Positions 1 to 64,000 of a stretch of DNA of 64,000 nt are shown in pieces; position 1 is the stretch's first letter, and each line of letters opens with the position of its first letter. The DNA lies in assembly GCA_026418695.1 (NCBI GenBank), contig JAOAAU010000006.1, positions 1 to 64,000 on the forward strand. The letters are read 5' to 3'. The DNA comes from Clostridia bacterium. GTDB taxonomy: Bacteria > Bacillota > Clostridia > Acetivibrionales > JAFADI01. The position numbers and the translations under genes are program-made. The notes below the pieces were generated by a model that saw only the letters and a list, made by a program, of their open reading frames with translations, was not told the origin of the DNA and searched no databases.

Positions 1-19
1 AGATGTGTATAAGAGACAG
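1..19 (+). other. Sequencing adapter (Nextera Tn5 mosaic end)
   Basis: Bases 1-19 are identical to the 19-base Tn5 mosaic end used in Nextera libraries (AGATGTGTATAAGAGACAG). This is almost certainly uncut library adapter at a contig end and not genomic DNA. Anything read upstream of about base 20 should be ignored. Confidence 0.95.
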
Positions 20-43
20 GCTTTATATACGAAAATATAAAGC
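20..43. repeat. Short inverted repeat next to the adapter
   Basis: A 9-bp stem (20-28 with 35-43) encloses a 6-base loop directly after the adapter. It could be a genuine hairpin or a fold-back artefact of the contig end. The rest of 44-177 shows no gene that I recognise. Confidence 0.5.
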
Positions 44-177
44 TTAATAGTGTTTACTGTATCATTCTGTAAGTTGCTATTATCCCATTATCTATATAAA
101 TGGAACTTAGGTGAATTACGGATAAGGCTAATAATGGGAATGCAGGAATTCTTTTAGACTATAAGATTAAAGCAAAA

Positions 178-218
178 AATAATGCCCGGAATTTTATTAA
201 GTTCCGGGTATTATTTTT
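178..218 (+). terminator. Rho-independent terminator
   Basis: A 14-bp stem (178-191 with 202-215, one G-U type pair, GC-rich CCCGGAA core) is followed by a T-run. It would end a rightward gene that lies off the contig to the left. The stretch 216-304 carries only the leader and ribosome binding site of the next gene. Confidence 0.75.
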
Positions 219-304
219 CCATACATTCTTATCCTTAGGTAGACAGGCATAATGCACTAGTATATGATATATTTAACTATATTTCCCAAAACGGAGGACT
301 TCAA

Positions 305-2479
305 GTGAAAAAAGTATTATTATCACTCATTGTGATTCTGACAGTACTGTCATCTTATTGCTTTGCAAATGCAGACAGCAAAGTGACGGAAAGACCGGAC
401 ATTAGTATTGTTATTGATGGAAAGTTAAGCACATTTACTGAGGTGCCTATTGAGGCAAATGACAGAACCTTATTACCGCTTCGAGCTGTTTTAACAAGTC
501 TTGGGGTTCAGAACGATAATGATCATATTATTTGGAACGGGTCGGATTCTAGTGTGACCATTGTAAAGGATTCAAGAAAAATCTTTTTAAAAGTGAATAG
601 CTTAAATGCAACTGTTAATGGAACAGTAACGACTTTAGATGTAGCTCCTGTTGAGTATAAGGATAGAGTATATATTCCAGCAAGATTCGTTGCACAGAGC
701 TTGGGAAAAAAGGTTATATGGGATGAAGGCTCAAGAACTATTGCAATCTGCGATGAACAACAATTCTCAAGAGTAAAAGAGCTATTATCCAAGTCTGAAA
801 ATGCGATGTCGGATATAAAGAAATACAAGGTATCTCAGCTGATAAAAGTTGCTGAAAGCAGTATGAATATTGCATTGGAAGTAGATAGGACAAAAAATAA
901 TCTTCATCTTTCTGCAATAGGAGATCAAAGCAATGGTCCTGCAATCGTTGAAGATTTTTTAGAAATATATTGTATTGGCGAAACAAGTTATGCAAAAGAT
1001 AAGAATGAAACAGAATGGACTAAATTTGATACAGCGGAAGGGGATTTTGAATCCCACATAAGAATGGTGAATACGTCCTTTGGCATGGGGTTAAGGGATT
1101 ATAATTATGCATGCCTAACATTCAATGAGAAATCTGATTCAAATGAATATATTCTCGAAGGTGACTTTATTGCTCCAAATAGTGGTGCAAGTGATAAGAA
1201 AGGTAACTTCTATCATGTTAAAATAGTAATAGATAAGAATACAAACTATTATAAAACTACTACACTCCAGGATGAAATCGTCAGTAACAGCTTGCAGGGC
1301 GGCAAAATGCAAGAGCTAATGGAAACAAATTATTCAGAGGTTGAAGGTAATTTTGAAATTGCATTGCCTCAGAATATGAAGATCAAATCAGAAAGTACAC
1401 CAACCAAAACAAATAATTCAAATACAATAAAAATTGGTGCTATACTGCCAGTGTCAGGCCAGATAGCAGCCTATGGAGAACTAGCAAGGGATGGCGTGCA
1501 ACTTGCAGTTGATGAAATTAATGCAAAAGGAGGAATCCTTGGTAAAAAAATTGAGCTTATAGTGGAAGATGATGAAGCGAATCCGGAAAAAACTGTGAAT
1601 GCGTTTAAAAAACTGACTAAACAAGACAATATTGTTGGAATTATTGGCGCACTGACGAGTAAATGCTCATTGTCAATAACACAGTATGCACAGGCTCAAA
1701 AGATAATAATGATCACTCCAACATCAACAAATGATGCTGTTACTAGTGCAGGAAACTTTATATTTAGGGCATGCTATAATGACTCTTACCAGGGGCAGGG
1801 AATTGCAAAATTTTCAATTGAAACTCTTAAAGCAAAAAAGGCAGCAATCCTTTTTGATAATACAAACGACTACTCAAAAAGTCTGAGAGATAATTTTAAA
1901 AAGAAATTTGAAGAACTAGGTGGAAACATTGTAGCGGAAGAATCCTACGCTGCCATGGACAAGGATTTTAACTCTCAATTGGCAAAAATCAAAGGTACAA
2001 ATCCGGGTGTTTTATTTATTCCTGATTATTATACTACTGTATCCTTAATAGCGAAACAGGTTAAGCGCCAAGGAATAAATGTGCCGATGCTTGGCGCCGA
2101 TGGATGGGATGAAATTACCTTCTCAGCGGGTGATGAGATCATTGGATCCTATTATAGTAATCATTTCTCTCCAAACAATCCTGATCAAAGAGTACAAAAA
2201 TTCGTTAATGATTACTATTCAAAATATAATATAAAACCAGATGTATTAGCAGCGCTTAATTATGATGCTGCTTACATTTTAGCAGATGCAATTCAAAGAG
2301 CAGGTTCAATTGACCCTGACAAGATTCAGGCAGAGATGATGAAAACTAATGGCAAATATTTAACCGGGAATCTAAAGTTTGATCAGAATCGAAACCCAAT
2401 TAAATCATTGGTTATGCTAAAGATTCAGAAAATAGATAAAGCACTGGAGGCAGTCTTTAACACCATAGTTGAACCATAA
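305..2479 (+). CDS. Secreted composite protein: stalk domain plus branched-chain amino-acid-type binding protein
   Basis: This 724-residue exported protein has three parts. An N-terminal signal peptide (about 1-24, no good lipobox) is followed by a copper amine oxidase N-terminal-like (stalk) domain with two copies of the LPLRA / IPARFVAQSLG type motif (about 30-150). The middle region (about 155-365) resembles LolA/LppX-like lipid-binding domains of Gram-positive lipoproteins. The C-terminal part (about 375-720, beginning IKIGAILPVSGQIAAYGE) is a Peripla_BP_6/LivJ-type ligand-binding domain. The start is GTG at 305 behind GGAGGA. No ABC permease or ATPase genes are adjacent, so it may be a sensor or scavenging protein held at the wall and not part of a complete importer. 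Family domains are recognised by motif; the ligand is not predictable. Confidence 0.85.
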   Translation: MKKVLLSLIVILTVLSSYCFANADSKVTERPDISIVIDGKLSTFTEVPIEANDRTLLPLRAVLTSLGVQNDNDHIIWNGSDSSVTIVKDSRKIFLKVNSLNATVNGTVTTLDVAPVEYKDRVYIPARFVAQSLGKKVIWDEGSRTIAICDEQQFSRVKELLSKSENAMSDIKKYKVSQLIKVAESSMNIALEVDRTKNNLHLSAIGDQSNGPAIVEDFLEIYCIGETSYAKDKNETEWTKFDTAEGDFESHIRMVNTSFGMGLRDYNYACLTFNEKSDSNEYILEGDFIAPNSGASDKKGNFYHVKIVIDKNTNYYKTTTLQDEIVSNSLQGGKMQELMETNYSEVEGNFEIALPQNMKIKSESTPTKTNNSNTIKIGAILPVSGQIAAYGELARDGVQLAVDEINAKGGILGKKIELIVEDDEANPEKTVNAFKKLTKQDNIVGIIGALTSKCSLSITQYAQAQKIIMITPTSTNDAVTSAGNFIFRACYNDSYQGQGIAKFSIETLKAKKAAILFDNTNDYSKSLRDNFKKKFEELGGNIVAEESYAAMDKDFNSQLAKIKGTNPGVLFIPDYYTTVSLIAKQVKRQGINVPMLGADGWDEITFSAGDEIIGSYYSNHFSPNNPDQRVQKFVNDYYSKYNIKPDVLAALNYDAAYILADAIQRAGSIDPDKIQAEMMKTNGKYLTGNLKFDQNRNPIKSLVMLKIQKIDKALEAVFNTIVEP

Positions 2480-2808
2480 TAGATGATCAAATCTCCAAAA
2501 CAGGTCGATGAAAAGTCTATAATATAGAACTATAATAGCAATGCGAAATTTCATGAAATTTTTCGTATAATCTATTCTGCTCAGAATATTAAAAATTCTG
2601 GGCATTTATATTACTATTGAAGAAATTGTCTATCAGACGAAGTATATACAAAGCACGAATTATTGACTAGAATACTTCTTAACTACATGTTTTGTATTGA
2701 AGAATATTTAATATTATCTTCTGATTAAGTACCTTGCTTAATTGAATTAATAATGCAAGGTATGCATTTGTCTGTATCTGTATAATGAAACTGAAAGGAG
2801 GGATATGC
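2480..2808. other. Intergenic region with weak hairpins and an inverted repeat
   Basis: This gap holds no gene that I can support. It contains a 16-bp palindrome at 2546-2561. A weak terminator-like hairpin lies at 2578-2604 (10-bp stem with one G-U pair, then a short T-rich run). An 8-bp inverted repeat (2730-2737 with 2755-2762) sits about 50 bp before the AraC-type gene and could be a regulator-binding site. Confidence 0.45.
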
Positions 2809-3702
2809 ATGGACTTTCTTGGAAGAATGACTGAGGTAATAAACTATATTGAAGATCACATATCTGACGATATTGATTTTAGTAGTGTTTCAAAAATTGT
2901 CTGTTGCGGTGTATATCAATTCGGTAGGATATTTTCGTATGTTGTCGGAATGCCTTTATCTGAATATGTTCGTCGCAGGCGTTTATCACTTGCAGCATTA
3001 GAACTTCAAACAGGCAACAATAAAGTCATTGATGTAGCACTGAAGTATGGTTATAACTCACCTGAAGCATTTTCCCGTGCGTTTCGCGATATGCATGGAA
3101 TAGCACCTAAAGAAGCATGCACTTTAGGTGTCAAGCTAAGATTGTATCCTCGTATCACCTTTCATATTTCAATTAAAGGAGATGCAGATATGGAATATCG
3201 AATCGAAGAAAAAAATGAAATCACAGTAGTTGGAGTTGTTCGAAATCTTGGTAGATGGACACTTTCTACTGATGAAAAAAAGTCAAACTTAACACGGATT
3301 AGGGAAATCTGGGATGAATACCTTGGCGGTGGAATGAATGAGGTCATAGGAAGCAAATATGAACTATATCGCCCGCCATTTTGGCAAATCGGAGTCACGC
3401 ATACAAAGGATAATGGTGAAACTATCCTTGCTATCGGCGCGGAATCAGATGGTAATCAATATAAGGAACTGGATACATATATAATACCTGCAAGCATATG
3501 GGCGGTGTTCACAGGGAAAGGTGCTGTTAATAATCCTGACCATCCCTTACATGGTTCACTTATGACAAGGATAATGTCAGAGTGGTTACCTTCAAGTGGA
3601 TATGAAAAGTCTATGAATTGTGAAATTGAAATTTATGGACCCGGTGACGCTTTTGAAGATAGCTATACCTGTGAAATATGGATTCCTGTGAAGAAAAAAT
3701 AA
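2809..3702 (+). CDS. AraC-family regulator with GyrI-like effector-binding domain
   Basis: This 297-residue cytoplasmic transcription factor carries an AraC/XylS helix-turn-helix pair at its N-terminus (about 8-105; the motif DVALKYGYNSPEAFSRAFR is diagnostic). A GyrI-like/Bacterial transcription activator effector-binding domain follows (about 130-295, ending in CEIWIPVKKK as is usual in this family). Such proteins usually sense amphipathic or drug-like small molecules. An ATG exists at 2785, but AAAGGAGG at about 2794-2802 is ideally placed for the ATG at 2809, which I chose. The gene stands alone; an inverted repeat at 2730-2762 upstream may be its operator. The regulated gene is unknown. 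Confidence 0.88.
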   Translation: MDFLGRMTEVINYIEDHISDDIDFSSVSKIVCCGVYQFGRIFSYVVGMPLSEYVRRRRLSLAALELQTGNNKVIDVALKYGYNSPEAFSRAFRDMHGIAPKEACTLGVKLRLYPRITFHISIKGDADMEYRIEEKNEITVVGVVRNLGRWTLSTDEKKSNLTRIREIWDEYLGGGMNEVIGSKYELYRPPFWQIGVTHTKDNGETILAIGAESDGNQYKELDTYIIPASIWAVFTGKGAVNNPDHPLHGSLMTRIMSEWLPSSGYEKSMNCEIEIYGPGDAFEDSYTCEIWIPVKKK

Positions 3703-4148
3703 AATCAGTTCAACAAGTTAAGTGTATTAAAGTTAAAAGATACTTATGCAGCAGCGAAACAAACAATTGTTTGTTTCGCTGCTGCATAGTTAAGTTCAAC
3801 GAACCTAACCCATCAGACTGTGTGGAGATGCAGAAAATTTTGAGACAATGATGAACTATCTCAAATTAATAATTATAAGGAATACCCGAAATAAATGAAG
3901 GTGTACTTAAACGGCATAAAATAGATAAAAGTACTATAAGTATGTAACTACAACAAATTCAGTATAAACCTTCATACTTCCCTTTTTCCGAGCTTTATCC
4001 CTGAAGGATTCTTTGGATCCGTCAAGGAATACAATCAAATTGTCAAATTTCAAGCTTACTGGTATCATAATATTGAAAGAACCGACAGGTAGGCCTAAAG
4101 GAGCTGTGGTTCCTGGATACAGACAAAAAAAGGAAAGATTTGAAATAG
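3703..4148. other. Intergenic region with long perfect palindrome
   Basis: This 446-bp gap holds a 44-bp perfect palindrome (listed separately) and no convincing gene. A possible decayed reading frame at about 3990-4140 contains a stretch vaguely like the end of an IS3-type transposase (YWYHNIERTD in one frame, then KGAVVPGYRQ in another). The match is too weak to annotate as a pseudogene. Confidence 0.4.
3745..3788. repeat. 44-bp perfect palindrome
   Basis: Bases 3745-3766 are the exact reverse complement of 3767-3788, with no central spacer. The arms are CAGCAGCGAAACAAACAATTG-like. It lies 42 bp after the AraC-type gene and could form a strong hairpin in RNA, but no T-run follows on either strand, so it is not a standard terminator. 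Confidence 0.9.
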
Positions 4149-6803
4149 ATGATGAAAAAATTAGTCATTGGAATATTAGCACATGTAGATGCGGGCAAGA
4201 CGACATTATCTGAAAGTATGCTTTATCTGAGCGGCAAGATTGGAAAGTTGGGAAGGGTAGACAACAAGGATGCCTATTTGGATACCTATGAGCTGGAAAG
4301 GGCACGAGGAATTACCATTTTCTCCAAACAGGCCATATTTGAAACAGGGGAGACTCAGATTACCTTACTGGATACCCCGGGTCATGTAGATTTTTCGGCT
4401 GAAATGGAGAGGACACTTCAAGTGCTGGATTATGCCATTTTAGTGATCAGCGGTGCGGATGGGGTGCAGGGGCATACCAAAACATTATGGCGACTGCTTG
4501 ACCTGTATCAAATCCCTGTCTTTTTATTCGTCAATAAGATGGATCAGAACGGAACCGATAAGGACAAGTTAATAAAGGAAATGAAAAAACAGCTGGCGGA
4601 TGGATGCATTGAATTTGGACAAGTTGAGGCAGACGGTTTTTACGACCAACTGGCCATGTGTGATGAAATCATGATGGATGCCTACTTGGAAACAGGTCGT
4701 GTTGAAACCGAGCAGATTAAAAAAGCTGTCTGTGCGCGCAAAGTATTTCCGTGCTTTTTCGGTTCCGCTTTAAAATTAGAGGGCATTGAAGATTTTATGC
4801 AGGGCATAGTAAAGTATACCAGTATACCTCGCTATTCCGATGAATTCGGGGCTAAAATATTCAAAATAACAAGAGACGAGCAAGGAAACCGTCTTACACA
4901 CATGAAGCTTACAGGCGGAAAGCTTAAAGTGAGAGATGTCTTGACGAATGGCGTCTGGGAAGAGAAAGTGAATCAAATACGTATCTATTCAGGACAGAAA
5001 TTCCAGGCAGTGAATGAGATAGAAGCAGGTTCTGTATTTGCAGTGACAGGACTCAGCCAAACCAGGCCTGGAGAAGGCTTGGGAATAGAAAAAGCTTCAG
5101 ATACACCGGTATTGGAACCCGTTCTAGCCTATCAGATTATACTTCCGGAAGGCTGTGATCCACGAGCGATGATGCCCAAGCTGCGTCAGATCGAAGAAGA
5201 GGAGCCGGAGCTTCATATTGTCTGGGATGAGCAACTGCAGGAAATTCAGGCACAGATCATGGGAGAGGTGCAGATTGAGATTCTGCAGAGCCTTATACAA
5301 AGCCGCTTTGGCGTTGAGGTGGCCTTCGATGCCGGAAGGATTGTATATAAAGAGACGATTGCCAATGTGGTAGAAGGGGTAGGACACTTTGAACCATTGC
5401 GGCATTATGCGGAGGTTCATCTGTTATTGGAGCCGGGTGAGCCGGGAAGCGGTCTGCAGTTTGGGGTGGAATGCAGCGAGGATGTGCTGGGAAAAAGCTG
5501 GCAAAGGCTTGTTTTGACCCATCTGGAAGAAAAAACTCATAAAGGGGTTCTAACAGGCTCAGCAATTACAGATATGAAAATTACTTTGGTTTCGGGCAGA
5601 GCACATAATAAGCATACCGAAGGCGGTGATTTCAGAGAGGCTACCTACCGTGCGGTGCGACAGGGTTTGAAGGAGGCAGAATCCGTATTACTGGAGCCTT
5701 ATTATGCCTTTCAGCTGGAACTGCCTGAAAAAATGGTAGGAAGGGCGATGACTGATGTCGAGAAAATGTACGGCACCTGTGAAATATCACAGACAGACGG
5801 CGAGACGGCGGTCCTCGTGGGAAGTGCGCCTGTAATTACCATGAGGAATTATCAGAAAGAGGTCGTTGCCTATACCAAAGGTCTTGGCAGACTGTTTTGC
5901 ACCCTGAAAGGGTACGAACCATGCCATAATGCAGATGAGGTCATTGAAAGTATTGGGTATGATTCTGAAAAAGACATTGGAAATCCGACCGGTTCCGTAT
6001 TTTGTACCCATGGTGCAAGCTTTTTGGTGGATTGGGATGAGGTAAAGGACTACATGCATGTTGAAAGCTATCTTCAGAGTAAAGAGGGTTTTTCAGAGGA
6101 AACAGCCCCGAACCGTGCCTCGTATACAGAGGAACGGTCGATCAGTTTAGAAGAGATTGACCAAATTATCAACAGCACCTTCTATGCCAATCAGGGAAGG
6201 AAATCTGCCTGGAAAAGACACAGAACAACTCGCGACAGTTATTATGAACCGTCTACTTATGTTTACAGACAGAAGGAAATCAAAGAAGAATATCTCCTTG
6301 TGGATGGCTACAATATTATCTATGCATGGCCTGAACTGAAAGGGCATGCAGATGAGAACATGGACGGTGCCAGGATGAAATTGCTCGATACACTAAGTAA
6401 TTATCAGGGAATCCGAAAATGCCGGATTATCGTTGTGTTTGATGCTTACCGTGTTCAGGGACATCTTGAGGAAGTCATCGACTACCATAATATCCATGTG
6501 GTATATACCAGGGAAGCACAAACGGCGGACCAGTATATTGAAAAATTTGCCCATGATAATCAGAAAAAATACAATATCACCGTTGCAACATCGGACGGTT
6601 TACAGCAGATTATCATCAGGGGGGCAGGATGTTCCTTATTATCTGCCAGAGAGCTGAAAGCTGAGGTCGACGGGGCTAACGAAAGAATAAAGCAGGAATA
6701 TCAGGAAGTACGGGGAAGAGACCGTAATTATATCAAAGATGCATTGTCTCAGGAAGCAAAACAGCAGATGGAGGAACTGACTAAAAAAGAGAATGGTCAG
6801 TAA
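4149..6803 (+). CDS. TetM-like ribosomal GTPase fused to a YacP/Rae1-type NYN nuclease domain
   Basis: This 884-residue cytoplasmic protein has an EF-G/TetM-like body. The GTPase motifs are AHVDAGKTT (about residues 11-19), RARGITI, DTPGH and NKMD. EF-G domains II-V follow to about residue 640, as in ribosomal protection proteins. A C-terminal NYN domain of the YacP/Rae1 family (about 715-865) begins LLVDGYNIIYAWPEL and keeps four acidic residues in the expected motifs: D719, D765 (VVFDA), D794 (TADQYIE) and D816 (ATSDG). TetM itself is about 640 residues, so the extra 240 are the fusion. TetM-type proteins act at the ribosomal A site, and Rae1 cleaves mRNA there, so a ribosome-linked RNase role is inferred. 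Tetracycline resistance is possible but not shown. ATG 4149 or 4152 is used behind AAAGGAAAG. Confidence 0.88.
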   Translation: MMKKLVIGILAHVDAGKTTLSESMLYLSGKIGKLGRVDNKDAYLDTYELERARGITIFSKQAIFETGETQITLLDTPGHVDFSAEMERTLQVLDYAILVISGADGVQGHTKTLWRLLDLYQIPVFLFVNKMDQNGTDKDKLIKEMKKQLADGCIEFGQVEADGFYDQLAMCDEIMMDAYLETGRVETEQIKKAVCARKVFPCFFGSALKLEGIEDFMQGIVKYTSIPRYSDEFGAKIFKITRDEQGNRLTHMKLTGGKLKVRDVLTNGVWEEKVNQIRIYSGQKFQAVNEIEAGSVFAVTGLSQTRPGEGLGIEKASDTPVLEPVLAYQIILPEGCDPRAMMPKLRQIEEEEPELHIVWDEQLQEIQAQIMGEVQIEILQSLIQSRFGVEVAFDAGRIVYKETIANVVEGVGHFEPLRHYAEVHLLLEPGEPGSGLQFGVECSEDVLGKSWQRLVLTHLEEKTHKGVLTGSAITDMKITLVSGRAHNKHTEGGDFREATYRAVRQGLKEAESVLLEPYYAFQLELPEKMVGRAMTDVEKMYGTCEISQTDGETAVLVGSAPVITMRNYQKEVVAYTKGLGRLFCTLKGYEPCHNADEVIESIGYDSEKDIGNPTGSVFCTHGASFLVDWDEVKDYMHVESYLQSKEGFSEETAPNRASYTEERSISLEEIDQIINSTFYANQGRKSAWKRHRTTRDSYYEPSTYVYRQKEIKEEYLLVDGYNIIYAWPELKGHADENMDGARMKLLDTLSNYQGIRKCRIIVVFDAYRVQGHLEEVIDYHNIHVVYTREAQTADQYIEKFAHDNQKKYNITVATSDGLQQIIIRGAGCSLLSARELKAEVDGANERIKQEYQEVRGRDRNYIKDALSQEAKQQMEELTKKENGQ

Positions 6804-6924
6804 ACAATTTAGGTTTACTTTGATTTTGATATTTTATTGATGATCTTATTTATCAAGTATGACTATATAATAATGTTAATAGAAAATATGAATATGTACA
6901 TTTAAACATGAGGGGGAATTTGAT

Positions 6925-7140
6925 TTGAACAAATGTAAACACTGTGGTGGAGATAAACTGATTAAAGATTTACATGTAAAAAGAAGTAATGAAATCGGTT
7001 TCTATGGTATACCCTATACAAAGTCAATATTTGTTGGAACAGAACCTTTTCGGATAGAGCTTTGTCAGGAGTGTGGAACTATAAACCGGCTATATGTTAA
7101 GGATATGAATAGAAACTGGGTTAAAGATGATCCCAAGTAA
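6925..7140 (+). CDS. Small zinc-ribbon protein
   Basis: This 71-residue protein has two CxxC pairs (CKHCGG near residue 4 and CQECGT near residue 51), the pattern of a zinc ribbon. It starts at TTG 6925, eight bases after AGGGGG. Similar small zinc-ribbon proteins are common in Clostridia and usually unassigned. It stands alone downstream of the GTPase-nuclease gene, with a bidirectional terminator after it. Function unknown. Confidence 0.75.
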   Translation: MNKCKHCGGDKLIKDLHVKRSNEIGFYGIPYTKSIFVGTEPFRIELCQECGTINRLYVKDMNRNWVKDDPK

Positions 7141-7231
7141 TACAAGAAAGCTGTAGAATTAATTTAGAATAAAGAACACTTTCTATATATGTAGGATTTA
7201 TATACCCGTACATTACCCTTACGTAAATTCT

Positions 7232-7267
7232 AAAAGGCTGACTCTATGATTCCTGAGTCAGCCTTTT
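7232..7267. terminator. Bidirectional terminator
   Basis: A perfect 13-bp stem (7232-7244 with 7255-7267) has A-runs on one side and T-runs on the other. It lies between the convergent zinc-ribbon gene and GH43 gene and can serve both. Confidence 0.88.
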
Positions 7268-7283
7268 GAATTTGCATTTCTGT

Positions 7284-8264
7284 CTATTTATATGGATCGA
7301 TGGTCTGGATCGTACCGTCTTCGTTGTATTTCAATTCGGTATATTTTACACAACGCTTGTTGTCTATACCACCGGATAGTGAACTGTCATGATAGAACAA
7401 ATACCACTTATCTCCAAACTGTACAATTGAATGATGGGTCGTCCAGCCGATCACAGGAGTAAGAATCTTTCCTTTGAAAACATAAGGACCTTTCGGATTT
7501 TTACTGATAGCATAGACTAAGTAGTGTGTACTTCCTGTAGAATATGAAAGGTAATAATACCCGTTGTATTTGTGAACCCATGGGCCCTCGAAATATCTTC
7601 TTTCCTCGTCACCAGCAGGGATCGGATTACCATCTTCATCGATGATTGATATTTCCTGAGGAGCTTCCTTGAAGGTAAGCATATCATCATTCAATTCAGC
7701 GACTCTTGGACCGAGAGCAGGTTCTGAGCCTGAGGGACCTGTAGCGTCCGGGTTATAAGTGCCTGTTTCCCACTTTTCAAGCTGACCTCCCCAGAGACCG
7801 CCAAAATAAATATAGGATTTATTATCGTCATCAACCAGAACTGCAGGATCTATACTGAAGCTTCCTGGAATATAATTCTTCTCCGGTTTGAAAGGCCCTG
7901 CGGGGGATGCACTGGTAGCTACTCCAATTCTAAAGATATCGTTTTTGTCTCTTGCAGGGAAATACAAATAGTAAGTATTGTTTTTATAAGCAGCATCCGG
8001 TGCCCATAACTGTTTGGATGCCCATGGAATATCCCTGAGATGAAGTGCCTCACCATGGTCAACACAAGGAGAATTAAAATCATCCATGGAAAGTATATGA
8101 TAATCTTCCATCATATACTGATCACCATTGTCATTGGAGGGGATATCTTGATCGAGATCATGAGAAGGATAAATATATATTTTGCCTTCAAATACATGAG
8201 CAGAAGGATCCGCTGTATAAATGTGCGTCACCAAAGGCTCTTTAGGTGATGTTTTTTTGTTCAT
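7284..8264 (-). CDS. Glycoside hydrolase family 43 enzyme
   Basis: This 326-residue protein has a five-bladed propeller GH43 pattern, probably an alpha-L-arabinofuranosidase or beta-xylosidase acting inside the cell (no signal peptide). The three expected acidic residues are visible: D19 (TADPSAHVF), D139 (SIDPAVLVDDD) and E226 (FEGPWV). The late motif TTHHSIVQFGDKWYLFYHD is also typical. The ATG at 8264 follows AAGGAGAAAATAAC. A leftward promoter is seen at 8309-8335. The gene stands alone and ends at the terminator 7232-7267. Exact substrate cannot be read from sequence. Confidence 0.92.
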   Translation of the reverse strand: MNKKTSPKEPLVTHIYTADPSAHVFEGKIYIYPSHDLDQDIPSNDNGDQYMMEDYHILSMDDFNSPCVDHGEALHLRDIPWASKQLWAPDAAYKNNTYYLYFPARDKNDIFRIGVATSASPAGPFKPEKNYIPGSFSIDPAVLVDDDNKSYIYFGGLWGGQLEKWETGTYNPDATGPSGSEPALGPRVAELNDDMLTFKEAPQEISIIDEDGNPIPAGDEERRYFEGPWVHKYNGYYYLSYSTGSTHYLVYAISKNPKGPYVFKGKILTPVIGWTTHHSIVQFGDKWYLFYHDSSLSGGIDNKRCVKYTELKYNEDGTIQTIDPYK

Positions 8265-8308
8265 GTTATTTTCTCCTTATAATATGATTACAGTAGTTAT
8301 ATAGCCAT

Positions 8309-8335
8309 ATTATATCGAGTAAATATAACAATCAA
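8309..8335 (-). promoter_or_regulatory. Sigma-A-like promoter of the GH43 gene
   Basis: On the minus strand TTGATT (8330-8335) and TATAAT (8309-8314) are separated by 15 bp, shorter than the ideal 17. They lie about 45 bp before the GH43 start codon. Confidence 0.5.
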
Positions 8336-8492
8336 GGGAATGTTAATTATTTAAAGTATTTAGTTTATTTTGTCGTATACGTTAGGGAATTACTATAACC
8401 TTAAACAGAGTTTTTAATGAAGTCAGTTCCTGATGTATGCATTTATATTTCCTGACGAATACCCAAGTTAAATATTAATAATTTATCGGCAG

Positions 8493-8531
8493 ACGCCATG
8501 AATCTCCAAAAGGTTCATGGCGTTATTGTTT
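8493..8531 (+). terminator. Terminator-like hairpin upstream of the c-di-GMP gene
   Basis: A perfect 10-bp stem (8493-8502 with 8514-8523, ACGCCATGAA arm) is followed by a T-rich run on the plus strand. No plus-strand gene precedes it, so it ends either an unseen short RNA or acts in the leader of the next gene. Confidence 0.6.
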
Positions 8532-8740
8532 TTGTCGGGAGGGTTCTGCATAATTATCTACAACTAAATACCGCTTTGGATGGGATTGGTCAGTTTTTGT
8601 CGAAGTATGCTTACGTAACTATAGTAAATGTGGTTATTTCATGCTATAATAATAGCATTCGACAATATCCGCATTTCTAGAAAGAAAATCCATAGAGTTT
8701 TAGACATAGGGTGATTACAACATATGGGGGTCAAGTTAGG

Positions 8741-11700
8741 ATGAGATATAGGCCTGGCAAACAAAACAGCCGCTGGATTGTCGTTCTGGTTATTTTTTCT
8801 CTGATCATCGTCTTTTTTCAATTGTTCTTTTCTCAACATATTACCTCTGATTTTTCCGGACATATGCGGGAACAAAGGAAAGAAGCAATCCGTAAGATGG
8901 TTCAGCTTGCATACAATTCTGTTAAACCCGTAGCCGAAAAGGTGCGTACAGGAGAACTAGACCGCCTTGAAGCCAGAAAAATGATCGGCGATTATGTCCG
9001 GCGCATGACGTATAAGGACGAGTTCGGTGTAAATTACATATTTATGAGTTCTTATGACGGAATCATGCTGGTTCAGCCCTTCGAACCACAGAATGAAGGC
9101 ACAAACCAGTGGGATTTCCAAGACGTAAAGGGGAATTATACCATACGGGAATTGGTGAAAGCTGCAAAAGAAAAACCGGAAGGCTCTTTTGTGGCTTATT
9201 ACAATATTCCTCCGAATAAGAAAACTTCAGAGGAAAAACTGTCTTTTGTTATGGGAATTCCGGAGATCGGCGCATATATCGGCACTGGAATGTATGTTGA
9301 AAGCAGTTACCTTGAATTGCAAAAAACACTGCAAAAACAGCGGTACGGTTTTCTTTTCCTCACGGGCGTCCTGCTGCTGGCTGTAATGGTTTATTTGCGT
9401 ACGCTGATGAAGAACAACCTTCAGCTTACAAAAGAGATCCAAGAGCGTAAGAATGCAGAGAACAACATCAGGACCATGTTCGATACGATTCATGATGCCA
9501 TCATCATTCACGATGAATATGGGAAGATATTAGAGGTAAATCAACGCGCAGATCACCTTTATCAATTACCGGAAGGCAAAATTCTTGAATGCAGTATCGC
9601 CGATCTTTCCGTTGATAGATTACTGGCAGCGGAGAAATTGAAAGAGATTGAAAATATGGGACAGGACCAATCCCTGGTTTTTGAATGGGAGTGCAGGCGT
9701 CCTGGAGATGGAAAAGTTTTTTATGTTGAGGTTGCGCTCAGAAAGAGCCTTTGGTCGGGTAAAAAAGTTGTAGTAGCAGCTGTTCGTGATATCAGTGATA
9801 GAAAGGCAGCTGAAGAGCTGCTCAAGGACAGTGAAAAAAGATATAAGACACTTTATGAGACAGCCAACGATGCAGTAGCTATTATTGATGATCAGTGCAG
9901 ATTCATCGAGTGCAATAACAAGACGGAAGAATTATTCGGATGCAGTAAAAGTGAATTAAAGGGAAAAGCTCCTTTCGAATTTTCACCGGAAAAACAGCCG
10001 GATGGACAATTATCCCCGGATAAGGCTTTTCAAATGGCTCAGTTGGTATTGTCCGGACAGCCTCAAAAATTTGAATGGCAGCATTTTCGCATGGACGGTA
10101 TGCCTTTCTATGCGGAAGTTAATCTCAATAGGTTGGAGCTAAAAGACGGAACTTATATCCAGTCTACGATGCGGGATATCACTGAGCGGCATCAGTTTTT
10201 GGAAAAACTTCAAAACCAGTTCCGGGAACTGCAGGCCACTCAATATGAGCTGCAAGCAAAGCATGATGAGCTGTCTGCAATCCACGAGGAACTGACTGCG
10301 ACCGAAGAAGAGCTTCGGAGACAGTATGACGAGCTTCAGGCATCACAGAGTGAATATAAAGAACTTGCAGACCGTTATTCACTGGTATTGGAAGCTTCAA
10401 ACGATGTCATCTGGGATTGGAGTGCCAAGAGCGAGATTACCTATTTCTCCAACCGGTTAAAAGAATTGCTGGGGTATGCAAAAGACGAACTGGGGGTGAA
10501 TATTGAAGATATCTATGAATTTATACACCCTGAGGATCGGGAAAGATTTGATCTTGACTTCCAAAAGCATATTGAGGATGGGACCGATCTCTATTGGACA
10601 GAGTTTAGGATGAAAGTTAAGGACGGCAGCTATAAATGGTTCCTTTCCAGAGGCAAAGCCATTTTGGACAGGGAAGGCAAGGTAATCCGAAATGCCGGCT
10701 CCCTTACGGACATCAATGATAGAAAGCTGAACGAAGAAAAGATCAGGCAGCTGGCTTATTTTGACTACCTGACAGGTCTTCCAAACAGGGTTTCCATCGT
10801 TAACGAATTGAAGGACAGGCTGAGCAAATGTTCACTGGATGGCTGCCACGGTTCGATATTCTTTATCGACGTAGATAATTTCAAGATGATCAATGATACC
10901 TTCGGGCACTTTTATGGAGACCGGGTACTGGTTGAACTGGCCAATAAGATGAAAACACTGGCCAGGGACCATATCACTTTTGGAAGAATCGGCGGAGATG
11001 AGTTTATTGTAATCCAGGATGTCTATAAAAATGATGACCAAATCAGAGAACTGGCGGAAAATATACTGACCTTGTTCACAACCCCTGTTTTGGTGGACGG
11101 CAACAGCTTTAATGTGACCTGCAGTATTGGGATCGCCAGGTATCCGAACGATGGATCTACTGTTGAGGAAATACTGAAGAATGCAGATTTGGCGATGTAC
11201 AAAGGCAAGACCCAGGGGAAAAACAAGTATGTGCTGTTTGAAGATAAGATGGGAGTTGACTTGACGGAAAGGATCGAATTGGAGAAGCATTTGAAAAATG
11301 CTTTTAGCAGTAGGGAATTTGTTCTATACTATCAACCGCAGGTGGATTCAGCTACCAGGAAGATCATTGGCTTTGAGGCATTGATTCGCTGGAACAGCCC
11401 GGTTTACGGTTTTGTTCCGCCTAATCGGTTTATCCCTATCGCGGAAGAAATGGGATTGATCAATGAAATCGGCAAATGGGTCATCGAGGAAAGCTTTGCT
11501 TTCGCAAGTAACGTCCGGGATAAGGATATCTGTATTTCCTGCAATATTTCATCCCTTCAGCTGATTCAAAGCAGTTTTGTACAGGACGTACTCGGTCCGT
11601 TTGAGAAATACGGCCTGAAAGAAGGAAGCGTTGCGCTTGAAATCACGGAGTCCAGCCTGATTGAGTCTTTTGGAGAAGTAACGGAAAAGCTTGCAAAACT

Positions 11701-12013
11701 GAGGGAACGAGGTATCCGAATTCACCTCGATGATTTCGGAACCGGATATTCTTCATTGACGTATTTAAAGAATCTTCCCATTGATGTTGTGAAAATTGAT
11801 AAGTCTTTCATCAATGACATCATCCATGACGGTTTGGAACGGAGAATCGTAAAAACGATTATTTCCCTGGCGCAGGAGATCGGCTTGGAAGTTGTTGCGG
11901 AAGGTGTGGAGACGGAGGATCAGCTGGCCTATCTGACGGAATGCAACTGTAATTATATTCAAGGGTATCTCATCAGCAAGCCGGTTCCTGAAAAGGAAGC
12001 TGAGAAATTGTAG
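8741..12013 (+). CDS. Cache-PAS-PAS-PAS-GGDEF-EAL cyclic-di-GMP signalling protein
   Basis: This 1090-residue membrane sensor has a first membrane helix at about 13-32, an extracellular single-Cache-like domain (about 35-200, ending with the motif FVMGIPEIGAYIGTGMYV), and a second helix at about 203-222. Three PAS domains (about 240-365, 365-490, 545-665) follow, with a glutamate-rich coiled coil between the second and third. Then come GGDEF (intact GGDEF, residues 751-755) and EAL (intact EAL, 879-881; LDDFGTGYSSL, VKIDKSF and VVAEGVET present). Both c-di-GMP synthesis and hydrolysis are therefore possible. GTG 8711 is also in frame, but ATG 8741 has GGGGG ten bases upstream. It is single-gene, followed by an exporter gene. 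Confidence 0.92.
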   Translation: MRYRPGKQNSRWIVVLVIFSLIIVFFQLFFSQHITSDFSGHMREQRKEAIRKMVQLAYNSVKPVAEKVRTGELDRLEARKMIGDYVRRMTYKDEFGVNYIFMSSYDGIMLVQPFEPQNEGTNQWDFQDVKGNYTIRELVKAAKEKPEGSFVAYYNIPPNKKTSEEKLSFVMGIPEIGAYIGTGMYVESSYLELQKTLQKQRYGFLFLTGVLLLAVMVYLRTLMKNNLQLTKEIQERKNAENNIRTMFDTIHDAIIIHDEYGKILEVNQRADHLYQLPEGKILECSIADLSVDRLLAAEKLKEIENMGQDQSLVFEWECRRPGDGKVFYVEVALRKSLWSGKKVVVAAVRDISDRKAAEELLKDSEKRYKTLYETANDAVAIIDDQCRFIECNNKTEELFGCSKSELKGKAPFEFSPEKQPDGQLSPDKAFQMAQLVLSGQPQKFEWQHFRMDGMPFYAEVNLNRLELKDGTYIQSTMRDITERHQFLEKLQNQFRELQATQYELQAKHDELSAIHEELTATEEELRRQYDELQASQSEYKELADRYSLVLEASNDVIWDWSAKSEITYFSNRLKELLGYAKDELGVNIEDIYEFIHPEDRERFDLDFQKHIEDGTDLYWTEFRMKVKDGSYKWFLSRGKAILDREGKVIRNAGSLTDINDRKLNEEKIRQLAYFDYLTGLPNRVSIVNELKDRLSKCSLDGCHGSIFFIDVDNFKMINDTFGHFYGDRVLVELANKMKTLARDHITFGRIGGDEFIVIQDVYKNDDQIRELAENILTLFTTPVLVDGNSFNVTCSIGIARYPNDGSTVEEILKNADLAMYKGKTQGKNKYVLFEDKMGVDLTERIELEKHLKNAFSSREFVLYYQPQVDSATRKIIGFEALIRWNSPVYGFVPPNRFIPIAEEMGLINEIGKWVIEESFAFASNVRDKDICISCNISSLQLIQSSFVQDVLGPFEKYGLKEGSVALEITESSLIESFGEVTEKLAKLRERGIRIHLDDFGTGYSSLTYLKNLPIDVVKIDKSFINDIIHDGLERRIVKTIISLAQEIGLEVVAEGVETEDQLAYLTECNCNYIQGYLISKPVPEKEAEKL

Positions 12014-12168
12014 AAGTCCTCATTGAAAAAAGCCTTTTGAAAGTGTTAGAATTATATTATTATTCATATCCGCTAAGCAGAGCAGCAGCGCTGTCATCCA
12101 TTGAAACGAGTGGTGAATAAGCGATGCTGCTTCTTTGTGCAATCGTTGATAAAAGGAGATCCGGTCAG

Positions 12169-13122
12169 GTGGATAGTGCTAAAATTTTTACAAACCGAAA
12201 AATGCTTTTTATCTCAGCGGTCTTTTGCTGTCTTCTCTGGGGCAGCGCGTATCCCGGGGTGAAAAACGGATATCTGTTGTTCCATATTGCTCCGGATGAC
12301 ATCCCATCCAAAATGGTATTTGCAGGGTATCGGTTTGCATTAGCGGGAGCGATTGTCCTTGCACTGGCTATTGCATCCAAAAGAAAGGCTTTCAGTTTAA
12401 ATAAAAGGAATATCCTGGAGATCACCCTGTTGGGATTAACTCAGACAACGCTGCAGTATATCTTCTTTTATATCGGTTTGTCCTACACAACGGGAGTAAA
12501 AGGTTCCATCATGAATGCAACAGGTACATTTTTCAGCGTAATCATCGCTCACTTTTTATACAGGAATGATAAGCTGAATACCAATAAAATTGCGGGGTGC
12601 CTGATTGGATTTGCAGGAGTGATGATCGTTAACTTCAGTAAGGATCTGTTGAACTTTAGTTTTTCATTCAAAGGAGAAGGGGCAGTGATTTTCTCTGCCT
12701 TTATCTTATCTGTGGCCTCGATATACGGTAAAAAAATTACCCAAACCTTGGATTCCATGGTAGTCACGGGATATCAGCTGTTAATCGGAGGACTTTTCCT
12801 TATCCTGATCGGGGCGGTAAATCACGGCGCTATCAGCGGGTTTACTCTAAAATCCACTGCCTTGCTTTTATATCTGGCTGTTTTGTCTTCCATCGCTTTT
12901 TCTCTCTGGACGGTACTGTTAAAGTATAACAAAGTAGGGGAAGTCACCGTATTTAACTTTTTGATCCCTGTGTTTGGTGCATTTTTATCCGCGATTTTCC
13001 TGAACGAAAGCATCTTGGAATATAAAAATGCGGCTGCTTTGGTTCTGGTGAGTGCCGGGATCTGGCTGGTAAATCGGACTGCTAACAAGGACTTGATAAA
13101 AATGAAGAGATGTAATTCATAA
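12169..13122 (+). CDS. EamA-family (DMT superfamily) transporter
   Basis: This protein of about 317 residues has ten hydrophobic segments in two EamA repeats. The opening LLWGSAYPGVKNGY motif and the late FNFLIPVFGAFLSAIFLNE motif are typical of the family. Family members export amino acids or other small metabolites; the substrate here is unknown. The frame is open from ATG 12124, but AAAAGGAG at 12151-12158 better fits the GTG at 12169. The gene follows the GGDEF-EAL gene by about 155 bp and may be separately transcribed. Confidence 0.85.
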   Translation: MDSAKIFTNRKMLFISAVFCCLLWGSAYPGVKNGYLLFHIAPDDIPSKMVFAGYRFALAGAIVLALAIASKRKAFSLNKRNILEITLLGLTQTTLQYIFFYIGLSYTTGVKGSIMNATGTFFSVIIAHFLYRNDKLNTNKIAGCLIGFAGVMIVNFSKDLLNFSFSFKGEGAVIFSAFILSVASIYGKKITQTLDSMVVTGYQLLIGGLFLILIGAVNHGAISGFTLKSTALLLYLAVLSSIAFSLWTVLLKYNKVGEVTVFNFLIPVFGAFLSAIFLNESILEYKNAAALVLVSAGIWLVNRTANKDLIKMKRCNS

Positions 13123-13228
13123 ATAAAACTTATACTGCAATCAAAAGCAAACAAATCTAAAATGCACTTTGGTGATACCATTCACTTTGCGTCTTAACAG
13201 GGTGTACTGAATTTGTTCAAAAATAAAA

Positions 13229-13251
13229 GGGAAGGTTTTGACAACCTTCCC
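13229..13251 (-). terminator. Terminator of the leftward AOR operon
   Basis: A 9-bp GC-rich stem (13229-13237 with 13243-13251) is followed on the minus strand by a long T-run. It lies just past the MoaD-like gene that ends the operon. Confidence 0.85.
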
Positions 13252-13300
13252 ATAATAGTACTTTGCAAATCAACTTTTGTTGATTGTGTGCAAATAGTTT

Positions 13301-13531
13301 TCATCCTCCTATGATGGTCGGATAAGCCCTGAGCCGGTCACCCTCGTGCAGGAGATGGTCCATATCGACCTTCATATCATTCACTGTCACAAAGCCTATT
13401 TCTTTTAATGGAATGCCTGTTTTTAAAACAGCTTCGACGGCGGCAGCTCCATCACTGACTTCAATTTCCATTTCGGCAATTCCATCGGTAAATCGTTTAA
13501 ACCAGCTGGTTACAGATATTTGAATCCTCAT
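13301..13531 (-). CDS. MoaD/ThiS-like sulfur carrier
   Basis: This 76-residue beta-grasp protein ends in the di-glycine tail (PTIIGG) needed for adenylation and thiocarboxylation. It is the last gene of the operon ferredoxin - AOR - MoaD, 56 bp after the AOR gene. MoaD-like proteins donate sulfur to make the dithiolene of molybdopterin. Its place directly beside an AOR suggests it is dedicated to that enzyme's cofactor, as the second MoaD at 29.3 kb is to the other AOR. No MoaE is encoded nearby. Confidence 0.85.
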   Translation of the reverse strand: MRIQISVTSWFKRFTDGIAEMEIEVSDGAAAVEAVLKTGIPLKEIGFVTVNDMKVDMDHLLHEGDRLRAYPTIIGG

Positions 13532-13587
13532 TTCCGCCCTCCATGTCTATTGGATATCTTATGAACGACCTCCCAATGATATAGGGG

Positions 13588-15333
13588 TTATTTTGCCATG
13601 AATTCTTCAATTTTCTGATTGTACATGGCAATCAATTCATAAGCAGTATCTTCATTGAGCTGACCATTATAGCTGGGTGTCTCAAAAAGTCTTTTCGGAA
13701 GCCTGACGCTCATCTGATCATAACCAAGGGCTTTCTTAATCCTTAACTTTGCCTTATAGATTCTCTCACCGATTGCGGTCAAATCTTCGTCTGTAAGATT
13801 ATTTCCAATGGAATTGAGTGCAGCAAGGATGGTTGTACGGTCATACACCTTTCTCGCAAAAAGGCAGATTACCAGGGAATTCAGCATGCATCTTTCCTTT
13901 TCTTCAGCAAAAATGGCATCTACAAGCTTTTCTTTATTGAATTCCTTCATGGACTGATCAACAGAGTAGCCCCCATTGCACAAATGAGAGTGCCTTGCCC
14001 CTACGGTAGAACCGAGAATCATGCCATAGCCCGTGTGGTAGCCTGCCATTTCATTCTTTGAGAAAGCCATGGCGAAGTCCTTGCCCCCGTAAATATCCGA
14101 AGCCTTTTCGACACCTTCGGAAAGGGCTGTGTAGAATTCATTTTTCTTAGCGGCGATATATTCAATGGCTTTTATATAATTCGCTGTGTTTCCAAAACTC
14201 AAAGGAACCAGTGTTTGTTCTTCGGTAATCAGTTTTTTTGCGAAAGCCTCGGTTGCCCATCCCAGAACAACTCCTGTAGACATGGCATCCATTCCAAGAT
14301 GCTCTACAGGTTCAATCAGTTGAAGAACCTCATCGGAGGTCTTGATTCCAAGGAAGCTGCCTAATGCAAAGATTAATTCATAATCATAACCGACGCTGAC
14401 GGCTTCATACTCGTGGCCCTTGTCAAACTCTCGGCGGAACTGGCCAATATGAATGCAGCCTACGGGACAACCGGTACATGCCATTTTCCTCACCAGATTC
14501 TGATTGGCAAAGGTTTCGCCTGAGATTTTGTCTCCATGCTCAAACACATTCTGCTTCAGATTTTTTGTAGGAAGGCCGCCAGCTGCATTTAGGGGCTCAA
14601 TATTGATAGGCGTTCCCGCATCATGGTATTTGGCCATGATTTCGGTATCGGTAACCTTTTTATAAATGTCCTGGTACACTTTGAAGTATTCTTTAAAGTT
14701 TTTGATGGGGAGGTTTCTGTCTCCGACGATTGATATCGCCTTTAGATTTTTGCTGCCGAAAACAGCTCCAAGTCCCAGACGCCCGAAGTGTCTGTAAGTA
14801 TCGACACACACGCTGGCATAATGGACCATGTTTTCACCGGCAGGCCCGATACGGATAATGCTTCTTTTGCCGCCTCCGGGTTCACGATCACGGATGACTC
14901 TTCCTACTTCATCGGAAGACATTCCCCAAAATGCTCTGGCATCCTTAAAGCCGACATTGTTACGAGTAATGGCCAGATAAGAAGGTTTTTTTGCCTTCCC
15001 CTGAATGACCATTGCATCATAACCGGCAAGAAACATGGTCAGGGCCATTCTACCACCGGCATAGCTTTCACCCAGCTCTCCCGTAAGTGGTGAGCGGAAC
15101 ATTGCAACGGTTTTGGTGATGACGGGGAAAATGGAGGAAGCTGCTCCGATGGCGAAAACGATGGGTTGATTTTCATCCAGCGGATCAAGATCCGGACGGA
15201 TCGTTTCTTCCAGAAGCTTGGTAGCTACACCGACGCCTCCAAGATACTCACACAGGTCCTTCCTGTTTTCGATTTTGATTTTGCCGGTCGTCATATCGAT
15301 ATATAAAACTTTAATATAACCCTCATAGATCAT
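13588..15333 (-). CDS. Aldehyde:ferredoxin oxidoreductase-family tungstoenzyme (first copy)
   Basis: This 581-residue enzyme belongs to the AOR family, which uses a tungsten bis-pterin and one [4Fe-4S] cluster to oxidise aldehydes to acids. The cluster motif is CTGCPVGC (C285, C288, C292), with a distal Cys near position 492 (VICLFARKVYD region). The conserved N-terminal AOR motifs YLGGVGVATKLL and FRSPLTGELGESYAGGRM are present. It overlaps the upstream ferredoxin by 11 bp, indicating tight co-expression. It differs strongly from the second AOR in the window, so the two are likely ancient paralogues with different aldehyde or acid substrates. Confidence 0.92.
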   Translation of the reverse strand: MIYEGYIKVLYIDMTTGKIKIENRKDLCEYLGGVGVATKLLEETIRPDLDPLDENQPIVFAIGAASSIFPVITKTVAMFRSPLTGELGESYAGGRMALTMFLAGYDAMVIQGKAKKPSYLAITRNNVGFKDARAFWGMSSDEVGRVIRDREPGGGKRSIIRIGPAGENMVHYASVCVDTYRHFGRLGLGAVFGSKNLKAISIVGDRNLPIKNFKEYFKVYQDIYKKVTDTEIMAKYHDAGTPINIEPLNAAGGLPTKNLKQNVFEHGDKISGETFANQNLVRKMACTGCPVGCIHIGQFRREFDKGHEYEAVSVGYDYELIFALGSFLGIKTSDEVLQLIEPVEHLGMDAMSTGVVLGWATEAFAKKLITEEQTLVPLSFGNTANYIKAIEYIAAKKNEFYTALSEGVEKASDIYGGKDFAMAFSKNEMAGYHTGYGMILGSTVGARHSHLCNGGYSVDQSMKEFNKEKLVDAIFAEEKERCMLNSLVICLFARKVYDRTTILAALNSIGNNLTDEDLTAIGERIYKAKLRIKKALGYDQMSVRLPKRLFETPSYNGQLNEDTAYELIAMYNQKIEEFMAK

Positions 15334-15742
15334 TGGTTACATCCTCCATTCTCAAACAATCATGGGGGCAGAAACGGGTACAAACCCCACAATGCTTGCA
15401 AATAATTGGCTTGTTTTCATTTTCATCATAGGAAACGGCGCTGACAATACAGGCACTTTCACATTTTCTGCAGCCGATGCACTTCTCCGGCTTAAGCATT
15501 ACACCGCCTCCGGGTCGTTTTTCCAGCGCACCGGAAGGACAGGCTTCAGCACAGGCCCTTTCATCTCTGCAGGCCAGACAAACAACACTAATGAATTTTC
15601 CCTGCAAGCCTCCGCTGGTTTTGACTCTTATGGCGCTTTTGGAAAGAGAATGGTTTTGACGGTTGACGCCTGAACAGGTAAGCATGCACGTAAAGCAGCC
15701 AATACATTTATTCATTCCATCAGCTCTCAAGACTTTCGGCAT
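15323..15742 (-). CDS. Polyferredoxin partner of AOR (four Cys clusters)
   Basis: This 139-residue iron-sulfur protein has four cysteine groups: CIGCFTCMLTC near residue 13, CLACRDERACAEAC, CIGCRKCESAC, and CKHCGVCTRFC near the C-terminus. It therefore probably binds four [4Fe-4S] clusters, as in HydN/AorA-type electron-transfer subunits. It is the first gene of the operon with AOR and MoaD and should carry electrons from the aldehyde oxidation. GTG 15751 is in frame, but GGGGTGAT fits the ATG at 15742 (start MPKVLRADG). A TATAAT-like -10 lies about 20 bp upstream. Confidence 0.9.
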   Translation of the reverse strand: MPKVLRADGMNKCIGCFTCMLTCSGVNRQNHSLSKSAIRVKTSGGLQGKFISVVCLACRDERACAEACPSGALEKRPGGGVMLKPEKCIGCRKCESACIVSAVSYDENENKPIICKHCGVCTRFCPHDCLRMEDVTNDL

Positions 15743-15761
15743 TTTGATCACCCCATAAATT

Positions 15762-15813
15762 ATTATAGATTTCTTTAATTGGTCACAAAAGAGATTGTTA
15801 TATTATTAACAAT
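15762..15813 (-). promoter_or_regulatory. Promoter and operator candidate of the ferredoxin-AOR-MoaD operon
   Basis: On the minus strand TTGTGA and TATAAT (complement at 15762-15767) are separated by 15 bp. Just upstream, 15794-15813 is an inverted repeat with 7-bp arms (ATTGTTA / TAACAAT) and a 6-bp spacer, a plausible regulator site. I saw no sigma-54 box here, unlike the second AOR. Confidence 0.5.
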
Positions 15814-15898
15814 ATTTTAACTTCTTTTTTTAATAAAGTAAATAAATTTTGTAATAATGTCATCAAAAAGCAAAAAAACTACCTATAATTTTACGAAA

Positions 15899-15939
15899 AG
15901 AAAGCAGAACCTATGCCCAAAAAGTAAATTCTGCTTTCT
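15899..15939 (-). terminator. Terminator of mogA
   Basis: An 11-bp perfect stem (15899-15909 with 15929-15939) is followed by a T-rich run on the minus strand. It lies 50 bp after the leftward mogA gene. Confidence 0.75.
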
Positions 15940-15989
15940 GCAACCGGTCATTGCAGTGGTTTGACCATTGCCGTCATGAGAAAGGAAGC

Positions 15990-16484
15990 TTATTCCGGGC
16001 GCGCGCATTCACCTGTCTGCCCCTTGAGTATTTCTATGGCATGGGGTAGCACCGGGAGGATAACACGTAAGCACTCCCGCACTCCTTTAGGACTCCCTGG
16101 AAGGTTCACAATGAGGGTTCTGTTCCGAATGCCGGCAACTGCTCTGGAAAGCATCGCCCGGGAAGTGATTTCCATGCTTTTTGCCCGCATTGCTTCCGGA
16201 ATCCCGGGGACTTGCCGCTCTATCACATCCAATGTAGCTTCGGGCGTAATGTCTCTTGGTGAAAAGCCCGTACCTCCAGTCGTAAGAACAAGATCTATTC
16301 CCAGTTCATCACACATGCGTTTCAGGCTAGAGGATATCACAGGGCGCTCATCCGGTACGATCACATACTCCATAACCTCAGCTGAGATTTCTCTGACCAG
16401 CTCTGCAATGACTTTTCCACTCTCATCGGAGCGCTCACCTGCATGGCCTTTATCGCTGGCAGTCAGTATACCTACCTTTATCAT
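15990..16484 (-). CDS. mogA: MogA/MoaB-family molybdopterin adenylyltransferase
   Basis: This 164-residue protein activates molybdopterin by adenylation before metal insertion. Family motifs seen are VLTTGGTGFSPRDITPEAT and LPGSPKGVRECL. ATG codons occur at 16490 and 16484. GGAGG lies too close to the first and about 8 bases from the second, so I start at 16484 (MIKVGILTASDKG). It faces away from tupA across a 279-bp gap and has its own terminator, so it is a single-gene unit inside the tungsten island. Confidence 0.92.
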   Translation of the reverse strand: MIKVGILTASDKGHAGERSDESGKVIAELVREISAEVMEYVIVPDERPVISSSLKRMCDELGIDLVLTTGGTGFSPRDITPEATLDVIERQVPGIPEAMRAKSMEITSRAMLSRAVAGIRNRTLIVNLPGSPKGVRECLRVILPVLPHAIEILKGQTGECARPE

Positions 16485-16667
16485 AAGCATGCCTCCTTGT
16501 GTTTGCTGAATATCGGATCACCAAATATATAGTAACACACTGAAAATGCTTTAGAAACATTTTAGTGATGTGGAAATAAATCACAATATCATTATCAAAC
16601 CTGTTTCATCATTGACTTCATGAAAAATCTCAGATAACATAGAACTAATCAAATAACCAATCTCCGA

Positions 16668-16738
16668 GTATGGAAGACCTAATGTCCGCTTGACGATGGA
16701 CTCCATACCGATAGGGAAAGTTGGGAAACTGATTTTCC
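16668..16738 (+). ncRNA. Structured leader of the tup-moa operon (riboswitch candidate)
   Basis: The region before tupA can fold. A hairpin pairs 16668-16674 with 16702-16708 (7 bp), then 16684-16687 with 16698-16701 (4 bp), leaving a 9-base bulge. A second weak stem pairs about 16715-16719 with 16734-16738. Moco/Tuco RNA motifs are known before molybdate and tungstate genes, but I could not match the consensus with certainty. No terminator follows, so control, if any, would be at translation. Confidence 0.3.
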
Positions 16739-16763
16739 TTCCATTGTGAAAAGGGGGTAACGC

Positions 16764-17633
16764 ATGTCAAGAAATTCTACAAACCATGTCCAAAAAGGTA
16801 TGTTTGCTTTCATTAAAAAAATATTCACTGCTTCACTACTTTTACTTATTTTCATACTTTCAGCCTGCGGCGCAGGACCTGCAAATCAGAGTCTGACGCT
16901 GGCAACAACTACCAGTGTGAATGATTCGGGTCTGATGGAATATTTAAAGCCTGTTTTTGAAAAGGACAGCGGAATCAATCTGAAGGTTGTTTCCCATGGG
17001 ACGGGACAGGCGGTCAAAACCGGACAGGACGGCAATGCGGATGTGCTTCTTATCCATGATAGGGCCTCCGAAGAAAAGTTTGTGTCTGATGGGTATGGCT
17101 TGAAAAGAATAGAGCTGGCCTACAACTACTTTATTATTGTTGGCCCCAGGGAGGATCCTGCAGGAATAAAGAAAGAAAAACTAACGGCAGCACAAGCCTT
17201 CGCGAAAATTGCTGATAGCAAAGCCCCATTCATCTCAAGAGGAGATGATTCCGGAACCAATAAAAAGGAATTGGCTGTTTGGAAGTCTAATGGCTTAAAA
17301 CCTGCGGGAGGCTGGTATATTTCCGCGGGTAAAGGGATGGGGGACGTGTTGTCCATGGCTAGTGAAAAAAAGGCCTATACTCTTACAGATAAAGCCACTT
17401 ATCTGTCCATGAAGGATAAACTGGAACTTCAGATTGTTATCAGTGAATCAAAGGATTTACTGAATCAGTATACAGTGATTGCAGTAAACCCTGAAAAACA
17501 TCCGGATGTGAATAATAAGGATGCGGATAAATTCATCCAGTGGATCACTTCGGAGAAGGTATTGAAAATGATCAATGATTTCGGTAAGGATAAGTATGGG
17601 GAGAGCTTGTTTATCTCAAATTATAAAAAATAG
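16764..17633 (+). CDS. tupA: Tungstate-binding lipoprotein TupA
   Basis: This 289-residue extracellular lipoprotein (hydrophobic helix, then lipobox LSAC with C35) captures tungstate for the TupABC importer. The diagnostic anion-binding motif ATTTSVNDSGL follows the mature N-terminus, and RGDDSGTNKKEL is the second conserved ligand loop. Both are typical of TupA rather than ModA. The ATG at 16764 has AAGGGGG about 7 bases upstream. It heads a tight rightward run (tupB 6 bp later), so tungstate uptake is co-expressed with cofactor synthesis. Confidence 0.93.
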   Translation: MSRNSTNHVQKGMFAFIKKIFTASLLLLIFILSACGAGPANQSLTLATTTSVNDSGLMEYLKPVFEKDSGINLKVVSHGTGQAVKTGQDGNADVLLIHDRASEEKFVSDGYGLKRIELAYNYFIIVGPREDPAGIKKEKLTAAQAFAKIADSKAPFISRGDDSGTNKKELAVWKSNGLKPAGGWYISAGKGMGDVLSMASEKKAYTLTDKATYLSMKDKLELQIVISESKDLLNQYTVIAVNPEKHPDVNNKDADKFIQWITSEKVLKMINDFGKDKYGESLFISNYKK

Positions 17634-17639
17634 ATAAGG

Positions 17640-18341
17640 ATGCCTAAGGAAGTGAGAGAGATACTGAACAGCTTTATTGAAGCATTTGAGCTAATTATTT
17701 CACTGGATAAAGAAATATATGGAATCATCCTGCTGACGATTGTTGTGACTGTGCTTAGTACAATAGTTGCAGCCGCTTTAGCCGTACCCACGGGAATTAT
17801 CATCGGAAGCAGCGAGTTTAGGGCGAAAAGATTGTTGATCCGGCTGATCAATACCTTGATGGGACTCCCCCCGGTTGTTGCCGGATTGATTGTTTATCTG
17901 CTGCTCTCCAGAAAAGGGCCGTTAGGAGATTTTGCGCTTCTATTCACTCCAGCAGCGATGGTAATTGCCCAGGTTTTGATCATTTTACCCATCATCACTG
18001 GGATTACGATAGGCGCTGTGAAGCTAAAGGTCAAAGCAATCCGGGAAACCTGTGCAGGGCTTGGTCTGGGAAATATTCGAACCCTTTTCATGCTGTTCCA
18101 TGAATGCAGATATCCTGTCATGTCTGCTGTTATGGCGGGATATGGAAGGGCAATCGCTGAGGTGGGCGCAGTTATGCTGGTGGGCGGCAACATACAATAT
18201 AATACCAGAGTCATGACCACTGCCATTGTCTTGGAAACGGGCAAAGGGAACTATGACAGAGCCCTTGCCCTTGGAATCATTCTCCTAGCGCTGTCTTTCC
18301 TGGTGAACTGGCTGCTGCAGCATATACAGGAGGATTTATGA
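17640..18341 (+). CDS. tupB: Tungstate ABC transporter permease TupB
   Basis: This 233-residue inner membrane protein has about five to six hydrophobic helices and the permease EAA-type loop (ETCAGLGLGNIRTLFMLF). The stretch AIAEVGAVMLVGGNI is conserved in TupB/ModB/CysT-type permeases. It begins 6 bp after tupA, and its stop overlaps the start of tupC (ATGA), so translation is probably coupled. Confidence 0.92.
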   Translation: MPKEVREILNSFIEAFELIISLDKEIYGIILLTIVVTVLSTIVAAALAVPTGIIIGSSEFRAKRLLIRLINTLMGLPPVVAGLIVYLLLSRKGPLGDFALLFTPAAMVIAQVLIILPIITGITIGAVKLKVKAIRETCAGLGLGNIRTLFMLFHECRYPVMSAVMAGYGRAIAEVGAVMLVGGNIQYNTRVMTTAIVLETGKGNYDRALALGIILLALSFLVNWLLQHIQEDL

Positions 18342-19039
18342 GGGTTGAACTGAAGGGCATAAAAAAGATTTATCACGATAAAGTAGTTCTTGATATCAGC
18401 AGCCTTGGGCTGGAAAAAGGAAAGATCTATGCTGTATTGGGACCTAACGGGTCCGGGAAAACTACGCTGCTGAAAATTCTGTCAGGAATTGAAAAAGCCT
18501 CCGAAGGCCTTGTTCATTATCTGGATATGGAAATGCTGCAGGAGAAGCAGATTGCTTATATGCCGCAAAAGGTATATATGTTTGACCTGACAGTTCTGGA
18601 AAATACGGTATTAGGTTTGAAAGAGAGAAAAATATGCGGTACGGAAGCCGAAAAGTTGGCCATGGAGGCCTTGGAACAAGTAGGCATGAACAGCTTTTCC
18701 CGTAAAAAGGCACGCTGCCTTTCGGGCGGAGAAGCTCAAAGGGTGGCATTAGCCAGAACCCTGGCGCTTGGCAAGGAACTTGTGCTGCTGGATGAACCTG
18801 CATCAGCAACGGATATCGCTGGTGTGGATCTAGTGGAAAAATATATTTGTTGTGTCAATGAGAAGAACGGTTCGACCATCGTGTTTACGACCCATAATCC
18901 TTCGCAGGCAGCACGGATCGCCGATGAAGTGATTATCATGAGCGGCGGCAGGGTTGTGGAGAAGGGCAAACCTTCAATGGTTTTCAATTCTCCGCAAAAT
19001 CAGGAGACCAGGGATTTTCTTAAGAGTTGGAGGATATAA
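18338..19039 (+). CDS. tupC: Tungstate ABC transporter ATPase TupC
   Basis: This 233-residue ATPase powers TupB. It has Walker A (GPNGSGKTT, about residues 33-41), the Q-loop, signature LSGGEAQRVALART, Walker B (LVLLDEPAS) and the H-loop (FTTHNP). Its start overlaps the tupB stop by 4 bp behind AGGAGG. moeA follows 6 bp later. Confidence 0.93.
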   Translation: MRVELKGIKKIYHDKVVLDISSLGLEKGKIYAVLGPNGSGKTTLLKILSGIEKASEGLVHYLDMEMLQEKQIAYMPQKVYMFDLTVLENTVLGLKERKICGTEAEKLAMEALEQVGMNSFSRKKARCLSGGEAQRVALARTLALGKELVLLDEPASATDIAGVDLVEKYICCVNEKNGSTIVFTTHNPSQAARIADEVIIMSGGRVVEKGKPSMVFNSPQNQETRDFLKSWRI

Positions 19040-19045
19040 CGAGCC

Positions 19046-20272
19046 ATGTTGGATGTAAAGAGTGTGAATGAAGTCATCGAGATCATCAATCAGCATTTTT
19101 CCGGATATACATTGGAAAGTGAGGAAATCGGTATTGAGGATGCTGTAGGAAGAATAACAACAGAGGACTTGATTGCCAATGAGGATATTCCCGGCTTCAA
19201 TCGTTCTTCGGTAGATGGTTACGCTGTTATTTCCAGGGATACCTTCGGAGCCTCAGAAGCTCTTCCGGCACAGCTGTTTTTAGCCGGAGAGGTGAAGATG
19301 GGGGAAAAACCGCAATTTTCGCTCAAACCAGGACAAGCGGCTTATGTCCCAACGGGGGGTGAGCTTCCTGGGAATGCGGATGCGATGGTGATGATCGAAT
19401 ACACGGAAGACTTTAATGACGGATTTATCTATATTAATAAAGCCTCTGCTCCGGGGAATCATGTTGTATTTAAAGGAGATGACATCAGAACCGGAAAGGT
19501 TGTGATCCCGTCAGGTACTTATGTAAGGCCCCAGGAGGTAGGGATGATGGCTGCCATGGGGTATCCGCGAATCCGGGTCCAAAGAAGGCTTTGTGTGGGG
19601 ATTGTTTCTACCGGGGATGAAATCGTGAGTATTGATGCACAACCTTCGGGTTCCCAGGTCCGAGATATCAATTCCTACGCGCTCTATGCAGGATTGATCA
19701 ACTGCGGAGCACGGCCCAAATTCTTTGGGGTTGTAAAGGATGATTTTGAAAGTATACGGAAAACCGTTGAAGAAGCGTTGAAAGTTTCGGATGTTGTACT
19801 GATATCCGGTGGGAGTTCAGTCGGGAACAGGGATGAGACCTATAAGGTGATCACTTCTCTTGGTTTACCCGGAATTTTAGTCCATGGAATTGCGGTGAAA
19901 CCAGGTAAACCTACAATTTTAGGGAAAGTTGAAAATAAAGCCGTGGTAGGTCTTCCGGGACATCCTGCCTCTGCCTATAGCATATTTCGGGTGTTTGTGT
20001 GTCACTTGTTGAGGGTGATGTGCGGACAGTCAAAGGAGAATTCCCCCGTAATGATTGCAGAGATGTCCTGCAATTACCCATCCAATAATGGTAGGGAGGA
20101 GTTCCTGCCGGTGAAACTGGAGGAAAGTGCGGGAAAACTTTCGGCACATCCCGTTTTTGGGAAGTCCGGGCTGATTTCAATGCTTACGGAGGCAAACGGA
20201 TATATACACATCAGCAGGGGCAGCGAAGGTGTGAATCAAGGTGAAAAAGTTCAAGTTGTGCTGTGGAGGTAG
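19046..20272 (+). CDS. moeA: Molybdopterin molybdenumtransferase MoeA (metal insertion)
   Basis: This 408-residue MoeA inserts the metal (here likely tungsten) into adenylated molybdopterin. Motifs seen are FNRSSVDGYAV, PTGGELPGNADAMVMIEYTE, VGIVSTGDEIV, LISGGSSVGNRDETY and VGLPGHPASAYSIF. It sits between tupC and a second, longer MoeA, overlapping the ribosome binding site of the latter. Two MoeA copies side by side suggest separate roles, for example one for each metal or enzyme class; that is inference. Confidence 0.93.
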   Translation: MLDVKSVNEVIEIINQHFSGYTLESEEIGIEDAVGRITTEDLIANEDIPGFNRSSVDGYAVISRDTFGASEALPAQLFLAGEVKMGEKPQFSLKPGQAAYVPTGGELPGNADAMVMIEYTEDFNDGFIYINKASAPGNHVVFKGDDIRTGKVVIPSGTYVRPQEVGMMAAMGYPRIRVQRRLCVGIVSTGDEIVSIDAQPSGSQVRDINSYALYAGLINCGARPKFFGVVKDDFESIRKTVEEALKVSDVVLISGGSSVGNRDETYKVITSLGLPGILVHGIAVKPGKPTILGKVENKAVVGLPGHPASAYSIFRVFVCHLLRVMCGQSKENSPVMIAEMSCNYPSNNGREEFLPVKLEESAGKLSAHPVFGKSGLISMLTEANGYIHISRGSEGVNQGEKVQVVLWR

Positions 20273-20274
20273 CC

Positions 20275-22182
20275 ATGGGATATAGTTATTTGGAGAATGT
20301 TGAGCTTGAAGAGGCTTTGAGGGTTTATGCGGATATGCTTCAGTCCATGGGAATAGGAATAGAGGCGGAAGAGATAAAGGTACAGGACAGCTTTGGACGT
20401 ATTACTTCAGAAGCTGTATTTGCCAATATTTCCTCACCGCACTATAATGCGAGTGCCATGGACGGTATCGCACTCCTGGCGAAAAAAACCTATGGTGCAA
20501 CTGAAACCACGCCGGTGATTCTTGAAGAGGGTGTGGATTTTGAAAGGGTGGATACAGGCGATCCTTTACCAGAACGGTTTGATGCCGTTGTAATGATAGA
20601 AGATGTGATCTCCCTGGAGCGCGGAAGGGTCAAGCTTATCAGTGCGGCAGCACCCTGGCAGCATGTGCGGCAGATCGGTGAAGACATTTGTGCTTCTGAA
20701 ATGATTCTGCCCTCCAATACAAAAATAGAGGCTGCGGCCATTGGGGCGATGCTGGCAGGCGGAGTACTGAAAATCAAGGTGTGGAAAAGGCCGCTTGTGG
20801 GTTTGATACCTACAGGGGATGAGATCGTCAGTCCGACAGACTGCCCCAGGGAAGGTGAAATCATTGAGTTCAACACTTCCATTTTCTCAGCCATGCTGAA
20901 GGATTGGGGAGCAGCTGCCAAGGTGTATGAGATTGTACCTGACAGGTTTCCCCTGATCAAAGAGGCTGTGATCAAGGCAGCGGAGGAATGTGATCTGGTG
21001 ATTTTAAATGCAGGGTCTTCGGCGGGGAGAGAGGATTATTCCGCCAAAGCGATCGGGGAAGCCGGAAAGGGCATCACCCACGGGATCGCGATCCGACCGG
21101 GAAAACCAACCATCCTTGGGGTTGTAAACAATCGTCCCGTAATAGGTGTGCCGGGATATCCCGTTTCGGGGATTGTTGTCATGGAAAAGATTTTCAAGAA
21201 GGTGCTTGAAAGCCTGAATTATGGAAAACTGCCCGAGAGGAAGAAAACAAAGGCCGTACTTTCCAGAAAAATCATTTCCTCTTTAAAATATAAGGAATTT
21301 GTCAGAATGAAGCTGGGACAAGTGGATGGAAGATTCATCGCTACCCCGTTGAACCGCGGAGCAGGAGTGGTGACTTCTTTTGTAAAAGCGGACGGACTGC
21401 TGGAAATTCCAATGAATTCAGAGGGGTATGAAGCGGGACAGGAGTTGGAGATCGAGCTTTTGAAACCTGAAAGTGAAATAGAAAACACCCTGATGGTGAT
21501 CGGAAGTCATGACCCTTTAATTGATGTTATCAGTGATTTGATGAGAAGAAAATATCCGGAGGAATTCCTTTCTTCCGCGCACGTAGGCAGTATGGGCGGA
21601 ATCATGGCGGTCAAGCGCGGGGAAACGCATTTGGCAGGGATCCATCTTTTGGATGAAGAGACGGGCCAGTATAATGCCAGCTATGTGAAGCGGTATCTTG
21701 GAAATGACAAAGTCCTCTTGCTCAAAGGTGTCAAGAGAATTCAGGGACTGATGACTGCGGCGGGGAACCCGAAAGGGATCAAGGAGCTTGGCGATATTGC
21801 AAAGAATGGATTGAGTTATGTCAACAGGCAGAAGGGCTCAGGAACAAGAATACTGTTGGACTACTTACTGAAAAAACAGGGAATATCTGCGTCGGACCTA
21901 TATGGCTATGAGCGTGAGGAGTTCACCCATATGTCGGTGGCAGCCCTGGTAGCTTCAGGGAGTGCCGATGCAGGGATGGGAATCTATTCTGCGGCTAAAG
22001 CTTACGGATTGGGTTTTATACCGGTATGTGAAGAGGCGTATGACTTTATTTTACCGGAACGGTTTGCAGAACTGGAAATTGTAAAGCGCTTTATCATATT
22101 GCTCAGGTCGGAGGAATTCAGGATTGAGCTGGAACGCCTCGGCGGATACAAGTTGGAGTCACCGGGAGAATGGCCGGGTTAG
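20275..22182 (+). CDS. MoeA fused to a periplasmic-binding-protein-like domain
   Basis: This 635-residue protein has a complete MoeA part (about 1-400; motifs YNASAMDGIAL, IPTGDEIV, ILNAGSSAGREDYS, VIGVPGYPVSGI). A C-terminal PBP-like domain follows (about 405-630), with ARRK-like helix DLMRRKYPEEF, the segment NRQKGSGTRILLDYLL and an oxyanion-like pocket. This MoeA-LysR-type/PBP fusion is known in Clostridia and Archaea; the PBP part may bind molybdate or tungstate within the cell. GTG 20263 is in frame, but GGAGGT at 20265-20270 selects ATG 20275, 3 bases after the moeA stop. Confidence 0.92.
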   Translation: MGYSYLENVELEEALRVYADMLQSMGIGIEAEEIKVQDSFGRITSEAVFANISSPHYNASAMDGIALLAKKTYGATETTPVILEEGVDFERVDTGDPLPERFDAVVMIEDVISLERGRVKLISAAAPWQHVRQIGEDICASEMILPSNTKIEAAAIGAMLAGGVLKIKVWKRPLVGLIPTGDEIVSPTDCPREGEIIEFNTSIFSAMLKDWGAAAKVYEIVPDRFPLIKEAVIKAAEECDLVILNAGSSAGREDYSAKAIGEAGKGITHGIAIRPGKPTILGVVNNRPVIGVPGYPVSGIVVMEKIFKKVLESLNYGKLPERKKTKAVLSRKIISSLKYKEFVRMKLGQVDGRFIATPLNRGAGVVTSFVKADGLLEIPMNSEGYEAGQELEIELLKPESEIENTLMVIGSHDPLIDVISDLMRRKYPEEFLSSAHVGSMGGIMAVKRGETHLAGIHLLDEETGQYNASYVKRYLGNDKVLLLKGVKRIQGLMTAAGNPKGIKELGDIAKNGLSYVNRQKGSGTRILLDYLLKKQGISASDLYGYEREEFTHMSVAALVASGSADAGMGIYSAAKAYGLGFIPVCEEAYDFILPERFAELEIVKRFIILLRSEEFRIELERLGGYKLESPGEWPG

Positions 22183-22231
22183 AGGGTGCTACCATCAAAG
22201 TCATATGATTACATGGATGTGAGGTATACTT

Positions 22232-23191
22232 ATGAGAGACCGCTTTGGAAGGGAAATAGAATATTTAAGAATTTCCATTACCCATAACTGCAATTTGAAA
22301 TGTATCTATTGTGCACCAGGAGGGGATCACTGTGCGGATTCATGCTCGAATACACTGTCTCCGGCCGATTTTGAACGGGTGGTCCGGTCCATGGCAAAGG
22401 TAGGAATCCGGAAGGTCCGGATTACAGGCGGCGAACCCTTGGTGCGTACAGATGTATGTGAAATCATTGAAAGGATTTCCCATATCGAGGGTATTCAGGA
22501 TATTTCCATGACAACCAACGGAATCCGTCTTGACAAAATGGCGGTGCAGCTGAAAGCGGCAGGCCTGAAAAGGCTGAATATCAGCCTGGATTCCCTTAAA
22601 GAGGATAGGTTCCGATATATTACAGGCGGCGGAAGACTTCAATCTACTTTAAAGGGGATTGAGAAGTCGTTATCCCTGGGGCTGCAACCGATAAAAATCA
22701 ATACGGTATTGATGAAGGGGGTCAATGAGGATGAAATTGACGCATTCATCCAATTGGCAAAGGAGAGTCCTCTGGATGTCCGGTTTATCGAGCTTATGCC
22801 TATTGGAAAATATGGGGAAGAAAACTCAGATAAGATTGTTTACAACTCCGATATCATTAGCGCCAGGCCTCAGTTGGTTTTTGTCAATGAGAGCTTCCAA
22901 GGGCAGCCGGCAAGATATTATAAGGCAGAGGGGTTTAAAGGAAGGATTGGCTTTATCAGTCCTGTAAGCCACCAGTTCTGCAGCTGCTGCAACCGGATCA
23001 GGCTGACTTGCGACGGAAAACTCAAGCCATGCCTGGGGAATAATGGGGAAGTAGACCTGATGGACATATTGAAAAGCGATTCGGATGAATTGGATGCTTT
23101 TATCAGGCAGGCGATATTCGAGAAACCAGCCAGTCATAATTTCGGGAGCAGTTTCTCTTCGGTCAGGAATATGAGTAGGATTGGCGGTTAG
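22232..23191 (+). CDS. moaA: GTP 3',8-cyclase MoaA
   Basis: This 319-residue radical-SAM enzyme makes the first pterin precursor from GTP. The SAM cluster motif CNLKCIYC begins near residue 17, the GGEP motif follows (RITGGEPLVR), the C-terminal cluster is CSCCNRIRLTCDGKLKPC, and the protein ends in the conserved di-glycine (SRIGG). It lies 49 bp after the MoeA fusion and 25 bp before moaC, in the same run. Confidence 0.96.
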   Translation: MRDRFGREIEYLRISITHNCNLKCIYCAPGGDHCADSCSNTLSPADFERVVRSMAKVGIRKVRITGGEPLVRTDVCEIIERISHIEGIQDISMTTNGIRLDKMAVQLKAAGLKRLNISLDSLKEDRFRYITGGGRLQSTLKGIEKSLSLGLQPIKINTVLMKGVNEDEIDAFIQLAKESPLDVRFIELMPIGKYGEENSDKIVYNSDIISARPQLVFVNESFQGQPARYYKAEGFKGRIGFISPVSHQFCSCCNRIRLTCDGKLKPCLGNNGEVDLMDILKSDSDELDAFIRQAIFEKPASHNFGSSFSSVRNMSRIGG

Positions 23192-23216
23192 TCTTAAAAA
23201 GGAAGGGTTGTGAAAT

Positions 23217-23699
23217 ATGGGATTGACACATTTGGATGAGAAGGGCAATGCCCGGATGGTGGATGTTTCTGAAAAAGATTTTACTGTAAGAGAGGCAGTA
23301 GCAGTCGGCAAAGTGCTGATGAAGCCTGAAACCCTGGAAATGATTATGGGAGGGAACATGCCAAAGGGGGATGTTCTTGCAACTGCCAGGATTGCCGGGA
23401 TCATGGCAGCAAAAAGAACCTGGGAGCTGATTCCTATGTGCCATCAGATACCGTTGGATGGGATAAAGATCGAGCTGTCACCGAATCCGGAGAAAGCTTG
23501 CGTAGAGATCCATGCAACAGCAAAGTGTTCATGGAAAACCGGGGTGGAGATGGAAGCGCTCACTGCAGTGTCTGTAGCAGGATTGACCATATATGATATG
23601 TGCAAGGCTGTAGATAAGGAAATGATCATTGGCGACATAACGCTGGTTAAAAAGACCGGAGGTAAATCAGGAGAATACTTGAGAAAAGCCGACATATAA
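23217..23699 (+). CDS. moaC: Cyclic pyranopterin monophosphate synthase MoaC
   Basis: This 160-residue protein converts the MoaA product to cyclic pyranopterin monophosphate. Motifs [26 protein letters not shown] and [23 protein letters not shown] are canonical. The ATG at 23217 follows AGGAAGGG. It is followed by the MOSC gene 46 bp later. Confidence 0.96.
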
Positions 23700-23745
23700 C
23701 AGTGATTTAAAAATGGTGATTTATTCTAAAGGGGAGGGTGTTATT

Positions 23746-24177
23746 ATGGCGAAGGTTACAGCGATCAATATTAGTGAAAAAAAAGGGGTACCGAAGACCC
23801 CGATCCAAGAGGGCGAATTTATTGTGGATTTTGGGTTGAAGGGGGATGCCCATGGAGGAAACTGGCATAGGCAGGTTAGCTTCCTGGGGCAGGAGAGTAT
23901 AGACAAGGTTACAGCGCTGGGGGTTAAAGGGCTGTGTACAGGAAAGTTCGCAGAAAACATTACCACGGAAGGCATAGAACTGTATTCACTGCCCATAGGG
24001 ACCAAACTGGAAGTGGGGGATGTTCTCTTTGAAGTTACGCAGATCGGCAAGGAGTGTCACCGGAAATGTGCTATTTTCCACCAGGTTGGGGATTGTGTAA
24101 TGCCCAAGGAGGGTATTTTTGCAAGGGTGATCAAGGGTGGAATGATCCGGGCAGGAGATGAGATCGTAGTGAGGTGA
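23746..24177 (+). CDS. MOSC-domain protein
   Basis: This 143-residue single-domain MOSC protein has the motif GLKGDAHGGNWHRQVSFL and two cysteines in CHRKCAIFHQVGDC. MOSC proteins bind sulfur or pterin cofactors; short stand-alone ones are often next to moa genes and may handle sulfur transfer or cofactor delivery. An earlier ATG at 23713 is in frame, but AGGGGAGGG at 23730-23738 fits ATG 23746. The next gene starts 4 bp after its stop. Confidence 0.88.
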   Translation: MAKVTAINISEKKGVPKTPIQEGEFIVDFGLKGDAHGGNWHRQVSFLGQESIDKVTALGVKGLCTGKFAENITTEGIELYSLPIGTKLEVGDVLFEVTQIGKECHRKCAIFHQVGDCVMPKEGIFARVIKGGMIRAGDEIVVR

Positions 24178-24181
24178 AGAG

Positions 24182-26134
24182 ATGGTCAGCGCTCAAGCGG
24201 CATCAAAAAAGGATTATGTAGAGAGGTCCCATGAACGGTGCAGAGAGTACAAGGTTGATCCGGACAGGATGTATAGTTCGAAAGTCATTCAGGGACAGGA
24301 ACTCTTTGCACGGCTGGATTCCAAAAAAGAGTTGATTGTTACGGCAGAGCCCTTTATGAACCAGTTGTATAATTTTGTAAAAGGCTCCAACTTCTTTTCC
24401 ATATTGACCGATGAAGAGGGCTGCATTTTGACTGTCATCGGAGATGAAGAGATTTTGTCGGAAGCCTTTTCCATCCAAATGATTCCGGGTGCCTTTATGG
24501 ATGAAAAGAGTATCGGCACCAATGCCATGGGGACCTCTTTGGCGGAGGAAAAACCGGTGCAGATATCCGGAAGGGAACATTATGTGGAGATCTATCATCG
24601 ATGGACTTGCTCAGCATCTCCCATCCGGAATTCAGAGGGGAAGATTATCGGATCCCTGGATCTGACAGGTTATAGTGAAAATGTACATTCCCATACGCTC
24701 GGAATGGTAGTTGCGGCTGCCAATGCCATAGAAAAAATGCTGCAAACCAAGGAATATACAAAGGAATTGTCCATAGCGAAGCTTTACAACGAGACCATCA
24801 TTGATTCCATTACCGCCGGAATAATGACAACGGATACCCAGGGGAACATAAAAACAGTGAGCCGCCATGCCGCTGTGATGTTCGGGTATAAACGGGAAGA
24901 AATGGAGTCCATGAAAATATGGGATTTGTTTGAAGGCTGGGAACGTGTAAAGTCAGCAGCATTAAATAATCAGAGCTTCATGGATGAGGACGTGTTTGTA
25001 AACTCCAAAAAGAATAAACTTCAATTCAATTTATGTACCTACCCCATCATTGACAGTGAGCATCACTTGAGAAATATTATCTTTGTTTTCAAGGAATTGA
25101 AAAAGATTCGTAAGCTTGCCAATAAAATAATGGGCCGGCAGGCGATATACACCTTTGATAAGATCCTGGGGAAGGATGAGAGATTCCTGCGGGTGATCGA
25201 GTATGCCAAAAAGGTTGCCGACAGTAGATCTAATATCCTGATCATGGGGGAAAGCGGGACAGGAAAGGAACTCTTTGCCCAGGCGATTCACAACTACAGC
25301 GGCAGGCGGGAGGAAGCCTTTGTTGCCTTGAATTGCGGGGCTATTCCAAGGAATCTTATCGAATCCGAGCTTTTCGGATATGAGGAAGGTGCCTTTACCG
25401 GGGCTAAAACCGGCGGACATCCCGGGAAGTTTGAAATTGCAGACGGAGGAACTATTTTCCTGGATGAAATCGGTGAGATGCCTCTGGATATGCAAACAAG
25501 GCTTCTAAGGGTCATTGAAGAGGGTACGGTCAGCAGAATTGGCGGAGTTAAGGAAATTGTTGTGGACGTCAGAATCATTGCAGCCACCAATAAGGATTTG
25601 GATGAAGAGGTAAGGAAGGGGAACTTCAGGAAGGATTTGTTCTATCGGCTGAATGTTTTACCCATCCGACTGCCTCCGCTCAGAGAAAGAAGAGAGGATA
25701 TTCTTCTTTTGCTCAAATACTATATGGATCGGGTATCCAAGAAGTTAAACAAGAGAAGTGTTAAGCTGCCTGAGGACTATGTGAAGTTCCTTTATGAATA
25801 TGATTGGCCTGGAAATGTGAGAGAACTGGAGAACCTCATCGAGTTGATCGTCAATACGGAAACCATCCCTTATGATTTTGGAAGGCCGGATGCAGATGCA
25901 GCGGAAAAACTCCGTCAAGGTACGGACGTTCTTGAGAAAGCGGGTTTTTCGAAGGATGAGGATCTAAAACTTGAGTCTATGGAGAAACAACACATATCGA
26001 AGGTTCTGAAGCTGTATAACGGGAATATTACCTTAAGTGCGAAAGCCTTGGGGGTTGGAAGGAATACATTATATAGAAAAATGGAGGGTTATGGCATCGA
26101 TTGCTCCGAAACGGAACAGTGTTCCAATATGTAA
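24182..26134 (+). CDS. Sigma-54-dependent activator (AcoR-like: GAF, PAS, AAA+, Fis HTH)
   Basis: This 650-residue enhancer-binding protein has an N-terminal GAF-like sensor (about 45-185; SIGTNAMGTSLAEEKPVQISG is typical of AcoR relatives) and a PAS domain (about 205-320). The AAA+ domain (about 330-570) has Walker A GESGTGKE near 356, the sigma-54 contact loop GAFTGA near 403, and Walker B GGTIFLDEIGEM. A Fis-type HTH lies at about 610-645. It almost certainly switches on the next operon: a perfect -24/-12 promoter sits 130 bp past its stop, and palindromes overlapping its 3' end fit enhancer sites. The signal is unknown but may be an aldehyde or alcohol. Confidence 0.93.
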   Translation: MVSAQAASKKDYVERSHERCREYKVDPDRMYSSKVIQGQELFARLDSKKELIVTAEPFMNQLYNFVKGSNFFSILTDEEGCILTVIGDEEILSEAFSIQMIPGAFMDEKSIGTNAMGTSLAEEKPVQISGREHYVEIYHRWTCSASPIRNSEGKIIGSLDLTGYSENVHSHTLGMVVAAANAIEKMLQTKEYTKELSIAKLYNETIIDSITAGIMTTDTQGNIKTVSRHAAVMFGYKREEMESMKIWDLFEGWERVKSAALNNQSFMDEDVFVNSKKNKLQFNLCTYPIIDSEHHLRNIIFVFKELKKIRKLANKIMGRQAIYTFDKILGKDERFLRVIEYAKKVADSRSNILIMGESGTGKELFAQAIHNYSGRREEAFVALNCGAIPRNLIESELFGYEEGAFTGAKTGGHPGKFEIADGGTIFLDEIGEMPLDMQTRLLRVIEEGTVSRIGGVKEIVVDVRIIAATNKDLDEEVRKGNFRKDLFYRLNVLPIRLPPLRERREDILLLLKYYMDRVSKKLNKRSVKLPEDYVKFLYEYDWPGNVRELENLIELIVNTETIPYDFGRPDADAAEKLRQGTDVLEKAGFSKDEDLKLESMEKQHISKVLKLYNGNITLSAKALGVGRNTLYRKMEGYGIDCSETEQCSNM

Positions 26135-26173
26135 CACTAAAAAATGGGTGGACGTGCTCCAAAATGGAACACG
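26113..26173. promoter_or_regulatory. Enhancer (upstream activator) palindromes for the sigma-54 activator
   Basis: Three dyads built on GGAAC/GTTCC are seen: 26113-26125 (GGAAC-3-GTTCC), 26118-26138 (AGTGTT-9-AACACT), and 26153-26173 (arms CGTGCTCC and GGAACACG, one mismatch). They lie 90-150 bp before the -24/-12 promoter and overlap the end of the activator gene, the usual place for enhancer sites. Confidence 0.7.
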
Positions 26174-26198
26174 CATTGAAGGATAAGAAATTTATGCG

Positions 26199-26228
26199 AA
26201 AACCCCTTCGTTCAGAAGGGGTTTTTTA
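26199..26228 (+). terminator. Terminator of the tup-moa-activator run
   Basis: A 10-bp stem (26199-26208 with 26216-26225) is followed by T-rich sequence. It lies between the enhancer palindromes and the sigma-54 promoter, so read-through from upstream is blocked while the activator can loop across. Confidence 0.88.
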
Positions 26229-26262
26229 CGTACTTTAAAATTTTCTTAGTGAATTTTAAAAC

Positions 26263-26278
26263 TGGCACGAATCTTGCT
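26263..26278 (+). promoter_or_regulatory. Sigma-54 (-24/-12) promoter of the second AOR
   Basis: TGGCACGAATCTTGCT at 26263-26278 matches the sigma-54 consensus at every position (TGGCACG, four bases, TTGCT). It lies 44 bp before the AOR start codon and directly after a sigma-54 activator gene. Confidence 0.93.
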
Positions 26279-26321
26279 TAATATTTTGATGAAAGAAAAA
26301 TCATTCAGAGGGGGATTTAAA

Positions 26322-28115
26322 ATGAGCGGTTATATTGGCAAGATTCTAAGAGTGGATTTGAGCAGTAAAACTGTAAAAACTGAGGACTTGGATCTGAAAT
26401 TGGCTCAGAAATTTATCGGCGGCAGAGGTTTGGGCACAAAAATGCTGATGGATGAAGTAGATCCGGGAGTTGATGCTTTAAGTCCTGACAATAAGCTTAT
26501 TTTTATGACAGGTCCCTTGACGGGAACAAACACACCCACCGGCGGAAGGTATATGGTCATCACAAAATCACCGCTGACAGGCACGGTTGCTTGTTCAAAT
26601 TCCGGCGGTTATTGGGGCCCCGAATTGAAATTTGCAGGGTATGACGGCATCATTATTGAAGGAAAAGCAGCTGCACCGGTTTATATCAATATCGTTGATG
26701 ATAAAGTTGAAATCAGAGATGCTTCCCATCTTTGGGGGAAGGTTGTATCAGAGACAACCACAGTGCTGGAGAATGAGCATGGGGAAAAAGTCAAAGTTGC
26801 TACCATCGGTCCTGCCGGTGAAAACCTTTCAAGGATTGCTGCCGTAATGAATGATCGAGGAAGAGCAGCCGGACGTTCCGGTGTTGGCGCAGTCATGGGC
26901 TCTAAAAACTTGAAGGCTATCGTAGTGAAAGGCAGCGGCAAGGTGGAAGTGGCAGATGCAGACAAACTGAAGGAAGTTTTCTCTGTATGTATGAAAAAAA
27001 TCAAGGAAAACGGTGTTACCGGCCAGGGGCTTCCTACTTATGGAACAGCCGTACTTGTAAATATCATCAATGAAAATGGTGTTTTCCCCACAAATAATTT
27101 CCAGCAGGCTACTTTTGATAAAGCCGAAGAGATCAGCGGAGAAACGCTGGCGGAAAAATACCTGAAGAAGAAGGACCCTTGCTTTAGATGCCCTATTGCT
27201 TGCGGCAGATACTGTGAAGTAGACGATATCAAAGGTGCCGGACCTGAGTATGAAACGATCTGGGCTTTCGGTTCCGACTGCGGTGTGTCCGACCTCGGCG
27301 GGGTTATCAAAGCAAATTACTGGTGTAATGAAATGGGAGTAGATACCATATCTGCAGGGGCAACCATTGCTGCAGCGATGGAATTATATGAAAAAGGATA
27401 TTTAAAAAACGAAGACCTGGGAGATGGTCCGGAGCTTAAGTGGGGGAATACCGATGCTATTGTCGAATGGACAAAGAGAATGGGTTCCGCTGACGGGCTG
27501 GGGGCTAAGCTGGCGCAAGGCTCCTACAGGCTTTGTGAAATGTTTGGAGCGCCGGAATTGTCAATGACAGTTAAGAAGCAGGAACTGCCGGCTTACGACC
27601 CAAGAGGAATCCAGGGACATGGAGTTCAGTATGCAACTTCCAACAGGGGAGGCTGCCATGTACGAGGATATATGATTTCTCCTGAAATATTAGGTCTCCC
27701 GGAAAAACTCGACAGATTCTCACTGGAAGGAAAACCGGCCTGGGCAAAGATATTCCAGGACTTTACCGCAGCCATTGATGCCAGCGGACTTTGTCTGTTT
27801 ACTTCTTTTGCGATGGGCGCAGAGGACTATGCCGGCTTGATGAATGCAGTATGCGGTACGAAGATGACTGGAGAAGACTTTGTGCAATCCGGCGAAAGAA
27901 TATGGAACCTGGAAAAAGTCTATAATCTGAAAGCCGGAATCGACTCTGCACAGGATACGCTTCCGAAGAGATTGCTGAACGAACCGATTCCTGAAGGACC
28001 GTCCAAGGGCTGGGTACACAAATTGAGCGAACTTCTCCCTATATACTATGAACTCAGGGGCTGGGATGCAAACGGTATTCCTACTACGGACAAATTGAAG
28101 GAACTTGGTCTTTAA
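26322..28115 (+). CDS. Aldehyde:ferredoxin oxidoreductase (second copy, sigma-54 controlled)
   Basis: This 597-residue tungstoenzyme belongs to the AOR family. It has the N-terminal motifs FIGGRGLGTKML, GPLTGTNTPTGGRYMV and GYDGIIIEGKA, the cluster motif CFRCPIACG (C287, C290, C294), and a distal Cys in ASGLCLFTSF. The frame is open from 26274, but that lies inside the sigma-54 promoter; ATG 26322 with GAGGGGGAT upstream is the true start. It is followed by its own radical-SAM maturase and MoaD. Expected role: aldehyde (or reverse acid) conversion using ferredoxin. Confidence 0.94.
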   Translation: MSGYIGKILRVDLSSKTVKTEDLDLKLAQKFIGGRGLGTKMLMDEVDPGVDALSPDNKLIFMTGPLTGTNTPTGGRYMVITKSPLTGTVACSNSGGYWGPELKFAGYDGIIIEGKAAAPVYINIVDDKVEIRDASHLWGKVVSETTTVLENEHGEKVKVATIGPAGENLSRIAAVMNDRGRAAGRSGVGAVMGSKNLKAIVVKGSGKVEVADADKLKEVFSVCMKKIKENGVTGQGLPTYGTAVLVNIINENGVFPTNNFQQATFDKAEEISGETLAEKYLKKKDPCFRCPIACGRYCEVDDIKGAGPEYETIWAFGSDCGVSDLGGVIKANYWCNEMGVDTISAGATIAAAMELYEKGYLKNEDLGDGPELKWGNTDAIVEWTKRMGSADGLGAKLAQGSYRLCEMFGAPELSMTVKKQELPAYDPRGIQGHGVQYATSNRGGCHVRGYMISPEILGLPEKLDRFSLEGKPAWAKIFQDFTAAIDASGLCLFTSFAMGAEDYAGLMNAVCGTKMTGEDFVQSGERIWNLEKVYNLKAGIDSAQDTLPKRLLNEPIPEGPSKGWVHKLSELLPIYYELRGWDANGIPTTDKLKELGL

Positions 28116-28244
28116 GATGGAATGGATGGAGGATACAAATAATCCGACGTTAAGTGATTTCCGATGATTGATAATCCATAGAAAGAGCTTTGATTTGAAG
28201 CTCCTTCTATGGATTTTTCAAATAAGTTTTGAAAGGCTGGTTTT

Positions 28245-29285
28245 ATGCCGTTAAGGAAAGCTTATATTGAACTTACCAATAAGTGTAATTTGGATTGTAC
28301 CATCTGTTATCGTCGCTCATGGAATGAAAAACTGATGGACATGAATTTGAAGGTTTTTGAGAAAATAAAAAAGGATATTGAGGATCTTGAAACTCTGAAA
28401 TCGGTCGTCATAGGCGGAATTGGGGAACCAAGCTTTGCTCCGTTGATTCACGATGCGTTGGAGGTGTTTGGACAGTATGACTTGACGCTGACAACCAATG
28501 CAGTGACCCTGAATGCAGCTTTACTGGAATCAATCGTAAAGCATGTCAATATGATCATGGTTTCCATAGATGGTCTTGAAGAGAACTATTCCAAAATTCG
28601 GGGGATAAATTTGAAATTTATCCTGGATAATATAAATAAAATCAATGAACTGAAACGGTTGACAGGAAGCACTGCCCCAACGGTCGGAATACAGTTTGTC
28701 ATGTCAAAAGACAATATTGGGGATGTCTTCAGCCTGATTGATCTTGCAGACAGCTTGAAGGTCAATATGCTGGTACTTTCCAATTTACTACCCCAGACAA
28801 AGGAAAATACAAATAAAATCCTCTATAAAAGATATGAGAATACAGAAATAAAGCATTTGTTCAACAAGATATTGAATTACTCCATGAGGAGGGGAATCAC
28901 TGTTCTGCTGCCGAATTGTGAATTAAAAACTGAACGAAGATGCAGCTTCGTGGAGGATGAGGCTGCTTTTATCAATGTTTCGGGAGATATTGTTCCCTGC
29001 TATAGGCTTTCCCATACCTATAAGGAGTATGTGTTCGGAAGAGAAAAGACTGTGATTGGACACAGCTTTGGAAATGTAATGGAAAAAAGTTTGAAGGATA
29101 TCTGGAACAGCAGAGAATACAGCAGTTTTCGGCAGATTGTCAGCGGCAACCGGTATCCTTCCTGCATGGACTGTGATCTTGTAGAAGGCTGTGATATGGT
29201 CCGGGATACCGCATCGGACTGCTATGCAGGAAGCCCTTCCTGCGCTGATTGTCTTTGGACCAGAAAGTTTACAATATGCCCATAG
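28245..29285 (+). CDS. Radical-SAM/SPASM maturase of tungsten oxidoreductase
   Basis: This 346-residue radical-SAM protein has the CNLDCTIC cluster motif (C14, C18, C21), a GGIGEPSF segment in place of GGEP, and a cysteine-rich C-terminal SPASM region (CSFVEDE, then CMDCDLVEGC and CADCLWTRKFTIC). It fits the family named tungsten cofactor oxidoreductase radical SAM maturase, whose members sit beside AOR genes. It lies 129 bp after the AOR and 13 bp before moaD. Probably it modifies the AOR or builds part of its cofactor; the reaction is not established. Confidence 0.87.
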   Translation: MPLRKAYIELTNKCNLDCTICYRRSWNEKLMDMNLKVFEKIKKDIEDLETLKSVVIGGIGEPSFAPLIHDALEVFGQYDLTLTTNAVTLNAALLESIVKHVNMIMVSIDGLEENYSKIRGINLKFILDNINKINELKRLTGSTAPTVGIQFVMSKDNIGDVFSLIDLADSLKVNMLVLSNLLPQTKENTNKILYKRYENTEIKHLFNKILNYSMRRGITVLLPNCELKTERRCSFVEDEAAFINVSGDIVPCYRLSHTYKEYVFGREKTVIGHSFGNVMEKSLKDIWNSREYSSFRQIVSGNRYPSCMDCDLVEGCDMVRDTASDCYAGSPSCADCLWTRKFTICP

Positions 29286-29298
29286 GAGGTATAGCATC

Positions 29299-29523
29299 AT
29301 GAAAATCAAGGTAAGGCTGTTTGCCACATTGAGGGATGGAAGAGGAAAAGAAGTGGAAGTAGAAAGAGGGGAAAGCTTTTCAACCTTGGATATTCTGGAA
29401 GAACTCAAAATAAGACGGGAGGAAGTTGCCCTTTTCCTGATCAATGGAAGGGATGGAAGCTTTGAAACACAGCTGTCCGAGGGGGATGTAGTTTCCCTTT
29501 TCCCTCCGGTTGGGGGCGGCTAG
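29299..29523 (+). CDS. MoaD/ThiS-like sulfur carrier (second copy)
   Basis: This 74-residue beta-grasp protein ends in VGGG, supplying the C-terminal di-glycine. TAGGAGGT at 29283-29290 selects ATG 29299, although the frame is open upstream inside the previous gene. It belongs to the second AOR module and is followed by a MoeB/ThiF-like protein that could activate it. Confidence 0.88.
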   Translation: MKIKVRLFATLRDGRGKEVEVERGESFSTLDILEELKIRREEVALFLINGRDGSFETQLSEGDVVSLFPPVGGG

Positions 29524-29615
29524 AACTTGCAGAGCATACAGGGTATAATTGTTAATGTAAAGTCATTATATTAAAGTGGGTCTCCGTTCTACTCATTGTG
29601 AAAGGAATTTATTCT

Positions 29616-30302
29616 ATGGAAAACAGATACCGTAAGAATATGAAGATGCTCTCGGAAGCTGAGATAGAAAAACTCAAGGGCTGTAAAGTATGTGTTGTAG
29701 GCTGCGGCGGACTTGGCGGTTATGTGATTGAGCTGCTCGGCAGACTGGGGGTAGGGCAAATAACCGCAGTGGATGGGGATGTTTTTGACGAGACCAATCT
29801 GAACAGGCAGCTGCTGTCAGACGTGAATGTGATCGGAAAAAGTAAGGCGGAAACTGCGAAAAACCGGATGCAGCAGGTGAATCCACTGATTCAGGTAGTA
29901 CCTTTGATCCTAAGGCTAACGCCTGAGAATGGCAGAGAACTACTGGAAGGCCATGATGTGATTGTTGACGCCGTAGATAACATTGATACCCGACTGCAGC
30001 TGCAAGACCTGGCGGAACACCTTGGAATTCCGCTGGTACATGGTGCTATTGCAGGCTGGTACGGACAGGTTGCTACCATTTTTCCCGGAGACAGGCTATT
30101 AGATACATTGTATGCAGGGAAGCAAGCGAAGGGAATAGAACAGGATTTGGGAAATCCCTCCTTTACTCCTGCAATGGTAGCCTCTATCGAAGTTAGTGAA
30201 GTATTGAAACTCCTTGTGGGACGAGGAGAGCTGCTTAGAAAAAAGGTTCTCTATATTGATTTGTTTTCACAGGAATATAATGTAATAGAGATGGGTGGTT
30301 GA
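29616..30302 (+). CDS. HesA/MoeB/ThiF-family adenylyltransferase-like protein
   Basis: This 228-residue E1-like protein should adenylate the C-terminus of a MoaD partner. The ATP-binding motif VVGCGGLGGYV (about 27-37) and DVFDETNLNRQLL (Asp, Asn, Arg of the active site) are present. Unlike E. coli MoeB it has no CxxC zinc pairs, and a NPSFTPAMVAS segment stands where the zinc cysteine region would be. GTG 29598 is in frame, but AAAGGA at 29601-29606 selects ATG 29616. It ends the second AOR module. Confidence 0.88.
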   Translation: MENRYRKNMKMLSEAEIEKLKGCKVCVVGCGGLGGYVIELLGRLGVGQITAVDGDVFDETNLNRQLLSDVNVIGKSKAETAKNRMQQVNPLIQVVPLILRLTPENGRELLEGHDVIVDAVDNIDTRLQLQDLAEHLGIPLVHGAIAGWYGQVATIFPGDRLLDTLYAGKQAKGIEQDLGNPSFTPAMVASIEVSEVLKLLVGRGELLRKKVLYIDLFSQEYNVIEMGG

Positions 30303-30323
30303 CGGTGGACTGAAATAGTATTT

Positions 30324-30368
30324 AACCTACCATGGAATTAAGTAACTCAGTATACCATAGGTTTTTTA
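30324..30368 (+). terminator. Terminator of the second AOR module
   Basis: AACCT-3-ATGG pairs with CCATAGGTT (30324-30335 with 30355-30363), leaving a small bulge, then a run of T. It lies 22 bp after the MoeB-like gene. Confidence 0.75.
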
Positions 30369-30381
30369 TCTGTTTTGTTGC

Positions 30382-30412
30382 TTGACAGAGTGTGGTGAAC
30401 CTGAGTTATAAT
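30382..30412 (+). promoter_or_regulatory. Sigma-A promoter of the AnfO operon
   Basis: Perfect TTGACA (30382-30387) and TATAAT (30407-30412) hexamers are separated by 19 bp, slightly long. They lie between the upstream terminator and the AnfO-family gene, giving a leader of about 140 bases. Confidence 0.65.
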
Positions 30413-30475
30413 AATGTTAACTATATATTTATAGATTATATACCTTGATTGTATATAATTGAATGTGAGCATTGC

Positions 30476-30531
30476 AGCCTCTCGCTTTACATTGTTTTTT
30501 GGACAGTGTTGGCGAGGGGCTTTTGTTTTTA
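30476..30531 (+). terminator. Leader hairpin with T-run (attenuator candidate)
   Basis: A 10-bp stem (30476-30485 with 30512-30521, one G-U pair), extended inside by ACATTG with CAGTGT, is followed by TTTTGTTTTT. It sits downstream of the promoter and 30 bp before the AnfO-family start, so it can end transcription before the gene. Confidence 0.75.
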
Positions 30532-30561
30532 GAACACATCCAATGAGAAGGAGTGAGAGAT

Positions 30562-31221
30562 ATGATCAAAGAAATTGCAGTCTTGATCGGGAAGGATGGC
30601 AGAACAGTATCTTTTTTTGATCCTGGTGTGATTCGGGTTTATAGTAAAAAGAATGACGCGTGGAGGGTGATAAAAGAAGTACCGCTCCAAATGGATAGAA
30701 CAAAAGGAATCAAAGGAGTACGAGAAAGCCTCATGAGAACAGCGAATGAACTGGGAAATACCAGGGTGCTTGTTGCCCGTGAGATTACAGGAATGCCGTA
30801 TAACATTTTGGATACATCAGGGTTTATTCTCTATGAAATAGACGCAATGCCTGAAATAATCTTAGAGTATGTTTATAGCAAAGAGTTTGGAATTTCAGAG
30901 AACAGGGAAGAGCATCCTGTGGAAGGAGGGGATCCTATTGCGCCTGCGGAAACAGGGGTAGAGGGTGTTTACTATATGAATCTTAAGGAGCTCCAATCCG
31001 GCCATCCTGAAATTTCCTCAAAAAAAGCGCTGCTGCCGTTCCTGAAGGAGAAGGAATTCTATGAACTAAAGGTGATCTGCAGCCATATTCCGCCATGGTT
31101 CGATACCCATCTGGAGGAACTGGGATTGAATTATGAAGCGGCAGGTGTGGGATTCAATGAGTTTGAAGTCACTGTTTATCATAAAACCTGCGATGAAGTT
31201 CAAAGCTGTCAAAAGAGGTGA
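30562..31221 (+). CDS. AnfO-family protein (Fe-only nitrogenase accessory family)
   Basis: This 219-residue protein fits the AnfO family by motifs such as KDGRTVSFFDPGVIRVYSK near the start and LVAREITGMPYNILDTSGF near the middle. AnfO helps Fe-only nitrogenase in diazotrophs, but there are no nitrogenase genes here. AAGGAG at 30548-30553 selects ATG 30562 over the in-frame GTG 30553. It overlaps the ribosome binding site of the next gene, so the two are co-translated. Placed directly after the tungsten island, it may assist another metal-cofactor enzyme; this is inference. Confidence 0.82.
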   Translation: MIKEIAVLIGKDGRTVSFFDPGVIRVYSKKNDAWRVIKEVPLQMDRTKGIKGVRESLMRTANELGNTRVLVAREITGMPYNILDTSGFILYEIDAMPEIILEYVYSKEFGISENREEHPVEGGDPIAPAETGVEGVYYMNLKELQSGHPEISSKKALLPFLKEKEFYELKVICSHIPPWFDTHLEELGLNYEAAGVGFNEFEVTVYHKTCDEVQSCQKR

Positions 31222-31226
31222 TAAGA

Positions 31227-32174
31227 ATGCAAGATATGATTGCAATCTTCGGGACATTCGAGGGGATTACCCGTGCAGATTTCTATAGCGACGGTAGTTT
31301 AAAGGAATGCACTCTCAATGAAGCAGTTAAGATCAAGACCCCTTATGGTGTCCTGCTTCCCCAGTATGCAGACGATGGTGTACGAAGAAAGTTTTCCAAA
31401 TCCCTATCCTTTTATAAAAACGGGAACTTAAAAAGCATTTCTTTACATGACCAAACGTATATTAAAACACCGGTGGGTGTTTTCCCGGCAGAACTGATCA
31501 CATTTTATGAAAGCGGCAAAATCAAGCGGCTGTTTCCGCTGAACGGCAAGATTACGGGGTATTGGACGGAAGAAAACGAATATGAACTGGCGCAGGAATT
31601 TGATTTCAGTTTTTCTTTCGGTAAGTTTAGAAGCAAAATCATCGGGATTCGATTCTATGAAACCGGAGAATTAAAAGGGATTACTTTTTGGACAAGGGAC
31701 GTCATCGGAATTCAGCCTCCTATTGGGGAAATGCAGATCCGAATAGGGGTGGGACTATATCCGGACGGAAGGTTAAAGTCTGTTGAACCCAGGATTCCAA
31801 CAGCTGTTGATACGCCCATAGGAATAATCATGGCATATAATTCCGGGGCGATCGGTATCCACGGCGATGCAAATTCGCTGGCTTTTTACGAGGATGGACG
31901 GGTGAAATCCCTGATTACTTGTACAGACTACATTACTGTAACTGATAAGAATGGTAAAAAGAAGACCTTTGGGCCGGACATGAAGCCAAGTCTTTTTCAC
32001 GTAGGGAAAATGGAAATAATCCCATTGTGCATCAGCTTCTCGGACGGGAAGGTTCGATTTAGCAATGAGGAGGAATCGTTTGAAATTGAACAATATATTT
32101 TTACCGTAAAATCTTATCCGCAGATTCTGAGGGCGGAATGTGGAGATTGTTCAAGTTGTACTTCCTGTGGCTGA
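31227..32174 (+). CDS. MORN-like repeat protein with CxxCxxCxxC tail
   Basis: This 315-residue protein has no recognised family name. It contains at least six copies of a beta-hairpin-like motif of the form xFYxxGxLKxx (DFYSDGSLKE, SFYKNGNLKS, TFYESGKIKR, RFYETGELKG, GLYPDGRLKS, AFYEDGRVKS), like MORN or toxin-antitoxin wedge repeats. It ends in CGDCSSCTSCG, four cysteines at two-residue spacing, able to bind an iron-sulfur cluster or metal. There is no signal peptide. GAGGTG selects ATG 31227, six bases after the AnfO-family stop. The last 14 bases of coding sequence and the bases after them are repeated exactly at 44935-44958. Confidence 0.8.
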   Translation: MQDMIAIFGTFEGITRADFYSDGSLKECTLNEAVKIKTPYGVLLPQYADDGVRRKFSKSLSFYKNGNLKSISLHDQTYIKTPVGVFPAELITFYESGKIKRLFPLNGKITGYWTEENEYELAQEFDFSFSFGKFRSKIIGIRFYETGELKGITFWTRDVIGIQPPIGEMQIRIGVGLYPDGRLKSVEPRIPTAVDTPIGIIMAYNSGAIGIHGDANSLAFYEDGRVKSLITCTDYITVTDKNGKKKTFGPDMKPSLFHVGKMEIIPLCISFSDGKVRFSNEEESFEIEQYIFTVKSYPQILRAECGDCSSCTSCG

Positions 32175-32180
32175 CTTTGT
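32157..32180 (+). repeat. 24-bp direct repeat, copy 1
   Basis: This exact 24-base sequence recurs at 44935-44958. Here it encodes the final CTSCG and stop of the MORN-like protein plus 6 bases beyond the stop codon. Confidence 0.9.
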
Positions 32181-32517
32181 AAACATTTATTGAACTTCCT
32201 TGTTTTTTTGAAATGAAGTTGTGAACGATCATGTTAGGATTTAGGTTCAGTTCAAATATATGACTTCATGAGAATAATGAATTAAAAAATGTTGACTGCT
32301 AAACAAAGAATTTTTTGTTGGGGAGGATCGATGTAGTTTCTTTGTTGCTTTATAAACAATAAATGGCGGATCGTGATGGAATGCCTTGGACTCAAAACTC
32401 AAGGCATTTTTCTTGTTTTCTATTGATTATGTAAATATAAAATATAATTTATATATTAGGTGTGATAAAATGGTGCTAAAGGCATAAAAATGCAGAAATC
32501 AATCAAGGGGGATCGAT
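32175..32517. other. Intergenic region with one terminator
   Basis: This 343-bp gap holds a terminator at 32380-32415 and the leader of the YesM gene. At 32325-32338 a strong ribosome binding site is followed by ATG and directly by TAG, a start-stop element with no coding capacity. No gene is seen. Confidence 0.6.
32380..32415 (+). terminator. Rho-independent terminator
   Basis: A 9-bp stem (32380-32388 with 32400-32408) is followed by a T-run. It lies 206 bp after the MORN-like gene, so it may end that operon or a leader RNA before yesM. Confidence 0.82.
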
Positions 32518-34299
32518 ATGAAGTTCAGTAGGCCCAAAAAAATGAAATCCAAACTGATTCTTTATTTTTCGATGGTCACGATAATTCCTCTGATTATGGT
32601 TAGTGTTTATTACTATATTAACTTAAAGGAGTCCCTTGAAAAAAGCATGGTTGCCAATGCTTCCAGCAGCATTCAGTATATCATGGATAATATAGACAAG
32701 CAGTTAATGCTTGCAATTCAGCTTTCAGACTGGTTTTTCATTAACCGGCATATTGAAAAGGCTTTACTGAAGCAAAATATCATCTCAAGTGAAGATTATT
32801 ATAATGAAATCAACTCCATAGATACTGTCATCAATGACCAATTGCTTGTTTCCCCGGTTACCAGGTATATTTCTGCACTGATCATTTCAGGGGATAACGG
32901 GATTGAATTCAGATATGGAAATGATGCATCCATGATTGACAAGCAACAACTCGTGAAGATGCCCTGGTTTATAAGAGGAGTTAGTGAGAGGAACAGGCAG
33001 ACCTGGCAGGGAATCGTCGACAACAATGCAATACTGACAGATGATAAATACGTTCTGCCTGTGGCAAGACCTATTCTGACTTCTCTAGATAATACGGCTA
33101 TAGGGTGGAGTGTAATAGAGTTTAAAGAATCACTAATTTCTGATGTTTTTAAAAATTATAACAGCAGCATTGAAAAATCCTTGTATGTAATGGATGCAAC
33201 AGGGAAGTGTATTTCCAGCAGGGATACAACCCTGGTTGGCAAGGATTTAAGTGGGTTTACCCGAAACAAGGAAATCCTGGAGAAGAAAAGCGGCAGTTTT
33301 ATTATGAGCTTGGACAAGGAAAAACGATTAATCGTTTTTTATAAATCCAATTATACCGGATGGACGATTGTCCAGGAATTGCTGTACGATGAGTTGAACA
33401 GGCAAAATGATATATTATTGGGGGTCACCCTGTTAGTTCTGGCGATATCCATTTTGTTTTCTTCCATCCTGATTGTATTTCTTTCAGCCAATTTGACCAA
33501 TCCCTTGAAAAAGATTACCAGCCGATTGAAAAAGATATCAAAAGGAGAGTTTGAGCGGGATATGGTGATTGAAGGAGAGGATGAACTGGGGGAACTCGGA
33601 GGAGCAATCAATAAAATGGCACTCAATATAAAGGAACTTCTGGCAAAACTTCTTAAAGATGAGGAAGACAAGCGATATCTGGAAATCATGGTTCTACAGC
33701 AGCAGGTAAATCCTCATTTCCTTTATAACACCCTGAATTCCATCAAGTGGATGGCCATGGTGCAAAAGGCCGAGGGTATTGCCCAGATGGTTTCTTCCCT
33801 GGGCCGGCTGCTCAAAAACATAGCAAAGGGAACATCGGATAGAATTACTTTAAAAGAAGAGCTGGACCTTTTGGACGACTATGTTTTTATCCAGAATATC
33901 CGATACAGCGGCAGGATCAAGATGCAAAAGATGATAGAGGAAGAAGGACTGCTGAAGTGCAGAATTTTGAAATTAACACTTCAACCCATTGTTGAGAATG
34001 CTATTTTTCATGGAATTGAGCCCAAGAAGGAGGCAGGAAGAATTCAATTGGAAGTTTCCAAAGAGGGGGAAAATCTTCTAATTACAATTGAGGATGATGG
34101 TATAGGGATTTCAGCAGAGAAGATCCATAATCTTTTCGAAGGCTCTACAATTGATAAAAGTAAAGGTCTTAACAATATCGGCATAAGGAATGTGGATGAA
34201 CGCTTAAAGCTTGTATACGGCTCAGGGTACGGATTGAAGATTAGCAGTGAAATCGGGGAATTTACCCGGGTTTCAGTACGAATCCCTTTTGAAATATAG
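32518..34299 (+). CDS. YesM-type sensor histidine kinase
   Basis: This 593-residue membrane kinase has helices at about 14-35 and 300-325 flanking a large extracellular Cache-like sensor, then HAMP (about 322-375), His_kinase (QQQVNPHFLYNTLNSIKWM, phospho-His H400) and an HATPase domain with N-box VENAIFHGIEP and G-box DDGIGIS. It pairs with the YesN-type regulator 30 bp downstream. In Firmicutes such pairs sense extracellular oligosaccharides and control the neighbouring uptake genes, which fits the ABC importer that follows. Confidence 0.93.
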   Translation: MKFSRPKKMKSKLILYFSMVTIIPLIMVSVYYYINLKESLEKSMVANASSSIQYIMDNIDKQLMLAIQLSDWFFINRHIEKALLKQNIISSEDYYNEINSIDTVINDQLLVSPVTRYISALIISGDNGIEFRYGNDASMIDKQQLVKMPWFIRGVSERNRQTWQGIVDNNAILTDDKYVLPVARPILTSLDNTAIGWSVIEFKESLISDVFKNYNSSIEKSLYVMDATGKCISSRDTTLVGKDLSGFTRNKEILEKKSGSFIMSLDKEKRLIVFYKSNYTGWTIVQELLYDELNRQNDILLGVTLLVLAISILFSSILIVFLSANLTNPLKKITSRLKKISKGEFERDMVIEGEDELGELGGAINKMALNIKELLAKLLKDEEDKRYLEIMVLQQQVNPHFLYNTLNSIKWMAMVQKAEGIAQMVSSLGRLLKNIAKGTSDRITLKEELDLLDDYVFIQNIRYSGRIKMQKMIEEEGLLKCRILKLTLQPIVENAIFHGIEPKKEAGRIQLEVSKEGENLLITIEDDGIGISAEKIHNLFEGSTIDKSKGLNNIGIRNVDERLKLVYGSGYGLKISSEIGEFTRVSVRIPFEI

Positions 34300-34329
34300 T
34301 TTTTAAGAATAGCTTGTAGGGGGTTGCTT

Positions 34330-35961
34330 ATGATTACGGTTGCAATTATTGATGATGAGGCTCTTGTCAGGATCGGATTAAAGTCATTGATTGATTGGGA
34401 GGCAAACGGGTTTCATATCATCGGAGAGGCTTCAAACGGGCTTCAGGGCATGGAACTGATCCGTGAAAAAGTTCCGGATATTGCTATTATAGATATCAAA
34501 ATGCCTGTTATGAGCGGCCTTGAAGTCATTCAAAGCATCAGGAATGAGGAGAAAAAAGTTAAGTTCATTGTATTAAGCAGCTTTGATGAATTTCAACTGG
34601 TGAAGCAAGCGATGAAGCTGGGGGCTTGTGATTACTTGATCAAGCTGGAGCTGGAACCGGATGTGCTGCTTCATGCCCTGAATCAGGTTAAATATACAAT
34701 TGAAGAAGAACTAAAGGAACAAGGCAAGAAGGAAAGCCTGGAAAGACAGGTCAGAATCAACAAATCTGCAATAATGGAAGAGTTTTTTAAAAAGCTGATT
34801 GCCAAAGTTCATTTTGACAAGCAAGAAATAGATGAGTATTTAAAGCTGCTGGAGGTCAGTCTGAATGAAAACAGAATTGCTTGTGCCTGTACCAAGGTTA
34901 CAGATATAGAAAACTTGGGGAAATTTGAAAAACATGATATCCATCTTTTTGACCTTTCTATCATGAATGTTATCAATGAAATAGTAAATGGGATTTTTAT
35001 TGGGTATACCTTTAAATGGAATCATGGAGAATACCTTACGGTATTTTCCTGGGCGGATGACTGGATGGAAGACCTGTTCCGTCAGAAGGCTGCAGAGACC
35101 GCTGAACGGCTTGTTTATATGATCGGGCAGTATTTCAATACACCTGTTTCTATTGGAATCAGTAATGTTTACCATAGTTTTCGTGATATGGATCAGTTAT
35201 TTACAGAGTGCAGCCAGGCAATACAATACAGCTTTTATAAAGGACCGGGGAGAGCGGTTTTCTTTCATGAGACTTTGGGTCAGGCAGCCAGCAATACCGG
35301 CATCGATATGAAGACCTACAAGAATGATATGCTCAAGGCAATAGAAACTTCAAATGCGGAGGCATTAAAAAAAGTATTTGACCATTTGATCTATGAGCTA
35401 GAAAACAAAAGCATTTCCAGGGAAAAGACCTATGATCTTTGCTGCCAGTTTGCCTATCATGCCATTAACCATTTATACATCAGTGAAGATGCTTTAAACC
35501 GCCTTGTCGGCTTCAATAACGGGATGTTCCAGGAGATCAGCAGGCAGACGTCACTTCCCGGAATTATTGACTGGTTGAGGAAACTTGAGAATGGATTAAC
35601 CAAGATTTTATCAAGCAATTTCTCTCAGCACGGAGACAGGATAATCGCACGTGCAAAAAGATATATCAATGAACATTTTCAAGATGAAATTAGCTTAAAT
35701 GACATTGCTGAAGAACTTAAACTAAGTCCAGGGTATTTCAGCTCCATGTTCAAACAGGGGACCGGACAGAATTTTGTAGACTATGTTACAGAAGTGAAAA
35801 TCAATAATGCTAAAAGGCTGTTAACGGAATCCAATTTGAAAATATACGAGGTGTCCAATGTCCTTGGGTATGAGAATCCCTATTATTTTAGTAGAGTTTT
35901 TAAAAAGGTTACAGGGATGACACCAAGCGAGTATGTATTAAAAAGTATTAGAAATATTTAA
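34330..35961 (+). CDS. YesN-type response regulator with AraC DNA-binding domain
   Basis: This 543-residue regulator has an N-terminal receiver (phospho-Asp D55 in AIIDIKMPVMSG; K near 105), a long linker region (about 150-430) and a C-terminal AraC HTH pair (about 440-540; LNDIAEELKLSPGYFSSMFKQ, VLGYENPYYFSRVFKKVTG). TTG 34324 is in frame, but GTAGGGGG selects ATG 34330. It is expected to activate the ABC importer and hydrolases directly downstream. Confidence 0.93.
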   Translation: MITVAIIDDEALVRIGLKSLIDWEANGFHIIGEASNGLQGMELIREKVPDIAIIDIKMPVMSGLEVIQSIRNEEKKVKFIVLSSFDEFQLVKQAMKLGACDYLIKLELEPDVLLHALNQVKYTIEEELKEQGKKESLERQVRINKSAIMEEFFKKLIAKVHFDKQEIDEYLKLLEVSLNENRIACACTKVTDIENLGKFEKHDIHLFDLSIMNVINEIVNGIFIGYTFKWNHGEYLTVFSWADDWMEDLFRQKAAETAERLVYMIGQYFNTPVSIGISNVYHSFRDMDQLFTECSQAIQYSFYKGPGRAVFFHETLGQAASNTGIDMKTYKNDMLKAIETSNAEALKKVFDHLIYELENKSISREKTYDLCCQFAYHAINHLYISEDALNRLVGFNNGMFQEISRQTSLPGIIDWLRKLENGLTKILSSNFSQHGDRIIARAKRYINEHFQDEISLNDIAEELKLSPGYFSSMFKQGTGQNFVDYVTEVKINNAKRLLTESNLKIYEVSNVLGYENPYYFSRVFKKVTGMTPSEYVLKSIRNI

Positions 35962-36127
35962 ATAGTATAATCTTAACCCCTCAAATATATAATTCAATGA
36001 AAATGGTTGAACTCCCATTAAAAAAGCAGTGTAAAAAAGTATTCAGTTTAGGGTGATTTTGCATTTTGCGAACTCTTTTTTTCCAATACAATGAAAATAC
36101 CATAAAGTATTAAAGGAGGCACAATAG

Positions 36128-37465
36128 ATGAAAAAAGCCATGAGGATTTTTACTATGCTTCTTGCGCTGACTATGGTTTTTACACTGTTTACGGGATGTG
36201 GAAGCAATACCAAGGTATCCGAGCCCGCAGCAAAGGAAACGGCTAAAAAGGAAGAGGCAAAGACGGAGACCCCGGCGAAAAAGGTAAAGATTAAGTTTGC
36301 TGCGTGGGATACTACACTGGCAGGAAATGAATTCAAGGTCGTTGTTGATAATTTCAACAAGCAGAGCAAAACAACGGAAGTAGAGATTATTGACGCTTCA
36401 GGCAAGGACTTTCAAGATAAACTCAACATATCCCTGGCTGGAGGAGACGACATCGATGTATATGGAATTAAAGACATGCCGCAATACTCAAGCCACATTA
36501 CCAAAAAACAGGTATTGGCACTGGATGATCTAATCAAAAAGGATGGTTTTGACATTTCTCCATATGGAAAGGGACTGGATGTATTGAAGGTAGATGGCAA
36601 AACCCTTGCGTTACCGTTTAGATCAGACTTCTGGATCCTCTTTTATAATAAAGATCTTTTTGATAAGGCCAAACTGCCTTATCCGACGGCAGATATGACC
36701 TGGGATCAGTATCGTGAACTGGCTAAAAAGCTGACCAGCGGGGAAGGAAACGATAAAGTATGGGGAAGTTTCTTCCATACATGGCTAAGCTGTACTAATA
36801 ATCTGATGATAGCTCAAGGAAAGAATACGATGATCGACGGCAAATATGATTTCCTTAAGCCAGCCTATGATCTGCGTCTCAATTTGGAACAGGTGGATAA
36901 ATCGCAAATGGCTTATGCCAGCATAAAAAGCACGAATTCCCATTATCGTACCATGTTTGAATCAGGTAAGGTAGCAATGCTTCCAATGGCAACCTTTTTT
37001 ATCGGAACAATGATCAGCGAGAAGAAGGCCGGAAAGCATAATGTAAATTGGGGCATTACAAAACTACCGCACTTTGCTGATGGGAAATCCGGAGATTCAG
37101 TATTCAACTATACTCCGGTAGCGATTAATGCCGGGACAAAGAACCGGGATGCAGCCTGGGAATTCATGAGATACCTTTGCGGAGAACCAGGTGCGCTGAC
37201 GATTGCAAAGTTAGGCGTCATGCCGGCTTATTCGACAAAGAATGTTCTTGACACCTACTCTTCTATCGAGGGCTTTCCTGCAGACGGTAAACCAGCACTT
37301 GAAAGTCCTAATGCCTTCATAGAGTTCCCTGTGCATAAAAATGCGGCACAAATCAGCAAGGCAATTGATGAAGAGGCGCAGATGATCCTCATAAAGTCAA
37401 AAAACATTGATGATGGCCTGAAGGCGATGGAAACCAAAGTCAAAGACCTGATTGGCAGTAAATAA
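36128..37465 (+). CDS. Extracellular sugar-binding lipoprotein of an ABC importer
   Basis: This 445-residue family-1 solute-binding protein has a signal helix and lipobox (LFTGC, Cys near 24), then a lysine/glutamate-rich linker and the ligand-binding fold. AAAGGAGG precedes the ATG. It is separated from its permeases by a strong hairpin (37479-37515), the common way to make more binding protein than permease. No ATPase is encoded here; a shared MsmK/MsiK-type ATPase elsewhere is expected. Ligand is probably an oligosaccharide processed by the GH88/DUF2264/GH94 enzymes. Confidence 0.92.
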   Translation: MKKAMRIFTMLLALTMVFTLFTGCGSNTKVSEPAAKETAKKEEAKTETPAKKVKIKFAAWDTTLAGNEFKVVVDNFNKQSKTTEVEIIDASGKDFQDKLNISLAGGDDIDVYGIKDMPQYSSHITKKQVLALDDLIKKDGFDISPYGKGLDVLKVDGKTLALPFRSDFWILFYNKDLFDKAKLPYPTADMTWDQYRELAKKLTSGEGNDKVWGSFFHTWLSCTNNLMIAQGKNTMIDGKYDFLKPAYDLRLNLEQVDKSQMAYASIKSTNSHYRTMFESGKVAMLPMATFFIGTMISEKKAGKHNVNWGITKLPHFADGKSGDSVFNYTPVAINAGTKNRDAAWEFMRYLCGEPGALTIAKLGVMPAYSTKNVLDTYSSIEGFPADGKPALESPNAFIEFPVHKNAAQISKAIDEEAQMILIKSKNIDDGLKAMETKVKDLIGSK

Positions 37466-37478
37466 AATAGATGAAAAT

Positions 37479-37515
37479 AAAAATCAGGTGCCTATAAAAA
37501 AGGCACCTGATTTTT
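37479..37515 (+). terminator. Attenuating terminator after the binding-protein gene
   Basis: A 15-bp perfect stem (37479-37493 with 37501-37515) has a 7-base loop and a T-run within the 3' arm. Partial read-through would keep permease levels below binding-protein levels. Confidence 0.9.
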
Positions 37516-37602
37516 ATAAATCTTTGATAGTTTCAAAAGTCATATCAGGCATTGGAGTGAAAATCGGACTTCTCAAAATCTTGATTGGAAGGAGGTACTG
37601 CC

Positions 37603-38523
37603 TTGGAACAAATAATAGATCAATATGAATCCCAAAAAAGAAAGCTCAATGCCACGATGAGAAACAGATTAACGGCTTATGCTTTTATCCTTCCGAATTT
37701 CCTGGGCTTTGTGGCTTTCGTTTTGGTACCTGTATTGGCTTCCTTCGTATTGTGCTTTACCGAATGGGACACATCCAATCCTATTCAGTTTAAGGGGTTG
37801 GGTAACTTTCTGCAGCTTTTGAAGGATGACGCATTCATTACATCCTTTTGGAATACGGTTTATTACACTGGCGCAGTGGTTCCGCTGACCATGGCTGTTT
37901 CTCTGGGACTTGCTGTGATGCTGGATAAGAAATTGAAAGGTGCGAAGGTTTTCAGGTCTATCTTCTTTATACCGTACATCGCATCACTGGTTGCGATTTC
38001 AGTGGTATGGAACATGATTTTCAGCCCGGAAGCTGGTCCTGTAAACAGTTTTTTGAGATCCATCGGGCTCAGTGAACCTCCCTTGTGGACATCTTCTGTA
38101 CATTGGGCGATGCCGGTAATTATATTCGTAGGTATATGGAGGTTTGTCGGCTATTATATGGTCCTTTATTTGGCCGGCCTTCAGGGAATACCAAGAGAGC
38201 TTTATGAAGCGGCTGAAGTCGATGGTGCCACTGCATGGCAGCAGTTCAGGAAAATTACCCTTCCCATGCTTACACCAACTACTTTTTTCGTAGTGATCAT
38301 GCTGGTTATCAACTCTTTCAAGGTTTTTGACCAGATCATGGTAATGACCCAGGGAGGCCCGGGAAGAGCTACCCACGTACTCGTATTCTATATTTATTAC
38401 AGGGCCTTCCAAGTATTTGAATTCGGTTATGCGTCTGCGATAGCATTTGTACTTTTCCTCGTTGTTCTGACAATCACGATTATCCAGTTCAGAATGGAGG
38501 AAAAATGGGTGAAATATATGTAA
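37603..38523 (+). CDS. Sugar ABC transporter permease (MalF-type)
   Basis: This 306-residue inner membrane protein has six hydrophobic helices and the permease EAA loop ELYEAAEVDGATAWQQFRKITLPML. The frame is open from TTG 37585, but GGAAGGAGG at 37588-37594 selects TTG 37603 (LEQIIDQYES). It is followed 19 bp later by the second permease. Confidence 0.92.
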   Translation: MEQIIDQYESQKRKLNATMRNRLTAYAFILPNFLGFVAFVLVPVLASFVLCFTEWDTSNPIQFKGLGNFLQLLKDDAFITSFWNTVYYTGAVVPLTMAVSLGLAVMLDKKLKGAKVFRSIFFIPYIASLVAISVVWNMIFSPEAGPVNSFLRSIGLSEPPLWTSSVHWAMPVIIFVGIWRFVGYYMVLYLAGLQGIPRELYEAAEVDGATAWQQFRKITLPMLTPTTFFVVIMLVINSFKVFDQIMVMTQGGPGRATHVLVFYIYYRAFQVFEFGYASAIAFVLFLVVLTITIIQFRMEEKWVKYM

Positions 38524-38542
38524 GGTATGGTGGGTGAGGAAG

Positions 38543-39394
38543 ATGAAGAAAAGTGAAGTTTTAAGAAGTTTGAAAATAAATTTTGCAAATAAAGCATTGC
38601 TATACATTATCCTGTTAACTGGAGTTTATATTGTTTTGTTCCCCTTTGCATGGATGTTATCAGGCTCTATCAAGGCCAATGCGGATGTTTTTGAGTATCC
38701 GATCCGTTGGATACCCAAAGCGATTCTATGGAGGAATTATATAGAAATATGGACGAGTATCAAATTTGGACTCTTCTATTTTAATACCATTAAAATCACT
38801 GTGGTTATCGTGATACTGCAGCTGACAACCAGCAGCCTGGCAGCATACGCTTTTGCAAGAATCAAATTCCCTGAGCGGAATAAACTTTTTATCGCCTATA
38901 TTGGAACCATTGCAGTACCCTATCAGGTATATATGTTGCCGCAGTTCATCATTATCAAGAAATTGGGGCTCTATGATACTCATACGGGTTACATTCTGCT
39001 GCAGGCGTTTACGGCCTTTGGGGTTTTTCTCATGCGGCAGTTCTATATGAGTATTCCGGAAGAGCTTTCCGAGTCTGCCAGAATCGATGGACTCAATGAG
39101 TTCGGAATATACCGGAGAATTATACTTCCGCTTTCAAAGCCTGCTCTGGCCTCATTGGGCATATTTACAACCGTCATGATCTGGAACGACTTTCTTGGAC
39201 CGCTGATTTATTTTACTTCTGAAAAGAATAAAACAATTCAGCTTGGGATTACTTTATTCATGAATTCATACGGTACTGACTTTGCGCTCATCATGGCAGC
39301 CGCAGTCTGTTCAATGCTGCCGATTCTCATTGTATTTTTCTCAGCACAAAAGTTTTTTATTGAAGGAATCGCAACAACCGGTTTGAAGGGATAA
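38543..39394 (+). CDS. Sugar ABC transporter permease (MalG-type)
   Basis: This 283-residue inner membrane protein has six helices and the EAA loop SESARIDGLNEFGIYRRIILPLS. The last hydrophobic stretch ends FFIEGIATTGLKG, as is usual in MalG-type permeases. Two starts are possible, GTG 38534 and ATG 38543; neither has an ideal ribosome binding site and I use the ATG. Partner of the preceding permease. Confidence 0.92.
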   Translation: MKKSEVLRSLKINFANKALLYIILLTGVYIVLFPFAWMLSGSIKANADVFEYPIRWIPKAILWRNYIEIWTSIKFGLFYFNTIKITVVIVILQLTTSSLAAYAFARIKFPERNKLFIAYIGTIAVPYQVYMLPQFIIIKKLGLYDTHTGYILLQAFTAFGVFLMRQFYMSIPEELSESARIDGLNEFGIYRRIILPLSKPALASLGIFTTVMIWNDFLGPLIYFTSEKNKTIQLGITLFMNSYGTDFALIMAAAVCSMLPILIVFFSAQKFFIEGIATTGLKG

Positions 39395-39462
39395 ATGGCA
39401 GCGAAAGGTTAACGTTCAACCCGGCAAAAGCATTTAATATATTGAAGCAGGAGGGATTTGAC

Positions 39463-40650
39463 TTGAAAAGTGTAATCGATGAGGGTGTGAAATCACCAGA
39501 AAGGTTCGAATACGATCCGACAGTAACAAGGGAATATTGCGAAAAAGCCATCAGGTATATTTTGAAGAAAATTGACGAAAACCTGGAATTTTTTACATAT
39601 AAGTTTCCTGCACCAGCCAGTGTAAATAATGTTTATCCTGCTATTGACAACACCGACTGGACCTCTTCTTTCTGGACAGGGATGCTGTGGCTGGCCTTCG
39701 AGGTAACAAGAGAGGCTCGATATAGGAAGGCTGCGGAAATTCAGCTGGAAAGCTATAAGGAAAGAATTGAGTCTCGCAGGGAAACTAATACTCACGACCT
39801 TGGATTTTTATATACCTTGTCCTGCGTTGCAGCCTACAAGTTAACAGGAAATGAGGAAGCAAAGACGATTGCTTTGAAGGCGGCTGATACGCTTATGGAA
39901 AGGTACTTTGAAAAAGCCGGGATCATTCAGGCCTGGGGAGACTTGAATGATCCCGAGCAAAGAGGAAGGATGATTATCGACTGCTGTATGAATCTGCCTT
40001 TGTTATACTGGGCAGCAGATATTACTGGAGAACGGAAATACTATGATGCAGCCTACTCTCATGCAATACAGGCTGCCGCTTATATTATAAGGGAAGATGC
40101 ATCCAGCTTTCATACTTATTATATGGATATTGAGACAGGAGCCCCGCGATATGGAAAAACTCATCAGGGCTTTTCAGATCAATCCTGCTGGACCAGAGGC
40201 CAGGCTTGGGGACTTTATGGTTTTGCCCTTGGCTATGTTTACAACCGGGATGGGGAGATTCTTGCACTGAATAAAAAGGTAATCAACTATTTTATTAACC
40301 GGCTGCCGAAGGATTATGTAGCTTATTGGGATCTGATTTTTACTGAAGGAAATGAAGAGAAAGACAGTTCCGGGACGGCTATTGCAGCGTGTGGCATGCT
40401 GGAGATGGCAAAACATCTACCCTTGACGGATCCCTATAAACGAATTTACGAAAATGCCGCCTTGAAGATTGTTAAATCCCTTACAGATAATTATACATCC
40501 CAAAGTTATCCAGCATCCAATGGCGTTCTGCTGCATGCTGTTTATGGAAAACCTCAGGGAGCAGGGGTGGATGAATGCAATATATGGGGGGATTACTGTT
40601 ACTTTGAGGCTTTGGTAAGGCTGACAAGGGATTGGAAGCTTTATTGGTAA
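39463..40650 (+). CDS. GH88 unsaturated uronyl hydrolase
   Basis: This 395-residue cytoplasmic (alpha/alpha)6-barrel enzyme of family GH88/GH105-like type removes unsaturated uronic acid from oligosaccharides made by polysaccharide lyases. D112 (NTHDLGF) and D173 (MIIDCCMN) are 61 residues apart, the same spacing as catalytic D88 and D149 in the characterised Bacillus GL1 enzyme. WTRGQAWGLYGFAL is also conserved. AGGAGGGA selects TTG 39463 (the frame is open from 39442). It is the first of three sugar enzymes after the importer. Confidence 0.9.
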   Translation: MKSVIDEGVKSPERFEYDPTVTREYCEKAIRYILKKIDENLEFFTYKFPAPASVNNVYPAIDNTDWTSSFWTGMLWLAFEVTREARYRKAAEIQLESYKERIESRRETNTHDLGFLYTLSCVAAYKLTGNEEAKTIALKAADTLMERYFEKAGIIQAWGDLNDPEQRGRMIIDCCMNLPLLYWAADITGERKYYDAAYSHAIQAAAYIIREDASSFHTYYMDIETGAPRYGKTHQGFSDQSCWTRGQAWGLYGFALGYVYNRDGEILALNKKVINYFINRLPKDYVAYWDLIFTEGNEEKDSSGTAIAACGMLEMAKHLPLTDPYKRIYENAALKIVKSLTDNYTSQSYPASNGVLLHAVYGKPQGAGVDECNIWGDYCYFEALVRLTRDWKLYW

Positions 40651-40681
40651 ACTTCTTTAGCAACTTTGAGGGGAAATAATC

Positions 40682-42541
40682 ATGACGCCGAATCAGTTAC
40701 CTATACGTAATAATCCATTAAAATCACGGGGGGATTTTCAAGAAGCTGTAAAGCAGCTCTGTGAACCCTTAAGAGAATTATACAGCGAGGGCGGAGCACA
40801 GCTTCATGCAGGCAATACCGCTTCTTTTTGCAGTGAATCGGTCGCTTTGCTCGAAGCTTTCGCACGTCCGCTTTGGGGATTGGTACCCCTCTGGGCCGGC
40901 AGTGAAAGTGCTGAGTTTTGTGAAATTTACTTAAAGGGGATTCGGAACGGAACGAATCCTGACCATAAGGAATATTGGGGAGATCTGGAGAATGAAGACC
41001 AGAGGATGGTAGAAATGGCGGTTTTGGCTCTGTCAGTAGTTCTTGCCCCTGATAGAATATGGCAGCCCTTGTCTGAAAGCGAAAAGAAAAATTTTGCGGG
41101 TTGGATGAGAGAAATCAATGATCGTAATGTTCACGATAACAACTGGCTCTTTTTCAGGGTTTTTGTCAATTTGGCTTTAAAAAAGGTGGATGCCGGTTGT
41201 GATGTGAAGATGCTGGAGAGAGACTTAAACCGTTTGGAAGAGTTTTATCTTTCTGACGGATGGTACCGTGATGGTATGCGGGAGCAGAGAGATTATTACA
41301 TTCCCTTTGCTATGCACTATTACAGTCTTATCTATGCAAAAGTCATGGGGGATGAAGATCCTGAGCGGGCAAAGAGGTTCAAAGATAGGGCCGCACGCTT
41401 TGCAAAGGATTTTCTCTATTGGTTTGCAAAGGATGGTTCTGCAATTCCTTTCGGACGCAGCCTGATATATCGCTTTGCCCAATCCTGTTTCTGGGGTGCC
41501 CTGGCTTATGCCGGAGTAGAGGCATTGCCCTGGGGCGTGATAAAAGGATTGCTATGCAGGAATTTACGTTGGTGGTTCAGCCAGCCCATTTTTGATAGGA
41601 ATGGGGTTCTGACCCTTGGATATGCCTATCCAAACTTACATATCGTAGAGGGCTATAATGCGCCAGGCTCACCTTACTGGGCAATGAAGGCATTTCTGCC
41701 GCTGGCTTTACAGGAGGACCATCCATTCTGGAAGGCGGAGGAAATGGACATGCCAATTCTACAGGATATATCCGTACAGCAGCATCCTCATATGTTGGTT
41801 TGCAGAGATGAGAGCGGTAATCATGTTTTTGCCCTAACATCCGGACAGCATGCTGCTTTTGAACCTGTTCACTGTGCGGCAAAATATGAAAAGTTTGCGT
41901 ATTCCAATATTTTCGGATTCAGTGTGCCAAGGGGGAACTATGGACTGGAGCAGGGAGCCTACGATTCCAGCCTTGCCTTAAGTGAAGGAGATCATTATTA
42001 CAGGGTGAGACACAAGTGCGAGGAAATTTCTATAGAAAATAATAGGATATACTCCCTTTGGAAACCTTGGGAAGATGTGTCGGTAAAAACCTGGCTTGTG
42101 CCGTTAATGCCATGGCATATACGGGTACATCTGATCAAAACATGCAGGCACCTGGACACTGCTGAAGGCGGTTTTGCGATTGCGACTGAAAGAAACCGAT
42201 TTATCCCGGATAAAGTCAGTGTTTGGCATGGAAAAGACTATATTGCTGCAGATTATCCGTGGGGCATCAGCGGGATTGTCAATCTTGTCGGGGAGCGAAA
42301 GCCTGAAATGATTCAGGCAGAGCCCAATACGAATCTATTGCATCAAAAGACGATGATTCCAACCCTAAAGGGAAAGCTGCACCCGGGGATTCACCTGCTT
42401 ATATGTGCTGTATTGGGGGAACTGCCGGGAGGTTGGAACCCTGAATCCAGTGATAGTGTCCCCAAAGTCAGAGTTACAGACAATCAGATTGAAATTGAAT
42501 TTTACAACAATAAGCAAATACTTGTAATTGATTCATTTTAA
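40682..42541 (+). CDS. DUF2264-domain protein (GH154-type)
   Basis: This 619-residue protein has an N-terminal DUF2264 (alpha/alpha)6 region (about 10-360; NPLKSRGDFQEAV, NNWLFFRVFVNLAL, DGWYRDG and RDYYIPFAMHYY are conserved). A beta-sandwich-like C-terminal half follows. This family was classed as GH154, with beta-glucuronidase activity reported for members. No signal peptide, so it acts on imported sugar. It lies 31 bp after the GH88 gene and 14 bp before the GH94-type gene. Confidence 0.82.
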   Translation: MTPNQLPIRNNPLKSRGDFQEAVKQLCEPLRELYSEGGAQLHAGNTASFCSESVALLEAFARPLWGLVPLWAGSESAEFCEIYLKGIRNGTNPDHKEYWGDLENEDQRMVEMAVLALSVVLAPDRIWQPLSESEKKNFAGWMREINDRNVHDNNWLFFRVFVNLALKKVDAGCDVKMLERDLNRLEEFYLSDGWYRDGMREQRDYYIPFAMHYYSLIYAKVMGDEDPERAKRFKDRAARFAKDFLYWFAKDGSAIPFGRSLIYRFAQSCFWGALAYAGVEALPWGVIKGLLCRNLRWWFSQPIFDRNGVLTLGYAYPNLHIVEGYNAPGSPYWAMKAFLPLALQEDHPFWKAEEMDMPILQDISVQQHPHMLVCRDESGNHVFALTSGQHAAFEPVHCAAKYEKFAYSNIFGFSVPRGNYGLEQGAYDSSLALSEGDHYYRVRHKCEEISIENNRIYSLWKPWEDVSVKTWLVPLMPWHIRVHLIKTCRHLDTAEGGFAIATERNRFIPDKVSVWHGKDYIAADYPWGISGIVNLVGERKPEMIQAEPNTNLLHQKTMIPTLKGKLHPGIHLLICAVLGELPGGWNPESSDSVPKVRVTDNQIEIEFYNNKQILVIDSF

Positions 42542-42555
42542 TACAGGAGGCAGTT

Positions 42556-44841
42556 ATGTCAGAAGCTTACGGTTTTTTTTCGGCGGAAGGGAAGGAGTTT
42601 ACGATCACTACCCCCAAGATTCCTCGACACTGGTATAACTATATGTGGAATGACTCCTATATATCTTTTTGTTCGCAAGTGGGATTCGGTGAAGGGTTTG
42701 CTCAGGATTCCGCAGGTAGAAGAATTCATCTGATATCCAATAGAAATCTGTATGTTCTTGATGTGGAGAACCGGAATTTTTGGACTGCCAATGCACTTCC
42801 GGTACGAAAACATTATAGAGGTTATCAGTGCGTTCATGGCTTGGGATATTCCGAAATTAAACTGGAATATCAATCTATACAGACTTCTTTTAGAGTTTTT
42901 GTGCCTGAAGCCGAAAAATGTGAGATCTGGACGGTGAGGGTTAAAAATAACAGGTCAACGGCATGCAAGCTTAAGGTGATACCATACTATAAAACTGAGA
43001 TTGACGGTCCATACAAGCCTCAGGGATACAATACCGGCACAGGTTTTTTTGATGAATCTTTAAAATCAGTGATTGGGAGAAGCTTTACAGCATTTGATGC
43101 TGGAAGGGATGCAGAGTTTTTTGGATTTTTGACGGGAGATAAGCATATTACGGGCTATGATAGCAGAAAAAATGCATTTATTGGAACTTATGGAGAGGAA
43201 CTGGCACCGGATGCCGTAAACGATGGCGGATGTACAAACAGTGAATGCATATCGGAAAAGCTGTGTTTTGCTTTAGAGACTACGTTTACCCTGAAAAGCG
43301 GAGAAGAATGTGAAATAAATTTTATCGCAGGTATTGCTTTTCACAAAGCGGATATTGAGCGGATAAAACACAAATTCTTTACAGCAGATTGTTTGCAGCT
43401 TGCTTTTAAGGAGACGAAGCAGAAGTTTTCGACTCAAATTGAGGGGGTTTCAATCCATACACCGGATGAGAAGCTCAACTTCCTATTTAACAACTGGTTA
43501 AAGCATCAGACCAACATGGGAAGTCGATGGGCTCGAGTAAGACATAATGGATTCCGTGATATGACCAGTGACTGCGAGTGCTTTAGCGTTGTCAATCAAG
43601 ATCTTGCATGGGAGAGATTAAAGAGGGTCTTAAAGTACCAGTACAGCAATGGCTATGCACCCCGTACCTTTATTGATGGTAGTATCAGGGACAATCACTA
43701 TGCTGACAACACAGTATGGCTTACTTTTGCGGTGAGCAGCCTGCTTAATGAAAGAGGTAAGTTAAGTATGTTGGAGGAAATAGTAGAGTTCAATGATGGT
43801 TCCTCTGCCAGCGTTTATGAGCATTTAAAGCGATCAGTTGATTTTCTGTGGAACTTTAGGGGATTGCATGGACTGATCCGAATTTGGGGAGGGGATTGGA
43901 ACGATTGCATGAACAAGGCTGGTTTAAATGGAAAGGGTGTAAGTGTATGGCTCTCAATTGCATGGTACAGAGCTTGTAAACAGTTTGCAGAAATAGCCAG
44001 ACTAAAGGAGGAAGTTCAGGACGCAGACCAAGCAGAAATTCGGGCTGCTGAAATGCGAGAAATTATTGATGCGTTTGGATGGGACGGGGAATATTACTTA
44101 GCCGCGTATACGGATGATGGAAAGAAGTTGGGATCAAAAGAATGTGAGGAAGGAAAAATATTTATCCTGCCTCAACTCTGGGCTGTCTTATCGGGAGTCT
44201 CTCAAGAGGGAAAAGATCAGCTGGCCATGAATGCAGTAGATAAATATCTTGACCGCGAACTAGGGACATTGATTTCTTGGCCGGCGTATACTCAGAATCT
44301 GAATGATGTTGGCATCATGACACAAAAACCGACTGGAACACAAGAAAACGGCGGTGTATATCTACATGCTTCTGCATGGAAGCTTGCAGCCGACTGCCTA
44401 TTGAAGCGAAATGAAAAGGTGCAGGAAGGTCTGGAAAAGATATTGCCCTTCAATAGCAAGTGGAAGGCAAAAAGTGCAGAACCTTACATCCTGTGTAACT
44501 CCTATTTCCCGGAAGAAGCAGGATACAGGTACGGCACCCCCGGACAGAGCTGGAGAACCGCATCGGGGGCATGGTTGACAAAAGCAATTGTTTACTATGT
44601 GTATGGTCTCCAACCCGAACTGGAGGGATTGCGGCTGAATCCCTGCCTGCCGCCAGACTGGAAGATCTGTTCCATCAGTAAAAAGTTTAGAAATGCGCTT
44701 TATCATATCACTTATGAGCAGTCAAAAGAGGGAGTGTGTAATAATATTGTCGATATTGAGATCAACAATATTGCATACTGTTCTTCACTGTTACCATACC
44801 ATGAAAATACCACATATGATGTGAAGGTGATATTGGGATGA
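42556..44841 (+). CDS. GH94-type glycoside phosphorylase
   Basis: This 761-residue protein resembles GH94 disaccharide phosphorylases (cellobiose, cellobionate, chitobiose types): an N-terminal beta-sandwich (about 1-280), a helical linker and an (alpha/alpha)6 barrel carrying the motif GGDWNDCMN (D447 to D450), which holds the family's catalytic Asp. AGGAGG precedes the ATG. Beside GH88 and DUF2264 genes, a substrate containing glucose linked to an acidic sugar (for example cellobionate-like) would make sense, but this is inference. Phosphorolysis would save ATP for an anaerobe. Confidence 0.85.
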   Translation: MSEAYGFFSAEGKEFTITTPKIPRHWYNYMWNDSYISFCSQVGFGEGFAQDSAGRRIHLISNRNLYVLDVENRNFWTANALPVRKHYRGYQCVHGLGYSEIKLEYQSIQTSFRVFVPEAEKCEIWTVRVKNNRSTACKLKVIPYYKTEIDGPYKPQGYNTGTGFFDESLKSVIGRSFTAFDAGRDAEFFGFLTGDKHITGYDSRKNAFIGTYGEELAPDAVNDGGCTNSECISEKLCFALETTFTLKSGEECEINFIAGIAFHKADIERIKHKFFTADCLQLAFKETKQKFSTQIEGVSIHTPDEKLNFLFNNWLKHQTNMGSRWARVRHNGFRDMTSDCECFSVVNQDLAWERLKRVLKYQYSNGYAPRTFIDGSIRDNHYADNTVWLTFAVSSLLNERGKLSMLEEIVEFNDGSSASVYEHLKRSVDFLWNFRGLHGLIRIWGGDWNDCMNKAGLNGKGVSVWLSIAWYRACKQFAEIARLKEEVQDADQAEIRAAEMREIIDAFGWDGEYYLAAYTDDGKKLGSKECEEGKIFILPQLWAVLSGVSQEGKDQLAMNAVDKYLDRELGTLISWPAYTQNLNDVGIMTQKPTGTQENGGVYLHASAWKLAADCLLKRNEKVQEGLEKILPFNSKWKAKSAEPYILCNSYFPEEAGYRYGTPGQSWRTASGAWLTKAIVYYVYGLQPELEGLRLNPCLPPDWKICSISKKFRNALYHITYEQSKEGVCNNIVDIEINNIAYCSSLLPYHENTTYDVKVILG

Positions 44842-44868
44842 AATTTCTATGAAAGCAAAGATTAATGA

Positions 44869-44888
44869 GGAAGCATTTTAACGCTTCC
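44869..44888. repeat. Short hairpin after the GH94-type gene
   Basis: A 6-bp stem (44869-44874 with 44883-44888, GGAAGC/GCTTCC) has an 8-base loop and no T-run. It is at best a weak terminator. Confidence 0.35.
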
Positions 44889-44907
44889 AATGCAAGCCAC
44901 ATTCCAC

Positions 44908-44958
44908 ATGGAACGGTTATTTCTTGAAAACTGGTGTACTTCCTGTGGCTGACTTTGT
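44908..44958 (+). pseudogene. Remnant matching the 3' end of the MORN-like gene (24-bp direct repeat, copy 2)
   Basis: Bases 44935-44958 repeat 32157-32180 exactly. Read in the same frame from ATG 44908 they give a 14-residue frame ending WCTSCG and stop, like the CTSCG tail of the MORN-like protein. No longer similarity is visible upstream, so this is a tiny 3' remnant or a dispersed repeat and not a gene. Confidence 0.5.
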
Positions 44959-45004
44959 GGGGAAATTATGCTATGATAGTATTATAAAATTTGGCATCAT
45001 AAAG

Positions 45005-45036
45005 AAATTATAGGAATAGTTATTCCTATAATTTTT
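45005..45036 (+). terminator. Hairpin with T-run in front of the HAD gene
   Basis: A perfect 12-bp stem (45005-45016 with 45023-45034) has a 6-base loop followed by T-rich sequence. It lies only 26 bp before the HAD start codon, so it ends the upstream operon or attenuates the HAD gene. Confidence 0.7.
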
Positions 45037-45061
45037 CTGCTTTATAGGAAAGAGAGGCAAT

Positions 45062-45670
45062 ATGTACAGCTTTATTTTTGATATCGGCGGAGTTTTGATC
45101 CGCTATAATACTCAGGAAGTCATTGATATTCTTTCGGCAAAAACCAAGTGTGCGCCGGATAAGATTGAAAGGCTGTTTCAGCATGATTTGCTTTACCAGG
45201 TTGAAACCGGACGAATGGCGTGCAATGCTTTTTATGAAAATCATATACTGAATGCCATGCCGGAAATATCCTATGAGGATTGGATTCAGGCATTCATGGA
45301 GCATTATTCGGTGAATCCCGAAGGCATGGAATTACTTCAGGAGTTAAAGGCAAAAGGACATAAGGTTTACATTCTCAGCAACCTGGCGGAGTTCCATAAA
45401 GTCGCCATTGAAAGAAGTCTTCCCGAATTTTTTCATCACTGTGAAAAGAATTTCTACTCCTATGAGTTAGGTTTTCATAAGCCTGAAAAGGAGATATTTG
45501 AAGCTGTATGCAGCAGCATCGGTGAAAAACCTGAAAACTGTGTTTTCTTCGATGATATGCCAGCCAACGTAGAAGGGGCAAATCAGGCAGGGATGATCGG
45601 AATACGCTTTTCCAACGAATGCATTGATGAAATCCGTGAACGTGTTGCCGGCATTTTATCCAATCGTTGA
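45062..45670 (+). CDS. HAD-superfamily hydrolase (YihX-like)
   Basis: This 202-residue soluble HAD protein carries motif I FDIGGVLI (D7; the second Asp is replaced by Gly, as in YihX), motif II LSN in YILSNLAEF, and motif IV FFDDMPANVEGA. YihX is a glucose-1-phosphate phosphatase, and a GH94 phosphorylase next door would release such a sugar phosphate, so hydrolysis of a hexose 1-phosphate is a reasonable guess. AGGAAAGAGAGG precedes the ATG. Confidence 0.85.
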   Translation: MYSFIFDIGGVLIRYNTQEVIDILSAKTKCAPDKIERLFQHDLLYQVETGRMACNAFYENHILNAMPEISYEDWIQAFMEHYSVNPEGMELLQELKAKGHKVYILSNLAEFHKVAIERSLPEFFHHCEKNFYSYELGFHKPEKEIFEAVCSSIGEKPENCVFFDDMPANVEGANQAGMIGIRFSNECIDEIRERVAGILSNR

Positions 45671-45774
45671 GAGTGATCAGGTAAAAAGTCAGGCGGTAAG
45701 GATCTAAGACCTATTGCATATGTCAGATGCAAATCATTTAAATATGATCCATAAATATTTTTCAGGAGGAATTG

Positions 45775-46629
45775 ATGATGGGAAGCTTTTTTCCGAGAAC
45801 TGAAGTTGGAGGACTATCCCTGTCCAGAATGATTATCGGGACCAATTGGATTTTAGGCTACAGCCATACCAGTCCCGCAGCAGATCATTTGATCAGGAAG
45901 AGAAATGGAACCATTGATGCTGTTTCAGCCATGCTGGAGGTGTTTTTACAATCAGGAGTCGATACCATCATGGGCCCCTTCGCAGGAAACCAGCTGTTGA
46001 TGGATGCAATTAAAGCAGCGGAAGACCGTACCGGGAAAGGCATGATTCTGATAGACACACCCATCATCAATGTTGACGACACTGCTGCTGCAAGAAAGGA
46101 AGCGGAGGAAGTCATCGCTCTCGGAAAGAAACATGGGGCTTCTTTTTGCCTGATTCATCACTCATCGGCAGAGCAGCTGGTGAATAAAAACAAAAAGACC
46201 ATTGAAAGACTTCCGGATTATCTGAAAATGATCCGTGATCATGGATTAATTCCGGGACTATCCTGTCATATGCCCGAACTCATTATATATTCCGATGAAA
46301 ATGAATATGATGTCCAGACCTACATCCAAATCTATAACTGTATGGGATTCTTAATGCAGGTAGAAGTGGAATACATCCATAAGGTCATCTGGAGTGCAAA
46401 AAAACCTGTGATGACCATTAAACCCATGGCTGCAGGGCGGGTTAGCCCGTTTGTTGGGCTTACATTTTCGTGGCATACCATCCGTCCTTGCGACATGATC
46501 ACGGTAGGCTGCCTGACTCCTGAAGAAGCAGCGGAGGACATTGAAATCTCCCTGGCCGCTCTGGAAGGGCGTCCTCCGCAGTTGGAAGGCAGAAGCAGTC
46601 CCAATAAGACGGAAATCATGAAAGATTAG
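45775..46629 (+). CDS. TIM-barrel protein of unknown function
   Basis: This protein of about 285 residues has a pattern of alternating strands and helices like a TIM barrel. Its C-terminal part (KPVMTIKPMAAGRVSP, then DMITVGCLTPEEAAEDIEIS) resembles the end of aldo-keto reductases. The usual AKR catalytic DxxxYG motif is not evident. CAGGAGG precedes three candidate starts, TTG 45772, ATG 45775 and ATG 45778. Its place between sugar-metabolism genes suggests a sugar acid or sugar phosphate substrate. Function not known to me. Confidence 0.7.
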   Translation: MMGSFFPRTEVGGLSLSRMIIGTNWILGYSHTSPAADHLIRKRNGTIDAVSAMLEVFLQSGVDTIMGPFAGNQLLMDAIKAAEDRTGKGMILIDTPIINVDDTAAARKEAEEVIALGKKHGASFCLIHHSSAEQLVNKNKKTIERLPDYLKMIRDHGLIPGLSCHMPELIIYSDENEYDVQTYIQIYNCMGFLMQVEVEYIHKVIWSAKKPVMTIKPMAAGRVSPFVGLTFSWHTIRPCDMITVGCLTPEEAAEDIEISLAALEGRPPQLEGRSSPNKTEIMKD

Positions 46630-46721
46630 AAGGGATTTGATATTGTCTTGAAACCAGGGCATGGTTAAAATAAATCTTAAAATTGCAGTCTGTTTATAGA
46701 ACTTAAATTGGGGAGGATTGA

Positions 46722-47360
46722 ATGAAAAACATACTTTGTTTTGGCGACTCCAACACATGGGGGTATGATGCAAGAACCGAAAGCCGCTTCCCGCCGGATG
46801 TTCGTTGGCCTGGTGTCCTAAGGCTTGCTCTGGGAGAAGGCTATCATATCATTGAGGAAGGCCTGTGCGGCAGAACTACGGTCTGGGACGATCCCATCGA
46901 AGGGTATAAAAATGGGAAGGAATACCTCATCCCATGTCTGGAAACTCACAAACCGCTGGATTTGGTGATTATCATGCTGGGGACCAATGATCTGAAAAAA
47001 CGCTTTTCGCTTTCTGCTTCGGATATTGCAGCAGGTGCAGGCGTGTTGGTAGATGCTGTGAATAAAAGCGGAGCAGGAAAGAATGGAGAGGCTCCGAAGG
47101 TATTGCTGGTTTCCCCGCCTGAAGTTGGAGACATTGGCAACTCCCGGTTTGATGAAATGTTCGGATTTGAGAATTGTGTTGCAATTTCTAAAAATTTTTC
47201 AAAGCATTTCAAAAGAATAACAGAGTATTACGGCTGTACCTTTCTCGATGCGGCTCCGATTGTAATTCCGAGTCCTATTGACGCAATTCATTTTGATGCC
47301 AGTGAGCATAAAAAGCTTGGTGAGGAGATTGCCAGGATGGTTAAGGCTATACAACTGTAA
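46722..47360 (+). CDS. SGNH/GDSL-family esterase
   Basis: This 212-residue cytoplasmic hydrolase has block I FGDSNTWG (nucleophile S10), Gly in block II (LCGR), block III GTND (87-90) and block V DAIH (D187, H190). Similar proteins include carbohydrate acetyl esterases. In this locus it probably removes acetyl groups from imported oligosaccharides. GGGGAGGATTGA precedes the ATG. Confidence 0.9.
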   Translation: MKNILCFGDSNTWGYDARTESRFPPDVRWPGVLRLALGEGYHIIEEGLCGRTTVWDDPIEGYKNGKEYLIPCLETHKPLDLVIIMLGTNDLKKRFSLSASDIAAGAGVLVDAVNKSGAGKNGEAPKVLLVSPPEVGDIGNSRFDEMFGFENCVAISKNFSKHFKRITEYYGCTFLDAAPIVIPSPIDAIHFDASEHKKLGEEIARMVKAIQL

Positions 47361-47471
47361 AACAGGATGTCATCCAGTGTTTTAAGTATGGAATTGGAGG
47401 AGTATGGTCTCCAACGCTTTCAATAATGCAAAAGTGCATTAAGTTTAAATTTTCAAAAGGAGAAAGAGGAC

Positions 47472-48362
47472 ATGAATGATAATGCAGTAAAACAGGAGAA
47501 TCCAATCATATTAAAGAGTAACAGGCTCAAAGTGGAGATTGCTCAGCCAGGTACGGTCTATAAAGGCTCCAGATTTGACTGGACCGGGTTTATTACCCAG
47601 ATTACGTTGGATCAGCATCATACTTATTGCGTACCGGAGCAGTACGATCCTAATAAAGGATCCGGCGGTATCGGATTTTGCAACGAGTTTGGAATCGATA
47701 TGGCTATAGGATATGAAGATTCCAAGGTCGGAGAGTGCTTCCCCAAGCTGGGTGTAGGTCTTTTGAAGCGCTTCTCGGACGCTCCGTATGATTTCTTCAA
47801 ACCTTATGAGATTAAGCCTTATATGATCAAGGTGTCGGAAAATAAAAACAGTGCAACTTTTATTGCCGAACCACAGGAGTGCCGCGGGTATGCTGTCAGG
47901 CTTACGAAAACCGTCCGTATAGAGGAGAATCATCTTAAAATTGATTATAAACTGGAGAATGTCGGTGAAAAGACCATTGTAACCAATGAATACTGCCACA
48001 ACTTTATTGGGATCAACAAGGACAACATCGGTAAAAACTACTCCTTGAATTTTTCCGGTAAAGTTAAAATCAACAGGATTGCGGGCAGCTTTACGGCTGC
48101 TGAGGGAGAAATCCTATGGGAACAGGAGCCGAAAGAGGACTTTTACGGAATCATCGAAAGGGAAGCGGGAGCGGGGCTCTGGCAGTGGGAATTGGTTCAC
48201 AAACCCAGCGGGGCAGGAGTCAGGGATGTTAGTGGTTTTCCGGTTTCCAAATGTGCAGTTTGGGGATATACTCATGTAGTCAGTCCGGAGTTGTTTATCC
48301 GTATTCAGCTGGAACCCGGTAAAACTTTGGAGTGGTCAAGGGCATACGAGTTTTTCTGTTAA
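47472..48362 (+). CDS. Aldose-1-epimerase-like (galactose mutarotase fold) protein
   Basis: This 296-residue protein has a galactose-mutarotase-like beta-sandwich pattern (SRFDWTGFITQITLD near the start, EYCHNFIGIN in the middle, then VWGYTHVVSPELFIRIQLEPG). It likely interconverts sugar anomers or binds acidic sugars in the cell. AAAGGAG precedes ATG 47472. It is the last gene of the sugar locus before a terminator. Confidence 0.8.
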   Translation: MNDNAVKQENPIILKSNRLKVEIAQPGTVYKGSRFDWTGFITQITLDQHHTYCVPEQYDPNKGSGGIGFCNEFGIDMAIGYEDSKVGECFPKLGVGLLKRFSDAPYDFFKPYEIKPYMIKVSENKNSATFIAEPQECRGYAVRLTKTVRIEENHLKIDYKLENVGEKTIVTNEYCHNFIGINKDNIGKNYSLNFSGKVKINRIAGSFTAAEGEILWEQEPKEDFYGIIEREAGAGLWQWELVHKPSGAGVRDVSGFPVSKCAVWGYTHVVSPELFIRIQLEPGKTLEWSRAYEFFC

Positions 48363-48473
48363 GTACATAACACAAGCTGTGAATACTTTCCCAAGAATAC
48401 ATTCTATTTACTAATTTATACCCTTGGTTGACAAAACCAACATCAAAAGCTTGTAAATAGGGTTTATCCATAT

Positions 48474-48518
48474 AAAAGCCGGTGCTGGGAACATAACAGT
48501 TTCACAGTACCGGCTTTT
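48474..48518. terminator. Bidirectional terminator
   Basis: A 14-bp stem (48474-48487 with 48505-48518, one G-U pair) with A and T runs lies between the convergent mutarotase-like and isochorismatase-like genes. Confidence 0.9.
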
Positions 48519-48529
48519 TATATTAAATT

Positions 48530-49081
48530 TTATTGGTTTTCTATTGAGCAATTCATGAATTCGTCAATGCTCATACATTCACCAAAACCACGGAGAACAC
48601 TTAATACTACATACTGGATCAGTTCTCTCTTGATGGGCTGTCCGTCGATTCCCACGATATCAAAGGTTCCTACGCCTTCATTGATAATGGTTACCTTATA
48701 ACCCCGTGCGGCTGCTTCCCTTGTAGTTGTATCACAGCAGTGATTGGTTTTCATTCCTGTGATAATCAGATTTTCAACTTTCAGTTCTTTTAATACCTGC
48801 TCCAACTCTGTACCAAAGAAGGATCCCGGTGTTCTTTTGGTGATGACTTTCTCACCTTCCAGCGGAAGGGTTTCATGCCAGAAATCAAAGATAGGATCTT
48901 TGTCATTATCTCCCCAAATGTGACGAACATGGATGACTGGGACATGATTTTCCCGGCATTTCTGCAATACTTTTTGTACAGCGGGAATCAAGTGTTCCGC
49001 AGGCTTCTGCTCCTTATCAAAATAGAAATTCTGGATATCAATGACTAATAATGCAGTCTGGCTGCTATTAAAACTTTTCAT
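48530..49081 (-). CDS. Isochorismatase-like cysteine hydrolase
   Basis: This 183-residue enzyme of the isochorismatase/nicotinamidase superfamily has the expected triad: D15 (LLVIDIQNFYFD), K82 (VITKRTPGSFFG) and C115 (GMKTNHCCDTT). Family members hydrolyse amides or ethers such as nicotinamide, N-carbamoylsarcosine or isochorismate; the substrate here is not predictable. AGGAGG precedes the ATG at 49081. Single leftward gene sharing a terminator with the sugar locus. Confidence 0.9.
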   Translation of the reverse strand: MKSFNSSQTALLVIDIQNFYFDKEQKPAEHLIPAVQKVLQKCRENHVPVIHVRHIWGDNDKDPIFDFWHETLPLEGEKVITKRTPGSFFGTELEQVLKELKVENLIITGMKTNHCCDTTTREAAARGYKVTIINEGVGTFDIVGIDGQPIKRELIQYVVLSVLRGFGECMSIDEFMNCSIENQ

Positions 49082-49457
49082 AAAAAACCTCCTAACGATA
49101 TGATTATAACTTAATGGATTTCGTGTTTACCTTTTAAGTAAGTACGATTGTTTTCACTGTTTTAAGTATAGAAAAAATCCCTTTCCAGTTCAATTTGACA
49201 GTGTAAAAGGAAAGCGTATTCCACTTACACTATGAAAAAGATTTCATTAAGTCAACTATTTATATAAAGTGAAAAGAATTACATAGACAGAGTGATTGCA
49301 GAGGGAAATATTCAATATATTCACAATTAATTCACAATTCTTTCAAAGTATGGACACATTGAGTACACACGAAAAAATTATAATGAAGTTGTAAGCTTAC
49401 AAAATCAGCAATCTGTTCTGGCTGCAGCAGAAAAAGATATTGAAGGGAGTAAATCTT
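49082..49457. other. Regulatory region before the secreted-protein gene
   Basis: This 376-bp gap between divergent genes holds three 11-bp-spaced direct repeats (49320-49347, listed separately) and a TATAAT at 49379-49384. No gene or terminator was found in 49082-49300. Confidence 0.6.
49320..49384 (+). promoter_or_regulatory. OmpR/PhoB-type direct repeats and promoter
   Basis: TTCACA (49320), TTCACA (49331) and TTCAAA (49342) repeat every 11 bp, the spacing of PhoP/PhoB-type response-regulator boxes in Firmicutes. TATAAT lies at 49379-49384, with no good -35 at 17 bp. This suggests regulator-dependent transcription of the secreted-protein gene, probably by the OmpR-type regulator at 50.3 kb. 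Confidence 0.55.
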
Positions 49458-50228
49458 ATGAAAAAATTAGTGAACAAGGTATTTTTGATGTCTTTGGGAT
49501 TGGCGGTCGTGCTTTCAACTTCATTTGCAAGTGCGGATTCAGTAAAGTCAGATAACCTGAAGGTGGCAAGCAAGGACGCGATAAAGCTCGAATTTCAAAA
49601 ACTGGATGGAACAATAAAAGAAGTGGGAGACCATCAGTTAAAAGTTCAGGATAAGGACAATAAAGTGTATATCGTTCCCGTAGGTGTGTTTGAAAAAATG
49701 GAGGAATACAAAGCACTGGATTTGAAGGTAGGTACAGCGGTTTCATTGGAGGGATTCGATCCGGGTAAACACCAACCGGATTTAAAGACCGAAGATGGGA
49801 AGCCGGGACATGTAAAGACAAAAGTCATGATCATTCAGGATTTGAAAGAGGGCGAGCTTCCTGATGTTAAAAAGGATGTGGATGGTAAGGCGGAAGGGGA
49901 GGTAATTATAAGCGAGGAAGGAATGACTGCTGATCAAGTGATTCCGGTTACTCCAGAGGAAGCTGGAAAGGCCTTGAAAGCAGAGAGCTTTAAAGAAGGG
50001 GAGAATAAAGCTGGTGAAACTAAGGCTCTAGAAGGAAAAGGGGAAATCAGAAGTTTCAGTATTAAAGTGAATGACGATGGTTCCGGAGCCTGGATAGAGA
50101 AGCTGGAGTCTCAGGAAGGGGACTTGTTCCTGCCGCACTCCGTCACAGCTAATGGAAAAACAGTAAGGTTGGTTACGAAATCAGCTCCTGTAAAAATCAT
50201 GATTGAAAAAGACGTACTTAAGAAGTAA
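49458..50228 (+). CDS. Secreted protein of unknown function linked to a two-component system
   Basis: This 256-residue protein has a signal peptide (about 1-26, cleaved after SFASA), then lysine- and glutamate-rich sequence. An OB-like stretch at about 40-125 begins KLDGTIKEVGDHQLKVQDKD. No family is recognised. TTG 49440 is in frame, but GAAGGGAG at 49443-49450 selects ATG 49458. It lies 109 bp before an OmpR-type regulator and histidine kinase, so it is probably their target and perhaps the signal sensor or a wall-stress protein. Confidence 0.75.
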   Translation: MKKLVNKVFLMSLGLAVVLSTSFASADSVKSDNLKVASKDAIKLEFQKLDGTIKEVGDHQLKVQDKDNKVYIVPVGVFEKMEEYKALDLKVGTAVSLEGFDPGKHQPDLKTEDGKPGHVKTKVMIIQDLKEGELPDVKKDVDGKAEGEVIISEEGMTADQVIPVTPEEAGKALKAESFKEGENKAGETKALEGKGEIRSFSIKVNDDGSGAWIEKLESQEGDLFLPHSVTANGKTVRLVTKSAPVKIMIEKDVLKK

Positions 50229-50267
50229 GCGGTTCATCAATTTTATAGTGGAAGGTTGAAAATCAGA

Positions 50268-50300
50268 TACCTGTCTGTTGTAAGTACGGACGGGTATTTG
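50268..50300 (+). terminator. Weak hairpin before the response-regulator gene
   Basis: An 11-bp stem with three G-U type pairs (50268-50278 with 50288-50298) lies between the secreted-protein gene and the regulator. Only a short T-run follows, so partial termination is likely. Confidence 0.45.
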
Positions 50301-50337
50301 GCTTGGAATGGAAGGATTCTTTATAATGAGGTGTACC

Positions 50338-51018
50338 ATGGACAAGCGTATTTTGTTGGTGGAGGATGAAGCCAGAATGCGAGAAATTATCTCTGATTTC
50401 TTTATGCTGGATGGTTTTGAAATTCATGAAGCAAATAACGGCCAAAAGGCTTTGGAACTTTTTGAAGAAAAAGAAATCAATCTGGTGATTCTGGATATCA
50501 TGATTCCTGATTTGGATGGCTGGACGGTGTGCAGGAGGATCAGGACAAGATCGAGTGTGCCTATCATCATGCTGACAGCCAGAGGAGAAGAGGAGGATAA
50601 ACTCATGGGGTATGAGTTGGGCGCAGATGACTACATGACAAAACCTTTTAGTCCCAAAGTTCTTTTAGCTAAAGCAAAAATGCTTTTGAAAAGAGTCGAG
50701 GGGTCTGTAGGAAGGCCGGATGGAGTCATCTGCTCTGCAGGAATCGAGATCAATAAAATGTCGCGAAACGTAAGGATTGAAGAGCGTATCATTGATTTGG
50801 CTCCAAAGGAATATGAACTGCTGTTGTTCCTGATAGAAAATAAAGGCAGGGCACTGTCCCGGGAAATCATCCTGGATAGGATCTGGGGATATGATTATTT
50901 GGGAGATCTCAGAACCGTAGATACTCACGTTAAGAAGCTAAGAGCCAAACTGGGAGAAAAAGCGGCACATATCTGCACCCTAATCCGTTCCGGATACAAG
51001 TTTGAGGAGGGACTATGA
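50338..51018 (+). CDS. OmpR-family response regulator
   Basis: This 226-residue regulator has a receiver domain (acid pocket VEDEA, phospho-Asp D53 in VILDIMIPD, Lys near 102 in MTKPF) and an OmpR/PhoB winged helix (about 130-225; ELLLFLIENKGRALSREIILDRIWGYDY). The frame is open from 50308, but TGAGGTGT selects ATG 50338. Its stop overlaps the kinase start by 4 bp. It probably binds the 11-bp repeats at 49320-49347. Confidence 0.93.
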   Translation: MDKRILLVEDEARMREIISDFFMLDGFEIHEANNGQKALELFEEKEINLVILDIMIPDLDGWTVCRRIRTRSSVPIIMLTARGEEEDKLMGYELGADDYMTKPFSPKVLLAKAKMLLKRVEGSVGRPDGVICSAGIEINKMSRNVRIEERIIDLAPKEYELLLFLIENKGRALSREIILDRIWGYDYLGDLRTVDTHVKKLRAKLGEKAAHICTLIRSGYKFEEGL

Positions 51019-52940
51019 GGAATTTAAGTATCGTAAGCAAGCTCTTTCTGGTCACTGCCTTGATGTTTATTCTCTTTCTCGGGCTTTTGGCGGTCAGTCA
51101 GGCAATGTTCTTTGAAAAGTTTTACCTTGAAAGTAAAAGAGAAAAACTGAGAAAGGGCGCCGAAGCATTCAGTGAATCCTATCAGAAGGAACAAGGGGAT
51201 ATCAACAGTCTAAATAGAATGATCAACCGTTTTATTGATGAATACAAGGCGCAGGTGGCGATTCTGGATGAAAACGGGATTGCAAAATTCACAAATACCT
51301 ATGAAATTACTGTGGAAACCGATCAGAAGCAAAAGGTCAAAATTCCACTGAATGATTCCGCCGATATGGAGGAACTGAAAAACTTGAAGTTGACGGCAGG
51401 TTCTGATGTTAAAACGACAGGAATTTTTTTGAATAATGAAAAAACAATCTTAATGCCTCTTGCAATAGAATCCAATGATCAGAAGTGGGATGCGGAAAAG
51501 GCTGCTTTTCCGGGTTCAGGCAGTGTACATGAAATTCGATTTGTGAAAAAGATTCTACCGGATGGTGTAACGGAGAGCAAGATTATAAAATTTGACAGGG
51601 AGGTTTTACCGCTAGATAAATTGATTGTGAGCAATTCATCTGCTCCGATTCAAATTGATAAGCAGGTGGTAAACGGAAAGATCTCTGAAATGAGTTTACC
51701 CACAAAGATGGAATTTTTAACACCCTACAAAAATGAAATCCTGTGGAGCGCAATAGAAAACTGGCTCTGGATGGCAAAAAGCAATAATCTGAATGTGCCT
51801 GCAAATAGAACGATTACCTATGATTACAAGTACCCTTTAAACGGGGAAAACAATGTTGTTTTTGTGAAGCCGATCATGGAAAACGGCAAGCCTAAGGAAA
51901 CAATTTTTGTTATAGCCTCTCTACAGCCTGTCGGGGAAGCTGTAAGCATGATGAAAGATTACTATCTTTATGTTTTCTTGGTTGCAATCCTTTTTATCCT
52001 GGCGTTATCTTTTGTGTATTCCAAAATGGTGGCAAAGCCATTGATCAATATAAATCACGCAGCAAAACGAATGGCAGAGCTGGATTTTTCCGTAGAGTGC
52101 AAAGTTGGTGGGAATGACGAAATCGGAAGTCTTTCTAAAAGCTTGAACCTGCTTTCCGGCAAACTCAGCACCAGCCTGAATGAACTAATGACAGCCAATG
52201 AAAAGCTTCAAAGGGATATTGAGAAAGAAAGGGCTTTGGAGAGCATGCGGAAGGAGTTTGTTTCCAGTGTGTCTCATGAATTGAAAACACCTCTGGGAAT
52301 TATCACCGCCTTTGCCGAGGGGATCAAGCATGGAGTTGCTGAAAATAAAAAGAAGCACTATATCGATGTCATTCTTGACGAAGCTGAAAAAATGAATCAT
52401 CTGGTGCTGGATATGCTGGATCTGTCGAGGCTTGGGTCCAATGCCTTCAAACTCACCCTGGAAAACTTTTGTATCAATGAATTAATTCATACAACCCTGC
52501 TAAGGTTTGACAAGCATATCCAAGAAAAAGCTGTGGATATTCGCTTGGATTTTATTGAAGGAGAATTGTTGGTATTTGCAGATGAGAAAAGAATTGAACA
52601 GGTGCTGGTGAATTTGTTGAGTAATGCCATCCGACATGCAACCTACCAGGGATTTATTCGTATTTGCCTTCGGAAGAGAGAGGACCGAATCGTAGTTGAG
52701 GTTGAAAACAGCGGAGAACCTATTCCTGAGACAAAGCTGGAACGAATATGGGATCGTTTTTACAGAGTGGAGGAATCCAGAGAAAGACAGTCCGGCGGCA
52801 GTGGCCTTGGGTTGGCGATCGTAAAGAATATTCTTCAATTGCATAAAAGCACTTTTGGGGTGAGGAATACGGAAGGTGGAGTCCTGTTTTATTTTGATCT
52901 TGATAGAAACGGGGACGCTTCTCAAAAACCCAGGAAATAA
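51015..52940 (+). CDS. Sensor histidine kinase with altered C-terminus
   Basis: This 641-residue membrane kinase has helices at about 8-28 and 315-335, an extracellular sensor of about 290 residues, HAMP, HisKA (SSVSHELKTPLG, phospho-His H421) and HATPase (N-box QVLVNLLSNAIRHA, G-box SGGSGLGLAIVKN). It overlaps the regulator by ATGA. The last codons (GDASQK and following, stop at 52938-52940) are encoded by the left inverted repeat of the downstream transposase element, so the natural C-terminus appears to have been replaced by insertion. The catalytic core is complete, so the kinase is probably active. Confidence 0.92.
   Translation: MRNLSIVSKLFLVTALMFILFLGLLAVSQAMFFEKFYLESKREKLRKGAEAFSESYQKEQGDINSLNRMINRFIDEYKAQVAILDENGIAKFTNTYEITVETDQKQKVKIPLNDSADMEELKNLKLTAGSDVKTTGIFLNNEKTILMPLAIESNDQKWDAEKAAFPGSGSVHEIRFVKKILPDGVTESKIIKFDREVLPLDKLIVSNSSAPIQIDKQVVNGKISEMSLPTKMEFLTPYKNEILWSAIENWLWMAKSNNLNVPANRTITYDYKYPLNGENNVVFVKPIMENGKPKETIFVIASLQPVGEAVSMMKDYYLYVFLVAILFILALSFVYSKMVAKPLININHAAKRMAELDFSVECKVGGNDEIGSLSKSLNLLSGKLSTSLNELMTANEKLQRDIEKERALESMRKEFVSSVSHELKTPLGIITAFAEGIKHGVAENKKKHYIDVILDEAEKMNHLVLDMLDLSRLGSNAFKLTLENFCINELIHTTLLRFDKHIQEKAVDIRLDFIEGELLVFADEKRIEQVLVNLLSNAIRHATYQGFIRICLRKREDRIVVEVENSGEPIPETKLERIWDRFYRVEESRERQSGGSGLGLAIVKNILQLHKSTFGVRNTEGGVLFYFDLDRNGDASQKPRK
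52911..52929 (+). repeat. Left 19-bp terminal inverted repeat
   Basis: Exact reverse complement of 53946-53964. It encodes residues GDASQK of the histidine kinase tail. Confidence 0.95.
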
Positions 52941-52993
52941 ATGTAAATTTGTTTTGAATTATGGCATAATGGTTGTACAGGAGGATGAGTATT

Positions 52994-53923
52994 ATGCCAA
53001 GAAAAGCGAGACAAAAAGGAGAACAATGCATCTACCACATCATTTGCAGGAGTGTTTCTGAATACCTGCTTTTTAGAGAGGATGACGATAAAGCCTACTA
53101 CCTTGGATTATTAAAGAGATATTCTGAGAAGTATAAGTGTAGTATATATGCATATTGTTTGATGGATAATCATCTGCACATGCATCTGGATCCACGAGGA
53201 TTTGATGTATCAAAGTTCATGCATTGTACAAATGTTGCCTATGTAAGATATTACAACAAAAAATATAACCGCCACGGACCTGTGTTCCAGGAAAGATTTG
53301 AAAGCCGTATATTAGATAGCGATGAATACAATCTTACCGTATCAGCCTACATTCATAATAATGCAAAGGATATTGAAGGCTTTCAAGGGAGGGAAGAAGA
53401 ATATCCCTATTCGTCCTATGGAATTTACCTTGGAAAAAGAAAGGACCGATTGGGATTAGTGGATTGCAGCTTTATCATGGGATTATTTAATACAGCTAAT
53501 TCAAAAAGATTTGCACAAAGATATTGGGGATTTGTAAGTCACCATCGGGATATTGGGACAACAACCAAAAAAATAAAAGAACTTTCAAGTGCAATTGGAA
53601 ATGAATATAGAAGTGGAAGGGAAATCATTCGCAGAGACTGGCATCCATCAAAAATTGTATCCTATATATCAGGCAAGTTAATGATGAATAAAGAAGGAAG
53701 TTTGATATTAAAAACTAAAAGGAGAGTATTTGAGTACAGAGCTCTAAGCGTATATGCAATGAGAGTCCTCTGTGGACTGGGCTTCAGGGAAATATGCGAG
53801 TATGTGTATAATATCACAACTTCTGCTTGCTCCAGCTTATGTAATAAAGGATATGAACTGATAGAAAATAATTATCAATATAAACAAATCTTTAATGAAT
53901 TGGTACGAGGAGAATTAGCTTAG
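52994..53923 (+). CDS. Y1 (REP-associated/IS200-like) transposase
   Basis: This 309-residue protein has the Y1 transposase core: the HUH-type pair H60-L-H62 (MDNHLHMHLDP) and the tyrosine region VAYVRYYNKKYNRHGPVFQERF with Y86/Y87 as nucleophile candidates. About 150 extra C-terminal residues include a helix-turn-helix-like part. CAGGAGG lies too close to ATG 52985; ATG 52994 (MPRKARQKGEQCIYHI) is the likely start. The gene is enclosed by the 19-bp inverted repeats, so both ends for single-strand transposition may be intact. Confidence 0.9.
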   Translation: MPRKARQKGEQCIYHIICRSVSEYLLFREDDDKAYYLGLLKRYSEKYKCSIYAYCLMDNHLHMHLDPRGFDVSKFMHCTNVAYVRYYNKKYNRHGPVFQERFESRILDSDEYNLTVSAYIHNNAKDIEGFQGREEEYPYSSYGIYLGKRKDRLGLVDCSFIMGLFNTANSKRFAQRYWGFVSHHRDIGTTTKKIKELSSAIGNEYRSGREIIRRDWHPSKIVSYISGKLMMNKEGSLILKTKRRVFEYRALSVYAMRVLCGLGFREICEYVYNITTSACSSLCNKGYELIENNYQYKQIFNELVRGELA

Positions 53924-53945
53924 AGTTTGGATATCCGATATTTGA

Positions 53946-53964
53946 GTTTTTGAGAAGCGTCCCC
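53946..53964 (-). repeat. Right 19-bp terminal inverted repeat
   Basis: Exact reverse complement of 52911-52929. It marks the right end of the transposase element. Confidence 0.95.
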
Positions 53965-54090
53965 ATCAATAAAGAAGAGCCATTTAGAATAAAAACATGA
54001 AGGAATGAAGATCAGTATTTCTAATTCAAATTGTAATTATTTTCAATTCCCTATATAATCATTGTATCAATTCATTTAATGGGGAGCAAA

Positions 54091-54936
54091 ATGACCAGAA
54101 AACTCATCAGCCAAAGACATCCATTGCTATATTTCCTTGCAGTCTGGTACAAAAGAATCAACCGGTACTTATACTGGTTTTTTGGACCGGACAAATATTC
54201 AAAACAGAGGCTCGATAGCAAGCTTTCTTATTGTATCATGAAACATGAATCCGTACTCATTAAAAAGCTTGGTGCATCGGATATAACCCTTCAATATAAC
54301 AAAGTGAAAAATCTTAGAATCGCAACTGAAAAAATTAACGGCATTTTGATCAAACCTGGTGAAACCTTTTCTTTCTGCAGGTTAGTGGGAAGACCCACTG
54401 TACAGAAAGGGTATCTACCTGGTTTGGAATTATCTTTTGGGGACGCATGCACCGGAATCGGCGGCGGACTGTGCCAGATCGCCAATATGCTCCATTGGCT
54501 TATTTTACACAGTGAATTGACTGTGATTGAAAGACATCATCACAGCTTTGATCCATTTCCGGATGACCACCGTGTTGTGCCTTTCGGGACCGGTGCGACT
54601 CTGTTCTACAATTACGTAGATTTCAGGTTTAAAAACAAAACACCCCATACCTATCAAATCAACTTGTGGTTATCTGAGGAATATCTGGAAGGCGAACTGA
54701 GAATAAATACAGAGCCAGACCATACCTATCAGGTTTTTGAAAAGAACCATCGCTTTTTAAGAGCAAATGGAGAGTTCTACAGGCAAAATGAGATATGGCG
54801 AAGCAGAATATCAAAGAAGGCCATAGATGAAGTTATAAATACAGAACTCATTTTAAAGAACTTTGCGAGGGTGAAGTATATCCCCGAGAGCTATGAGGAA
54901 GCCGGTGAGAGGTCAACAACATCCATGATGGAATAA
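54091..54936 (+). CDS. VanW-family protein
   Basis: This 281-residue protein carries the VanW domain (about 75-210), with motifs KPGETFSFCRLVGRPTVQKGY and GGGLCQIANMLHWL. VanW is an accessory gene of VanB-type glycopeptide resistance, but most VanW homologues in Clostridia lie outside resistance clusters and their role is unknown. There are no vanHAX-type genes here, so resistance should not be inferred. ATG 54079 is in frame; GGGGAG at 54081-54086 favours ATG 54091. Confidence 0.88.
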   Translation: MTRKLISQRHPLLYFLAVWYKRINRYLYWFFGPDKYSKQRLDSKLSYCIMKHESVLIKKLGASDITLQYNKVKNLRIATEKINGILIKPGETFSFCRLVGRPTVQKGYLPGLELSFGDACTGIGGGLCQIANMLHWLILHSELTVIERHHHSFDPFPDDHRVVPFGTGATLFYNYVDFRFKNKTPHTYQINLWLSEEYLEGELRINTEPDHTYQVFEKNHRFLRANGEFYRQNEIWRSRISKKAIDEVINTELILKNFARVKYIPESYEEAGERSTTSMME

Positions 54937-55106
54937 TCTCCGGGAATCAGACTTTTGACATAAATTTTAGTATTTTACAATGTCTATGCTAATTCTGATG
55001 CAAAAAGATCACAGGTTCCTATATAATATTATGCAATCACTACTTCTATAGAGTGAATTGTGATATGGTCGAATAAACCGGATGTTAAGCTGTTGGGGGT
55101 GCAAAA

Positions 55107-56105
55107 GTGGATAAGCTGTTGGATTATCTTAAAAGAGTCAAAAACTTTAGTGGGAGTATACTCGTAGCAAAAGAAGGTCAGATCATTTTAAAAGGCGGAT
55201 ATGGCTTTGCGGATAAGGAAAAAGGGATAAGGAATTCCCCTGAAACCAATTATGGAATTGGATCCATCACGAAGTCAGTCACGGCACTATGCATCATGCA
55301 GCAAGTCGAAAGAGGATCCGTTCAACTAACTGCGAGATTGGAAGATATTCTGCCCGGGATCTATGAAGGAAAAGGGATTACAGTTCACCACCTTTTGAGC
55401 CAGACCTCCGGTATACCGAACTACGTTTATTATAAAGAAATGCAGACCGGTGAAGATTTTTCACCGGATCAGATTCTTGCCCTTGCTACATCAAAACCCT
55501 TAAAATTCAGACCTGGAGAAAAATGGGACTATAGTAACGCCAATTACATGCTTTTGGCTAAAATCATTGAAAAAATCACCGGTATTGAATACAGGCAGTA
55601 TGTGAAGGACTCAGTTTTTTCACCGATAGGGATGGACAAATCCTATTTTGATGGAGATAAGGTTGATAATCTGGCAAAGCACGGGAAGAGTGTTATTGAT
55701 GCAAAACCTAATTTTTTATATGGTGCCGGAGATATTATTTCTAATGTTGAAGATCTGTATCGGTATGATCAGGCACTGAACAAGGAGATATTATTATCGA
55801 ACGAATCCTTGAATAAGATGCAGCAGGCTGCCTACAGCAGCAGTTTTGTCAGTTATGGGTATGGATGGTTTGTCAGGAACACTCATGGACGAAGAAGTAT
55901 CTGCCATGGCGGCTTCCATCCGATCGGCTATACCTCTTATCTGGAAAGGTATCTGGATGATCGTCTGACGATTATTGTGATTTCAAACGAGTTGGAGAAG
56001 TACTCAAACTTTGGGGTGAAATATTTTGGAAGCATCGATGTTGGCCGGGAACTTGCTGCCAAATACTTTGGGCATAAAGTATGGCCTTGGCAAAAGCTGT
56101 ATTAA
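55107..56105 (+). CDS. Serine hydrolase of the beta-lactamase (class C/PBP4*) family
   Basis: This 332-residue protein has the SxxK motif SITK (S53-K56), a YSN motif (DYSNANYM) and an HGG motif (CHGGFHPIG). It lacks an evident signal peptide. Such proteins are usually esterases or D-amino-acid peptidases rather than true beta-lactamases. GTG 55107 follows GGGGG at about 10 bases. Single gene with a terminator at 56138-56174. Confidence 0.9.
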   Translation: MDKLLDYLKRVKNFSGSILVAKEGQIILKGGYGFADKEKGIRNSPETNYGIGSITKSVTALCIMQQVERGSVQLTARLEDILPGIYEGKGITVHHLLSQTSGIPNYVYYKEMQTGEDFSPDQILALATSKPLKFRPGEKWDYSNANYMLLAKIIEKITGIEYRQYVKDSVFSPIGMDKSYFDGDKVDNLAKHGKSVIDAKPNFLYGAGDIISNVEDLYRYDQALNKEILLSNESLNKMQQAAYSSSFVSYGYGWFVRNTHGRRSICHGGFHPIGYTSYLERYLDDRLTIIVISNELEKYSNFGVKYFGSIDVGRELAAKYFGHKVWPWQKLY

Positions 56106-56137
56106 GCCATTATTATCAACCACTTAAGTTGAAATAG

Positions 56138-56174
56138 AAAATCCGGAAAGGAGTTCATACCTTATCCGGATTTT
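56138..56174. terminator. Bidirectional terminator
   Basis: A perfect 10-bp stem (56138-56147 with 56165-56174) with A and T runs lies between the hydrolase gene and the leftward small gene at 56181-56339. Confidence 0.88.
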
Positions 56175-56180
56175 GATATT

Positions 56181-56339
56181 TTATGCAATCAATTTTCTAG
56201 ACTGCTGAACCCTATCAGGCTGCACCTCAGGATCGGGTCTTGAAGGAAGCTCTCTGGCAGGATTGGGTTCCGGTTGTACGATCTCTGGAATTCTTGTGAT
56301 ATCCGGCATTTCGATTCTGGCTGTAAATGCATTTTTCAT
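56181..56339 (-). CDS. Small proline-rich protein (52 residues)
   Basis: This short leftward gene starts at ATG 56339, eight bases after GGAGG, and ends at TAA 56181, next to a terminator. The product is rich in Pro, Glu and Arg (for example QPEPNPARELPSRPDPEVQP) with no helix or cysteine motif. A clear ribosome binding site and terminator support it as real. Function unknown; it is likely disordered. Confidence 0.6.
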   Translation of the reverse strand: MKNAFTARIEMPDITRIPEIVQPEPNPARELPSRPDPEVQPDRVQQSRKLIA

Positions 56340-56517
56340 ATCAATCATCCTCCAAGGGTTTTAATTTAGGATTCGCAAAAACACCTGAAAAGTATACATA
56401 ATAGATATGGAGTTTTAATAGCATTGTGTTTATAATACTCTGTTTTATATCAAGATTATTTGTTAGAATAGAAATGATAAGCTTTCGCAATGCTATATTC
56501 GAAAGGGTTTTGGAATA

Positions 56518-57339
56518 ATGATGGCTGCTTTTGGTTTTACAGATATCCTTGTGCTCTTCTGCATAATGGCGATATGCTTTGGCGCCTGGCGGAAAAAGTC
56601 TCTTGCTGTTTCAGGGGCTGTGACAGCGTTTCTTTTGACATCAGCGCTTTATGTGCTTGGAGGAATTCCGTTCCTGGCACCCTTGCTGGTATTCTTTATT
56701 TCCTCCAGTCTCTTGACCAAGTGGAAAAGCGAAAAAAAGGAGCCGATGGAGAAGCGATTATACGAAAAAAGCGGAACCAGAGACTATGCCCAGGTCTTAG
56801 CCAATGGAGGGGCTGGGCTCCTGATTGCTGTGCTTTATTATATAAACCCTTCCAAGGAAAATGTTTTGGCATTATTTACAGCATTTGCAGCCTGCAATGC
56901 AGATACATGGGCTTCGGAAGTTGGCATTCTGAGTCGATCCAAACCGTTTTCCATCCTCACTCTTAAGCCGGTGCAAAGAGGAATATCCGGTGGAGTATCA
57001 TTCCTGGGGCTATTTGCAAGCTTGTTTGGAGCGGGATTGATCAGTGGGGTTTATGGCTTTTTCATGTTTTTCAAATTCACTTTAACAGAACTTGTTATCA
57101 GTTGCTTTATCATTACGGTTTCGGGCTTTGCAGGCTCATTGATTGACAGCGTATTGGGAGTGACATTACAACCCGCATACCTTGAGCAAGCTTCAGGTAA
57201 ACTTACTGAAAAGAAGTATAATAATGGAACTAAAAATACAAAAGTGAAGGGTTTTGAATTCTTCAGCAATGATATGGTGAACTTTATCAGCTCGCTCGCG
57301 GCGGCTTGCTTAGCATTGATTGTTTTCTCACTGCTGTGA
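56518..57339 (+). CDS. DUF92-family membrane protein
   Basis: This 273-residue integral membrane protein fits DUF92/TMEM19 by the motifs SSSLLTKWKSEKK, ANGGAGLLIAV, NADTWASEVGIL and FAGSLIDSVLGVTLQ. The family function is unsettled; relatives are linked to lipid or isoprenoid-phosphate metabolism. It starts at ATG 56518 (second ATG at 56521) after AAAGGG. mutY follows 25 bp later and is probably co-transcribed. Confidence 0.9.
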   Translation: MMAAFGFTDILVLFCIMAICFGAWRKKSLAVSGAVTAFLLTSALYVLGGIPFLAPLLVFFISSSLLTKWKSEKKEPMEKRLYEKSGTRDYAQVLANGGAGLLIAVLYYINPSKENVLALFTAFAACNADTWASEVGILSRSKPFSILTLKPVQRGISGGVSFLGLFASLFGAGLISGVYGFFMFFKFTLTELVISCFIITVSGFAGSLIDSVLGVTLQPAYLEQASGKLTEKKYNNGTKNTKVKGFEFFSNDMVNFISSLAAACLALIVFSLL

Positions 57340-57364
57340 ATTTAAAACATATTGGAGGATCGCC

Positions 57365-58444
57365 TTGGATAGGTTGAAAGATATAGGACTACATTTGCTG
57401 CATTGGTACAATGAGAATAAAAGAGATCTTCCATGGAGAAAGACAAAGGATCCCTACAAAATATGGATTTCTGAAATCATGCTTCAGCAAACAAGGGTAG
57501 ATACCGTCATTGAATATTATCTCAGGTTTTTGAAGCGCTTTCCTGACGTATTCAAGCTTTCGGAAGCCAGGGAAGAGGACGTCCTGTCTGCATGGAAGGG
57601 TTTGGGCTATTATACACGGGCACGAAACCTGCAGAAGGCAGCCGACTTTATTGTTAAGAACCATGGTGGTGTTTTCCCAAGTACATTTGAGGACATCAGA
57701 AGACTGCCGGGTATTGGGGAGTACACTGCAGGTGCTGTTCTGAGTATTGCATTTAATCAAGAATATCCTGCCGTTGATGGAAATGTCCTTCGGGTTATAT
57801 CTCGTATTGAAGGTTTGGAAGAGGATATCGGGAAAGAAAAAGTGAAGAAGGGCATCGGAGAAATTGTGTTGAAAATGATGCCGGAGGGAAATGCATCAGA
57901 CTTTAACCAAAGTTTGATGGAATTGGGGGCATTGATATGCATACCTGTAAATCCAATATGCAGGGAATGTCCTGTCAATGGATTTTGCATTGCTAATTTG
58001 ACGGAAAGGCAAAATGAGCTTCCGTTTAAAATCAAGAAGGAAAAGAATACTGAACCCATTGAATACTGGGTGGCAGTCATTCAGGACAAGCATCATATTC
58101 TTATGGAATTTCGAAGTAGGGAATCTTTACTTGGTCGAATGTGGGGATTCCCAATGATTGAGAAGAATGAGACCGAGGAGTTTGAAAAACAATTTGAAGA
58201 AAAGTACGGGTTAAAACTCAAAAAGAAAAGCGTTATCGGTACGACGAAGCATGTTTTCACTCATCAGGTATGGAAGATGATAGTGGTGCGATGTGAACTG
58301 GAGGAAAAGCATTCTTTCGCTTCCGAACTTCGATGGATCAGTGAGGAGGAACAAAAGGAATTACCCATTCCAACAGCTTTTCAACGAGTTTTCAAGCTGC
58401 TGGACAATGAAAATGGATGGGAACAGATGGAACTGGAAACTTGA
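57365..58444 (+). CDS. mutY: A/G-specific adenine glycosylase MutY
   Basis: This 359-residue DNA repair enzyme removes adenine mispaired with 8-oxoguanine. It has the catalytic Glu in SEIMLQQTRV, the HhH motif LPGIGEYTAGAV, the catalytic Asp in VDGNVLRV, the [4Fe-4S] pattern C-x6-C-x2-C-x5-C (CIPVNPICRECPVNGFC) and a C-terminal NUDIX-like domain (about 230-350). The frame is open from 57320, but that overlaps the upstream gene; TTGGAGGATC selects TTG 57365. Confidence 0.95.
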   Translation: MDRLKDIGLHLLHWYNENKRDLPWRKTKDPYKIWISEIMLQQTRVDTVIEYYLRFLKRFPDVFKLSEAREEDVLSAWKGLGYYTRARNLQKAADFIVKNHGGVFPSTFEDIRRLPGIGEYTAGAVLSIAFNQEYPAVDGNVLRVISRIEGLEEDIGKEKVKKGIGEIVLKMMPEGNASDFNQSLMELGALICIPVNPICRECPVNGFCIANLTERQNELPFKIKKEKNTEPIEYWVAVIQDKHHILMEFRSRESLLGRMWGFPMIEKNETEEFEKQFEEKYGLKLKKKSVIGTTKHVFTHQVWKMIVVRCELEEKHSFASELRWISEEEQKELPIPTAFQRVFKLLDNENGWEQMELET

Positions 58445-58471
58445 TAACAAGAATTCGGTAGGAAATCATAA

Positions 58472-58500
58472 GACCGGAGAAATATTGATTATCTCCGGTC
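58472..58500. terminator. Hairpin between mutY and the leftward small gene
   Basis: A perfect 9-bp GC-rich stem (58472-58480 with 58492-58500) lies between convergent genes. The T-run is weak on both strands. Confidence 0.6.
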
Positions 58501-58527
58501 CTGAGTTTATTCTGCTCACATTTTAAC

Positions 58528-58719
58528 TTAACGCAGCTTATGTCCCATTTTCACTTTTTTATCTTTGCGTTCTGTCATTCCGGGAGTCCCAAAGCTTTCC
58601 ATCTGGGATTTCTGTGACTTGACTTCTCTTGGAGTCGGCTGACCTCTGTGCTCGGGTATTTCAGTTGCAAACTCTTCAACAGCGAAATCTTTTTTATTTC
58701 GATAGATATCCTTCGACAT
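58528..58719 (-). CDS. Small basic protein of unknown function (63 residues)
   Basis: Leftward gene with AAAGGAG eight bases before ATG 58719; the frame extends further upstream but without a better ribosome binding site. The product is hydrophilic, rich in Lys, Glu, Gln and Arg (FATEIPEHRGQPTPREVKSQ), with no cysteine or membrane segment. It lies 97 bp after the VWA gene on the same strand. I do not recognise a family. Confidence 0.6.
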   Translation of the reverse strand: MSKDIYRNKKDFAVEEFATEIPEHRGQPTPREVKSQKSQMESFGTPGMTERKDKKVKMGHKLR

Positions 58720-58815
58720 GGTTTCTGCTCCTTTGCGTTGGTATATACGATTATTTTTCCTTTGAAAAACGGACTTATTCATGGAGGAACCTGTCATCAG
58801 CAGAAAACGGAAGTT

Positions 58816-61023
58816 TTAATTGCATTTGATCAATTGCACCCATTTTTGCTGTTCAATGATTTTATCGCTGATGGTTTTTTTGCTGAAGGTTAATTTTCCT
58901 CCTATTACCATATTCCTATTCAGTACCTTATCTGTACATGTTTTTGATTTCTCGCCGGTCTCTTCCCAGAGGAAGGGGGATTTGTTGGTGATCGCGGAGG
59001 CGATTCTTACAGAATTGACTTTCAATTCCCGGTTTCTCATTTCATTTCTTACCTGAGTCAGCTCTCGTGAAAGATACTCGTACAAATCCTTATCATCACG
59101 ATGCCGCAGGAATCTCATGTCGGTAATTTCGTCCTTATACTCATTCAAATAGCTTTCCTTTGTTTTTTTCTCGGGAAACTTCAGAATGTCCCAGGTCAAA
59201 AAAACAGCAGGATAGATTTCAAAGGGACTGTCGTTATCCTTTTCGATTGAGGCAGGAGAATAGATGCCTTCAGGATTGATTCTCAAAATTCTTCTGATCT
59301 CCTGTTCTTCCTGGGGTAGTTCGGTGAATGTCAGCTTATCATTTAGTGAGGTGATCTCTTTGATCAACTGATTGATTGCCCACTGCTTGCACTTCAGTTC
59401 GGAGATCCTATACAAGTTTTCTGCGATCTCACTCATGGACATGGATTTCAATACTCTCTTGTTTGTAGATTTAATTCCCTGCAAAGTAATCCGATAAACT
59501 GCTTCAGGGATATAACCGCCTGAATTGTTTTGCTGGAGAATTCCTTCCAACTCAAACTTCTCAAATAATTCTCGGGATAATCTGGCATGAAGGTAAGGGA
59601 CGTTGATATTCCCCGAGTTCACAATGTTGAAATCTCTATAAATGCAGGCTGCTTTTCGAAGACCGCTTGTCTTATCCAAAACCTCCCCATCAAGACGGAC
59701 TTTAATTCCGATATTCAGCTTTTCACTGCCGATAGAAATGCTGGTTACCGGAATCAGTTCTTTTTCAGTCCTTTTGAAAACAATATTGTCCTCGAGCTGC
59801 TTTGAATGTTGGGTTATACGATGATAGGAGGTGTTGGTATCCCAATAGAGCATACTGTCCCTATCTTGGAGAATACTTTGAAGAATCTCCAGGATGCAGA
59901 TCTTCTCTGCGGGAGTTTCAACGATTGGATTCCTTCCTTTAGAAAACCGTTGATTCGGATTTTCAAGAAGATCAGTGATTTGGTTGATGGCATTCCCTTT
60001 TTCCGTAAAGGAATAGCAGTTTTGCACATTCTCAAACAAAGCCAGATCCCCTAAGGCTTTGATGATCAATTCCATGCTGTCCATATCCTCTTCCTGAGCA
60101 TAATACCTGGCAAGGGAATAGTAAAAGCGATCACAGATCTCCGGGTCATTGATGGCCAGGTTGGGATCAAGTTCATAGTTCTCCCCGTCAACTACCAGAG
60201 AAGAGGAATCCCATAGGGCGAAAATATTTCCTGCCGGAAGAAAGTTTCTAACCCTCATGGTGCTTTTTAATATGCTGCTGGATAAATTGAGAATCTTTCC
60301 ATCCCGAGCTTCCAGATCGACAGTCAGCAGTTTTTCCGCATTTACCTTCAGGATGACTTTTAAGATAACTTCCGAGTAATCCTTAATCTCATCAATATGA
60401 ACGACTGTTCCGTTTCCTGCGATTTCAATCAATTCTTTCAAAAAAGCCCGATCGTAATATTGGCCGAACCCGATAGCATTTAAAAAGATTCCTTCATTGC
60501 AGCAGATTTCGGCGATCTTAAAACATTTTTCTCTTTCTGTTTTTTCATTCCAGTGGGTGGGAACAAGACATCCGTCCGTAAACAATGCAATGTGATGCTT
60601 GCTGCAAACGTCTGCCAGGGATTTGCAGATTTTTATGGACTGCTCCAGTGGTTCAGAGATCACCGTCACGGACTTAATATACAGTTCTTCTTCAATGACA
60701 TTCCATACATCTGCCATAGTGTATGACTTTTCGTCACACCGGACGCCCGTGACCACTCTCTTGCTCTGATTGTGGCCTGAATATGTAATAACGGAAACAT
60801 AACTGTCAGGAACAAGCATCAAAGCCTTTAAAGTGGCGATGAGCCTTTCCTTGAGTGTGTTGATGCTGCCGCTCATGCTGCCGGAAACATCAGCGAGAAG
60901 GATGTGGTGATTGGTTTGGCTTTGGATCGGGACCTCAGGTGAAATTACAACAAAACCCACTCTGGCTTTGCGGTTTTCTCCGATCAGCATTTCCCTGCTT
61001 CCTAGATACGTTACACTACTCAT
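58816..61023 (-). CDS. VWA-domain protein, large, unknown function
   Basis: This 735-residue cytoplasmic protein has a von Willebrand A domain near the N-terminus (about 35-215) with an intact MIDAS motif DVSGS (D45, S47, S49) and FTDG at the expected third position. A beta-rich region follows (about 215-300), then a long helical C-terminal part (about 320-735). No transmembrane segment or signal peptide is seen. GGGGGGT precedes the ATG. Similar stand-alone VWA proteins are linked to metal-dependent assembly or to stress or tellurite-type loci, but no such partner lies here. Confidence 0.82.
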   Translation of the reverse strand: MSSVTYLGSREMLIGENRKARVGFVVISPEVPIQSQTNHHILLADVSGSMSGSINTLKERLIATLKALMLVPDSYVSVITYSGHNQSKRVVTGVRCDEKSYTMADVWNVIEEELYIKSVTVISEPLEQSIKICKSLADVCSKHHIALFTDGCLVPTHWNEKTEREKCFKIAEICCNEGIFLNAIGFGQYYDRAFLKELIEIAGNGTVVHIDEIKDYSEVILKVILKVNAEKLLTVDLEARDGKILNLSSSILKSTMRVRNFLPAGNIFALWDSSSLVVDGENYELDPNLAINDPEICDRFYYSLARYYAQEEDMDSMELIIKALGDLALFENVQNCYSFTEKGNAINQITDLLENPNQRFSKGRNPIVETPAEKICILEILQSILQDRDSMLYWDTNTSYHRITQHSKQLEDNIVFKRTEKELIPVTSISIGSEKLNIGIKVRLDGEVLDKTSGLRKAACIYRDFNIVNSGNINVPYLHARLSRELFEKFELEGILQQNNSGGYIPEAVYRITLQGIKSTNKRVLKSMSMSEIAENLYRISELKCKQWAINQLIKEITSLNDKLTFTELPQEEQEIRRILRINPEGIYSPASIEKDNDSPFEIYPAVFLTWDILKFPEKKTKESYLNEYKDEITDMRFLRHRDDKDLYEYLSRELTQVRNEMRNRELKVNSVRIASAITNKSPFLWEETGEKSKTCTDKVLNRNMVIGGKLTFSKKTISDKIIEQQKWVQLIKCN

Positions 61024-61089
61024 TGAACCCCCCTGAAATTCTAATTAAATAAACTACTTAATCTTATGCAGACAGGATTCTACTTTTGC

Positions 61090-61109
61090 CAAAGTTTGGG
61101 CAAACTTTG
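61090..61109. promoter_or_regulatory. Operator-like palindrome between divergent genes
   Basis: A perfect inverted repeat (CAAAGTTT-GGGC-AAACTTTG, 61090-61097 with 61102-61109) lies midway between the VWA gene (leftward) and the SymE-like gene (rightward). It could bind a dimeric regulator of one or both. Confidence 0.45.
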
Positions 61110-61233
61110 ATGAAATTTATACAGCTTGGCACGCATATAATTAAACTACAGCCATATTTGAGCATAAGGTAAGAAAAACAAGTACAAAGTGACAAAAGTA
61201 AAACAAAGATTGGATCAATATAAAGGGGGATCT

Positions 61234-61401
61234 ATGGTTAGAATTTCTGAAGTAATGCGTTATTGGATGGAAGAAGATTGCCCGCTGATTGCGATTTCAG
61301 GGGAGTGGCTCCGGGAATTTGGGTTTGATATCGGAGGCAGGATTATTGTCGATGTTACGACGGGGAGAATTATTATCAAGCCTGTCGATACAGAGGAATA
61401 A
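61234..61401 (+). CDS. SymE-like small protein
   Basis: This 55-residue protein contains the SymE-type core ISGEWLREFGFDIGGRIIVDVTTGRIIIKPV, an AbrB-like swapped-hairpin fold. SymE proteins act as type I toxins or nucleoid-binding proteins. AAAGGGGG just upstream selects ATG 61234, although the frame opens at GTG 61189. It diverges from the VWA gene. An antisense RNA partner, as in SymR, was not identified. Confidence 0.7.
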   Translation: MVRISEVMRYWMEEDCPLIAISGEWLREFGFDIGGRIIVDVTTGRIIIKPVDTEE

Positions 61402-61570
61402 CAGGAAATTCAGCGAAGGAAAATGGCCGTTTAATGTTCACCTGTAAAGCAATACCTGGGAAAAGGCAGCAAAATACGGGAAGTATCTGAAGCATGTTAT
61501 AACAATCGTAAGGGGAAGAGTGTAGAGAAAGGAAGGGAACCAGGAAAGAAGATTTTGCATGAAATACAGA

Positions 61571-61602
61571 AAGGCTGAGATCTATGTAAAGATCTCAGCC
61601 TT
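61571..61602 (-). terminator. Terminator of the MATE gene
   Basis: A 13-bp perfect stem (61571-61583 with 61590-61602) is followed on the minus strand by T-rich sequence, just past the MATE stop. Confidence 0.88.
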
Positions 61603-61605
61603 CAT

Positions 61606-63021
61606 CTATGATACGGGGATGGTCGATTCGGTTTTGACAGGTTCGTTGTTGATATCGTGGACCAGGTTGTTAATCCATTTCCTGGATACTACTCGCTTAA
61701 AGCAAAGGATAAACTTGAAAAGTTCCTGAAGTGTAACCGCTGCAAAGACCCAATGGACCTGAAGGTGAAGGACCATTCCCGAAATGATGGCCAGCGGAAG
61801 ACCGATGAGCCATACCGCAATCGTATCCATGATAATGCAGAAGTTGATGTCTCCGCCGCTTCGCATGATCCCTACCACGGAAACCATATTGAATACATCC
61901 AGCACGATGGCGAAGCCGAAAATGAGGAGGATGTTGTTCGCACCTTGAATAACCTCCTGAGATACGTTATAAGGCGAAAGAACGACTGACCGCAAAAGAA
62001 TGACCAGAGATCCGGTGATGATTCCTAAGCCGACAGCGATTTTAAGAAACTTCTTAGCGTATCTATATGCTGTATGAGGGGAATCAGCACCAATCTGATT
62101 GCCCACCATGATCAGGCAGGCATTGCCAACCCCTACAAACAAAACAAACGCAAGCTGACGGATCGTATTGACGATGTTGATGGAAGCTGCGGCTTCCGTT
62201 CCGATCCGGGCGTAAACGATCATGTAGACGGTCATCCCTACGGCCCAAATAACATCTTTAAAAATTACAGCGCTGGAGGTGGTCATAAAACGCTTCACTA
62301 AACTAATGGGGATATCAAAGAGTTCTTTAATTTTAGCAGCAACGATCTCGTTCTTTGCATAGACAAAGACTAATAGAATAATCACTTCTATCACCCGGGC
62401 AATGAGTGTGGCTGTTGCAGAACCCGCTACACCGAGGGCAGGAAACCCGAATTTGCCGAAAATAAGCATATAGTTCAAAACCGTATTGATAATGAGCGCA
62501 GCAATACTTGTAATCATCGGTACGGTCACTCTTTCGGTGGTTCTCAATGCAGTGGCGTAGCAGGAGGAAACTGCCATCAGTATATAACTGAAGGATATAA
62601 TTCTGAGGAAACTGCTGCCGGATGCGATGACTTCCGGATCTTTGGAAAAAACGGCCAGTACTTTTTCCGGAAAAAGGTAACCGACCAGGAAGAACAGCAT
62701 GGCGGAGGAAATTGCTAAAATCAGGCTAAGACCAAGGATCTTTTTAATATTGGAGATATTTCGGCTTCCCCAGAACTGTGATAAAAAAATAGCGGAAGCT
62801 CCGTTTACCCCAAGGAGGATCAGGTTTAAGATAAAGAAGAACTGATTGGCCAGGCCTACTCCCGCGATACTGGCATCCCCAAGCTGGCCGACCATGATAT
62901 TGTCAACGAGGTTGAGAGAAGCCGCCATGAAGCTTTGCATGGCAATAGGTATGGAGATTCTGAAGAAATTACTATAAAATTCATTATCTAAATGCAATGA
63001 TGAAGTCGACAAATTTTTCAT
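61606..63021 (-). CDS. MATE-family efflux transporter
   Basis: This 471-residue membrane protein has twelve hydrophobic helices and the MATE motifs SLNLVDNIMVGQLGDASIAG and GVNGASAIFLSQFWG. MATE proteins export cationic drugs or metabolites by sodium or proton exchange. AAAGGA precedes ATG 63021. It lies 21 bp downstream of the leftward partial gene, so they are probably co-transcribed. Confidence 0.92.
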   Translation of the reverse strand: MKNLSTSSLHLDNEFYSNFFRISIPIAMQSFMAASLNLVDNIMVGQLGDASIAGVGLANQFFFILNLILLGVNGASAIFLSQFWGSRNISNIKKILGLSLILAISSAMLFFLVGYLFPEKVLAVFSKDPEVIASGSSFLRIISFSYILMAVSSCYATALRTTERVTVPMITSIAALIINTVLNYMLIFGKFGFPALGVAGSATATLIARVIEVIILLVFVYAKNEIVAAKIKELFDIPISLVKRFMTTSSAVIFKDVIWAVGMTVYMIVYARIGTEAAASINIVNTIRQLAFVLFVGVGNACLIMVGNQIGADSPHTAYRYAKKFLKIAVGLGIITGSLVILLRSVVLSPYNVSQEVIQGANNILLIFGFAIVLDVFNMVSVVGIMRSGGDINFCIIMDTIAVWLIGLPLAIISGMVLHLQVHWVFAAVTLQELFKFILCFKRVVSRKWINNLVHDINNEPVKTESTIPVS

Positions 63022-63042
63022 AATTCTATCCTTTATGACAAA

Positions 63043-64000
63043 TCAAATTTCAAATTTGAACATTTTGTAGGAAGTGGGCTGAAGGTTCACTTTGAAATGT
63101 GTTTTACTGCCTGCGGCGATACCTTCCAGCTTTTCTTCTGTAATAATATTCTTAAGTACGGCATTTTCCTTGTTTACGATGATGGTAATCTCTTTGTTGC
63201 AGGAATGGAAGGATTCTACGATAAAGGTATCATTGTCATACAGGAACAAGCCGACGTTGGAAGGGGCTTCGATGGAAACGACCTGGTTTTTTGCAAACAC
63301 GGATCGGAGGGTATTCAAAACTCCTTCCGGGAGATGATATAGATCACCGAAATTATCGGGAATGGTCAGAATATATAACTGCCCTTTTCCGTATTTGGTT
63401 TCCAGCAGCAAAGGAAAGTTTTTCTGTTCACTGATTCCGACTGCGATCTGCCAGGTATCATTGGTGCTGAAATCGATCTGGGGGAAAAGTATTTCCTTGG
63501 AAGCGTCATAGTAACTCTTGAATGCGCATTCCTTCATGTCACAAGCAAAACGGCTGAGAGATACTTTTCTGTCGGAACAGGTAACTTCGGCGATATCTTC
63601 AATGCCTTTGTTCTGCAGTGCTTTAAGCAGACCCGAAGTCATAATCACAGTATTGCCGCTCATAAGGCTAACCTTGATCTTGTCGACAATCTTATTATCG
63701 GCTATTGCACTTTCAGTAAGAAGGACCAAAGGCTGATTTGCAGGATATTCAGATATCGGTTCCAACGGTATTCCAAGCATTCCCAGATACCCGTGCAGGT
63801 AATCCTCCCCAATAGAATTAGCAGGTTTATAGCAGAATAAACCCATCGGATTTCCAAGCTTGTCTATGTGCTGATCAAGTTCATCAAATACAAAACCGGT
63901 AATGGGTACAAACAACCTGTATTGTCTAGCCAATGTACCTGCACAGTAAAGCGTGATTTCTCTTGCCTTCGCAAATAATGTCAGATAAGCCTGCTCAAGA
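63043..64000 (-). CDS. Partial gene: protein of unknown function, cut by the window end
   Basis: The frame stays open from the stop at 63043 through base 64000 on the minus strand, so only the C-terminal 318 or so residues are seen. The visible part has a Rossmann- or GATase-like alternation (QPLVLLTESAIAD, GNTVIMTSGLLKAL, YGKGQLYILTIPDNFGD) and a beta-rich end (about the last 80 residues). It may be the C-terminal part of a glycoside-hydrolase-like protein with a beta-galactosidase trimerisation-type domain, but this is uncertain. A TTG at about 63933 is not the true start. Confidence 0.7.
   Translation of the reverse strand, partial: LEQAYLTLFAKAREITLYCAGTLARQYRLFVPITGFVFDELDQHIDKLGNPMGLFCYKPANSIGEDYLHGYLGMLGIPLEPISEYPANQPLVLLTESAIADNKIVDKIKVSLMSGNTVIMTSGLLKALQNKGIEDIAEVTCSDRKVSLSRFACDMKECAFKSYYDASKEILFPQIDFSTNDTWQIAVGISEQKNFPLLLETKYGKGQLYILTIPDNFGDLYHLPEGVLNTLRSVFAKNQVVSIEAPSNVGLFLYDNDTFIVESFHSCNKEITIIVNKENAVLKNIITEEKLEGIAAGSKTHFKVNLQPTSYKMFKFEI

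Follow-up and report, generated by a model that had tools for sequence, protein, structure and literature searches.

Domain IV of TetM and of EF-G enters the decoding site, or A site, of the ribosome. The same site is the place of action of Rae1 (YacP), an endoribonuclease that may reach it more readily on stalled ribosomes (PMC6613710). What does a protein do that carries both kinds of module in one chain? The question is raised by a gene in a stretch of 64,000 nucleotides of the Clostridia bacterium contig JAOAAU010000006.1 (the window), which encodes a GTPase resembling TetM continued by a Rae1-type NYN domain. Its architecture was published in 2015, when Tet proteins of ten Clostridiales were found to carry a YacP-like NYN domain and a new resistance mechanism was suggested for these Tet-NYN proteins (Atkinson 2015, PMC4342817). 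We found no experimental or biochemical work on any fusion member in the literature; an earlier mention is possible in the main Rae1 papers (EMBO J 2017; RNA Biol 2018, on distribution).

Our results differ from the 2015 account in several respects. There the proteins were classed within the Tet subfamily, whereas here the bodies form a separate clade without the Tet loop; and instead of ten species, at least 84 of the 243 Clostridia genomes that make up our class sample have the fusion, which displaces free Rae1. New, then, are the position of the body outside the protection proteins, the fusion as the genome's only Rae1, and an ancestral gene slot that has been emptied and still holds remnants.

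Architecture of the fusion protein

The open reading frame is intact, with an ATG start and no internal stop, and 48 aligned homologues are 59-86% identical to its product over the full length. All six Pfam domain matches exceed the curated cut-offs (Table 1). Five EF-G domains are present together with intact G motifs, as in the EF-G superfamily: the P-loop AHVDAGKTT, DTPGH and NKMD are conserved, and D14, G16, K17, T18, T19, D75, T76, P77, G78, H79, N129, K130 and D132 are invariant across the 49 aligned sequences.

Table 1. Coordinates of the fusion gene and of its parts in the window.
Feature	Position	Strand	Basis
Complete gene, translational-GTPase::Rae1 fusion, 884 aa	4149..6803	+	ORF call, Pfam, full-length homologues
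GTP-binding domain (GTP_EFTU), residues 5-224	4161..4820	+	Pfam, E 4.9e-52
EF-G-type domain II (EF-G_D2), residues 234-306	4848..5066	+	Pfam
EF-G-type domain III (EFG_III), residues 323-393	5115..5327	+	Pfam
EF-G-type domain IV (EFG_IV), residues 396-510	5334..5678	+	Pfam, E 6e-19
Domain IV tip loop III, residues 483-496, GRAHNKHTEGGDFR, near-invariant	5595..5636	+	Alignments
EF-G-type domain V (EFG_C), residues 513-594	5685..5930	+	Pfam
Conserved extension, residues ~595-637, ...SVFC.HGA.F.V.W.EV..YMH	5931..6059	+	Alignments
Variable linker, residues ~638-714, mostly predicted disordered	6060..6290	+	Alignments; pLDDT < 50 at 644-671 and 677-710
NYN_YacP (Rae1) nuclease domain, residues 716-878, with D719, D765, D794 and D816	6294..6782	+	Pfam, E 2.4e-56

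The NYN_YacP match scored 190.7 bits against a cut-off of 24.6. Compared by sequence with solved structures, the NYN segment matched Bacillus subtilis Rae1/YacP alone (5mq8/5mq9; E 2.9e-26 for 5mq9), with which it shares the NYN fold, the conserved aspartates and the TAD/TSD motifs. An AlphaFold model of the segment (pLDDT 81.6) gave the same answer in Foldseek, where three Rae1 chains were the only matches below 1e-3 (best E 7.2e-12). The full model consists of an EF-G-like body, as judged by Foldseek, and the NYN domain joined by a low-confidence segment, and the placement of the NYN domain relative to the body in it is unreliable (pTM 0.58).

These data bear out the sequence-only reading in its description of the protein. 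The five EF-G domains and NYN_YacP in Pfam, together with the match to Rae1 by sequence and by fold, place a GTPase body and a Rae1-type nuclease in one chain; the four acidic residues that it named are numbered exactly and do not vary among 60 fusion homologues; and its statement that such fusions exist in Clostridia agrees with the 84 class genomes that carry one. An assembly artefact is ruled out by the single open frame in each of these 84.

The GTPase body and tetracycline resistance

The resistance mechanism suggested in PMC4342817, in which a tetracycline ribosomal protection protein would have gained an RNase, is favoured by the likeness of the body to TetO and TetM. These are its closest solved structures, share the five-domain EF-G-like organization and are represented by plasmid Tet proteins at ~31% identity; in addition, the best NCBIfam model for the body is tet_protect (NF012153), and public records for Agathobacter and Ligilactobacillus members bear the labels TetM, TetW, TetO and TetS. 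However, the tet_protect score of the fusion is 435.8 bits against a cut-off of 775, whereas genuine protection proteins in the same survey scored 853 and 1001 bits. TetM and TetO, which are often mobile and lie above the resistance cut-offs, also have neither the NYN domain nor the SVFC..G..F.V.W.....MH extension. This extension is common to fused and unfused bodies; the unfused ones end there, and the fusions continue with linker and NYN domain.

A further difference lies at the tip of domain IV, whose loops in Tet proteins are treated in PMC4342817. In our alignment, Tet(M), (O), (S) and (W) have YYSPVSTPADFR as their loop III. The drug-contacting YSPVSTPADFR is replaced in every fused or unfused member of the clade, most of which have RAHxKHTxGGDFR. 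Except for a few divergent ones, the fusions stay close to RAHxKHT[E/Q/D]GGDFR[E/Q]ATYRAVRQGL, with H486, H489, T490 and G492-R496 as invariant columns, and the unfused relatives are much alike. The histidine of RAH aligns with the tip histidine of EF-G in GSYHEVDSSE. A FastTree phylogeny of the bodies points the same way: one clade (support 0.972) holds the protection proteins together with closer relatives of theirs, and another (0.987) the fused and unfused bodies.

By these sequence comparisons, the body is not a ribosomal protection protein but a sister of the TetM/TetO group that stands outside the resistance clade. Clade, loop and scores led us to reject tetracycline resistance as the main role, and a resistance role for the fusion is unlikely. 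A protection protein with an added RNase is accordingly a very improbable reading, the more so as conserved neighbours marking a resistance or transfer module are missing, as the gene is single-copy and alternates with Rae1, which is a housekeeping pattern, and as one fusion genome (G135) also encodes, in a separate gene, a Tet(M)-class protein that scores 1308 bits, above the cut-off of 1100. 'TetM-like', the term of the sequence-only reading, is thus right for structural kinship and wrong for clade. Its suggestion of action on drug-bound ribosomes, like a TetM-type function of the protein, is not supported in view of the same evidence, namely the absent drug-dislodging loop of TetM, the position outside the resistance clade, scores below curated cut-offs and the Tet(M)-class gene of G135.

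Other labels in this region of the superfamily concern related proteins. Clade members at L171 (6001-7920) and L177 (2622-5423) are annotated as tetracycline resistance (TetM/TetW/TetO/TetS) in Ligilactobacillus salivarius and Agathobacter rectalis. The protein from L. salivarius scored 378 bits against the 775-bit cut-off. Since members of the group bear such labels, resistome counts may be inflated. The EF-G2 paralogue of Bacteroides thetaiotaomicron (8dmf; the same sequence is TetQ in 7uvp) is likewise an EF-G paralogue labelled tetracycline resistance, but it has no nuclease and belongs to a different subfamily. A further TetM-related group (L237, L242-L245), with tip loops such as HHTVHTHPLDF, belongs neither with EF-G nor with the fusion bodies; two of its members were scored and both fell below the resistance cut-offs.

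Fused and free Rae1 in Clostridia

NYN_YacP was present in 161 of the 243 class genomes, with exactly one copy above the cut-off in each; apparent second copies in three genomes were sub-threshold partial matches of 21 bits. It was absent from the other 82, which indicates that Rae1 itself is dispensable over evolution. Assigned by open-frame length, the 161 comprised 84 fused forms, 72 free forms and five broken or contig-edge frames (in four of these five genomes a body was present, on the contig of the NYN or on a different one), and not one genome had both forms. If genomes were independent, the probability of this lack of overlap would be 1e-18, a figure that kinship makes too small. The fusion was found across more than 20 families. 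Both forms occur within four families and even within two genera (g2 and g24), revealing swaps within a genus. Each of the 14 fused genomes outside the class, from a phylum-wide sample, also had a single NYN, as did eight genomes found by way of named relatives (Desulfosporosinus and Alkaliphilus among them), where the fusion is that single NYN. Collectively, the fusion is the only Rae1 of the window's genome, and the fused form took the place of free Rae1 in about half of the Clostridia having Rae1; the sequence-only reading had overlooked both this uniqueness and the replacement. Sister species of one genus with free or fused Rae1 offer natural experiments on Rae1's choice of ribosomes, which is still ill-defined.

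The ancestral locus records this exchange. Free Rae1 is a protein of ~170 aa encoded in Clostridia between rlmB and sigH; its gene adjoined sigH in 19 of 20 loci and lay directly between the two genes in 16. In the 15 fusion genomes with both rlmB and sigH visible, including that of the window (L198, G000:C88), no NYN was encoded between them. The fusion gene does not share the rlmB-rae1-sigH synteny, being located elsewhere and having no fixed neighbours; synteny is no functional criterion. We searched the rlmB-sigH intervals of fusion genomes with 36 free Rae1 proteins, with 100 dinucleotide shuffles per interval as control. Decayed rae1 remnants were detected in six intervals (G022, G097, G075, G136, G116 and the window's own genome, G000), all on the coding strand only and all better than the best of the 100 shuffles. 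The clearest, in G022, comprises 98 aa at 46% and 44 aa at 64% identity, with frameshifts and stops; the other five are shorter matches, and a seventh interval (G139) gave a borderline one.

In the window's own genome the remnant lies between sigH and rlmB at 849-1226 of L198 and is short (24 aa, 32 bits). It contains NTIVSRLDPELFEKLDNIRKVKF followed by a stop, which is the C-terminal signature of free Rae1; as this signature is missing in the fused NYN, the remnant is not a copy of the fusion. It is a decayed free rae1, an identification based mainly on position, strand and the precedent of G022. Displacement of free Rae1 by the fusion, an orthologous displacement, is therefore well supported, and the resident rae1 lost its purpose once the fusion arrived. 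This means that free Rae1 became dispensable; that the fused domain performs the same reaction on the same targets does not follow.

Several loci may bear on the origin of the fusion and on its possible fission. In G140, a free Rae1 in the rlmB-sigH slot (L083, 5396-6004, plus strand) has an NYN that groups with the fused clade, making its lineage a candidate donor of the NYN domain. Two divergent fusions, L233 (G001) and L232 (G198), stand at the base of the clade; as L233 has an NYN that falls among free Rae1 proteins, a second, independent fusion event is possible. G209 combines an unfused body (L228) with a free NYN (L078, 5483-6004, minus strand) that falls inside the fused clade and lies away from rlmB, which suggests fission of a fusion or an exchange; a body remnant was sought beside this detached NYN and not found.

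Proposed action of the fusion and its spread

The catalytic columns are the same in fused NYN and free Rae1 and are invariant in the latter too. In contrast, two features typical of free Rae1, namely R118 and a C-terminal helix of the E.[hydrophobic]RR type, are lost or relaxed in the fused form. R118 (B. subtilis numbering) was found in 36 of 36 free proteins and in 21 of 63 fused domains, and the C-terminal motif hydrophobic-E-x-hydrophobic-basic-basic in 28 of 36 versus none of 63; part of the fused group is missing the helix altogether. Loss-of-function suppressor alleles isolated in B. subtilis Rae1 include R166P, a change within this C-terminal motif (PMC6613710). On the simplest reading, the GTPase body would have taken over a docking task of the C-terminal helix. 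The changes in R118 and the helix may also mean a different substrate recognition, and the retained active site could act on other RNA, e.g. tRNA or rRNA.

A rival reading holds that the two modules act separately. Ten class genomes have an unfused body beside a free Rae1, and five have one but no Rae1 of any kind, which indicates that the body is functional by itself. It might then be an independent EF-G-like factor of back-translocation, recycling or rescue, with the NYN as a passenger that acts separately and whose ratio to the body the fusion fixes. The unfused bodies of Clostridia and Lactobacillaceae, the tip residues of domain IV, which are equally conserved in unfused and fused bodies, and the separated parts of G209 agree with this. 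It is nevertheless unlikely: the fusion is stable across its many families, the decay of the resident rae1 after its arrival argues that the NYN is no silent passenger, and the NYN has lost features of free Rae1, which would be expected after docking had passed to the body.

Rather, the protein is probably a GTPase-targeted, ribosome-dependent mRNA endonuclease, the Rae1 of its host in fused form, which displaced free Rae1. The sequence-only reading had suggested an action on ribosomes, and the comparative data point to a Rae1 function there. We infer RNase activity, ribosome docking, cleavage in the A site and a GTP-controlled order of events, and likewise selectivity among ribosomes. In such a scheme, a flexible linker of ~75 residues would join an EF-G-like GTPase to a nuclease of the NYN/PIN fold with a four-aspartate metal site. 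The body would most likely dock where translation factors bind, on ribosomes whose A site is accessible; upon GTP hydrolysis, its release or a domain movement would let the tethered nuclease enter and cut the A-site mRNA, much as free Rae1 acts in B. subtilis. Because both modules use the same site and cannot fill it jointly, sequential action is to be expected, and the long disordered linker also suggests that the body acts before the nuclease.

A more specific form of this scheme is put forward tentatively. The body would select ribosomes with an empty or blocked A site, GTP hydrolysis would swing domain IV out and hand the codon to the Rae1 domain, and the module would have spread horizontally through Clostridia, repeatedly replacing a free and unguided Rae1. 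If the GTPase does control the cut, the protein would be a GTP-gated, ribosome-associated mRNA nuclease; we know of no earlier description of such an enzyme. The proposal offers a likely function for a large protein group from gut and soil, in which some members are labelled tetracycline resistance in databases.

Sequence identities support the horizontal element. Between the window's genome and Desulfosporosinus, the fusion is 84-85% identical and EF-G only 72-73%; among order-mates the relation is reversed, with 75-81% for the fusion and 81-85% for EF-G. The fusion gene has therefore moved horizontally. A comparison of neighbours between genomes revealed no conserved operon partner. Horizontal transfer and the architecture of a ribosome-directed RNase would also suit an effector of stress response or phage defence, one that attacks mRNA on ribosomes and halts translation. 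This is the least probable of the readings considered, and highly unlikely: the gene had no PADLOC match, on which ground a defence system was rejected, conserved defence neighbours are absent, and a single copy is strictly exchanged with the housekeeping Rae1.

A mobile or phage element was likewise rejected: some plasmid records with an NYN match are pieces of chromosome deposited as plasmids, among them one with an rlmB-NYN-sigH operon of Clostridioides difficile. One C. difficile 'plasmid' of ~97 kb in PLSDB (L176, NZ_CP149721.1) contains rlmB, rae1, sigH, tuf and ribosomal protein genes and looks like such a piece; eleven PLSDB records similar to it were matched.

A regulatory RNA upstream of the fusion gene was sought, and no Rfam match lay close to the gene. 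An inverted repeat, ATGCAGCAGCGAAACAAACAATTGTTTGTTTCGCTGCTGCAT, at ~3746-3787 of the window, between an AraC/GyrI-like gene (2785-3702) and the fusion gene, is probably a terminator. Farther along the window, a Molybdenum/tungsten cofactor riboswitch (RF01055, 63.7 bits) occupies 16650-16772 on the plus strand, just upstream of a gene starting at 16764.
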